In this document: positions 1-33,367 of the stretch, piece by piece | How positions within the stretch are numbered: the stretch's first letter is position 1 | Layout of the letters: each line of letters starts with the position of its first letter | Virus record (IMG/VR): IMGVR_UViG_3300032668_000087 | Coordinates: 1-33,367 of that record | DNA from: a virus | DNA length: 33,367 nucleotides | Direction: 5' to 3' (one strand) | Notes under the pieces: generated by a model | Told to the model about the DNA's origin: nothing | Databases searched by the model: none | What the model saw: the letters and a program-made list of their open reading frames with translations, nothing else | Program-made: the position numbers and the translations under genes

Positions 1-72
1 AGAGACAATAATCGGTGCTGCAATATCTTCCGATGTGGTCGATGTGAAGCCAAAATCAAAATCTTCGTCCAT
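1..72 (-). CDS. Hypothetical protein, N-terminal fragment cut by the window edge
   Basis: An ATG at 72 on the minus strand overlaps the TAA stop of the polymerase gene (TAATG), and the frame stays open for 24 codons to the window edge. The visible N-terminus begins MDEDFDFGFT and is very acidic. The stop/start overlap is typical of translational coupling in T4-like operons, so I infer a real gene co-transcribed with gene 43. An AGGA lies about 12 nt upstream, a weak ribosome site. No family can be assigned from 24 residues. Confidence 0.6.
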   Translation of the reverse strand, partial: MDEDFDFGFTSTTSEDIAAPIIVS

Positions 73-2579
73 TAGCTGAAAAAGTCCTCTAGTGTTGCGA
101 TCTTCTCTGACTTCCAACCAATCACATCCAGAATGCCCTGTAGTGGTGCAATGAACGCTTTATCAAACTGCATTGGATAGTCGATGTACTTCTCCAAATC
201 AAACTCTGATGGCAACTCAGATGGACAGGAGATGACATTTGTTCTAGCGGGATTAGGTGTTTTCATGTAACAGAACTTCACCTTATCACCGTTTGTTATC
301 TGCTCGTATTTATTACCTAGTCCATGACGCTCTAGCATACGATTGTACAGAATACTGCCACGAACATGAATAGGAGTACCAGAAGCATACGTTTCAATGT
401 CTTTGGTTTCATACTTGTCTAGATCACTGACACCACGAGGGAATGCCACTTCCTCAAAAGGCAACTGTGTAAACATTTTACGAAAATCTGCGATGAACGT
501 TTGCAGTGTCGTTTCACTTTCGTTCATGACAAGATTTAATGCCTTCTTAATATTATCACGACAAGATTGTGGTGTTGATGATTTGACCGCTTCAATGCCA
601 GACATCTTTAGCTTTGCCGAATCGTATGCAACCCCTTCTTGATTCCAGACGTTTAGAATGTATCGCTTCTTTGCTGTCCAGATGGCTTTATCGGCAATAG
701 CTTCACGCTTCATGAACATCTTTTGTGCATATGCATTCATCCGAACAGATAGTTCCAGATATGCTTTATCGATGAATGGTTCAATCTTACTAAGGCAAAA
801 CTTATCTAGAACTTCAACGATCTTCTTTGTGTCCGTTTCATCTGGCATGATCTTGTCGACCAGAGGTGCTAGTGTCACATAGATAGAATCTGTATCTGAT
901 GCAATGATATAATCATAGTCTGTCGTACCACATAGCTTGTTCAAGTATTCATTCATACGATCAGCAATCCAGCGGATGGAAAGCTGGCCAGACATAGTAA
1001 TAGCTTCAGCGTGGTTGATGTCATACCAACGGAAGTATTTGTTGCCAAGTGCGCCATAAGCGGAGTTTAGCTGAATCTTCTTCGCCATCTGTAGGTTGTT
1101 GAGCCGTGCAATCTCTTTAGCAAGCTTAGGATCTTTGGTCTTTTCATACATCTTCTTGGCTTCGATCATCTGCTTCTTATAGACAACACGATCATCATAC
1201 ATCTTGGCCATGATAGCACCAAGAAAGCCCTGCTTGTCTTTGCGATATACACAACCATTGGCTGCATAAGAGTATTCAGAGCCTTGCAACCCAGTGTCTC
1301 TAACTCTCAACAGTTGATCGATGCTTAAGAAGTCCCACATCTTTTCAACAAACGTCTCGGGTGAGATGTTGTATTGTTGAATCAAATGTGGGTACAGAGA
1401 GTTAAGGTCGAATGAAACCATCCAACGATGCATACCTGTTTTTGGATCTTTAACATAACCACCAACAAGACTATCATCACTACGACCAGATTTCTTCTGA
1501 TTGCCTACAACGATATTTCGTTGCATCAGATAGTTGTGGATGATTACGTCCCACTGGCGCACAGATGCTAGTGTATCCTGATAGTTTACCTTTGCGTCAT
1601 AAGCAATAGCAAACACCAGTTCAATCAGTTTCATCTTATCTTCTAGCCGATCAACGATATGAACGTCATGAATGTTGTATTCAACGTAAAGCTGAAAGTT
1701 TCTTTCATACAAATCTTGTAGACTTGTGTAACCTTGTGCTTTATAGTCTAGCTTCTGGTCACCAAGTTCGACCTTGGCAATATGATCCAAACGATAGGAT
1801 TCCTGTGATGTGTATGTAAACTTCTTGTAAAGTGCCATCCAGTCAAGTACAGTGATGCCCATCATGTAGTATGATGTCATCTTACGTCCCTTGATTTCAA
1901 CATCATACTCGCGAAGCATTTGCCATGGGCTAAGACGCTTCGCAGCATCTTCTCCTAGAATCATCCGAATGCGACCAACAAGATAGGGAACGTCAAAAAA
2001 CTCTACGTTCCAACCAGTCAGCACATCTGGGCTATAATCATAGGAGTTCCAGATATCTAGAAACTTCTGAAACAGTTGGTATTCATTTTTGCATTTGTAG
2101 TAGGTGATGTTGTCTTCGTGTGGTGTATAATCTCCACAACCAAACACCGCTTTCTTACCATTGCGCGAAATGGTAATAGCAGTCACTTCATTTGGAGTTG
2201 TTTGAATGGCAGTAGCAATATCTACATCGCCAACCACAGTTTCGATATCAAGACTGACAACAGAGATTGCAGAAGGATCGTACTTGATTTCACCTGGAAA
2301 TGTGTCATACATGAATGGATAGATGAAATGGGTCATGCCATAGATTGGCATTCCATCGATGTTTTCATATTTTTTCTGAAACTCTTTTGCATCATCAACC
2401 GAATCGAAGTCGATCTTACCCACAGGAGAACCATGGATGTTTTTATACTTCGTATGTTCTGTTGTAGGAATAAACAGATATGGCTTATAGTTGACAACTT
2501 GCTTTACTTGTTTGCCGTTTTGAATGCCGCGTACATACATCTTGCCGCGCTGCATGAATGTGTTTGTGTAATAATCCAT
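72..2579 (-). CDS. 43: Family B DNA polymerase, T4 gp43-like
   Basis: Replicative DNA polymerase with 3'-5' proofreading, 835 residues against about 900 in T4. Exonuclease motif I is visible as SLDIET near residue 110. Polymerase motif A appears as SFDLNSLYPHLI, motif B as KIQLNSAYGALGNKYFRWYD and motif C as ASDTDSIYV, with both catalytic aspartates present. All motifs are uninterrupted, with no intein or split. The ATG at 2579 has a GAGG ribosome site 5 nt upstream. In T4 it works with the gp45 clamp and the gp44/62 loader, both encoded at 6013-8711. A strong hairpin lies just upstream of the ribosome site (2590-2645); T4 and RB69 gp43 repress their own translation through a leader hairpin, so the same could apply here by inference. 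Confidence 0.98.
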   Translation of the reverse strand: MDYYTNTFMQRGKMYVRGIQNGKQVKQVVNYKPYLFIPTTEHTKYKNIHGSPVGKIDFDSVDDAKEFQKKYENIDGMPIYGMTHFIYPFMYDTFPGEIKYDPSAISVVSLDIETVVGDVDIATAIQTTPNEVTAITISRNGKKAVFGCGDYTPHEDNITYYKCKNEYQLFQKFLDIWNSYDYSPDVLTGWNVEFFDVPYLVGRIRMILGEDAAKRLSPWQMLREYDVEIKGRKMTSYYMMGITVLDWMALYKKFTYTSQESYRLDHIAKVELGDQKLDYKAQGYTSLQDLYERNFQLYVEYNIHDVHIVDRLEDKMKLIELVFAIAYDAKVNYQDTLASVRQWDVIIHNYLMQRNIVVGNQKKSGRSDDSLVGGYVKDPKTGMHRWMVSFDLNSLYPHLIQQYNISPETFVEKMWDFLSIDQLLRVRDTGLQGSEYSYAANGCVYRKDKQGFLGAIMAKMYDDRVVYKKQMIEAKKMYEKTKDPKLAKEIARLNNLQMAKKIQLNSAYGALGNKYFRWYDINHAEAITMSGQLSIRWIADRMNEYLNKLCGTTDYDYIIASDTDSIYVTLAPLVDKIMPDETDTKKIVEVLDKFCLSKIEPFIDKAYLELSVRMNAYAQKMFMKREAIADKAIWTAKKRYILNVWNQEGVAYDSAKLKMSGIEAVKSSTPQSCRDNIKKALNLVMNESETTLQTFIADFRKMFTQLPFEEVAFPRGVSDLDKYETKDIETYASGTPIHVRGSILYNRMLERHGLGNKYEQITNGDKVKFCYMKTPNPARTNVISCPSELPSEFDLEKYIDYPMQFDKAFIAPLQGILDVIGWKSEKIATLEDFFS

Positions 2580-2589
2580 ATCACCTCAA

Positions 2590-2645
2590 CTGTTTAGAAT
2601 CTCTCAATGGCTCATCTTACACCAAAGCGAGAGATTAGTAAACAG
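2590..2645 (-). promoter_or_regulatory. Long hairpin in the gene 43 leader (possible translational operator)
   Basis: In minus-strand RNA, CTGTTTA (2645-2639) pairs with TAAACAG (2596-2590) and AATCTCTC (2636-2629) pairs with GAGAGATT (2605-2598). That gives 15 base pairs interrupted only by a 2x1 internal loop, closing a 23-nt loop. The stem ends 2-3 nt before the GAGG ribosome site of gene 43 and contains the stop codon of the upstream nucleotidyltransferase gene. There is no U-run, so it is not an intrinsic terminator. Its position matches the gp43 operator of T4/RB69, but its sequence is not claimed to be the same. Confidence 0.7.
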
Positions 2646-3381
2646 ATAAATGTCGATCTTGCATTTTTATCAGATATTCGTTTAGCTTATCAATGTAGCC
2701 CATATTACGTAACTCCTTAAAGAGGAGGTTCTCAACAGAAAGTTCACCAGATTTGTGAATACCAGAAGAACGCATATTGCGGATCTTGATCTTGAGGCGC
2801 TTAATGTCCTCGCTATGGTCACCAGTCTTTGTGAGAACATCTTCGATCTGTTTGATTAGATGTTCAAGTCTATTCTTAAAGCCTGTGTCATTGTGAAAGT
2901 CACCTGGCTTCTCTTTTCTTGGCTTGAACAGCCACTTGTCTTGCATTAGAGAGTAGACACCACGATTTGCTTTAGGTGACACCAACTTCTCTCTATAACT
3001 CTGCGCATATAGTTCAACAGGATATCCCATGACAGTCAGCGATGGATGTTTGTATCCCCATAAAAGTTTCTTATCATAAAGATAATCATCAAGATACACG
3101 CGGTTGATACCTGGAATCTTTGGAATGTTGATCAGTAGATGAACGTCTAGATCGGAATGTGGTGTATAGTTATAGTTTGCATTGCCACCAGTGAACACGA
3201 TGTCTTTGATAGCATCTTCTGGAATATTGGCAAACACAGCAAACATTCTACCAATCAATAGAAGACGTTCTTTGATGTTCTGCTTTAGTTCATCACCATC
3301 CCAGATAAGAGGATTCAACTCATCATGATACTGAAACGTAAGAGAGATATCTTCTCTTAGAAAGTGACCAAACTTGTGCAT
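2635..3381 (-). CDS. Nucleotidyltransferase-fold protein
   Basis: A 248-residue protein with a nucleotidyltransferase signature: FTGGNANYNY, then HSDLDVHLLI, giving the G-G/N...DxD metal-binding arrangement near residues 65-85. VELYAQ further on may supply the third acidic position. The C-terminal half is helical and charged. I take the second ATG (3381) as the start because AAGGA sits 6 nt before it and abuts the first ATG at 3387. It lies directly after the lysis peptidase gene and upstream of gene 43, probably in the same transcript. Related proteins are common in T4-like phages; substrate and role are unknown. Confidence 0.75.
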   Translation of the reverse strand: MHKFGHFLREDISLTFQYHDELNPLIWDGDELKQNIKERLLLIGRMFAVFANIPEDAIKDIVFTGGNANYNYTPHSDLDVHLLINIPKIPGINRVYLDDYLYDKKLLWGYKHPSLTVMGYPVELYAQSYREKLVSPKANRGVYSLMQDKWLFKPRKEKPGDFHNDTGFKNRLEHLIKQIEDVLTKTGDHSEDIKRLKIKIRNMRSSGIHKSGELSVENLLFKELRNMGYIDKLNEYLIKMQDRHLSVY

Positions 3382-3390
3382 TGACATTCC

Positions 3391-3873
3391 TTATAGATTT
3401 TGATAAGGATCATAGTTGGCATCTGGGTACCATGAACCATTGAAGAGTTTGTTTTGATCTTTTACAGAAACAAACTGGACATGATCCATGTCCTTGAATG
3501 TATGTACTGATTTAGGAGTGCCCCAATCTGCACCAGAGATAAGACCGTGCTTTGTTGCTAGTCTGCAAAGGAACGTATAGTCGCCTTCAAATGAAGGTTG
3601 ACCATTGACCAGCTTTACGATATCACAAGCAAGCCCATAGTGATGTACACCAACATTCTTCAGCTTCGTGGCATGTTGATTGAAGAGTTGTACCTGGCGT
3701 TCATCTGAGCGATAAGTTTCTAGGATCTTTAGTGGTTGACCAGCAGCAGCAGATTCTGCCATAAGTGCCTCGACTTTGGCTTTGAACGCTGGGAATAACA
3801 AGTCTAAAGAGTTTACCATGTTTGTTGTATGAAACAATGGGCTCTTTTGGATTACATCTGTGTAGAAACTCAT
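3391..3873 (-). CDS. M15-family peptidase, probable endolysin (L-Ala-D-Glu or D-Ala-D-Ala type)
   Basis: A 160-residue zinc peptidase of the VanY/CwlK-like M15 group. Visible features are YRSDERQ near residue 54, the metal motif HHYGLACD (H78, D84) and a C-terminal DW...H...MDH block with the third ligand H131. These residues form the M15 active site. No signal peptide is seen, so export would need a holin. It probably cuts peptidoglycan peptides at lysis. An AAGGA lies 9 nt before the ATG. Its leader holds an intrinsic terminator overlapped by a T4-type late promoter, fitting expression held back until late infection. Confidence 0.85.
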   Translation of the reverse strand: MSFYTDVIQKSPLFHTTNMVNSLDLLFPAFKAKVEALMAESAAAGQPLKILETYRSDERQVQLFNQHATKLKNVGVHHYGLACDIVKLVNGQPSFEGDYTFLCRLATKHGLISGADWGTPKSVHTFKDMDHVQFVSVKDQNKLFNGSWYPDANYDPYQNL

Positions 3874-3890
3874 CGCTATAGTCCTTGAAA

Positions 3891-3920
3891 CAAAAAGAGA
3901 GGGACAATATGCCCCTCTCT
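3891..3920 (-). terminator. Intrinsic terminator upstream of the lysis peptidase
   Basis: Minus-strand RNA folds AGAGAGGG (3920-3913) with CCCTCTCT (3903-3896), 8 perfect pairs around a 9-nt loop, followed at once by UUUUU. It lies between the Hsp20/micro-gene block and the peptidase gene, so it should stop read-through into the lysis gene. Its 5' arm touches the end of the late promoter at 3920-3927. Confidence 0.85.
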
Positions 3921-3927
3921 ATTTATA
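3920..3927 (-). promoter_or_regulatory. T4-type late promoter (TATAAATA) for the lysis peptidase
   Basis: An exact TATAAATA, the T4 late consensus read by gp55-bound RNA polymerase. In T4 transcription starts about 6 nt downstream, here near 3914, which is inside the 5' arm of the terminator. Transcripts started here would lack most of that arm. Confidence 0.75.
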
Positions 3928-3929
3928 GA

Positions 3930-3971
3930 TTATCCTAGATAATCCCATTCGTCCTCAGTATATGGCCACAT
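3930..3971 (-). CDS. Candidate 13-residue micro-protein MWPYTEDEWDYLG
   Basis: An ATG preceded by AAGGAG with 7-nt spacing opens a frame of 13 codons ending in TAA, encoding the acidic, aromatic peptide MWPYTEDEWDYLG. The ribosome site is one of the best in the region, the main reason to consider it real. It follows the 31-codon membrane micro-gene and precedes the lysis terminator. Function unknown; conservation in relatives would be decisive. Confidence 0.45.
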   Translation of the reverse strand: MWPYTEDEWDYLG

Positions 3972-3982
3972 AGACAATCTCC

Positions 3983-4078
3983 TTATAGTGCAAGAAGATT
4001 ATACATAGTGATCAAACATAGACCTGCAATGGTAAACCCTGCAACTCTTGATACAGGGACGATGTATTTTTCTAGCAT
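3983..4078 (-). CDS. Small single-pass membrane protein, 31 residues
   Basis: An ATG at 4078 abuts the Hsp20 stop codon and opens 31 codons to TAA. The peptide begins MLEKYIVPVSRVAG and continues as an uninterrupted hydrophobic stretch of about 18 residues, a likely transmembrane helix with a short charged N-terminus. The ATG lies about 11 nt after an AAGGAAAA in the Hsp20 3' end. It is probably translated with its neighbours. No homologue is recognised; tiny membrane proteins are frequent in T4-like genomes. Confidence 0.6.
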   Translation of the reverse strand: MLEKYIVPVSRVAGFTIAGLCLITMYNLLAL

Positions 4079-4624
4079 TTATTTTCCTTCTCTTTCAGCC
4101 AGATATTCTGCGGTAGAAGAAGATTTTTTTGTTGTATGGATATCATGTTTGTCTTGAATGTCAATCTTCTTCGGTTTCTTATGTTCTGGAATGACATACT
4201 CCAGACCAACGCGAAGAATCCCATTTAGAAGTTCTGCGCCAGTGATTTCAACATGATCAGCAAGTGTGAACTGGCGCGTAAATGGACGCATTGCCAATCC
4301 TTGATGTAGAAATAGTGGCCAAGTCCATTCGCCTTCTGAATCTTTCTCAGAAGATTCACCTGACTTGACATTGCCCTTAATAGTTAGTTTACCATCAGAG
4401 AGTTCAACGTCAATATCTTCGCGTGCGAAACCCGCAACTGCCACTTCAATGACATACTTGTTTCCATCAATCTTTTTGATGTTGTATGGTGGGTAGTTCG
4501 TAGAAAGCTTTGCTGTCTGCTCTGCCGCTGATGCTAGTTTCTGTACTAGAGGATCAAAGCCAACAAAAAACTTATCTATTTCTGGGGTAAAAGCAAAGCT
4601 TGAGCCGTAAAAAGTGTTAGCCAT
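4079..4624 (-). CDS. Small heat-shock protein, Hsp20/IbpA-like
   Basis: A 181-residue alpha-crystallin-domain chaperone. The core runs from about residue 45 (YPPYNIKKID, then YVIEVAVAGF and DIDVELSDGKLTIKG) to residue 155. An N-terminal helical arm (TPEIDKFFVG) and a charged, Lys-rich C-terminal tail flank it. The start at 4624 (MANTFYG) is chosen over 4669 because AGGAGA sits 7 nt upstream. Hsp20 genes are common in cyanophage-like members of the T4 superfamily, where they are thought to help virion protein folding. A TATAAATA lies at 4685-4692 and the leader can form a 5' hairpin, so late expression is likely. Confidence 0.92.
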   Translation of the reverse strand: MANTFYGSSFAFTPEIDKFFVGFDPLVQKLASAAEQTAKLSTNYPPYNIKKIDGNKYVIEVAVAGFAREDIDVELSDGKLTIKGNVKSGESSEKDSEGEWTWPLFLHQGLAMRPFTRQFTLADHVEITGAELLNGILRVGLEYVIPEHKKPKKIDIQDKHDIHTTKKSSSTAEYLAEREGK

Positions 4625-4659
4625 ATTAGTTCTCCTATTTAAGCGAGAGTTGATGTAAT

Positions 4660-4692
4660 GTCTACCCATTTGGCATAGACGAGTTATTTATA
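4660..4692 (-). promoter_or_regulatory. Late promoter TATAAATA (4685-4692) and 5' hairpin of the hsp20 leader
   Basis: Exact TATAAATA at 4692-4685, overlapping the stop of the upstream 57-residue gene. The predicted start, about 4679, coincides with the first bases of a hairpin: GTCTA (4680-4676) pairs with TAGAC (4664-4660). A short inner CC/GG pair is offset by a 2-nt and a 1-nt bulge. The promoter call is firm; the hairpin is short and less certain. Confidence 0.65.
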
Positions 4693-4861
4693 AACGTTTC
4701 CACTTACTGCCGAGAAGAATCCTGGTCTTCATTCTGAACCACCAGGATTTCTCTTCTCTAAACTTTAACACGATTGCATTAGGATCACCAAATACAACCC
4801 ACTCCCATATGAAGGGTGGTAGCTTCGGTGTAGGCGTCCATACTGGTTCCCATGGTTGCAT
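4688..4861 (-). CDS. Hypothetical Trp-rich protein, 57 residues
   Basis: An ATG at 4861 with AGGA 10 nt upstream opens 57 codons to TAA at 4688. The product starts MQPWEPVWTP and carries six tryptophans, several prolines and a strongly basic C-terminus ending KWKRL. It lies on the same strand as Hsp20, and the Hsp20 late promoter overlaps its stop codon. The endonuclease cassette at 4889-5619 now separates it from regA. It contains no recognised domain; the ribosome site and tight packing support it. Confidence 0.65.
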   Translation of the reverse strand: MQPWEPVWTPTPKLPPFIWEWVVFGDPNAIVLKFREEKSWWFRMKTRILLGSKWKRL

Positions 4862-4888
4862 AATGTATCATCCTGAAAGTTTGTCTTT

Positions 4889-4896
4889 TATAAATA
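4889..4896 (+). promoter_or_regulatory. Late promoter TATAAATA of the first plus-strand homing endonuclease
   Basis: Exact T4 late consensus on the plus strand, the only plus-strand gene downstream being the GIY-YIG endonuclease at 4960. The expected start near 4902 is the first base of the conserved leader hairpin. Confidence 0.75.
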
Positions 4897-4901
4897 CTAA
4901 T

Positions 4902-4959
4902 GTAGATCGCGGTGACTTGGCCGAAACCCATCTACTCTAGAAACTTGGGAGATTCCAGC
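4902..4959 (+). ncRNA. Conserved endonuclease leader hairpin, copy 1
   Basis: Outer stem GTAGAT (4902-4907) pairs with ATCTAC (4930-4935). A CGC bulge (4908-4910), an inner GGT/ACC pair (4911-4913 with 4926-4928) and a 1-nt C bulge follow, then TCTAG, GGGAG and CAGC before the ATG. Three other plus-strand endonuclease genes (copies at 7454, 13396 and 26435) share this layout with different but still paired stem sequences. This copy has the weakest inner stem. Confidence 0.65.
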
Positions 4960-5619
4960 ATGACTACTTATACACCCTATACATATCTCATTGGTTGGTC
5001 TAAACTCAACAAATGGTACTATGGTGTTCGCTTTGCGAAAGGTTGTCGTCCGGACGATCTATGGACATCATACTACACATCATCCAAGTATGTCAAGATG
5101 TTTCGTGAAGAAAATGGTGAACCCGATGTGATTTTGATTAGAAGAACATTTTCTGATCGCATCCAAGCATTAGATTGGGAACATAAAGTTTTGCGTAGAA
5201 TGAATGTGTCTACTAAAGACACATGGCTGAACAAGACAGACAATAGATCCGTAATAAACGACAGATATATGTTAGCAGCATCACATACTCCCATCGCAAA
5301 CAACAAAAGATCAACGGCGATGTGTAAGAAGATATGGATCACTAATGGCAATGAGAACAAAAGAATCGACCAGTATGATCATATTCCTAAAGAATGGCAC
5401 ACTGGTCGATCTAATCTCAAGAGAACCTTTACTTCTAGTCAACTAGAAAGAGTAAAGAATATGGGTATAAACAACAAAAATAAGAGGATTGGAAGAAATA
5501 ACGCTGCTTCCAGAAAGGTTATTTTTGGAGAAACCATATTCGATAGTATCAGAGATGCCATCAAATACACAAATCTATCAAAATATAAACTCAAAAAGCT
5601 AGGCGCTGTCTTTGTATAA
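4960..5619 (+). CDS. GIY-YIG homing endonuclease with C-terminal DNA-binding module
   Basis: A free-standing homing endonuclease of 219 residues. The N-terminus shows a phage-type GIY-YIG pattern: YTYLIGW, then KWYYGVR, then SYYTSSK, with conserved E/H further on in LDWEHKVL. Near residue 122 a second module begins with IWITNGNENKRI and IPKEWHTGRS, a pattern also found in the HNH enzyme at 26490, where it probably binds DNA. The start MTTYTPYT at 4960 is chosen because the conserved leader and GGGAG precede it. The gene opposes its neighbours and stops 1 nt from the regA stop codon, as expected for an inserted cassette. Confidence 0.85.
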   Translation: MTTYTPYTYLIGWSKLNKWYYGVRFAKGCRPDDLWTSYYTSSKYVKMFREENGEPDVILIRRTFSDRIQALDWEHKVLRRMNVSTKDTWLNKTDNRSVINDRYMLAASHTPIANNKRSTAMCKKIWITNGNENKRIDQYDHIPKEWHTGRSNLKRTFTSSQLERVKNMGINNKNKRIGRNNAASRKVIFGETIFDSIRDAIKYTNLSKYKLKKLGAVFV

Positions 5620-5620
5620 T

Positions 5621-6016
5621 CTAACGTTTTCCTATATTATATTTTGTTACAAGATTCCAATCATGCTTTTCTTTGTATGATAAAATCTTGATTTGATTTA
5701 GTGGAGTGATTGGTTCTTCTGTTTTCTTTGGTTCAACAATAGTGAGTAAACCCCACTCTGCCAAAAGATTGATGATTGTGTTTCTACGACCTTCATCTGT
5801 ATCCGAGAAATCAGTTGGTTTGCCATCAAGAGCAAACAACTCTTTGAAGTGAACGATATAGTATTTCTTCTGCTTATGCAGAATATGACAGGACTGATAC
5901 AGGATCTTGTCCTTACGTGAAGCGATCCCAATGCGAGTCAACGTTTCTTTAATCTTCAAGAAATCGTCTGGCTCTTTTAGGGTTACCTCTACTAGAGCCT
6001 CTACTGTCAGTTTCAT
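5621..6016 (-). CDS. regA: RegA translational repressor
   Basis: A 131-residue protein matching T4 RegA (122 residues), most clearly in LYQSCHILHKQKKYY and IVHFKELFALDGK around residues 39-70. RegA is an RNA-binding protein that represses translation of many early phage mRNAs, including clamp-loader and clamp genes, by blocking ribosome sites. It overlaps the gp62 gene by 4 nt, as in the T4 order 45-44-62-regA-43. Unlike in T4, gene 43 does not follow directly: the endonuclease cassette, the Hsp20 block, the lysis peptidase and a nucleotidyltransferase gene intervene. Confidence 0.95.
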   Translation of the reverse strand: MKLTVEALVEVTLKEPDDFLKIKETLTRIGIASRKDKILYQSCHILHKQKKYYIVHFKELFALDGKPTDFSDTDEGRRNTIINLLAEWGLLTIVEPKKTEEPITPLNQIKILSYKEKHDWNLVTKYNIGKR

Positions 6017-6480
6017 TTTGTTCCACCCTTACTTAATCTTTTCTTTATGTTTTTTACCTGTTCGGATGACAATACAGACAACGCAACTTCAGCTTTTCGG
6101 TCCGAGTAACCGAATGCTTCTTTGATGATGTCTAGATCGGCATCTTTTTCTTTCTTAGGCCATTTCGACTTCCGAAACTTTGGTCTAACAGTATTTAGTA
6201 AAAAATCGTATTGAAGTTTCTTGTCTAGGTGATAGTATTGGTTAACAAGGTTTGCTAATGTTGCGGTATCATGAAACAAAGATAGCCCGCGGTTGACAAT
6301 CCAAGGATTGTATTCTTTCTCCACTTGCGCTGGATCGTGTGGTCCGTTGAATAGGTTCTTATGTGTATTGATACTGTCGATGAAATCGAAGGGGCTATAG
6401 ATCGCTTTAGGCCTAAAGTCCTCTTCTTCAACCTCTACAATATCACTGGCAAGATTCATTACATCGAATACACTGTTCAC
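6013..6480 (-). CDS. 62: Clamp loader small subunit, gp62-like
   Basis: Small subunit of the sliding-clamp loader, which acts with gp44 to place gp45 on DNA. Recognisable features are YSPFDFIDSINTHKNLF, NPWIVNRGLSLFHDT and a basic region KFRKSKWPKKEKD, typical of cyanophage-type gp62. The start is uncertain. GTG at 6480 overlaps the gp44 stop as GTGA and suits translational coupling; TTG at 6492 and ATG at 6459 are in frame, and none has a strong ribosome site. The size (about 155 residues) is below T4 gp62 (187 residues). The gene lies between gp44 and regA as in T4. Confidence 0.88.
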   Translation of the reverse strand: MNSVFDVMNLASDIVEVEEEDFRPKAIYSPFDFIDSINTHKNLFNGPHDPAQVEKEYNPWIVNRGLSLFHDTATLANLVNQYYHLDKKLQYDFLLNTVRPKFRKSKWPKKEKDADLDIIKEAFGYSDRKAEVALSVLSSEQVKNIKKRLSKGGTK

Positions 6481-7415
6481 TTGAAATCGCAATCTGCCAT
6501 GATCGATAGAACGAACGCAGCGGTATTGATTTCCTGATTGGCGACAAATGCAGACTTGTATTGAAACTCAGCTAGGTGAAGGATCAGTTGTCCAATAGAG
6601 TTGTCTTTAACAATATCTGCAATGTTATCGTACATATCACGAAACAGTGTGGTGCTATCAATGTCAGTGTTCTCTCCTACCCACTTACGAGCAGCAAAGA
6701 AGTTCTTTGCTTTCAGTGCAACAAGAAGTGTCTTATAACTATCAGACCCACTATTACCAAGAATACTCTTGTCGATATTGCCTGTCGCGGAATGCCTCTG
6801 AAGTTCATTTAGAACCCTCCTCCAATCTGGAAAGTGACGATTGATCAACTCAGCGATTACAGGCTTATCATACGTAACGCCTTCAGCATCTAGGATACCA
6901 GAGATACGCTTCATAAACTGAACCGCAAGAACGGGCTTATCTTTCTTGGCAATGTTAAACTCAACAACAGAACACCGAGAATGTAGAGGTGCGATAAGCC
7001 GATTCTTAAAGTTGCATGTCAGAATGAAACCACAGTTACGGCTAAACTCTTCCATGAAGTTACGAAACGCTGGCTGCACTTTGTCAGCAGACAGATAATC
7101 TGCCTCGTCAATGATGACGTATTTACGACCACCCTTGAACGAGACAGACGATGCAAAACCAGTGATTTCATTTCGAAGAACATCGATACCAGCATTCAAC
7201 GAACCGTTGATGATGATATAATCACAGTCCAGTTGCTCTAGCATTGCACGAGCAACGGTGGTCTTGCCTACACCAGGACCACCCGTGAGTAGTAGATTTG
7301 GGATGTTCTTTTGATCAACAAACTGTTGAAACGTTTCTTTTAGATCAGCAGGAAGAATACAATCTTCAATCGACTTTGGCCGATATCGCTCCACCCACAA
7401 AAAGTCTTCAAGCAT
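6477..7415 (-). CDS. 44: Clamp loader large subunit, gp44-like AAA+ ATPase
   Basis: ATPase subunit of the clamp loader, 312 residues (T4 gp44 has 319). The Walker A GGPGVGKT is at residues 45-52, Walker B IIDEAD at 101-106, sensor-1 TCN near 133 and the clamp-loader SRC motif at 146-148. The C-terminal helical domain follows. AAAGGA precedes the ATG by 7 nt. It uses ATP to open gp45 and load it at primer ends for gp43. It is followed by gp62 in a 4-nt coupled overlap. An endonuclease cassette separates it from gp45. Confidence 0.97.
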   Translation of the reverse strand: MLEDFLWVERYRPKSIEDCILPADLKETFQQFVDQKNIPNLLLTGGPGVGKTTVARAMLEQLDCDYIIINGSLNAGIDVLRNEITGFASSVSFKGGRKYVIIDEADYLSADKVQPAFRNFMEEFSRNCGFILTCNFKNRLIAPLHSRCSVVEFNIAKKDKPVLAVQFMKRISGILDAEGVTYDKPVIAELINRHFPDWRRVLNELQRHSATGNIDKSILGNSGSDSYKTLLVALKAKNFFAARKWVGENTDIDSTTLFRDMYDNIADIVKDNSIGQLILHLAEFQYKSAFVANQEINTAAFVLSIMADCDFK

Positions 7416-7442
7416 AATATATTCCTTTCAAACAAGATTCAT

Positions 7443-7450
7443 TATAAGTA
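7443..7450 (+). promoter_or_regulatory. Late-type promoter TATAAGTA of the second plus-strand endonuclease
   Basis: One mismatch from TATAAATA; the same TATAAGTA variant precedes the endonuclease at 13454. The expected start, about 7456, lies at the beginning of the conserved leader hairpin (7454). Confidence 0.6.
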
Positions 7451-7453
7451 GAT

Positions 7454-7509
7454 GTAGGTCACGATGTAACAGCATCTACCTACTCTAACGCTTTTACGGA
7501 GCATCAGCT
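7454..7509 (+). ncRNA. Conserved endonuclease leader hairpin, copy 2
   Basis: Outer stem GTAGGT (7454-7459) pairs with ACCTAC (7478-7483). A CAC bulge follows at 7460-7462, and inner stem GATG (7463-7466) pairs with CATC (7473-7476) around a 6-nt loop, with a single T bulge on the 3' side. TCTAACGC then leads to ACGGAG and CATCAGC before the ATG. Every stem position pairs, and the downstream block is nearly identical to copy 4 (26435). Confidence 0.75.
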
Positions 7510-8058
7510 ATGTTTATATATAAGATCACGAACAAAGTCAATGGTAAAACATACATTGGCAAAACATCAAAGTCTATCGAAGAGAGATTTCGTAGACACT
7601 TCTATCATCACAAAACAGGAAATACACATCTATATAGAGCCATGAGAAAATATGGATTCGATAGTTTTTCTGTAGCAATGATCGAAGAAACTTCTCAACT
7701 AAATGAGAGGGAGATATTCTGGATCAAAGAACTTCAGCCCGAATATAATATGACTAAAGGTGGAGATGGTGGCGATTCATCTAAATCTCTCACTTTCATA
7801 AAATCAATAGAAGTGTATCATAAAAACAAATCTAAAGAATCTTATGCTACATATGGAATGCTAGGTAAAAAACAATCACAGAAGTTCTTCGAATCGATCA
7901 AGAAATCTAACAGTTGTCCAGTAATGTGTGAAGGTGTCCAATATTCTTCTGTAGGTGAAGCAGAAAAAGCTTATCCTGGTATCAATCTAAGAAAAAGATT
8001 GGACAACCCAAAATATCCACATTTCTATCGTTTGCGAAAAAGAACCAGAAGAGGTTAA
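7510..8058 (+). CDS. GIY-YIG homing endonuclease
   Basis: A 182-residue GIY-YIG nuclease. The N-terminus MFIYKITNKVNGKTYIGKTS is a classic GIY-YIG start; R in EERFRRH and E in LNEREIFWIKEL supply the catalytic Arg and Glu, and YNMTKGGDGG closes the domain. The rest looks like a repeat-motif DNA-binding tail ending in RLRKRTRRG. It lies opposite to gp44 and gp45; its TAA and the gp45 TAA share the sequence TTAA, so the two genes overlap tail to tail by 4 nt. T4 Seg and Mob enzymes are comparable free-standing elements. Confidence 0.9.
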   Translation: MFIYKITNKVNGKTYIGKTSKSIEERFRRHFYHHKTGNTHLYRAMRKYGFDSFSVAMIEETSQLNEREIFWIKELQPEYNMTKGGDGGDSSKSLTFIKSIEVYHKNKSKESYATYGMLGKKQSQKFFESIKKSNSCPVMCEGVQYSSVGEAEKAYPGINLRKRLDNPKYPHFYRLRKRTRRG

Positions 8059-8711
8059 CTGAAGGAAGAATCTTTCTCTGTCGCAATGAAGTATGTAACA
8101 CCAGTCGCAGTAAACTTTGAGATGCCCGCTTTTGAGATTGATACATCATAGTCATTAGGAAGAAGCTTAAGATTTTCATTCTTAAAGATAGCATTGAATA
8201 CAAGATTGGTAGAACCTACCACGATGCTGTACTTGTCCTTCGAAGGATTCTTGCTATCATCAGCCGATAGATAGATGTTTTCACCATCACCAGAGATGAT
8301 TGTTTCTGGAAGACCAAGAACACCAGCAGCCTTTTGAACCTTAGTGAGGTCTTCTTGGGTGATAGATAGATTGATTTCAGCAGCAGGGAAGTTTAGATCC
8401 TTTGCGGGTGAAGTAACGAACGTTGATGGATCAGCGTAGGTGTATACTAGCTTACGCTTGTCTGAGGCAATAGTAGCCTGTGTTTCACCGAAGTGGATTT
8501 CTGGCTGATCAAACAGCAATAGCGCACCAAGAAACTTTGATAGATCATAGATTGCAAAGTCACGGTCAAAGGTTTCTTGAACTTCTGCACTCGCCATCAC
8601 AGTCTTTTGTGGTGAGATAGTGCGAATCATATTACCAGAGCGAAACAGAATGCCGTGATTGATTGACGAAAAGTTCTTGAGGACAGTAAGGGTATTTTCA
8701 CTTAGCTTCAT
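8055..8711 (-). CDS. 45: Sliding clamp, gp45-like
   Basis: DNA polymerase processivity clamp, 218 residues against 228 in T4. Recognisable are MKLSENTLTVLKNFSSIN, FAIYDLSKFLGALLLF and the C-terminal clamp domain, all as in gp45. It forms a trimeric ring that holds gp43 on DNA and also activates gp55-dependent late transcription, which links it to the TATAAATA promoters here. AAAGGA precedes the start by about 8 nt. A 10-bp hairpin sits in the leader (8732-8761). Confidence 0.95.
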   Translation of the reverse strand: MKLSENTLTVLKNFSSINHGILFRSGNMIRTISPQKTVMASAEVQETFDRDFAIYDLSKFLGALLLFDQPEIHFGETQATIASDKRKLVYTYADPSTFVTSPAKDLNFPAAEINLSITQEDLTKVQKAAGVLGLPETIISGDGENIYLSADDSKNPSKDKYSIVVGSTNLVFNAIFKNENLKLLPNDYDVSISKAGISKFTATGVTYFIATEKDSSFS

Positions 8712-8731
8712 AGTATCATCCTTTTCAATGT

Positions 8732-8761
8732 GGTGTTTCCAAAGATCACCTTGGAAACACC
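8732..8761 (-). promoter_or_regulatory. Hairpin in the gp45 leader
   Basis: GGTGTTTCCA (8732-8741) is perfectly complementary to TGGAAACACC (8752-8761), giving a 10-bp stem with a 10-nt loop between the glycosyltransferase stop and the gp45 ribosome site. No T-run follows on the minus strand, so it is probably an RNA-stability, processing or translational element and not a terminator. Confidence 0.6.
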
Positions 8762-8795
8762 GTTATAACAAACCTATAGGCAGAAGTCTAGACTT

Positions 8796-9758
8796 TTATC
8801 CCTTTTTGCCCAACTTTGATGGATCAGCAGTAGCAGCAGCGCCAACGGCTGCTAGATCAGCGAGTGAACCACCAAACACGTATGAACCAACATGCTGTAG
8901 CTGAATCCATGGAGCAAGCCATACCTTTAGACCAATCTTACGTGCCCACTGGCAGAACATATAGTCTTCTGATAGATAGCGATTCGAGTATTCAAAACCA
9001 AAAGCAGAATGCTTTGCATCGTCAAGGAACGCGACAACTTGTTCCTGAGTAGCCTTAGGATTCTTCTTGTAGAACTCACGAATCTCATTGCTGATATGCG
9101 CGTGCTTGTTGTCGATAAGTGCATCAAACAAGCAAGGGATTTCACGCGAACCATCAAATGCGGCTGTGCGAACGTGGTCAGGGCGATACATCAGATGTGG
9201 GTATTCGGTGGTCATCTTTTCGAGAGCCGAACGCTTGATCATCATAAAGCCAGTACCAGATTCTAGAACTTCGGCTGGTTCAGCGATCTTGATTTCGTTC
9301 TTGCCATTAGCAGGATTGAAAACGTAGTCACCAACAAACTTTTCAAGAACACTGGCATCCTGATCGGCAAAGCCCTTATCAACAGCCATCTTGATCTTTT
9401 CCCATGAGATGCACTTCTTAGGATATGGACCACAAAGGATGTCGTATTCTGATTCTTCACTCATCAGAGCAAGCATCGTCATTACGTCATTGGAGTTAAA
9501 GCCAATGTCAGAGTCGATGAACATCAAGTGTGTGCAGTCTGACCGAAGGAACTCATCTACGCAGTAGTTACGAGCGCGGGTGATAAGTGATTCGTTGAAC
9601 AGATAGTAATACTTGACTTCAACACCATAATGAACGGCTAGTGCTGATAGATCGTTTGTGCTACGACAGAACATGCCTGCACATGCACCTCCATACATTG
9701 GAGTTGCAACAAATAGTTTACGCTTGCGTAGTTCTTCAATAGGTACACGGACGTCCAT
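8796..9758 (-). CDS. GT-A-type glycosyltransferase-like protein
   Basis: A 320-residue protein with a nucleotide-diphospho-sugar transferase layout. It opens with a beta strand and loop (KLFVATPMYGG), continues with LFNESLITRARNYCVDEFL, and has a DxD-type metal motif in MFIDSDIGF near residue 82. FMMIKRSALEKM and SEDYMFCQWARKIG supply the usual later acceptor-side motifs. AAGGAAATATAAT precedes the ATG. A second, different glycosyltransferase-like gene lies at 11197. The substrate is unknown: phage DNA bases or host surface sugars are both possible. Confidence 0.75.
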   Translation of the reverse strand: MDVRVPIEELRKRKLFVATPMYGGACAGMFCRSTNDLSALAVHYGVEVKYYYLFNESLITRARNYCVDEFLRSDCTHLMFIDSDIGFNSNDVMTMLALMSEESEYDILCGPYPKKCISWEKIKMAVDKGFADQDASVLEKFVGDYVFNPANGKNEIKIAEPAEVLESGTGFMMIKRSALEKMTTEYPHLMYRPDHVRTAAFDGSREIPCLFDALIDNKHAHISNEIREFYKKNPKATQEQVVAFLDDAKHSAFGFEYSNRYLSEDYMFCQWARKIGLKVWLAPWIQLQHVGSYVFGGSLADLAAVGAAATADPSKLGKKG

Positions 9759-9769
9759 ATTATATTTCC

Positions 9770-10399
9770 TTACTTTACTTCAGACATATTCATTGCGGCG
9801 CCAACAGTAGCATACGCAATCGTACTTGATGTTAGATCAGCAGACATAGTTGAAGTTGCCCACTTGTTGTTGAAATCAACATTGCGCATCTTATTCGAAG
9901 CAAGACCTGATGCACTGGTATAATTTGTGACATCGAAGTTAGCGCCAAGGAAGATAACTTCCCAGTTCTTTTCTTGAAGAACCTTGACCTTATTCTTAAT
10001 CTTAGCCTGAGTGTATTCCCGCGACTGGTTTTCTTCACCGTCAGTTAGAATGACAACAACAGTACGCTTTGCATTGCGTTCTAGAGCGCGATCCATTACA
10101 TGAGCCGCAGCATCATAAAGAGGAGTGCCGCCAGAAGGTTGCAGAACATCATAACGAAGTGGTTCAAAGTAAGCAATACTTTGACTTTCCGTAATAGTTT
10201 CAAGTCTAGTTGTAGAACCCTGAAGAATATAGGCGGAATCAAATGCAACAATAGTTACTTCGCCTTCAATCTTTTCCTTCTGAAGTCCCTTGATGTAATC
10301 ATTTAGTGAGGTGATAGCAGTAGTCCAACGTTCACCGGTCATAGATCCTGAGCGGTCTAGTGCAACGAATACTGCTAGTTCATTCTTCTTACTCATCAT
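9770..10399 (-). CDS. von Willebrand factor A-domain protein
   Basis: A 209-residue single vWA domain. The metal-ion-dependent adhesion site is visible: DRSGS close to the N-terminus, SGGTPLYDAA with the conserved Thr mid-protein, and VVILTDGEEN. Such domains mediate metal-dependent protein contacts; the partner is unknown. I choose the ATG at 10399 (alternative 10396) because GGAG lies 6 nt upstream, and not 10411, which would put that GGAG inside the gene. The start overlaps the end of the DUF3310 gene. It has no signal peptide and is probably cytoplasmic. Confidence 0.8.
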   Translation of the reverse strand: MMSKKNELAVFVALDRSGSMTGERWTTAITSLNDYIKGLQKEKIEGEVTIVAFDSAYILQGSTTRLETITESQSIAYFEPLRYDVLQPSGGTPLYDAAAHVMDRALERNAKRTVVVILTDGEENQSREYTQAKIKNKVKVLQEKNWEVIFLGANFDVTNYTSASGLASNKMRNVDFNNKWATSTMSADLTSSTIAYATVGAAMNMSEVK

Positions 10400-10748
10400 C
10401 TTTTTCTCCATATTCTAGATCATGTACATGTAGTTGTATGATAGCGTAATGAATCACTTTCATCAAATCTTTACGCCAATCTTGTGATCCTCCTTTGTTA
10501 CCATATCGTTGTGCATACTTCAACACATTGCCGATACAGAAACCTGTTCCGTGACCGCCATCAATGATGAACTCTGTAGCTTGATACTTGTTCTGGGAGT
10601 AATGCTCACCGTATGTCTTATTAATGTAATCGGTGATTTCTTGAAGTGCTTTGTCTTCGTTGTATTTATATGGTCTTTCGGGTGCCATTTTGATTTCTCG
10701 CCACTCCGCGCGATTCCATTCATCATCATAATATCTGTGTTTATTCAT
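10389..10748 (-). CDS. DUF3310-like protein
   Basis: A 119-residue protein whose C-terminal half fits the DUF3310 pattern: FCIGNVLKYAQRYGNKGG then WRKDLMKVIHYAIIQL. Proteins of this family are widespread in phages, sometimes labelled nucleotide kinases, but have no firmly known role. It overlaps the dCMP deaminase gene by 4 nt upstream and the vWA gene downstream, so all three are likely translated from one mRNA. A TATAAATA-like string at 10663-10670 lies inside the coding region (codons for YKY) and is probably coincidental. Confidence 0.7.
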   Translation of the reverse strand: MNKHRYYDDEWNRAEWREIKMAPERPYKYNEDKALQEITDYINKTYGEHYSQNKYQATEFIIDGGHGTGFCIGNVLKYAQRYGNKGGSQDWRKDLMKVIHYAIIQLHVHDLEYGEKDDE

Positions 10749-11197
10749 ACATCACTTTCCATTTCATATTGCAGATAAATCACACCCGCTTCTTCAAGAA
10801 TGTCTTTAGCGAGTTTTGTGGATTCTTTCCAGTGTTCAGGCAGATTCTTAGGAACTTCTGCAATAACAGTTCTGATGCCAACTTGAATGATACCTTTGCA
10901 ACATTCAGAGCATACAGGTAAACCATATACGTATAGTTTGGCTCCGTCAAGAGATATTCCATTTAAACATGCATTATAGATGCAGTTCATTTCTCCGTGA
11001 ACGACATACTTATACTTCGTTTCACGATCATTCAAGCGATCATCATCTTTGATACCTCTCGGAAAGCCATTGTATCCAGTTGCCAGGACATTTTGATTTT
11101 TTCCAATAGCAACAACACCAATCTGTTTAGATGGATCTTTTGACCAAGTTGAGATATTCTTAGCCGTATCCAAATGACGGCGTGTCCACTTATGCAT
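10745..11197 (-). CDS. cd: dCMP deaminase
   Basis: Zinc-dependent deaminase converting dCMP to dUMP for thymidylate (or modified pyrimidine) synthesis, 150 residues. The zinc motif is HGE at residues 67-69 with the catalytic Glu, and PVCSECC supplies the two cysteines (C96 and C99), a one-residue-longer version of the usual PCxxC. DPSKQIGVVAI and GYNGFPRG are typical family blocks. The ATG overlaps the stop of the upstream glycosyltransferase-like gene as TAATG. T4 cd is the comparable enzyme. Confidence 0.93.
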   Translation of the reverse strand: MHKWTRRHLDTAKNISTWSKDPSKQIGVVAIGKNQNVLATGYNGFPRGIKDDDRLNDRETKYKYVVHGEMNCIYNACLNGISLDGAKLYVYGLPVCSECCKGIIQVGIRTVIAEVPKNLPEHWKESTKLAKDILEEAGVIYLQYEMESDV

Positions 11198-12111
11198 TAT
11201 ACAGTTTCTTTCTTCAAACGAACTAGTTTCATTCCGTAGTTGTCTACTTTAGGTAGTGACTTCAGATCAATGTCTTTCTTCATAATCAACTGGTTCTTCT
11301 TGAATGGACCATAGTCAACGTAATGATGCCATCTACCGTAGCGAAATACCATGCGGGCCACGTCTGGATGCATGTCTACGAGCATTTGTGACTTGTTGAT
11401 TGTTCCCTCTGGATTAAGCTGGCCATCTCTCCATTGAGCCTTGTCTTGTGTGCCTTCAGCATGATAAAACTCAGCAGTGTTACCACCTTTGACAGTCTGT
11501 GTTGCAGCTTTGCCTTGAAGAAAAGCATTAAACTGAATAGTGCAATCACCATCTTTCAGTACACGAAGGCAGATATCAGTATCTTCGTTGTAACGACCAC
11601 GCCAGCGATGCTTGCAATCGTTTCTGATAAGCAATGTGGAATAGATACGAGTGTTTGTTACAAAGGCAGGATACTTCTGATTTGGTGCAATAAAGAAACG
11701 ATATTGAAAACCAGAGATAGGAACATTCTCATATCGGTCAACAAAGTCTTCAGCAACTTTGAAGATCACACCAGATTCAACGCGAATACGACTGTTTTCA
11801 TGGAGACGATAAAAGTCTGTGATGTTGTCGTCCATTACCCAGTGACTAGTTGCACCAATAGAGATAGAATGATCCCAGCACCAGTTTCTAGCGCGACCTG
11901 GTCCGTCGCCGTGATTACTGAAAGGTGCAACTAGAAGAGTGACATACTCACGGATGCCAAAGTTGTCTAGTGCTTGTTCATACAAAGCTTCATCCTGTGG
12001 TTCAATCGCAATGTAATGTGGCACTTTCATTCGTGCCAATGAACGAGAGGTCAGCATTGATTCATGCCGACCTTTACTGATGATATAGACAGGATATTTT
12101 GGATTAGTCAT
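11197..12111 (-). CDS. TET-associated glycosyltransferase-like (TAGT) protein
   Basis: A 304-residue protein beginning PVYIISKGRHESMLTSRSL, followed by IAIEPQDEALYEQAL, GPGRARNWCWDHS and WVMDDNI. This order (SKGR, EPQ..Y, G..RN, DD) is the pattern I associate with phage TET/JBP-associated glycosyltransferases, some of which add sugar to modified DNA bases. RYNEDTDICLRVL provides the later ED motif. I take the ATG at 12111, which overlaps the previous stop (ATGACTAA), and not the upstream ATG at 12147. The neighbouring dCMP deaminase would suit pyrimidine modification, but no base hydroxylase or hydroxymethylase is in this window. Confidence 0.65.
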   Translation of the reverse strand: MTNPKYPVYIISKGRHESMLTSRSLARMKVPHYIAIEPQDEALYEQALDNFGIREYVTLLVAPFSNHGDGPGRARNWCWDHSISIGATSHWVMDDNITDFYRLHENSRIRVESGVIFKVAEDFVDRYENVPISGFQYRFFIAPNQKYPAFVTNTRIYSTLLIRNDCKHRWRGRYNEDTDICLRVLKDGDCTIQFNAFLQGKAATQTVKGGNTAEFYHAEGTQDKAQWRDGQLNPEGTINKSQMLVDMHPDVARMVFRYGRWHHYVDYGPFKKNQLIMKKDIDLKSLPKVDNYGMKLVRLKKETV

Positions 12112-12454
12112 CAGTTTCAATCCACCTACGAAGTGCATTTGCATCACGATCTAGCTTTGGATGCCAGATGCTTTTTGTTTTTATAGTAAGATGCTGATCG
12201 ATCAACTTGGCAAACTCTTCATAGTCTTCTTTGTTACGGAAGCTTACGTAAATCTGTTTATATGGTGGATTAGTATCTTGCTTGAACTCGGGCATTCCTA
12301 CCCAATGTTTCTTCCACTTTACATCATCTTGCTCCAAAGTTTCGTCTTCAGGCAAGAATGCATCAAGAGTAGATACACCATAAGAGATGTTCTTTGAGTC
12401 AATCAGACTTTCGTATTCTGTAGATTCATCAACTACAGGCTTATTGTCTTCCAT
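12104..12454 (-). CDS. Conserved phage hypothetical protein
   Basis: A 116-residue acidic protein. Its C-terminal half has a compact pattern: HWVGMPEF, PPYKQIYVSFRNKEDYEEF, LTIKTKSIWHPKL. I associate this with a small domain in phage proteins and at the C-termini of some phage or plasmid ParB-like and methylase proteins. A CGGAG lies 7 nt before the ATG. It overlaps the next gene by 8 nt and follows the deformylase gene. The function is not known. Confidence 0.6.
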   Translation of the reverse strand: MEDNKPVVDESTEYESLIDSKNISYGVSTLDAFLPEDETLEQDDVKWKKHWVGMPEFKQDTNPPYKQIYVSFRNKEDYEEFAKLIDQHLTIKTKSIWHPKLDRDANALRRWIETDD

Positions 12455-12467
12455 AATATACTCCGTC

Positions 12468-12983
12468 TTATGCGATAGCTAGTTTCTTATTGATTTTGTT
12501 GAACGCTTTCTGTTGCTTGAAAGCCTGTTCTTTGTGGATCAAACTAGCGCGATTGATATGAACAATGCCGTTTAGATGATCTAGTTCATGCTGAAACACA
12601 CGAGCAGTTAGACCTTCAAACTTTTCTGTTCTCGTTTCGCCGTTAGGCATAGTAAAGCGAACTTTGATCACAGCTGGACGCTTGATCTTTACCGATAGCC
12701 CAGGATGACTTAAGCAGCCTTCTAACATATACACTTGATCGGCGGAAGAGTCAACGATTTTTGGGTTGAAACATGCAAGAATCTGTTCGCCATTGATGAC
12801 AAATGCACGATAGGGCAGACCGACCTGATTCGCAGCAAGCCCCAAGCCTTTGTTCTCAATCATAGTCTCAGCTAGATCACGAGCCAACTGAATAGGATCA
12901 GTAGGTGGATTGCTGAAATCAAAATATTCAAGTTCTGTTTTGAGAATAAGATCGTTCTTATCTACAAGAGGTAGAATAGCCAT
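12468..12983 (-). CDS. def: Peptide deformylase
   Basis: Metalloenzyme that removes the formyl group from nascent proteins; 171 residues. All three family motifs are intact: GLGLAANQ (46-53), EGCLS (88-92) and QHELDH (131-136), which hold the metal ligands Cys90, His132 and His136 and the catalytic Glu133. Phage deformylases are known from marine T4-like phages and usually lack the long C-terminal extension of host enzymes; this one keeps a short basic tail. Its ATG overlaps the upstream gene's stop by 1 nt. Confidence 0.96.
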   Translation of the reverse strand: MAILPLVDKNDLILKTELEYFDFSNPPTDPIQLARDLAETMIENKGLGLAANQVGLPYRAFVINGEQILACFNPKIVDSSADQVYMLEGCLSHPGLSVKIKRPAVIKVRFTMPNGETRTEKFEGLTARVFQHELDHLNGIVHINRASLIHKEQAFKQQKAFNKINKKLAIA

Positions 12984-13360
12984 CAGTTTACTCCTAGGAT
13001 TGGCTTAAGATTTGGTCGAACATAGTTTGGTCCTTTGATGATCTTGCCATCTTCGCGATGAACAGGCTTACCATCTTCACCAAGCTTGGTCATGTTACTA
13101 TTGTGTACTTCTGCTAGACAAGCATCTAGATCAATGCCAAAAGCAACACCAGCACCGTAGGTGACATATAGAATGTCAGTCAGCGCGTCTGCTACTTCTA
13201 CCAAGTTCTTGTCCTTGATCGCATCCTTAAGTTCCTGAAACTCTTCGCGAATCAGTTCTACGCGAAGTTTAATAATGTCTTTTGCAGGAAACCCTGGAGT
13301 ATCTGGAGCATCTTGACCAAATACTGTAGTGAACTCTTTTACTTTTTCAAAGTTAGTCAT
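12983..13360 (-). CDS. MazG-like nucleoside triphosphate pyrophosphohydrolase
   Basis: A 125-residue all-alpha NTP pyrophosphatase. The metal-binding signature is [10 protein letters not shown] followed by [16 protein letters not shown], the EExxE...ExxDxxxD arrangement of MazG and PRA-PH-like proteins. The family hydrolyses NTPs/dNTPs to monophosphates and can affect (p)ppGpp or nucleotide pools in infected cells. The start MTNFEK at 13360 has GAGGA 6 nt upstream; the GTG at 13372 is less likely. The endonuclease cassette begins immediately upstream. Confidence 0.85.
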
Positions 13361-13383
13361 GCTATTCCTCACATTAAAATTTA

Positions 13384-13391
13384 TATAAGTA
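13384..13391 (+). promoter_or_regulatory. Late-type promoter TATAAGTA of the third plus-strand endonuclease
   Basis: Same one-mismatch variant as at 7443. The expected start, about 13397, is 1 nt inside the conserved hairpin that begins at 13396. The surrounding AT-rich block also reads TATAAATT on the minus strand toward the MazG gene. Confidence 0.55.
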
Positions 13392-13395
13392 CATT

Positions 13396-13453
13396 GTGGT
13401 TCACGATATTACCAGTATCCAACCACTCTAGTCCTCGTACAAGGAGTCCAGCC
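13396..13453 (+). ncRNA. Conserved endonuclease leader hairpin, copy 3
   Basis: Outer stem GTGGTT (13396-13401) pairs with AACCAC (13421-13426). A CAC bulge (13402-13404), inner GATA/TATC (13405-13408 with 13416-13419), 7-nt loop and single C bulge follow. TCTAG, then ACAAGGAG and CCAGCC, lead to the ATG. The stem sequence differs from copies 1, 2 and 4 but all six outer pairs are kept. Confidence 0.72.
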
Positions 13454-14032
13454 ATGAATACTTATTACGTCTATGCATATATCAGAAAATCTGATAACAC
13501 ACCATACTACATAGGTAAAGGGAAATCAAGAAGAATGTACGAAAAACATTCTGTTTCTATTCCCAAAGATAAATCCAAAATAGTTTTTCTAGAAACAAAT
13601 CTTTCAGAGATTGGGGCATTCGCATTAGAACGTCGATATATTAGATGGTATGGCAGAAAAGATTTAGGAACAGGCATTCTTCGCAATAGAACGGACGGAG
13701 GAGAAGGATGTTCCGGAAGAATTATGAGCGAAGAACACAAAATCAAAGTCTCTATAACTGGCAAGAAAAATAAAGGCAAAAAACATTCTGCCGAAACTAT
13801 AGAAAAAAGAGCAGCGAAACTAAGAGGCATTCCGCAAAGTTTAGAATTAGTAAGAAAACGAACAGGGCCCAGGATAGGCACAAAGGTGTCCGACGAAAGC
13901 AAACTAAAAAACTCGATATCAAACAAAAATAGACCTAAAGAGTTATGTCCACATTGTTTAATAATTGCGTCTAAGGGTAATATTCTTAGATGGCACTTGG
14001 ATAAATGTAAACAAGCTACTCGACAACCATAA
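13454..14032 (+). CDS. GIY-YIG homing endonuclease with NUMOD3-type repeats
   Basis: A 192-residue nuclease. [10 protein letters not shown] and [16 protein letters not shown] mark the GIY-YIG domain, with [12 protein letters not shown] carrying the catalytic Glu. From about residue 90, [15 protein letters not shown] and [16 protein letters not shown] are NUMOD3-like DNA-binding repeats. The C-terminus CPHC...HLDKC looks like a small zinc-binding knuckle. Start 13454 is chosen for its match to the conserved leader; the longer frame upstream is leader sequence. Its last 17 nt overlap the end of gp46 on the other strand. Confidence 0.88.
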
Positions 14033-15737
14033 CACTGAAATTTCTCTTCTTCTCAAAACGAATGATGTTAGTGAATTTGTCCATCAGTGATGCTCCCTTA
14101 TGTGAAATGATGAACACATTGGTGTCAGCCGTTACGCTGCTTAGAATCTTGAAGAACTCATCTGTACCACTGGTATCCAAAGAACTATCAAAAACCTCGT
14201 CCATAATCAAAAGATTTGTGCTGGCGCTGTTACGAAGTTTTGCCACCGCTCTCCAGGTGAACAGGAGCGCAAGGTCAATACGCATCTTCTCTCCTTCAGA
14301 GAATGACGCATAAGAGAACTCATCACGAAACCGCGACTTAATCTTTTCATCAAAACTTTCATCAAGTTCAAACTGGACAAAGAAGTCCATTGCCGCAAGA
14401 TACTTGTTGATTAGCTTGTTCATGACAGGAACATATTGCTTGATGATCTTGGTCTTGATACCACCATCTTTCAGCAGAACAGCAGCAGTACCCAACAAAG
14501 AACGATTTTCGGTTAGTTCTTCAATAAGTGTGTGAACGTCTTTCAGTTCTTTCTTGGCTTTGTTTAGATCAACAGCATCCGTCTCTACCTTAGTCTGAGT
14601 ATTGCGGAGTTTCTCGATTTCTTTGTAAAGTTCCTGATTGTACTTCTGATACATACGGATCTTGTTATTACGATCAACAATTTCCGCGTTTAGTTGTGAA
14701 ATCTGATTGCCGATCTTTACAATCTCGACCATTCTTGCATTAACTTTATCTTGCTCTTGGCTTAGTTTTGACAGAGCAACATCTAGTTCTTCTGCGCTTG
14801 CAATTTTTGTGTTTAGTGTTTCTGTTTTGAAGTTAGGATCAATGTCTTGCGCGCATGTTGGGCAATGATCATAGGTATTCAAGAACTTGATGTGTTTATT
14901 GTGATCAGTCAGTTTGAACTTCAATTCCGAATGCAAAGTTACAATCTTACCCATCCTATCCGTAACAGATTGCTCATCACCAATATTGAGTCTCAAATCG
15001 TCAATCTGTTCGGAGATTTTGTCAATCTCGGCATTTGCAGTCTCGATCAGAGTTTCATGTTCGTAAATCTTGCCGTGCTTGATGTCGATCAAGTCTTCAT
15101 TGTTTTGCCGAAGTGATTCGATATGCTTCTTATTCAAATCAATCTTTTGTTCACAAAGAGCCAGTTGTGTGTTGGCATCCTTTAGTGCATCTTTGTTGTC
15201 TTGAATACGTGTCTTCAGTAGATTGTTCATCGTTGAGAAAATCTGGATATCCAGAAGGTCTTCAATGAAGTCACGTCTAGCTTGTGCTGGCAACTGCATG
15301 AAAGGAACAAAGGTAGAAGCACCGAGCGTGATGATCTGTGAGAATGACTTATGAGACAGCTTTAGGATATTCTTCTCCAGAACGTCCTGGTAGTCACCAG
15401 ACTTCGCTTCTTGATTCAATAGAGAACCATCAACAAAGATTTCAAAGACGTTTGGCTTGATGCCACGTCGAACCAGATACTCTTTCTTACCAATAGCGAA
15501 CTCGATTTCAACAAGCAAGTTCTTGCCGTTGATCGCATTCAAGAGTTGTGGCTTATTGATCTTGCGAAAGGGTTTACCATAAAGAGCAAACGAAATCGCT
15601 TCGATAAAGGTGGACTTACCAGCGCCATTTTCACCGACAATCAGAGTTGATGCGGCTTCATTTAGTTTGACTTCTGTAAAGGTATTGCCCGTTGAAAGCA
15701 GATTCCTCCAACGTACTACTTTGAATAGAATCATCAT
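14016..15737 (-). CDS. 46: Recombination nuclease subunit gp46 (SMC/Rad50-like ATPase)
   Basis: ATPase subunit of the gp46/gp47 complex that resects DNA ends and degrades host DNA. Its 573 residues compare with 560 in T4. Walker A GENGAGKS is at residues 35-42. Long coiled-coil arms fill the centre around a zinc hook CPTC near residue 290. The ABC signature [13 protein letters not shown] is near 480 and Walker [10 protein letters not shown] near 505. The ATG has AAGG 4 nt upstream. gp47 lies upstream, separated by one small gene. Confidence 0.97.
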
Positions 15738-15743
15738 TATACC

Positions 15744-15998
15744 TTAGTTTAGATTTATCTTAGGCGGTTCAACAAAGATATATCCCACATCTTTCAAATA
15801 CTCGATTTGATCATTTGTTGCTTTGATTGCTGGATAAACTGCCGATCTTTCATAGCTATGATTGAAAGCCCATAGTTGATATATCTCTGCACCACATTTC
15901 AATGCATGGAAGCAAAACTCACCCAAACTTTTTTTTGAAAGATTGATGCGTTTGCCGTCATGCTCATGGATGTGATATGAGTTTTTATCTTTATGCAT
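15744..15998 (-). CDS. Hypothetical protein between gp47 and gp46
   Basis: An 84-residue protein beginning MHKDKNSYHIHEHDGKRINL, rich in His, Lys and Tyr. It is packed between gp47 (6 nt upstream) and gp46 (6 nt downstream), so it is surely co-transcribed. T4 also has small genes between 46 and 47. No domain is recognised; the aromatic central part (EIYQLWAFNHSYERS) may be a small folded domain. Confidence 0.7.
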   Translation of the reverse strand: MHKDKNSYHIHEHDGKRINLSKKSLGEFCFHALKCGAEIYQLWAFNHSYERSAVYPAIKATNDQIEYLKDVGYIFVEPPKINLN

Positions 15999-16004
15999 AT
16001 TACC

Positions 16005-17066
16005 TCAATCGATGCTCATGGCTTCATCATACAAGGAACGTATCAGATTGTCAAGAGATTTCTTGTCCACATCCAGTTCAAGATTGTCTGTGTATTTCCG
16101 CAGAATAGTCAATGTGTCTTCTGCTTCATCCACAATATCTTCATCGGTTTCAAGGTTGAGATTCAAGTTATCATCAACAACCTGGATGTTTGCTGGGCTA
16201 GATTTCTCCATCGTATCAATGAACATATCAAACCAATAGGGATTGTTCTTGTTCTTGACGATCACTTTTACGTATGTGTTTCTATATGGGCTATAGTCAA
16301 TGTCTGTAAAGTCTGTCAGTTTTGCATTCGAATCATCATAGACAAACTTGTAGAACATGCGGAATGGATTCTCCACAAAGGTCGCTGTGCGCGTTTCTGT
16401 ATCAAAGATATGGAAACCCTTAGGATCGTTATAATCGCTCCAAGTCATCTCATATGGGCAACCAAAGTATGTTATATTGCCTTTAGTTGAGCGGTGATGA
16501 AAGTGACCAGAGCCAACAAAGTCAAACTTCTGAAAGACGCTGGAATCCATACCTTCATGACCAGTATCACCTTTGTACATGGAGAAACCACCAAGTTCTA
16601 GGTGACCAAATGCAACCTGTGCATCAGTCGATTTAATCAGATCCATTGTTTGCTTCTGATTGTCTTCGCAGATCCAAGGAAGCAGCAGCGTCTTCATGCT
16701 GCCTAGTTCAATCTCCGCGGGTTTGGAGATGACTTTGATGTTGTCATAGTCTGATAGCAGAAGGTCTAGAGCATTCATCTCCAGAGTGTTCTTGTAGGGG
16801 ATTACATGGTTTCCAACTAGCGTAATCAGAGACATATTATTATCACGGATCTTATCAAACCAGTATGAACGAGCGCGTGACAATGTATAGAAACTAATGT
16901 ACTTCCGACGGTCTAATGTATCACCAGTGTCTAGAATAAGATTGATGTCGTGTTCCTTGAGGTATGGAAAGAAGAACTCAGAATAGAACTTCTCCATCAT
17001 GTCATGGAACACAACACTGTCACCGCGTACACCAAAATGCTGATCGGTAATAATAGCAAACTTCAT
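16005..17066 (-). CDS. 47: Recombination nuclease subunit gp47 (Mre11-like)
   Basis: Metallophosphoesterase nuclease partner of gp46, 353 residues (T4: 339). The phosphoesterase motifs are all present: DQH at residues 8-10, GDTLD at 48-52, GNH at 85-87, GHLE near 152 and GHFHH near 187. With gp46 it forms the phage Mre11/Rad50 complex for recombination-dependent replication and host DNA breakdown. The C-terminal part, acidic with DEDIVDEAED, probably contacts gp46. Confidence 0.97.
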   Translation of the reverse strand: MKFAIITDQHFGVRGDSVVFHDMMEKFYSEFFFPYLKEHDINLILDTGDTLDRRKYISFYTLSRARSYWFDKIRDNNMSLITLVGNHVIPYKNTLEMNALDLLLSDYDNIKVISKPAEIELGSMKTLLLPWICEDNQKQTMDLIKSTDAQVAFGHLELGGFSMYKGDTGHEGMDSSVFQKFDFVGSGHFHHRSTKGNITYFGCPYEMTWSDYNDPKGFHIFDTETRTATFVENPFRMFYKFVYDDSNAKLTDFTDIDYSPYRNTYVKVIVKNKNNPYWFDMFIDTMEKSSPANIQVVDDNLNLNLETDEDIVDEAEDTLTILRKYTDNLELDVDKKSLDNLIRSLYDEAMSID

Positions 17067-17069
17067 GTA

Positions 17070-17249
17070 TTACTTTCCATCATCTAGATATGTCGATAGC
17101 GCATGTTCATGACCAACAAACCAAGCTGCTTTCAACCAAGCCCTAAGTTTGTTGTAGTCTTTTTGATCTAGCATCGAAAAATCATCATTCAATCTATCTT
17201 CACGAATAGAGAAGCATTCAGCTTCATTTAACCAATGTTCAAATGTCAT
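17070..17249 (-). CDS. Hypothetical protein, 59 residues
   Basis: An ATG at 17249 with GGAAGTGAG upstream opens 59 codons to TAA just before gp47. The product starts MTFEHWLNEAECFSIREDRL and has a central helix-prone segment (NKLRAWLKAAWFVGHEHAL). It is tightly packed between a 23-codon membrane micro-gene and gp47. No family recognised. Confidence 0.6.
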   Translation of the reverse strand: MTFEHWLNEAECFSIREDRLNDDFSMLDQKDYNKLRAWLKAAWFVGHEHALSTYLDDGK

Positions 17250-17253
17250 ACAC

Positions 17254-17325
17254 TCACTTCCACATATTGATGATTGTACCTATAGCAAACATTACACTAC
17301 CCGCAAGATAAAACCAGTTTGCCAT
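17254..17325 (-). CDS. Candidate 23-residue membrane micro-protein
   Basis: An ATG at 17325 opens 23 codons to TGA. The peptide is almost entirely one hydrophobic helix (WFYLAGSVMFAIGTIIN) with a short WK end. It starts 1 nt after the stop of the upstream 68-residue gene and ends 4 nt before the next ATG, so translational coupling is likely. The ribosome site is weak. Evidence is packing plus hydrophobicity. Confidence 0.5.
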   Translation of the reverse strand: MANWFYLAGSVMFAIGTIINMWK

Positions 17326-17326
17326 C

Positions 17327-17533
17327 TTATACAATCTTTCGTTTCTTTGGCTTTGCCAACTCTTCTTGTGCTTGTTTCTTGTCATAGAACTTTACCGCAT
17401 CATCGCAGTAGTCTCTGATATTCATCAAGGTGCGCTTGTAGTTGTCACGAATATAAACATTGTTCGTTGGATCAAACAGGTTCTTCACAACGGCTTCTAC
17501 GCCTGCGGGAATGTTATTTTTGTCTGTCTTCAT
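17327..17533 (-). CDS. Hypothetical protein downstream of gp55
   Basis: About 68 residues from the ATG at 17533 (GTG at 17542 adds three). It reads PAGVEAVVKNLFDPTN, then RTLMNIRDYCDDAVKFY, with a Lys-rich tail KPKKRKIV. It is probably a small helical protein, coupled to the gp55 stop (TAA then ATG one nt later). Its conserved position beside the late sigma factor could mean a transcription-related role, but nothing in the sequence proves it. Confidence 0.65.
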   Translation of the reverse strand: MKTDKNNIPAGVEAVVKNLFDPTNNVYIRDNYKRTLMNIRDYCDDAVKFYDKKQAQEELAKPKKRKIV

Positions 17534-17534
17534 C

Positions 17535-18104
17535 TTAGTCACTTTCTATGAACTTGTCAATACCTTTTTTCACCTTTGGCTTTTTCTCTGCGGTCTCAGC
17601 TTTACGTTCTGCTATTTTCTTTTCATAATCAGACACAAAGCTGGTCATGTTATCAGTGTTGTTCATTTCTGTAGAGTTAGGATTATCCGAATCTCCATAC
17701 TCTGTAGCAGCACCGACTAACACCGCATTCTCAAAGGCCTTATACTTAATGTACGTTTGCTTCTTCTCTTTCTGAATACGAAGGACGTAGGCATTATATA
17801 TGATACGAGTAAAGTATGCGAAGGGATTGTTCGACTTGTCTGGATTGAAGTTGTGCATGTAGCTGATGCAGTTTTCAATGCCATCTGAAATCATTTCTTC
17901 TTTATAAGAATAGTTGACAAAGTTACCCTTGGTGGCTAGCTTAGTTGCGATCTTGAAGATACACACACCAATATACTCAGGGATTCTTGGTGCTGGTAAC
18001 CCTGCTTCTAGCGCATCTTGCTTTTTCTTACGATAATCAATCAGTGCATGGTAGAATGATTTGTTGTCAACATAATGCCTGCTGGTATCTTTAGGTCGTG
18101 CCAT
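17535..18104 (-). CDS. 55: Late-promoter sigma factor gp55
   Basis: A 189-residue sigma factor (T4: 185). The conserved core NYSYKEEMISDGIENC, HNFNPDKSNNPFAYFT and RIQKEKKQTYIKYK matches T4 gp55. It directs host RNA polymerase to TATAAATA late promoters, with gp45 as activator. Matching boxes occur at 3920, 4685, 4889, 21605, 26419, 30081, 30834 and 32282. The C-terminal tail is Lys-rich. The leader AAAAAGGAATATATT is almost the same as that of gp44, so the two may share early or middle control. Confidence 0.96.
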   Translation of the reverse strand: MARPKDTSRHYVDNKSFYHALIDYRKKKQDALEAGLPAPRIPEYIGVCIFKIATKLATKGNFVNYSYKEEMISDGIENCISYMHNFNPDKSNNPFAYFTRIIYNAYVLRIQKEKKQTYIKYKAFENAVLVGAATEYGDSDNPNSTEMNNTDNMTSFVSDYEKKIAERKAETAEKKPKVKKGIDKFIESD

Positions 18105-18122
18105 AATATATTCCTTTTTCTC

Positions 18123-18150
18123 TTGACTTTTTCCACAGCTTGTATATAAT
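18123..18150 (+). promoter_or_regulatory. Sigma-70-like promoter facing rightward in the gp55 leader (candidate)
   Basis: TTGACT (18123-18128) and a perfect TATAAT (18145-18150) are separated by 16 nt, the same spacing as the three early promoters at 21647, 22146 and 24024. No plus-strand gene follows, so transcription would be antisense to 18163-19939. It lacks the GCGAATC spacer element of the other three. Confidence 0.4.
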
Positions 18151-18162
18151 AAGCAATGTGCT

Positions 18163-18546
18163 TTAATGAATACTAGAACTTAGTGGTATTAGAGATTGAT
18201 CATCATCTTCAGATTGATATCTCATTGATACATTCTTCTCATAGAATGTAACTACTTCTTGCTCTAGATTAGATACGAATATAACATGTTTCTTATCTAA
18301 AGTAAAGAGAATATTGACATCATCGAAAGGATTCAATGAGGTAAGATAAGCTTGAAACTTACCAGTGTCTTCGTCGTAATAGCGATTCGCGACCATTGGA
18401 TACTCAACAACATATCCAGTTTCAGTCTCAGTATCGAACCTAGACATTACCAACTCTCCTGTTACCAACTTTAATAGAATGTGTGTTGGAACAGGTTCTT
18501 TAGATGTCGATGTCATAAATCTTGAAAGCAAACTCTTCTTCTTCAT
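18163..18546 (-). CDS. Conserved-type hypothetical protein overlapping uvsW
   Basis: About 127 residues from the ATG at 18546; ATG 18516 would give 117. The core (HILLKLVTGELVMSRFDTET, VVEYPMVANRY, SLNPFDDVNILFTLD, VVTFYEKNV) is beta-rich and resembles small LSm/SH3-like phage proteins with a KLxTGEExxxxV opening. With the 18546 start it overlaps uvsW by 47 nt in another frame; either start overlaps. The ribosome site is a purine-rich AAAGAAG. Function unknown. Confidence 0.6.
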   Translation of the reverse strand: MKKKSLLSRFMTSTSKEPVPTHILLKLVTGELVMSRFDTETETGYVVEYPMVANRYYDEDTGKFQAYLTSLNPFDDVNILFTLDKKHVIFVSNLEQEVVTFYEKNVSMRYQSEDDDQSLIPLSSSIH

Positions 18547-19939
18547 AAATCTTCTTTCTCTCTTTGAGATGTTGCATAGTATAGTTCTGTTTGGACTTCC
18601 ATGAAAGGTCATCTGCTATATCAAAAAGAGTAACAGAATCTTTTATGTTTGACTTTCTTAACCCTCGACCAATAGACTGAAGTGTTTTGATCTTGGACTT
18701 GCCTGGTGATGCAAAGATGATATTGTGAATGTTCTTGATGTTAACACCAGTAGAGAAGGTACCAGTTGATGCCACGATGATTGCATCTGTCTGTGTCTCT
18801 ACCAGTTTACGTATTTCTTCGCGAACGTCACCGTCAACACCGCCATAGATGAAATGTATAGGTCTATCGCCAGCAGCATCATTGATTGCTTTATACAAGT
18901 CTTTGCCGTGCTTCTCCACGTATTGAAAAAGAAGTAGAGTATTACCTTTTAGAGATAGAGCAAGGTTCTTAACAAACTTGTTACGTGCTTGATTGCCAAC
19001 AATGAAATCCATTTCCTGTTTGTAGTCATTGTCTTTGTTGACTTTACGAACTTCTTCTGCGTACTTTAAGACAAGTATCTTAATCTTCAGTTCGGCCAAA
19101 TGCTTCTGTTCTATTAGATCAGCCGTTGATGCAACACGCTTTGCTGTACCAAATAGCCCTTCTAGTACCAGCTTATTCGTTTCAATGCCGTCTAGTGTAC
19201 CAGTGAAACCAAACCGATGTTTGCAGTTGACAAGATTGTCCATGATTGCAGTAAGAGATTTAGCTTTGAAAAGATGACATTCATCACCCATTACCACATC
19301 ATACTGTGAGAACCAAGACTTTGGTTGCTTATAGATTGACTGCCATGTTGAAATAGTAAACATAGCATTAGTCTTCTTATCAGCACCAGCAGTGATCTTG
19401 TGTACTAGTTCATCATAGCCATAAGACTTAAAATCATCTGCTAACTGATGAACCAAAGAAATAGTTGGTACAATGATTAGAGTTTTTTTAGCGTAATACT
19501 GTGCGATCATATAAATGATCAATGACTTACCAGAAGCGGTAGGAGACAGTAGGAGCGATCTTGTCTTACGTACTGCATGTGCCAGTGCAGCTAACTGGTA
19601 ATCGCGTGGTGCGAACGGGAGGTTTAAGGATTGAGCAAAATCTTCAGCTTCCCTTAGTGAAAATGGTGTTTCATTAAACTCATCACTAAACTGGACATCA
19701 TATCCACGATTACGAGCGAATGCTAGAACGTTTTGAAACAATCCTGCATAGACCGTCTTTGTCATCACATTGAACAAACGAATCTTGCCGTCCCATAGTC
19801 TTTGTCTGACTAGAGGATGAAACTTGGCATTTGGTACCATGAACGTAAAGTATTCTGACAACTCCATAGCTAGACCGCTTTCACAGTCTACTCTGATGTG
19901 TACCTCGTTTACCTTTGTGATGTATAATGTGTCTGTCAT
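18500..19939 (-). CDS. uvsW: UvsW-like RNA/DNA helicase
   Basis: Superfamily 2 helicase, 479 residues (T4 UvsW has about 500). The N-terminal UvsW-specific DNA-binding domain (residues 1-105) contains FHPLVRQRLWDGKIRLF. Walker A is SPTASGKS near 132, motif II is DECH near 224, motif III is GFTGTLDG, and the C-terminal SIGRGLRKS is motif VI near 430. In T4 it unwinds R-loops and branched DNA, switching origin replication to recombination replication. uvsY follows upstream with a 1-nt overlap. Confidence 0.95.
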   Translation of the reverse strand: MTDTLYITKVNEVHIRVDCESGLAMELSEYFTFMVPNAKFHPLVRQRLWDGKIRLFNVMTKTVYAGLFQNVLAFARNRGYDVQFSDEFNETPFSLREAEDFAQSLNLPFAPRDYQLAALAHAVRKTRSLLLSPTASGKSLIIYMIAQYYAKKTLIIVPTISLVHQLADDFKSYGYDELVHKITAGADKKTNAMFTISTWQSIYKQPKSWFSQYDVVMGDECHLFKAKSLTAIMDNLVNCKHRFGFTGTLDGIETNKLVLEGLFGTAKRVASTADLIEQKHLAELKIKILVLKYAEEVRKVNKDNDYKQEMDFIVGNQARNKFVKNLALSLKGNTLLLFQYVEKHGKDLYKAINDAAGDRPIHFIYGGVDGDVREEIRKLVETQTDAIIVASTGTFSTGVNIKNIHNIIFASPGKSKIKTLQSIGRGLRKSNIKDSVTLFDIADDLSWKSKQNYTMQHLKERKKIYEEEEFAFKIYDIDI

Positions 19940-20373
19940 TAGTTTCCGTTTTTAAATCTCTGCCACTCAATATAGTTGCGAACTATGAACCCACGCTCTG
20001 TGACGTTCTTGATGATCGACTCAAGCAATGCGGTCTTTTCTTTTTGATATGAAATCTTAAGTGTTAAGTTGATAATGTCTTGATCTGAATCGATATGCAT
20101 CGGAATATCAGACTTAAGAATGGCGCGAGGATTTGGTTTCCATCCACGTTCTTCCAGTGTTTCTCGGTCTAGTGTACCCATGAAGTATTCAAACTTCAGG
20201 TGATACAACTGCTTATAATCTGCTTCTAACTTCCGAAGCTGTAGTCGTTCGTTTGAGAATACCTTGTAGTATTTATGATGTAGTTTTGGGATATTTACTG
20301 CAACCTGATCAATCGCAGTGGTATCAATCTCTGAGTCTTCTGCCCAGAGGTCATAGATTTCTTCAAGCTTCAT
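19939..20373 (-). CDS. uvsY: UvsY-like recombination mediator
   Basis: A 144-residue protein similar in size and layout to T4 UvsY (137 residues). It is helical and charged, with KLEADYKQLYHLKFEYFMGT matching the central region and a C-terminal helix ending FIVRNYIEWQRFKNG. UvsY loads the UvsX recombinase onto gp32-coated DNA. Position next to uvsW, as in T4, strongly supports the call. GGAAGTGAA precedes the ATG. No uvsX or gene 32 is in this window. Confidence 0.88.
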   Translation of the reverse strand: MKLEEIYDLWAEDSEIDTTAIDQVAVNIPKLHHKYYKVFSNERLQLRKLEADYKQLYHLKFEYFMGTLDRETLEERGWKPNPRAILKSDIPMHIDSDQDIINLTLKISYQKEKTALLESIIKNVTERGFIVRNYIEWQRFKNGN

Positions 20374-20395
20374 TTCACTTCCTTATTACAAATGG

Positions 20396-20440
20396 CTTAG
20401 GTATCAGTCGTAAACACACTTTATGACTTAGGTATCAGTC
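20396..20440. repeat. 14-bp direct repeat between uvsY and gp19
   Basis: CTTAGGTATCAGTC occurs at 20396-20409 and again at 20427-20440, a 31-nt period, filling most of the gap between the uvsY start and the gp19 stop. On the coding strand each copy reads GACTGATACCTAAG. It may be a small local duplication. A 5-bp inverted pair TGACT/AGTCA surrounds the gp19-side copy. Confidence 0.8.
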
Positions 20441-20441
20441 A

Positions 20442-20957
20442 TTATAGTCTGGTGTATGTGTACTCGCGATATGAAAACTCTGCTGTAGCCGTAACGTAGT
20501 TTACATCAGTTTCAGTGGAATCAAATCTGAAACCCGACAGTGAAATGGGGTTGACATCACTAAATGTGATCTTAAGATTTGGATTCATTGTACCATTCAA
20601 TACAATCAAGTCCGCGTCTACAAGAACACCGAAACCGTTTGGCTGTGCATTCAATGCTGCATACTGATTGAAACTCTCTGGAGTACCAATACCAGTCATC
20701 CAGTCATAGATTTCAAAGTAGTTGTACATGTCTTCATCGATCTTGAATGTCAACGAGAATGTATCAAACGTCAATGGAGTACCTGGCAACTGTATCTTAC
20801 CGAAAGGTGTCTGTTGATTTCTGCTAGTGCTTAGACTGATGCGAGGAAAATCAAAGCTTTGGGCAAAGTAGTCAACATTTGGATTCTTGGTGAGATTAAA
20901 CTTATAACCAAGCGGGCTGAGAAAGTCGATTGATACAGGTTGAGTTGGATTTGTCAT
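20442..20957 (-). CDS. 19: Tail tube protein, gp19-like
   Basis: A 171-residue virion protein close in size to T4 gp19 (163). Characteristic features are DYFAQSFDFPRISLS near the N-terminus, FGKIQLPGTPLTFDTFSLTF, FEIYDWMTGIG and a beta-rich C-terminus DVNYVTATAEFSYREYTYTRL-like. It polymerises into the inner tube of the contractile tail. The ATG overlaps the stop of the upstream GIY-YIG gene (ATGA), so its late promoter is probably the TATAAATA at 21605, now separated from it by that gene. Confidence 0.88.
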   Translation of the reverse strand: MTNPTQPVSIDFLSPLGYKFNLTKNPNVDYFAQSFDFPRISLSTSRNQQTPFGKIQLPGTPLTFDTFSLTFKIDEDMYNYFEIYDWMTGIGTPESFNQYAALNAQPNGFGVLVDADLIVLNGTMNPNLKITFSDVNPISLSGFRFDSTETDVNYVTATAEFSYREYTYTRL

Positions 20958-21577
20958 AAAACATCTTTCTTTTTGTATGGACCTCGTTTGATTCCAGTTC
21001 GCGCTAATCCGCTTTTTCTTCCTGCTTCCTTCATCAATTCTTTTGGTCTAGATTTTTGTGCGATAGACTGTTTTTCTTTCCAAACATCACCCCTATTTCT
21101 TGCATTTTCCCTAAACGCGCATAGAGTAGCTTCCGAATACACTCCAGTTTTTCCTTTATTCCAGGGCTCTTTATCAAGTAGGATTTTAGATTTATTATCT
21201 TTCCATTCCTGAGTACGCTCGTATTTGCCCATTTTTGCGCTATTAGATTTAGGCTTCCTCATCTTCTGCCTGGTCTCTTCGGTGTGTTGCCATCCTGATA
21301 TTCTGCCGCCGCTTATATTCTCTACGATCAGATTGGCCCATTCTTTAGATTCTACTATATTATTATCTTCGGAAAACTTGATTGCAAAATCTCTAGCTTC
21401 TTCCTCGTCATAAAACGAGAACAACTCTAACGTTTCTTGTTTAGAATTGTGTTTTTTTAGATGATCTTTCCAGTAGATTCCAGAACCCGTATATGATATG
21501 GGATCGGATCCCATTGTTTTACCGAAATATCTCAGTTCGCAGTGTGTGCATTTTTTCACATAAAGATGTATTGCCAT
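20954..21577 (-). CDS. GIY-YIG homing endonuclease co-directional with gp19
   Basis: A 207-residue nuclease. IHLYVKKCTHCELRYFGKT is a Seg-type GIY-YIG start, followed by YTGSGIYWKDHLKKH, EEARDFAIKFSEDNNIVES and WANLIVENISGG. From residue 100, HTEETRQKMRKPKS and several Lys-rich repeats form the likely DNA-binding tail ending KRGPYKKKDVL. Unlike the four plus-strand endonucleases it is on the same strand as its neighbour, ends in an ATGA overlap with gp19 and lacks the conserved hairpin leader. The ribosome site is poor (AGATAGGT). Confidence 0.87.
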   Translation of the reverse strand: MAIHLYVKKCTHCELRYFGKTMGSDPISYTGSGIYWKDHLKKHNSKQETLELFSFYDEEEARDFAIKFSEDNNIVESKEWANLIVENISGGRISGWQHTEETRQKMRKPKSNSAKMGKYERTQEWKDNKSKILLDKEPWNKGKTGVYSEATLCAFRENARNRGDVWKEKQSIAQKSRPKELMKEAGRKSGLARTGIKRGPYKKKDVL

Positions 21578-21604
21578 GCTGTTACCTATCTGTTTTTACT
21601 TCAC

Positions 21605-21612
21605 TATTTATA
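21605..21612 (-). promoter_or_regulatory. Late promoter TATAAATA before the endonuclease-gp19 pair
   Basis: Exact late consensus 28 nt before the endonuclease ATG. It probably drives both the endonuclease and gp19. The leader is short and shows no hairpin. Confidence 0.75.
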
Positions 21613-21646
21613 TCAGATTCACCGTCAAATGTCTAGAGATTTATGC

Positions 21647-21674
21647 TTGACATTTTATGCGAATCGTGTAATAT
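21647..21674 (+). promoter_or_regulatory. Early promoter 1 of the plus-strand gene block
   Basis: TTGACA (21647-21652), 16-nt spacer containing GCGAATC, and TAATAT (21669-21674); TATGAT starts 3 nt further on. ATATAGACAGTGA follows around the start site. Two more copies occur at 22146 and 24024. The match to sigma-70 consensus implies use by unmodified host polymerase early in infection. Confidence 0.8.
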
Positions 21675-21702
21675 GATGATATAGACAGTGAAAGGAAAGA
21701 TT

Positions 21703-22149
21703 ATGAAAAAGGGCGAAATGCTAGGCAAAGTTCTCGTTCTAGCGACCAACGCACACAATGGCCAGTTTGATCGTGGTGGCACACCTTATATTCTGCATCC
21801 ATTGAAGGTGATGCATTACCTGGAGACCACTGATGAAGAACTACAGTGCATTGCTTTGCTTCATGATGTCATTGAAGATACCAAGACAACCTGGAATGAT
21901 CTGAAAGAGATTGGTTGCACTCAGCGAATCATCGATGCTGTAAAAGCTTTGACTAAGATGCCTGGTCAATCTTATGAAGAATATAAGGAAGCTGTGTTTA
22001 ATAACGAAGATGCTATGCGAGTGAAGCTTGCTGATCTTCGCCACAACACCGACATTCGCAGGCTCAAGGGCATCAGCGAAAAGGACATTGCTCGTATGGC
22101 AAAGTACAATCAGTTCTATCTAGAGATTCAATACCATATTTCTGATTGA
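21703..22149 (+). CDS. HD-domain (p)ppGpp hydrolase-like protein (MESH1/SpoT type)
   Basis: A 148-residue single HD domain. Signature residues are ATNAHNGQFDRGGTPYILHP (H32), LLHDVIEDT (H54, D55, E58, D59) and VKLADLRHNT (D111, N115). This is the metal site of SpoT-type and MESH1 hydrolases that remove the 3'-pyrophosphate from (p)ppGpp. No synthetase domain is present, so the likely role is lowering the alarmone during infection; small-alarmone or other nucleotide substrates are possible. AAAGGAAAG precedes the ATG at 21703. Its TGA stop overlaps early promoter 2. Confidence 0.85.
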   Translation: MKKGEMLGKVLVLATNAHNGQFDRGGTPYILHPLKVMHYLETTDEELQCIALLHDVIEDTKTTWNDLKEIGCTQRIIDAVKALTKMPGQSYEEYKEAVFNNEDAMRVKLADLRHNTDIRRLKGISEKDIARMAKYNQFYLEIQYHISD

Positions 22150-22173
22150 CATTTATCGCGAATCTGTTATGAT
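22146..22173 (+). promoter_or_regulatory. Early promoter 2
   Basis: TTGACA (22146-22151), 16-nt spacer with GCGAATC, TATGAT (22168-22173), then ATATAGACAGTGAGA, nearly the same as promoter 1. Its -35 box overlaps the stop codon of the HD-domain gene, so it restarts transcription for the five-gene run 22207-24020. Confidence 0.82.
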
Positions 22174-22206
22174 GAAAATATAGACAGTGAGAAAGGTTGA
22201 TTCGTT

Positions 22207-22536
22207 ATGTTTTATACTTTTAATCAAAACAACTCTGGTGGCCACTTTATGCACATTTCATCGCTCGGTATTGGTTTTGCCGTAGTCGTTGAAGCAGATT
22301 CGGCTGATGAAGCAAATATGCTTGCTGAGGACATCGGTATCTATTTCAAGGGCTGCGATGATGAACGCGATTGCTCCTGCTGTGGTGATCGTTGGTCGCG
22401 TGTTTGGGGTGATAGTGACGGCACTGAAACTCCTACCATGTATGGTAAGGGTGATCCTGTCAGGGGTGGTTGGGGCATTCCTAGCTATATTCACTACAAG
22501 AATGGCACTGTTGCTGATGTTGGAGATAAACGGTGA
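22207..22536 (+). CDS. Conserved phage protein with Cys-rich motif (DUF7296-like)
   Basis: A 109-residue protein. FNQNNSGGHF opens the domain, then GFAVVVEADSADEANMLAE, then the compact GCDDERDCSCCGDRW. The Cys pattern CxCC plus Asp/Arg suggests metal or nucleic-acid binding. I recognise this as a small protein recurrent in diverse phages, but it has no known function. AAAGG is 11 nt before the ATG. It is the first gene behind early promoter 2 and couples to the next by GTGA. Confidence 0.72.
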   Translation: MFYTFNQNNSGGHFMHISSLGIGFAVVVEADSADEANMLAEDIGIYFKGCDDERDCSCCGDRWSRVWGDSDGTETPTMYGKGDPVRGGWGIPSYIHYKNGTVADVGDKR

Positions 22537-22814
22537 AAGTTACTATTGGTAAACCTGTTGAACCTGTTGAGGTTAATGTCAAGACTGTTTGTGTTCACGT
22601 TAAGGTTAGTGATGAAGGCTTTTATCAGTATCTTGATGATACGGGTGAAGTCGTTAAGGAACACGAAGGTTATCTTCCTTCGTTCTTTCCCGGAGACTAC
22701 CATTGGGGCGATTATCTGATCTTGGATATTGATCTTGATACAGGTAAGATCATCAATTGGGACCCAGAACGGGTTCGCTCAGGTTTCGCGCGTGCTTTGG
22801 GTGTTGAAGAATGA
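22533..22814 (+). CDS. Hypothetical early protein, 93 residues
   Basis: Starts at a GTG that overlaps the previous TGA (GTGA), and its own stop overlaps the next ATG (ATGA). The protein has a beta-rich N-terminal half (KTVCVHVKVSDEGFYQYLDD) and an acidic centre, with GYLPSFFPGDYHWGDYLILD and a helical end. It lies in a tightly coupled early operon. No family recognised. Confidence 0.7.
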   Translation: MKVTIGKPVEPVEVNVKTVCVHVKVSDEGFYQYLDDTGEVVKEHEGYLPSFFPGDYHWGDYLILDIDLDTGKIINWDPERVRSGFARALGVEE

Positions 22815-23161
22815 AGCCACTCATTCACGCTAAAGTTTCGGTAAAACGTCATGGTGGTTGTGTAGAAGATTATCTGCCCATTCACAACTTTATCGACTCA
22901 TCAAAGATTTCTATGCCAGATGTACGCCACCGTGCTATTCTGCATAGTTCATTTGGATGTTATCTCGCTGAACAGATGTTCGGTACATACATCACCAATG
23001 CTCAAGGCAAAGATGTGTCTGTACGCGACATTGCAGAAGAACACATTCAAGAAGACTTGGGCTTCATTCCCACTATTGAAAACTGGTTAGAAGAGATTCC
23101 ACTAAAGCCTTGGATGTCTGGTGGAGCAAAGAAGCGTCGTGAAGAAAGGCTAGTTGACTGA
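22811..23161 (+). CDS. DUF6915-like conserved phage protein
   Basis: A 116-residue protein. HAKVSVKRHGG, YLPIHNFIDSSK, then DVRHRAILHSSFGCYLAEQM, then VRDIAEEHIQEDLG and IPTIENWL. This order of His-rich helices matches a family of unknown function in phages and proteobacteria (DUF6915). It overlaps its upstream neighbour by 4 nt and its stop touches the next ATG (TGATG). Cytoplasmic; function unknown. Confidence 0.72.
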   Translation: MKPLIHAKVSVKRHGGCVEDYLPIHNFIDSSKISMPDVRHRAILHSSFGCYLAEQMFGTYITNAQGKDVSVRDIAEEHIQEDLGFIPTIENWLEEIPLKPWMSGGAKKRREERLVD

Positions 23162-23445
23162 TGACTTATAGTAATCAAGAAATCTATGGAATGTTTCAAG
23201 AGGGAGAGTGCGCAATCATCGAACAAGGTAGTTGGATCGATGTCATCGAACAAGGTAGTTGGATCGATGGCGGTAAGCGTTCTTATCGCACTTCAGTTGT
23301 GAAGATTTATGCTAAGTTCTATGAGATTAAAGAATGTCGGTGGGGATCTTATTACACTGATTATGATTATGAAGATCCAGAAATCTATGAAGTTACTCCC
23401 AAAGAAGTTGTGATTACCAAAACTGTTTATGAAAGGATTAAGTGA
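23161..23445 (+). CDS. Hypothetical early protein with internal 9-residue duplication
   Basis: A 94-residue acidic protein rich in Tyr, Glu and Asp. Residues 19-36 contain the unit IEQGSWID in two direct copies, caused by a perfect 27-bp tandem repeat at 23216-23269. The repeat keeps the frame. The rest reads KFYEIKECRWGSYY and EVTPKEVVITKTVYERIK. It overlaps its neighbours by 1 nt at each end. No family recognised. Confidence 0.68.
   Translation: MTYSNQEIYGMFQEGECAIIEQGSWIDVIEQGSWIDGGKRSYRTSVVKIYAKFYEIKECRWGSYYTDYDYEDPEIYEVTPKEVVITKTVYERIK
23216..23269 (+). repeat. Perfect 27-bp tandem duplication
   Basis: Positions 23216-23242 and 23243-23269 are identical (unit begins TCATCGAACAAGG and ends GGATCGATG). 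The length is nine codons, so the reading frame is kept. No base differs between copies, which points to a recent event. Confidence 0.95.
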
Positions 23446-24020
23446 TGAGTGCTTTTGATAATATTACCAAGAAGATTGCTGAAAAGAATGCCGAAATCGA
23501 TGCGCTTAAGAAGGCGTACATGAAGGAACTTCAGTCGTCATTCAATGAAATCATCAAGTTGTTCTTTGAGGAATGCCCCAAGGTTCAGGCTGTTGTTTGG
23601 TCGCAGTACACTCCATACTTCAACGATGGTGATGAATGCGTATTCCGTATCAATGAGCCGCATTTTATTGTTGATGGTTTTGATGTAGATGATCTGAAGG
23701 ATCCTTATGAATACGAAGATGATGATGTATGCAAGACTTTGCAGTATAGCAGTTATCAGACTCTTGAAGAAATCCTGATTCGTTATAAAAATGAACTTGC
23801 TAAGCCAAGTGTAAGCGATTGGGTTAAAGGATACTATCCAACGTATATTGCTCAACTTGAAAAACAGATTGAAGATTTTCCTGGCTATAGTGATAAGATT
23901 TCTGCGTTTGTTAACTTGCTGAAGGATAACGAAGAAATGCTGAAGGAAGTCTATGGCGACCACGTTGCTGTTTATCTGACTCCTGAAAAGGTTATCGTTG
24001 AGGAATATAGTCACGATTAA
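23445..24020 (+). CDS. Conserved-type hypothetical early protein, 191 residues
   Basis: Starts at the ATG that overlaps the previous TGA (TGATG), with AAAGGA 7 nt upstream. An N-terminal coiled-coil-like helix (KKIAEKNAEIDALKKAYMKE) leads into KVQAVVWSQYTPYFNDGDEC and VFRINEPHF, a pattern I have seen in unannotated phage proteins. An acidic centre and a C-terminal helical part follow, with EVYGDHVAVYLTPEKVIVEE at the end. Last gene of the promoter-2 operon. Function unknown. Confidence 0.7.
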   Translation: MSAFDNITKKIAEKNAEIDALKKAYMKELQSSFNEIIKLFFEECPKVQAVVWSQYTPYFNDGDECVFRINEPHFIVDGFDVDDLKDPYEYEDDDVCKTLQYSSYQTLEEILIRYKNELAKPSVSDWVKGYYPTYIAQLEKQIEDFPGYSDKISAFVNLLKDNEEMLKEVYGDHVAVYLTPEKVIVEEYSHD

Positions 24021-24023
24021 GGG

Positions 24024-24051
24024 TTGACATTTTTAGCGAATCGTATATAGT
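24024..24051 (+). promoter_or_regulatory. Early promoter 3
   Basis: TTGACA (24024-24029), 16-nt spacer with AGCGAATC, TATAGT (24046-24051), then ATATAGAGAGCGA, the third copy of the block's promoter. The predicted start near 24058-24061 sits at the first arm of the hairpin at 24061-24117. Confidence 0.8.
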
Positions 24052-24060
24052 GGGAATATA

Positions 24061-24127
24061 GAGAGCGAACGAGTGGTCTTTCGCAGATTGGCAGTCGCCT
24101 AAGTGGACTTCGCTCTCATATTTTTTT
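24061..24127 (+). ncRNA. Structured leader or short RNA ending in a terminator-like T-run (attenuator)
   Basis: GAGAGCGAA (24061-24069) pairs perfectly with TTCGCTCTC (24109-24117), enclosing about 39 nt that can form a small inner GGC/GCC hairpin. ATA and seven Ts follow, then GGAG and the ATG of the next gene. With promoter 3 placed to start transcription at the 5' arm, the product would be a roughly 70-nt closed RNA or an attenuated leader. Which one cannot be told from sequence. Confidence 0.6.
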
Positions 24128-24138
24128 GGAGATTCGCT

Positions 24139-24354
24139 ATGAAAGTTTTTGGTGCTGCTCTGTTCATTTTCGGCGGCCTTCTGATTGCTGGTTCTGCCAG
24201 TGCTGATGATTACTGGGAAGCATGTCGCCACGCTGTAGATTGTGTTGCAGGTGATCCTCCCACTGGTCTAGTACAAATCGCTGAGATGACTTTTGGATTG
24301 ATCTTTGCTATCGTTGGATGTCGTTTTCTGATGCTTGGCTTTGATCAAGACTAA
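24139..24354 (+). CDS. Small two-helix membrane protein
   Basis: A 71-residue protein from the ATG at 24139, with GGAG 7 nt upstream. Residues 3-21 form a hydrophobic helix ending GSASA, which could be a signal peptide or a membrane anchor. DDYWEACRHAVDCVAGD is a short periplasmic or cytoplasmic loop with two cysteines, and residues 48-68 are a second helix. It is controlled by early promoter 3 through the structured leader. Function unknown; a superinfection or lysis-related role would be speculation. Confidence 0.7.
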   Translation: MKVFGAALFIFGGLLIAGSASADDYWEACRHAVDCVAGDPPTGLVQIAEMTFGLIFAIVGCRFLMLGFDQD

Positions 24355-24381
24355 TAAATATATCTATTAGAGGAGGTCATG

Positions 24382-24546
24382 ATGTTGGTTAAGCAGTATT
24401 CTCTACCTACTTTTAAACAAGGATATCGTGCTATCTCCAATACACGAAGCGAACTTATGAAACGATATCGTGCTGGTCAGAAGTTGGATGTCGAAGAGAA
24501 AGACTGGCTGGACTGGTCTGATATCGCGCTGGATAAAACTAACTAA
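24382..24546 (+). CDS. Hypothetical protein, 54 residues
   Basis: The second of two adjacent ATGs (24382) has a full AGGAGG 5 nt upstream and opens 54 codons to TAA. The product is MLVKQYSLPTFKQGYR-like at the N-terminus with ELMKRYRAGQKLD and DWLDWSDIALD at the end, a charged helical peptide. It lies 7 nt before the Arg tRNA. No family recognised. Confidence 0.65.
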   Translation: MLVKQYSLPTFKQGYRAISNTRSELMKRYRAGQKLDVEEKDWLDWSDIALDKTN

Positions 24547-24553
24547 GCTTTAT

Positions 24554-24632
24554 GCGCTGGTATGCCGCCTGACTTCTAATCAGGAGAAAGCTAACTGGAC
24601 ACATGGGGGTTCGAATCCCTCCCAGCGCGCCA
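24554..24632 (+). tRNA. tRNA-Arg(TCT)-like, lacking a normal D-arm
   Basis: Acceptor GCGCTGG (24554-24560) pairs fully with CCAGCGC (24622-24628), followed by G and encoded CCA. The anticodon arm CCTGA-CTTCTAA-TCAGG is perfect, with TCT (Arg, AGA codons). The T-arm has a normal TTCGAAT loop. Only 7 nt (24561-24567) lie where a D-arm of about 16 should be, and 20 nt (24585-24604) fill the variable region. It could be an unusual working tRNA or a rearranged one. Confidence 0.65.
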
Positions 24633-24666
24633 GATTCTATATTCAATATTTCTTAGGGCTTTGATT

Positions 24667-24870
24667 ATGATTGAAGGGTTGAACTTATGTATTCGAAGCA
24701 CCGAAACTATCAATAAAGGCATGGGCGGAAGAGATATGCCTTTGTATTATCTTAAAAAGTGTAAGACTGCACTTGAAGTTGCGACAGTCGCATTAGAAGA
24801 AGCATATGCTTCTGATGATGCAACAGAAATGCGACATATCATTTCTAATGCTCTGGAAGCTTTAAAGTGA
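24667..24870 (+). CDS. Hypothetical protein, 67 residues
   Basis: From the ATG at 24667 (AGGG 9 nt upstream). It contains STETINKGMGGRDMPLYYLK and a C-terminal helical hairpin KTALEVATVALEEAYASDD...HIISNALEALK. It lies between two tRNA-type elements, and its last 21 nt coincide with the start of the CAT tRNA-like fold at 24850. The overlap means either the gene or the tRNA-like element may be non-functional. No family recognised. Confidence 0.5.
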   Translation: MIEGLNLCIRSTETINKGMGGRDMPLYYLKKCKTALEVATVALEEAYASDDATEMRHIISNALEALK

Positions 24871-24923
24871 AGCCAGCCGCTCATAACGGCTAGAAGGCGG
24901 GGCAGTACCGTCACGGAGTACCA
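24850..24923 (+). tRNA. tRNA-like cloverleaf with CAT anticodon and aberrant loops
   Basis: A full cloverleaf can be drawn. Acceptor GCTCTGG pairs with ACGGAGT in 6 of 7 positions (two G-U). The D-stem is GCTT/AAGC, the anticodon arm AGCCG-CTCATAA-CGGCT is perfect, and the T-stem GGCGG/CCGTC has one G-U. A discriminator A and CCA end the element. The D-loop TAAAGTG lacks GG and the T-loop GGCAGTA lacks TTC, so standard elbow contacts cannot form. CAT would be Met, or Ile(AUA) if modified. A degenerate tRNA or a tRNA mimic is possible. Confidence 0.5.
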
Positions 24924-24940
24924 AAAAAGAAAGTTTGTAA

Positions 24941-25017
24941 GGACCCTTAGCTTAGTAGGCTAAAGCATTCGACTTTTAATCGAAAGATCCTGGGTTCGAG
25001 TCCCAGAGGGTCCACCA
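24941..25017 (+). tRNA. tRNA-Lys(TTT)
   Basis: Canonical cloverleaf: GGACCCT/AGGGTCC acceptor, GCTT/AAGC D-stem, TTCGA-CTTTTAA-TCGAA anticodon arm with TTT, CTGGG-TTCGAGT-CCCAG T-arm, discriminator A and encoded CCA (25015-25017). Confidence 0.95.
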
Positions 25018-25036
25018 AACTAAGTGAAGGTAATTT

Positions 25037-25135
25037 ATGATCAAGATCATACTTGTTGTGATGTTAATTTCGGTTGCAATAGCTATCATCAACGGTATAT
25101 GTGATAAGGATGATAATACTGCTGGTTGGAGTTAG
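25037..25135 (+). CDS. Small membrane protein, 32 residues
   Basis: An ATG with GAAGG 6 nt upstream opens 32 codons to TAG. The N-terminal 20 residues (MIKIILVVMLISVAIAIING) form one hydrophobic helix, followed by an acidic tail CDKDDNTAGWS. It sits between the Lys tRNA and a tRNA remnant. It is probably an inner-membrane micro-protein, or a tiny secreted peptide if the helix is cleaved. Confidence 0.6.
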   Translation: MIKIILVVMLISVAIAIINGICDKDDNTAGWS

Positions 25136-25145
25136 CAACAAGGAT

Positions 25146-25173
25146 ACTGGTGAAAATCCAGGCGGGTCCACCA
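25146..25173 (+). pseudogene. 3' remnant of a tRNA
   Basis: A T-arm-like ACTGG-TGAAAAT-CCAGG (4 of 5 pairs) is followed by CGGGTCC, A and CCA. The end resembles that of the Lys tRNA upstream. No matching 5' acceptor (GGACCCG) is found in the preceding 90 nt. A GTTG-GAGTTAG-CAAC hairpin just upstream may be a decayed anticodon arm (GTT, Asn). Confidence 0.4.
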
Positions 25174-25180
25174 ATTTAAT

Positions 25181-25255
25181 GTGCGATTAACTCAGCGGTA
25201 GAGTGCTGTCCTGACTCGACAGATGCCGGAAGTTCGATCCTTCCATCGCGCACCA
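25181..25255 (+). tRNA. tRNA-Val(GAC)
   Basis: Acceptor GTGCGAT/ATCGCGC (one G-U), D-arm ACTC-AGCGGTA-GAGT, anticodon arm CTGTC-CTGACTC-GACAG with GAC, T-arm GGAAG-TTCGATC-CTTCC, discriminator A, encoded CCA. All canonical. It ends 3 nt from the convergent barrel-protein gene. Confidence 0.93.
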
Positions 25256-25258
25256 ATA

Positions 25259-25840
25259 TTATTGTGAAACTCTAAATGCAGAACTTACACCCAAGGTAAA
25301 CTTGTGTTCGCTATAGCCAATGTCAAACTGTAGATTCTGTTTCTTAGGTGGAACCCATGAAACATAGATGCCAGTTTTGACCTTTGTGTCATAGTAGACA
25401 GAAGGCATGATTGTAAGTGTATCTGTTGGTGTAAAGTTGTATTCAGTCACATATGTCTGTGAATGTTTAGCAATCTGAACATCTGTACCAAAGTAAAAGT
25501 ATTTGTTAAAAATATACTTTGATGGCACTTCAATGAAAACACCATTGTTATTATCGTATCCTAGCTTGGCTGATAAGTCAAACTTGTGATTATAAATGAT
25601 AGCATACTTTGCACCAAAGCTGGTGTTATCTTTGGATACTTCTAAGTCCTTTGCAATAGACATTCTAAACTCATAACCATCAGTACCTATTTCAGCCTGA
25701 AAAGTTTTAAGTGGAATGATGTCAGCATCGATACCTACGCCTGGTCTATCAGCATTGATCTGTTGATCTTCCGCGAGTGCTGGAGCAGAGAACAGAAGTG
25801 CTAGTGCTACTATTACTGCTTTTGTTCTACGTAGCCACAT
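25259..25840 (-). CDS. Secreted beta-barrel-like outer membrane protein
   Basis: A 193-residue protein. Residues 1-23 form a Sec signal peptide (MWLRRTKAVIVALALLFSAP then ALA, cleavage before EDQQ). The mature part alternates polar and aromatic residues in strands such as YEFRMSIAKDL, FGAKYAIIYNH, YFYFGTDVQIA, TIMPSVYYDT, TGIYVSWVP and FDIGYSEHKFTLGVSS. This is the pattern of a small outer membrane barrel of about eight strands. It overlaps the upstream membrane gene by 28 nt, so the two are translated together. A role in superinfection exclusion or envelope change is inferred only. Confidence 0.7.
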   Translation of the reverse strand: MWLRRTKAVIVALALLFSAPALAEDQQINADRPGVGIDADIIPLKTFQAEIGTDGYEFRMSIAKDLEVSKDNTSFGAKYAIIYNHKFDLSAKLGYDNNNGVFIEVPSKYIFNKYFYFGTDVQIAKHSQTYVTEYNFTPTDTLTIMPSVYYDTKVKTGIYVSWVPPKKQNLQFDIGYSEHKFTLGVSSAFRVSQ

Positions 25841-26175
25841 CCTGCTTTGTCCTCATGGAGTGATGTTAGTTCGACATGCATTGCTTTGATTTCAGCAAAC
25901 TCGGCCAAGATCGTTTCGTGATCTTGCTGGCTTCTAGCTTCTGTCTTTCTGGCTTGAACTTCTTGACCTACCATGATTACACTAAGTAGAACTAGTTGAA
26001 GAAATGTCTGTGCGATCCATGAGATTGTAGCTGCAAGCCCAGCGTGAATAGCGTCTGGTAGACTGATTAGAGCCAACAAAGCAAACGCATAAGCACACCA
26101 CATGGTGCCTACTGTATCTGTAAGGGTCACTGCAACCATGTCGTTGAACTTAGTGATGTTATCTTTGATAGACAT
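25813..26175 (-). CDS. Two-helix inner membrane protein
   Basis: A 120-residue protein with two hydrophobic helices (about 25-43 and 48-68: WCAYAFALLALISLP and WIAQTFLQLVLLSVIMVGQ) and a long charged C-terminal helix (RKTEARSQQDHETILAEFAE). The WIAQTFLQLVLL block recurs in unnamed membrane proteins of unrelated phages. GGGAG lies 8 nt before the ATG. It precedes the barrel-protein gene in a late unit (CATAAATA at 26198). Holin or envelope-effector roles are possible but unproven. Confidence 0.7.
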   Translation of the reverse strand: MSIKDNITKFNDMVAVTLTDTVGTMWCAYAFALLALISLPDAIHAGLAATISWIAQTFLQLVLLSVIMVGQEVQARKTEARSQQDHETILAEFAEIKAMHVELTSLHEDKAGCGYVEQKQ

Positions 26176-26197
26176 GATTATACTCCCTTTTTATTAT

Positions 26198-26205
26198 TAT
26201 TTATG
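26198..26205 (-). promoter_or_regulatory. Late-type promoter CATAAATA
   Basis: One mismatch from TATAAATA, 23 nt before the ATG of the membrane-protein/barrel-protein pair, and the only promoter-like string between it and the Leu tRNA. Confidence 0.5.
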
Positions 26206-26229
26206 ATTTAGAGAGTTTTTAATCTTTAC

Positions 26230-26306
26230 GTCCGTGTAGCCCAAAGGCAGGAGGCACGACACTTAAAATGTTGACAGTGTGGGTTCGAATCCCACCACGG
26301 ACACCA
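26230..26306 (+). tRNA. tRNA-Leu(TAA) with short variable loop
   Basis: Acceptor GTCCGTG/CACGGAC, D-arm GCC...GGC with CAAAGGCAGGA loop, anticodon arm CGACA-CTTAAAA-TGTTG with TAA, T-arm GTGGG-TTCGAAT-CCCAC, discriminator A, encoded CCA. The variable region ACAGT is only 5 nt, whereas bacterial Leu tRNAs normally have a long variable arm. Confidence 0.88.
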
Positions 26307-26339
26307 TTAAACAATAAGTAGAGCGCAATGCTCTTTTGA

Positions 26340-26414
26340 TTCCCGGTCGTCTAATGAGTAGGACCACGCCCTTTGAAGGCGTTAATGTTGGGGCGGGGCC
26401 AACCCGGGAATCCA
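26340..26414 (+). tRNA. tRNA-Gln(TTG) with non-canonical T-loop
   Basis: Acceptor TTCCCGG/CCGGGAA, D-stem GTCT/GGAC, anticodon arm ACGCC-CTTTGAA-GGCGT with TTG, T-stem GTTGG/CCAAC, then T and encoded CCA. All stems pair. The T-loop is GGCGGGG in place of the near-universal TTCRANY, and the D-loop AATGAGTA lacks GG, so the usual elbow contact is absent. Confidence 0.8.
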
Positions 26415-26418
26415 TTAT

Positions 26419-26426
26419 TATAAATA
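26419..26426 (+). promoter_or_regulatory. Late promoter TATAAATA of the HNH endonuclease
   Basis: Exact late consensus 5 nt after the Gln tRNA CCA. Expected start about 26432, just before the conserved leader hairpin at 26435. Confidence 0.75.
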
Positions 26427-26434
26427 AATGTGCT

Positions 26435-26489
26435 GGTAGTCACGGTATCCCCATACCCACTACCTCTAACGCTTACAAGGAGCATCAGC
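26435..26489 (+). ncRNA. Conserved endonuclease leader hairpin, copy 4
   Basis: Outer stem GGTAGT (26435-26440) pairs with ACTACC (26459-26464). A CAC bulge, inner stem GGTAT (26444-26448) with ATACC (26453-26457) around a CCCC tetraloop, and a single C bulge complete it. TCTAACGC, ACAAGGAG and CATCAGC lead to the ATG. This is the most stable copy and fronts an HNH enzyme, not a GIY-YIG one. Confidence 0.78.
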
Positions 26490-27014
26490 ATGTCTATTTA
26501 TCACACCCACCATATCGTCCCTCGCCATATGGGAGGCACAGACGATCCTTCAAATCTTGTCAGATTGACGATTGAAGAACACGCGGAAGCGCATAAAAAG
26601 TTGTATGTGGAATACGGCAAGGAAGAGGATAGGATTGCTTGGTTAGCACTATCTGGTCAAATGACTATGGCAGAAGCTTCTAAAAATGCCATTAAACTAG
26701 GATCTATAAAAGGTATTGCTACACAAAAAAGATTAAAATCTGAACGAGGTGAGTGGTACAAAAATAATGCTGAAACGATATCAAAATCACTAAAGATTTA
26801 TATCAGTGAAAATGGAAGTTGGTGGACAGGTAAAACTCACAGTGAAAGTACCAAGAAAAAAATAGGCAAAAAGAATGCTGTTTCACAATCAGGTTGTAAG
26901 AACTCACAACATGGTACAATGTGGATAACCAATCGTACAAAAAATATGAAGATTAAAAAAACAGACATTATTCCATCTGGATGGATTAAAGGTAGAACGA
27001 TGTGCGGGGAGTAG
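26490..27014 (+). CDS. HNH homing endonuclease
   Basis: A 174-residue nuclease. THHIVPRHMGGTDDPSNLV followed by LTIEEHAEAHKKLY is an HNH core with the His-His pair, Asn and two later His residues. GSWWTGKTHSESTKKKIGKK is a NUMOD3-like segment, and MWITNRTKNMKI with IPSGWIKGRT at the end matches the C-terminal module of the GIY-YIG enzyme at 4960. Start 26490 follows the conserved leader. Its stop codon lies within the 5' arm of a strong terminator. It faces the surrounding late genes. Confidence 0.87.
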   Translation: MSIYHTHHIVPRHMGGTDDPSNLVRLTIEEHAEAHKKLYVEYGKEEDRIAWLALSGQMTMAEASKNAIKLGSIKGIATQKRLKSERGEWYKNNAETISKSLKIYISENGSWWTGKTHSESTKKKIGKKNAVSQSGCKNSQHGTMWITNRTKNMKIKKTDIIPSGWIKGRTMCGE

Positions 27015-27036
27015 TTTTGCTACTCCCCCTTTTTTT
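27006..27036 (+). terminator. Intrinsic terminator of the HNH endonuclease gene
   Basis: GGGGAGTAG (27006-27014) pairs perfectly with CTACTCCCC (27020-27028) around a 5-nt loop, then C and seven Ts. The 5' arm includes the TAG stop codon of the endonuclease. The T-run is only on the plus strand, and overlaps the end of the convergent protease gene. Confidence 0.92.
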
Positions 27037-27814
27037 ATTTACGGATTGTCCAAGCGTCTGTAGCTAACTTGGGATCTTCTAGATATCTTGCTGGAATCCA
27101 GAAGTGGCCATCGTCGCCCCAGTCTGTTCCCCAAGAGTTGCGTACTTCATAGTATGGTTCTACTTTACCATCTGCACCATGCGCACTAGGATCAAAGTTA
27201 TTATCATAACCAATGACTGTGACAGCATGACCACCTAAGCATTGTGTCCAGTATTCTGGCATTGCAATAACACCAGATTGTGCAACTTCTGGCGTTTCAA
27301 AGTCTTGATAGATTTGAATGCCAATAATGAATGGGAATCCATCAGATAGACATTGACGATATTCGATACCACTACCATCTGCTAGAGATGAGTAAGCAGA
27401 AATCTTGTTCTCCAATGCTTCTTGAACTTCGATTGCAGGAGGAGCAACAGCGAACTTTGAGATATCGTATGGCCAATCTTTTTCTAGACCAACACCCTGT
27501 AGATTTAGAACCTTGATTGCATCGCGAAGAAATGCACCAGAGTCATGCTCGACTGTGCCTTCTAGAACTCGCTCTTGATAATAAAGTGCTAGTCTTGAAT
27601 ATGGACCACCATCATGAACAAAGGTAAAGGCTGCTGTGGCTGCTTGTGCAGAACAAGAACCTAGTTCGCCTTGATCGTATGGCTTTTCTTTAAACTTGCT
27701 TCTAAGACTGACCTTATCTGGTAAAGGTGCAGCTTTAGGAGCATGAATCGCACTAAACTTCCAGTCTCTAGGATCATATGGGTCTTTAATGTAACCATAT
27801 TTTCTGGTAGGCAT
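27035..27814 (-). CDS. Papain-like (C1A) cysteine protease
   Basis: A 259-residue protein with a complete papain active site. YDQGELGSCSAQAATAAF near residue 47 carries the oxyanion Gln and catalytic Cys, GGHAVTVIGYD near 200 the catalytic His, and VRNSWGTDWGDDGHFWIP near 228 the Asn. A short N-terminal KDPYDPRDWKF segment may act as a prosegment, as in other viral and bacterial relatives. No signal peptide. AAAGGAAAG precedes the ATG. It follows the 737-residue structural gene, so a virion or maturation role is likely by inference; it differs from the gp21 prohead protease family. Confidence 0.9.
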   Translation of the reverse strand: MPTRKYGYIKDPYDPRDWKFSAIHAPKAAPLPDKVSLRSKFKEKPYDQGELGSCSAQAATAAFTFVHDGGPYSRLALYYQERVLEGTVEHDSGAFLRDAIKVLNLQGVGLEKDWPYDISKFAVAPPAIEVQEALENKISAYSSLADGSGIEYRQCLSDGFPFIIGIQIYQDFETPEVAQSGVIAMPEYWTQCLGGHAVTVIGYDNNFDPSAHGADGKVEPYYEVRNSWGTDWGDDGHFWIPARYLEDPKLATDAWTIRK

Positions 27815-27828
27815 GTGCTTTCCTTTTC

Positions 27829-30042
27829 TTATGACATCGCTTCCTGTGCGATGATGTGAACACCAACGTTTGCTGCGTTAGATCCCGTTGTAATAGCAAC
27901 AGTCAACTGGTCAGTTAGGTTACCAGCAACAGTGTTATAGAGTGGGAAGAAATATGATAGATCGATTTCTTGTAGACCAGAACCACCAGCAGGAGCAGTG
28001 AATGCGAACACAACTTCACCACCTGTCATTGCTGTAGCCGAAACGTCTCTCATTGCAAACGAGTAGTTTGACCCAAGACCGATAGAGTTTACAGTAGCAC
28101 CATTAGCGAATGTAATACCATTTGCCTGTGTGATTGTACCAGCAGTTGTGTTTGATGTTGTGGTGTTTGCTAGTGTGTAGAACTGCGCACCCGTCAATAG
28201 AATAGGGCTTGAAGTTGTTGACGTAATCAACTCAACAATACACTGAGCATCGGCTGATAGATACATCTTCTTTGGTAGTAGCTGACCACGATTGATTAAA
28301 CCAATCTGGAAAGGAGTACCAGTCATGGATGCAGTATTTGCAATAGGTGCACCAGTGATAATATTGCCATATGTAATGACTGTTGAGTTACTTGAAGTGA
28401 TACGTCCAGTTAACCCTGTGTTACTTGTTCCTTGTGCAGGGAAGTAAATGTGACGACCAGTAAGTGTATTATTAGTATACGTATTGACCTGAGCGCCAGT
28501 CTGTGTTACTGTAGCAGGAGCAGATAGTGTATATGCTGTTGTGTTCACAAAAGATGTTACTGTAGTAGCAGGAATGCCCGTTAAGTTTGATGTAACAGTT
28601 TGCCCAACATAAACGTTTGCTGTACTACCAGAAGTGATAACAACAATATTATTACCAGAAGTATAGTTACCAATCAATGATGATGTTTGAACACCATCAA
28701 ATGAGGTATTTGCTGTTGTAAAATAAAGTGTTGAGTTTGTGCTTGTTGAGTTGATGGCATTGTATGTTCCGTTGCCGCTCATTTCAATAGTTGCCATAGG
28801 GCGACTGGCCATAGTAAGAACAGGATAACGAGCAGTAGATCCAGAAACCGTTCTCTTAGGTGCAGTGTTTGCCATACCATATGGATAAGTAAATCCGCGT
28901 TGGTCATCTTGACCACCTTCAATAACAACAGAAACACCATAGTGGAACATATCATTCTGTGAAGCAGTTACGCCAAGATTGCGCTGTTCATAACGAACTG
29001 GAAGGTTACCAGTACGTGACCATGGGCTTTCTTGTGCTGGAATAACAATGTTTCCAGTTTGTGGATTTGTCGTATTGATCGGACCTTTATTGCCGAAACC
29101 GATGTAATGCAGAACAACCCATTCACCATTGATGACTACACCCCAGCGTACCATACCAGCCCCGTACCAAGTATATTCTTGCCAGACCATCTGAATGCGC
29201 GACCAATCAAGAGAGTTGATTGTAGCCTGATCACCATTCCATGCTGGAAGAGGAACGCGATAGTCTGTTGGAACACCTGAGTTGGTGCCGTGATTTACTA
29301 CACCTGCTTGATTGACATCTGATCTGACAACACAAAACATACCAAATGGATTGGCTTGTGTTGTGAACTGATAGCTGGTACCAGTTGTCGTTGAAGTTGT
29401 TGGTGAACTGATAGCAACTGCGGTACTATTGATGATATTTTGCACAACTGTTGTATATGGAATGTTTAATGTTCCATTAGTATCTTTAACAGTAACACTT
29501 GGATTGATGTTTGGTCCAGTTACTGGCATACCAATGTACATAGTAGCAGTGCTTGACAAACCAGTAATAAGATTTGAGTTTGCTGTACTGTTACCGGTAA
29601 ATGCCGTAATAGAGTTTGCATACACAGGATCACCTTGTTCCAGGAATACACCATTGCCATCATCGAAGAAACCTACGCGCTGACGCTGATTTGTTTGTGC
29701 TGTACCAAAGTTCAAAGCAGTTGACATGATCATAGTCTTGCCTGGCTGATAACGGTGATATGGGCGTGTCTGGCGAATAGTTACATCACCACTTGCTGTA
29801 CCAAGGCGCATACGAACACCACCAGAGCCTGGTAGTTGCTGAATAGAAGAGTTGCTAGATGGACTAATAACATAGTTTTCCCAGCGCATTGGCTGCGCGC
29901 CATATTCAAAGTCTGCTTCGTAAATATTCTGGTGACGCGAAGTGCGAACGCGCCCTAGATTGTCCATCGAACCAAAAGTTGGTTTAGATGAGATACCTAC
30001 TGGCTGAATTACAGAATTGTTTGCTGGTGTTTTAAATGTCAT
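27829..30042 (-). CDS. Large virion structural protein with two inserted Thr/Ser-rich repeats
   Basis: A 737-residue protein. Conserved blocks include GRVRTSRHQNIYEADFEYGA, GGVRMRLGTASGDVTIRQTR, NQRQRVGFFDDGNGVF, then SLDWSRIQMVWQEYTWYGAG, LPVRYEQRN and GGQDDQRGFTYPYGM. I associate this pattern with structural proteins of marine and alphaproteobacterial myophages. Two insert domains, about residues 146-226 and 455-520, share NSNLITGLSS/GNNIVVITSG, YIGMPV/YVGQTV and IP..TTV, typical of beta-sandwich repeats on phage surface proteins. A TATAAATA at 30081 drives it. A tail-fibre, decoration or capsid-associated role cannot be settled here. Confidence 0.75.
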   Translation of the reverse strand: MTFKTPANNSVIQPVGISSKPTFGSMDNLGRVRTSRHQNIYEADFEYGAQPMRWENYVISPSSNSSIQQLPGSGGVRMRLGTASGDVTIRQTRPYHRYQPGKTMIMSTALNFGTAQTNQRQRVGFFDDGNGVFLEQGDPVYANSITAFTGNSTANSNLITGLSSTATMYIGMPVTGPNINPSVTVKDTNGTLNIPYTTVVQNIINSTAVAISSPTTSTTTGTSYQFTTQANPFGMFCVVRSDVNQAGVVNHGTNSGVPTDYRVPLPAWNGDQATINSLDWSRIQMVWQEYTWYGAGMVRWGVVINGEWVVLHYIGFGNKGPINTTNPQTGNIVIPAQESPWSRTGNLPVRYEQRNLGVTASQNDMFHYGVSVVIEGGQDDQRGFTYPYGMANTAPKRTVSGSTARYPVLTMASRPMATIEMSGNGTYNAINSTSTNSTLYFTTANTSFDGVQTSSLIGNYTSGNNIVVITSGSTANVYVGQTVTSNLTGIPATTVTSFVNTTAYTLSAPATVTQTGAQVNTYTNNTLTGRHIYFPAQGTSNTGLTGRITSSNSTVITYGNIITGAPIANTASMTGTPFQIGLINRGQLLPKKMYLSADAQCIVELITSTTSSPILLTGAQFYTLANTTTSNTTAGTITQANGITFANGATVNSIGLGSNYSFAMRDVSATAMTGGEVVFAFTAPAGGSGLQEIDLSYFFPLYNTVAGNLTDQLTVAITTGSNAANVGVHIIAQEAMS

Positions 30043-30080
30043 GAAAATCTCCTAATACACGCATAAGTCATTTGATACTG

Positions 30081-30088
30081 TATTTATA
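30081..30088 (-). promoter_or_regulatory. Late promoter TATAAATA of the large structural gene
   Basis: Exact consensus 38 nt before the ATG at 30042; TTAGGAGATTTTC supplies the ribosome site. Confidence 0.8.
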
Positions 30089-30104
30089 TCAACAGATCAT
30101 TAGA

Positions 30105-30140
30105 CATAAAGAAAGGGGGGGGAACCTTTCGATTCCCCCC
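30105..30140 (-). terminator. Terminator-like hairpin downstream of the GIY-YIG gene
   Basis: GGGGGGAA pairs with TTCCCCCC (30133-30140 with 30117-30124), followed on the minus strand by CC and TTTCTTTA. A competing stem, AACCTTTCG with CGAAGGTT (30123-30131 with 30141-30148, one bulge), uses overlapping bases, so the two folds exclude each other. The weak T-run makes terminator strength uncertain. Confidence 0.65.
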
Positions 30141-30174
30141 GAAGGTTTGTAATATATTTTATGTTATAGATTAC

Positions 30175-30768
30175 TTATGTAGATTCGACTTTTGATTTTC
30201 TAATCTGTTTGTATCCTGGTGTATTGCCACGTTGCTTTCTGCCTTCAGCGTATGCAAGTTTCAAAGATTCAGATTTCTTTCTCTTGGTTTCTTCTGATTG
30301 CTTTTTGCCTTTTTGTGCATTGCTCATATTAACAAGCATCTCTGGTGTTTTGATGTATGATCGAGAACGTTTAGTTTCTTTGATTTTATCTTTTACTTCC
30401 TGTGGTCTAGGTCCGTTTGATTTGCCTGTTTTGGCTTCTGATATCTTTTGACCTACTGTTTTTGATATTTCTTCATTGTTAGACCAATGTGTATTGTTTT
30501 TATTGTTTAGGTTATAATACTTTTTGCCAAGTTCATCATTGGAAATAAGACTAAGCCATTTATACTCCTCATTGAACATTTCTTGTTTTGTTTCGATATT
30601 TGTTTTCAATATTTTTCTTCTGAAGTCTTGTGGTCTTATTCTATATGCCTGTTTCATCCATCTAGATGAACAAACATACGTATCGTTTTCTGTTCCCCAA
30701 TGACATCCCACATAATATCTTTTGTGTTTACGGTCATACCAAATGTAAACGAAACCATATTTCTGCAT
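30175..30768 (-). CDS. GIY-YIG homing endonuclease downstream of gp23
   Basis: A 197-residue nuclease. GFVYIWYDRKHKRYYVGCHW is the GIY-YIG core; FNEEYKWLSLI gives the catalytic Glu and YYNLNNKNN closes the domain. Residues 105-190 hold two NUMOD3-like repeats (EISKTVGQKISEAKTGKS and KGKKQSEETKRKKSESL) and a basic tail. It is co-directional with gp23 and lacks the plus-strand leader family. Its GGGAG ribosome site lies in the 3' arm of a 9-bp hairpin (30774-30804), so translation should be restrained, as is known for several T4 homing enzymes. Confidence 0.87.
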   Translation of the reverse strand: MQKYGFVYIWYDRKHKRYYVGCHWGTENDTYVCSSRWMKQAYRIRPQDFRRKILKTNIETKQEMFNEEYKWLSLISNDELGKKYYNLNNKNNTHWSNNEEISKTVGQKISEAKTGKSNGPRPQEVKDKIKETKRSRSYIKTPEMLVNMSNAQKGKKQSEETKRKKSESLKLAYAEGRKQRGNTPGYKQIRKSKVEST

Positions 30769-30770
30769 AC

Positions 30771-30804
30771 AAAAATGCTCCCTTGATGTTATCGCGGGAG
30801 CATT
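30771..30804 (-). terminator. Terminator-type hairpin after gp23 that also hides the endonuclease ribosome site
   Basis: AATGCTCCC (30804-30796) pairs perfectly with GGGAGCATT (30782-30774), followed by TTTTT and G, 3 nt before the endonuclease ATG. It fits an intrinsic terminator for gp23. At the same time GGGAG, the only ribosome site of the endonuclease, is buried in the 3' arm. Confidence 0.8.
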
Positions 30805-30817
30805 AATGCTACTTTAG

Positions 30818-30841
30818 AATACTCTCGCAAGAGTATTTATA
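30818..30841 (-). promoter_or_regulatory. Late promoter TATAAATA (30834-30841) overlapping a hairpin
   Basis: Exact late consensus between gp23 and the endonuclease. It overlaps the 5' arm of an 8-bp hairpin, AATACTCT (30837-30830) with AGAGTATT (30825-30818). The expected start, near 30828, lies in the hairpin loop, so only read-through RNA would carry this hairpin. Confidence 0.75.
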
Positions 30842-30856
30842 TAAAAAGTATACCCA

Positions 30857-32245
30857 TCAAATGATATTCGCAACAACGAAACGACGGTAGAAAACGTTCT
30901 GATTTTGAACGAGCGCACCAGTTGTAGTTGAAGCAGCACCGTTGACTGCACCAGCAGCGAATGGGTTAGCGACCATGCCGTAGCGTGTCTTGAACCCGAT
31001 CTTTGGCTGGAAGGTATCCTGACCAACTGCACGAACCATCTGTAGTGGAACGTATGGGCAGTAGAACACACCAGCATCAAATGCTGATGAACCCTTGTAA
31101 CCGACAACGGCGTAGTTACCACCAGCATATGGATCGATATAGACGCGAATGCGACCATTTAGGACACCAGCAAAGGTGTTGCCTGTATCGTCAACCTGGA
31201 GGTTGTTGCTGTTTAGAGCAGGAGCGTAGTCAAGAACACCGGCCATCTGTAGAGCAGAAGCAACGTCTGATGAACAGATTAGGATGTTACCTTTACCACG
31301 ACGAGTTGCCTTGGCAATAGCGTTAGCTTCACGTTCGATCTGGAACATTAGGCCCTTGAACTTTTCAACTGACCAACGGCCGTTTGAGTCAACGTCAAGG
31401 TCGAATACGCCTGGGTTAGTAGTATCAACAGCACCTGCGGCTGAAGTTAGAACAACTGTACGAACGACTTCACGGTTGATTTCAGCAAGGATTTCAGCAG
31501 AAAGAATGGTTGAAAGTTCTGTTTCTGCATCTAGACCATGGATTGCTTTTAGATCCTGGGCTAGTTCGATTGAATATTCAGCCTTTAGAGCGCGTGAGTT
31601 TGCAGTAACAGTAACCTTATCGATTGAGAAGGCCATCTGAGCAAAATCGTTGCCTAGTGTGGTTGAACCTAGCTGTTCAGCATATGAGGTCTGCATACCA
31701 CCTTCAAAGTTGTAGGTCTGTGAGTTACCTGAAACAATGACAGTGTTTGAAACGCCATAGACGCCACCAAGATCGCTTGAAGCACCACCGACAACCTGTG
31801 TGTTACCAACAGTTGTATTAGCAGTGATAGAAGCGTTTGAGCCGTAGTATGATGACTGGGCAGTGTTTGGTTCGTAGTAGAACGCATCGTTGCCAGCCTG
31901 GTTTGAATACTGTGGACGTAGAGCGAAGATTAGCCCAGTTGGACCAGTCATTGGCTGAACACCGCAGATGTCATAAGCGATTAGGTTAGGCATCGCACGA
32001 CGAACTAGTGAGATAAGCACTGGATCGTAGTTTAGTGAACCACCTGAAACGTTAGTTGGGGCTGAGTCTGAAGTTTCTAGAAGTGACTGCATTGAGCCTT
32101 GGGCACCAGCTTCGCGTAGAGCGGTTTCGGTGTTTTCAAGTAGCTGTGCAACAACCGAACGCTTGTGTGCATCTTGGATCTTTGGAAGATCAGGATGTTC
32201 AAGCACTGGGCCCCACTTTGATTGGATCTGTTCGTTGAGTAACAT
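30857..32245 (-). CDS. 23: Major capsid protein, gp23-like
   Basis: A 462-residue HK97-fold capsid protein (T4: 521). Hallmark blocks are MPNLIAYDICGVQPMTGPTG and LIFALRPQYSNQAGNDAFYY, then QMAFSIDKVTVTANSRALKA and EYSIELAQDLKAIHGLDAE, GKGNILICSSDVASAL and RIYVDPYAG-like RVYIDPYA. The N-terminal 60 or so residues are a helical delta-like region; in T4 the prohead protease removes this after (I/L)xE, and LRE-AG near residue 39 is a possible site. AGGGAG lies 7 nt before the ATG and a TATAAATA at 32282 drives it. Confidence 0.97.
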   Translation of the reverse strand: MLLNEQIQSKWGPVLEHPDLPKIQDAHKRSVVAQLLENTETALREAGAQGSMQSLLETSDSAPTNVSGGSLNYDPVLISLVRRAMPNLIAYDICGVQPMTGPTGLIFALRPQYSNQAGNDAFYYEPNTAQSSYYGSNASITANTTVGNTQVVGGASSDLGGVYGVSNTVIVSGNSQTYNFEGGMQTSYAEQLGSTTLGNDFAQMAFSIDKVTVTANSRALKAEYSIELAQDLKAIHGLDAETELSTILSAEILAEINREVVRTVVLTSAAGAVDTTNPGVFDLDVDSNGRWSVEKFKGLMFQIEREANAIAKATRRGKGNILICSSDVASALQMAGVLDYAPALNSNNLQVDDTGNTFAGVLNGRIRVYIDPYAGGNYAVVGYKGSSAFDAGVFYCPYVPLQMVRAVGQDTFQPKIGFKTRYGMVANPFAAGAVNGAASTTTGALVQNQNVFYRRFVVANII

Positions 32246-32281
32246 TGTGTTCTCCCTTTTTCTTTCTATTTGGGTTACAGT

Positions 32282-32289
32282 TATTTATA
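32282..32289 (-). promoter_or_regulatory. Late promoter TATAAATA of gp23
   Basis: Exact consensus 37 nt before the gp23 ATG and just after the gp22 stop, as in T4, where gene 23 has its own late promoter. Confidence 0.85.
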
Positions 32290-32292
32290 TTT

Positions 32293-33367
32293 TTACTTTT
32301 TTGCAGATTGCGAAATTGCTCTCATGTATACTGACATTGGTCCAGATACGTCTGAATGATCATCGTCATCAGTTTCATAGTCTGTTGCTTCGGTCAAAGC
32401 GACTGTTTTCTTTCCACCTTCAGTTGGGAAGTAGGTCTCTTTGATTACACCAAGCTTCTTAGTGAACTCAGTCACGTCTGAATATTCGATGCCTTCAACA
32501 AGTGAACGAAGCTTTTCTTGTTGTGTTAGAGGAAGTGTATCAACTGCTTCTGCGAATACTCTATCAACTTCTAGAGAATCGACATAATCCTTCAACTCAA
32601 CATTTTCTTTAACAACTGAGTTGACGCGGCTTTCAAGATCAATCACTTGCTGTGATAGTTCTTCGATAACATCAACTTTGTCTTCTGGAATATCAACATA
32701 GTTTTGTTCAAATAGATCCTTAAGACCATGAATGAAGCCTTCAACGACTTCAGCCTTTAGACCCGATTCAATAGCAATCTCATTATCTGCAACCCATTGT
32801 TCGACGGCATATGAGAGATACTTGTCAACGTTCTCTGATAGTTGTTCAATCTTGTCTGCTAGGGCTTCAACTAGATTTGATTCAAACTCTTCTTCGATGC
32901 GGGCAACTTCAGCGTATAGACGCGCATTAACAGCAGCTTCAAAAATGGTACGTGCTTTTTCACGTACTTCTTCTGATAGTTCTTCACCACCAAACATGAT
33001 GTCTAGGTCTTCAGCAGCGATAGTAGCGGCTGATGAACCCTTAGCTGATGTTGGTGAGAGATGCATTTGTGCGATAGTTTCGCCGTCTGACATATCGTCC
33101 TTGGCCATTGCACCAGGATTACGGCGAGTAGCTTTGGCTTTTGATGCATCGTGCTTGAAGTTGTCGTCGGTTAGACCCTTGAAGATATCACCGATCTTCT
33201 GTGTTGGCATACCTGAAACGTGTGCCATAAGAGCATTGATAGCTTCTGCTTTAGTAGCAAACTGTGGCATTGCTTCTTGACCACCTGATAGCTTATCAGC
33301 ATCACGACCTTTATGACCATCCTTACCTAGTGGATCGGCTGTGTGGCTGATACCATCGGAAGCGGCG
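32293..33367 (-). CDS. 22: Prohead scaffold (core) protein, gp22-like, 5' end outside the window
   Basis: The frame is open from the stop at 32293 to the right edge: 32 codons beyond the first visible ATG (33270) contain no stop and read SDGISHTADPLGKDG, then GRDADKLSGGQEA. There is no ribosome site before the 33270 ATG, so the true start lies outside. At least 357 residues are present. The protein is highly acidic and helical, with long coiled-coil parts (EEVREKARTIFEAAVNARLY, QQVIDLESRVNSVVKENVEL), as expected for the assembly core around which gp23 forms. Its place directly before gp23 matches T4. Confidence 0.88.
   Translation of the reverse strand, partial: AASDGISHTADPLGKDGHKGRDADKLSGGQEAMPQFATKAEAINALMAHVSGMPTQKIGDIFKGLTDDNFKHDASKAKATRRNPGAMAKDDMSDGETIAQMHLSPTSAKGSSAATIAAEDLDIMFGGEELSEEVREKARTIFEAAVNARLYAEVARIEEEFESNLVEALADKIEQLSENVDKYLSYAVEQWVADNEIAIESGLKAEVVEGFIHGLKDLFEQNYVDIPEDKVDVIEELSQQVIDLESRVNSVVKENVELKDYVDSLEVDRVFAEAVDTLPLTQQEKLRSLVEGIEYSDVTEFTKKLGVIKETYFPTEGGKKTVALTEATDYETDDDDHSDVSGPMSVYMRAISQSAKK

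Follow-up and report, generated by a model that had tools for sequence, protein, structure and literature searches.

RNA-OUT of IS10/Tn10 is an antisense RNA of ~69 nt, transcribed from a facing promoter, that exerts copy-dependent control (PMC5006887). Among phages, P22 sar (68/69 nt) and P1/P7 c4 (77 nt) are antisense RNAs that block the translation start of ant (PMC12197685), and CfrI from the T4-like phage S-PM2 is an antisense RNA overlapping a homing endonuclease gene (PMC2984593). RNA structure in combination with a late promoter also occurs in front of homing endonuclease genes, as exemplified by the RBS-sequestering hairpins of I-TevI, SegB and MobE and by the seg43(25) hairpin (PMC2988022).

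The element described here resembles RNA-OUT in lying antisense to the translation start of a selfish element's DNA-cutting enzyme. The two differ in sequence and fold, and the sigma-70 promoter and transposase of IS10/Tn10 contrast with T4-late-type boxes and a homing endonuclease in the present case; repression by RNA-OUT is demonstrated, whereas repression by the present element is predicted. Like sar and c4, the product would be a small phage antisense RNA acting at a translation start. These two RNAs, however, target an antirepressor from a single locus, while the present element is a mobile multicopy family without homology to them (no Rfam match). CfrI differs in being ~225 nt long and running along F-CphI and psbA, and S-PM2, CfrI included, contains no match to the covariance model of the element (R1). 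In the I-TevI, SegB, MobE and seg43(25) systems the fold is located on the endonuclease mRNA and is gene-specific, in contrast to the one shared, covarying family reported here. The proposed mode of action is already known for transposons and phage antirepressors, as is one unrelated antisense RNA, CfrI, that overlaps a phage endonuclease gene. Mobile elements also contain HEARO/IscB omega RNA, which is structured and precedes a nuclease gene; it is much larger than the present element, is encoded on the same strand as the nuclease and guides it.

Four copies of the element in one T4-like phage

The window, the whole 33,367-nucleotide stretch analysed, is a 33-kb virus record from a T4-like phage, the DNA polymerase of which is ~50% identical to marine cyanophage polymerases. 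Most of its genes are on the minus strand, while four endonuclease genes (ATGs at 4960, 7510, 13454 and 26490) are on the plus strand. The initial annotation proposed that these four genes carry one leader plan, and re-examination confirmed this, including every outer stem listed. In all four copies TATAARTA is followed by a 6-bp outer stem, CGC or CAC 5' of an inner stem and a single nucleotide 3' of it, the outer 3' arm, and then by CTCTA, GGAG and CAGC before the ATG. Each of the four hairpins shows genuine compensatory changes, as reported. A second late-promoter-like box (TATTTAT in the sense of the endonuclease) is located 3' of CAGC, within the first codons. The features of the four copies, in which P1 and P2 are the hairpins as read on the minus strand, are as follows.

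26419..26426, plus: left box TATAAATA, late-promoter type, predicted to drive HEG4; position conserved in 114/122 copies
26419..26426, minus-strand view: the complement of the HEG4 left box contributes to the T-rich tract that follows P1
26435..26464, minus: P1 hairpin of the putative antisense RNA; 6-bp outer stem, R-Y pair between two bulged Gs, inner stem
26466..26488, minus: P2 hairpin of the putative antisense RNA; 8 bp with an invariant G.U, the loop being the Shine-Dalgarno complement
26422..26489, minus: predicted antisense small RNA, ~67 nt, +1 = 26489 (G), from box geometry and fold
26495..26501, minus: right box (minus GATAAATA), late-promoter-like, in HEG4 codons 2-4
26490..27014, plus: HEG4, HNH/NUMOD3 endonuclease
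4889..4896, plus: left box TATAAATA of HEG1
4902..4935, minus: P1, copy 1
4937..4958, minus: P2, copy 1
4890..4959, minus: predicted antisense small RNA, copy 1, +1 = 4959
4965..4972, minus: right box, copy 1 (minus TATAAGTA)
4960..5619, plus: HEG1, GIY-YIG-like homing endonuclease (PHROG homing endonuclease)
7443..7450, plus: left box TATAAGTA of HEG2
7454..7483, minus: P1, copy 2
7485..7507, minus: P2, copy 2
7510..8058, plus: HEG2, GIY-YIG endonuclease
13384..13391, plus: left box TATAAGTA of HEG3
13396..13426, minus: P1, copy 3
13428..13451, minus: P2, copy 3
13459..13465, minus: right box, copy 3 (minus AATAAGTA)
13454..14032, plus: HEG3, GIY-YIG-like endonuclease

The element is absent at both minus-strand endonuclease genes of the window (20954-21577 and 30175-30768), which have the orientation of the genes around them. 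Both of these endonuclease-like genes have a late box, and a simple hairpin of another kind, TACTCTTGCGAGAGTA, occurs at the second. Elsewhere in the window, positions 26338-26414 hold a tRNA-like sequence with TTG in the anticodon loop (possibly Gln), a 3' CCA and an unusual T-loop, which was missed by ARAGORN and Rfam and ends a few bases before the HEG4 left box; positions 27035-27814 hold a papain-type (C1) cysteine protease gene of a T4-like phage.

A large RNA family beside homing endonuclease genes

A pattern comprising a late box, CTCTA, GGAG and CAGC matched at least 119 stretches in viral_contigs, compared with ~6 chance matches estimated, and a second pattern without any late box likewise matched at least 119; nearly all the matches fold alike, with different stems. 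A covariance model, as the initial annotation had proposed, was built from 146 copies and gave 240 matches in the fetched loci, with a gap between about E=1e-9 and E=1. Copies outside the model-building set scored from E=1e-9 to 1e-21, while the E-values of the model-building copies follow by construction. As the seed copies were gathered with patterns that fix CTCTA, GGAG and CAGC, invariance at these blocks derives partly from selection of the copies. In the copies found by the model and not by a pattern (~50 in whole records and ~16 extra on fetched loci), CTA and CAG are still kept, while the T, GGAG and the upper P2 pairs are variable. Up to 13 copies are present in a single phage record.

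BLAST searches of cultured phages with single leaders returned essentially no matches, and the covariance model was therefore run on records reached through protein matches. This identified copies in the cultured phages RHph_I1_18 (Rhizobium), V45v66 (Variovorax) and XG4 (Pseudoalteromonas), while the model found no copy in T4, S-PM2, HTVC008M or S-CRM01. A scan of bacterial genome contigs was essentially negative, yielding six chance matches and one true copy, the latter on a contig of 3.8 kb, possibly a piece of phage DNA. Rfam 15 contains no family that matches at or above its gathering threshold, and a permissive scan was also without a match, in agreement with the earlier view that no RNA with this pattern has been described. 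The literature searched yielded no account of a covarying antisense RNA family that is common to homing endonucleases and has spread with them. The copies form a large RNA family that is absent from Rfam and occurs mainly in uncultured T4-like phages. A chance origin is ruled out by the pattern counts, the gap in the covariance-model scores and the tree-based null described below. A self-cleaving ribozyme was also rejected, there being no Rfam ribozyme match and few conserved unpaired bases.

The open reading frame after the element was of homing-endonuclease type in 51/51 copies from five phage records, some of them frameshifted, and 62 of 97 downstream proteins match a PHROG homing-endonuclease family. 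Many copies beyond the initial four thus do lie beside endonuclease genes, and the initial annotation passes this test of its own. Pfam matches downstream include GIY-YIG, HNH, TnsA-like nuclease and NUMOD3, consistent with the proposal that the fold is common to unrelated nuclease families. Not every such gene has an element, as ~24 of 38 phrog_314 matches in six records were paired to one by position. The same 34-nt P1 sequence stands in front of nuclease genes of three unrelated types: GIY-YIG-like (in the window), TnsA-like (L035) and a third type (L169 and L193). This bears out the earlier suggestion that the leader travels independently of nuclease family. L169 and L193 are near-identical loci that differ by a joint swap of both P2 arms. 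Three further loci (L255, L271 and L303) have frameshifted endonuclease genes behind an intact element, as expected of decaying homing genes. Others (L110, L114, L118 and similar) have a full element with some downstream open reading frames that are short (~120-150 aa) and displayed no obvious nuclease domain on a quick look, that of L110 being without a Pfam match. In XG4 (L252, positions 1-3090) an antisense endonuclease gene splits the DNA polymerase gene into two separately startable halves, and the element lies directly before the second half.

The conserved fold lies opposite the endonuclease mRNA

The hairpin had been read as a structured leader of the endonuclease mRNA, an interpretation that placed it on the wrong strand. 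The model alignment contains 122 distinct copies and 1917 Watson-Crick cells, and its wobble cells comprise 128 that are G.U on the minus strand versus 3 that are G.U on the plus (mRNA) strand; one further G.U pair, invariant on the minus strand, is outside the count of 128. Among the 50 copies from whole records and cultured phages the corresponding numbers, beyond the invariant pair, are 54 and 3. A strand-neutral parser, which used anchored registers and treated G.T and A.C as equal, found almost no G.U and many A.C on the mRNA strand, and many A.C on that strand imply G.U on the other. The bias is independent of gene orientation, being 41:1 where the endonuclease runs with its neighbours and 155:2 where it runs against them. 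The opposite strand also has the lower mean folding energy (-21.4 versus -16.6 kcal/mol for the mRNA strand) and gives the more stable fold in 93-98% of copies. These data show that the conserved, covarying fold is that of the strand opposite the endonuclease mRNA.

On the minus strand the fold consists of P2 (8 bp, including the one invariant G.U), a single linking nucleotide and P1, in which 6 bp are followed by a bulged G, an R-Y pair, a second bulged G and the inner stem. P1 is the hairpin of the initial annotation, whose CAC/CGC and single-nucleotide bulges are, on the other strand, the R-Y pair flanked by two bulged Gs. The reported constancy of TCTA holds in the four window copies, but the second covarying stem, P2, was overlooked: at its base the TCTA block pairs with the CAGC block, and does so properly only on the minus strand. 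The C-G pair at the base of P2 is replaced in XG4 by G-C. Against a phylogeny-aware, tree-based null, 9 of 18 pairs covary at E<0.05, in both stems; the test was home-made and is distinct from R-scape. Of all cells, 98.9% pair in register, compared with 33-48% after a slide of 1-3 columns. The selected RNA fold originally claimed thus receives support, and the hairpin's compensatory changes extend across the family.

Conserved structure on the antisense strand is a feature of cis-encoded antisense RNAs such as RNA-OUT, and P2, which holds the complement of the Shine-Dalgarno sequence, overlaps the translation start region of the putative target. By contrast, the arrangement typical of I-TevI, in which an RBS-pairing helix forms on the endonuclease mRNA in read-through transcripts only, was not found, because the mRNA strand has A.C mismatches and P1 is downstream of the late promoter.

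Late-promoter boxes and a putative antisense RNA gene

Late promoters of T4-like phages contain TATAAATA at -13 to -6, the first T being weakly conserved (PMC1524935), and those of S-PM2 read NATAAATA (PMC2984593). Both boxes of the element show the T4-type arrangement, NATAAATA ~5 nt before the predicted +1. Where its position is conserved (114/122 copies), the left box fits NATAAATA in 101 and is 5 nt upstream of P1 in 67, so that the predicted endonuclease mRNA starts at P1. The right box, TAARTA, is present in 106/122 copies, 5-9 nt before P2 (mode 6), versus ~1/122 in control coding sequence, and fits NATAAATA in 92 of the 106. It keeps its distance to CAGC across different reading frames, and a G immediately precedes P2 in 119/122 copies. 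A late box ~5 nt ahead of this conserved G, as seen in 106/122, matches the geometry of T4-type late promoters. The fit to TATAARTA in the window is 4/4 for left boxes and 1/4 for right boxes; in the cultured phages the right box is absent from XG4 and ~12-15 nt away in RHph_I1_18 and V45v66. All eight copies that lack the left box retain the right one, and seven of these have 6-9 T in the 12 nt after P1. A long-range stem, P0, formed by TATAAATA and the downstream TATTTAT in a three-way junction, was considered because the two boxes are complementary, and is weakened by the retention of the right box in these eight copies. Being interrupted and overlapping the left promoter, the T-rich tract behind P1 provides a weak signal for termination; a simple terminator scan of the window did not flag P1. 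These imperfections of right box and terminator weaken the reading proposed next.

We propose, with a probability of about 0.58, that the element is a gene for a small antisense RNA and is oriented convergently to the endonuclease gene. Whereas family, fold and strand can be read from the aligned copies, promoter, RNA ends and repression are predictions. Transcription would start at the T4-type late promoter NATAAATA, ~5 nt before the conserved G and inside the first endonuclease codons, pass through P2 and then P1, and end in the T-rich tract behind P1, giving a predicted product of ~67 nt. This RNA would pair with the 5' untranslated region and Shine-Dalgarno sequence of the endonuclease mRNA, both transcripts being made at the same late time from facing promoters. 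By analogy with IS10 RNA-OUT and P22 sar, pairing may hold endonuclease synthesis down, an effect suggested by complementarity; conservation of an antisense-strand fold need not mean action on the endonuclease. With up to 13 copies per phage, sister copies may be cross-regulated. Predicted duplex energies for the window copies are ~-135 kcal/mol for cognate and -41 to -63 kcal/mol for non-cognate pairs. More tentatively, the element may be a horizontally shuffled antisense module, unrelated in sequence to catalogued RNAs, that has become dispersed among T4-like phages and serves homing endonucleases of several unrelated families as a shared means of control, with cross-regulation of sister copies serving as a copy-number-sensing brake.

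The minus-strand fold could instead belong to the 5' UTR of the neighbouring gene, with or without the right box as promoter, and maintain expression of the displaced downstream gene or mRNA stability. The endonuclease runs against both neighbours in 76 of 122 copies, the neighbour's start is often 7-40 nt from the element, the XG4 copy is directly ahead of the second half of the split gp43, and the two window endonuclease genes that run with the operon are without an element. However, the 19 copies in which the endonuclease has the same sense as both neighbours keep the fold and the wobble bias (41:1) without such a downstream gene, and we consider this explanation unlikely. Slightly less likely still is a small RNA that acts in trans on targets of the phage or host and has the endonuclease genes as a mere vehicle. 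Its P2 loop shows a CUCCUU-type anti-Shine-Dalgarno sequence, and the self-contained gene architecture, independence of context and conserved loop complement of GGAG would suit such a role, although the endonuclease Shine-Dalgarno by itself dictates this loop complement.

That P1 is at the predicted +1 of the late mRNA in 67/114 copies, and would thus form a 5'-terminal hairpin on the mRNA too, is consistent with a structured leader controlling translation of the endonuclease mRNA, in the manner of RBS-sequestering hairpins, as is the overlap of P2 with the Shine-Dalgarno. On the mRNA strand, however, P2 is full of A.C mismatches and G.U is nearly absent, and in the known I-TevI-type cases the late transcript lacks the hairpin. 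The wobble strand rules this out as the main reading, and any such role is highly improbable. Equally improbable is a single-stranded DNA hairpin or cruciform that functions in cassette movement or recombination. It would account for the near absence of wobble pairs from P1 itself and for the swapping of P1 and P2 as modules between genes, and G.T is milder than A.C in DNA as well; the invariant G.U and the wobble in about half of copies at one P2 pair are, by contrast, RNA-like, and a promoter-like box stands at fitting spacing before P2. No sign of a partner hairpin was seen at the 3' end, where the endonuclease stop codon frequently overlaps or directly adjoins the following gene. A HUH-transposon-like or attC-like DNA hairpin seems improbable, as there is no sign of a second end hairpin.

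The strand assignment illustrates how an RNA may be attributed to the wrong molecule when its hairpin is read without regard to strand. If the element is indeed an antisense RNA gene, it would add a large RNA family and indicate that free-standing homing endonucleases carry a shared antisense brake, as bacterial transposons do. It would also explain how a selfish gene inserted against a host operon has its own regulated late expression, and would render the control of homing endonucleases testable across three nuclease superfamilies.
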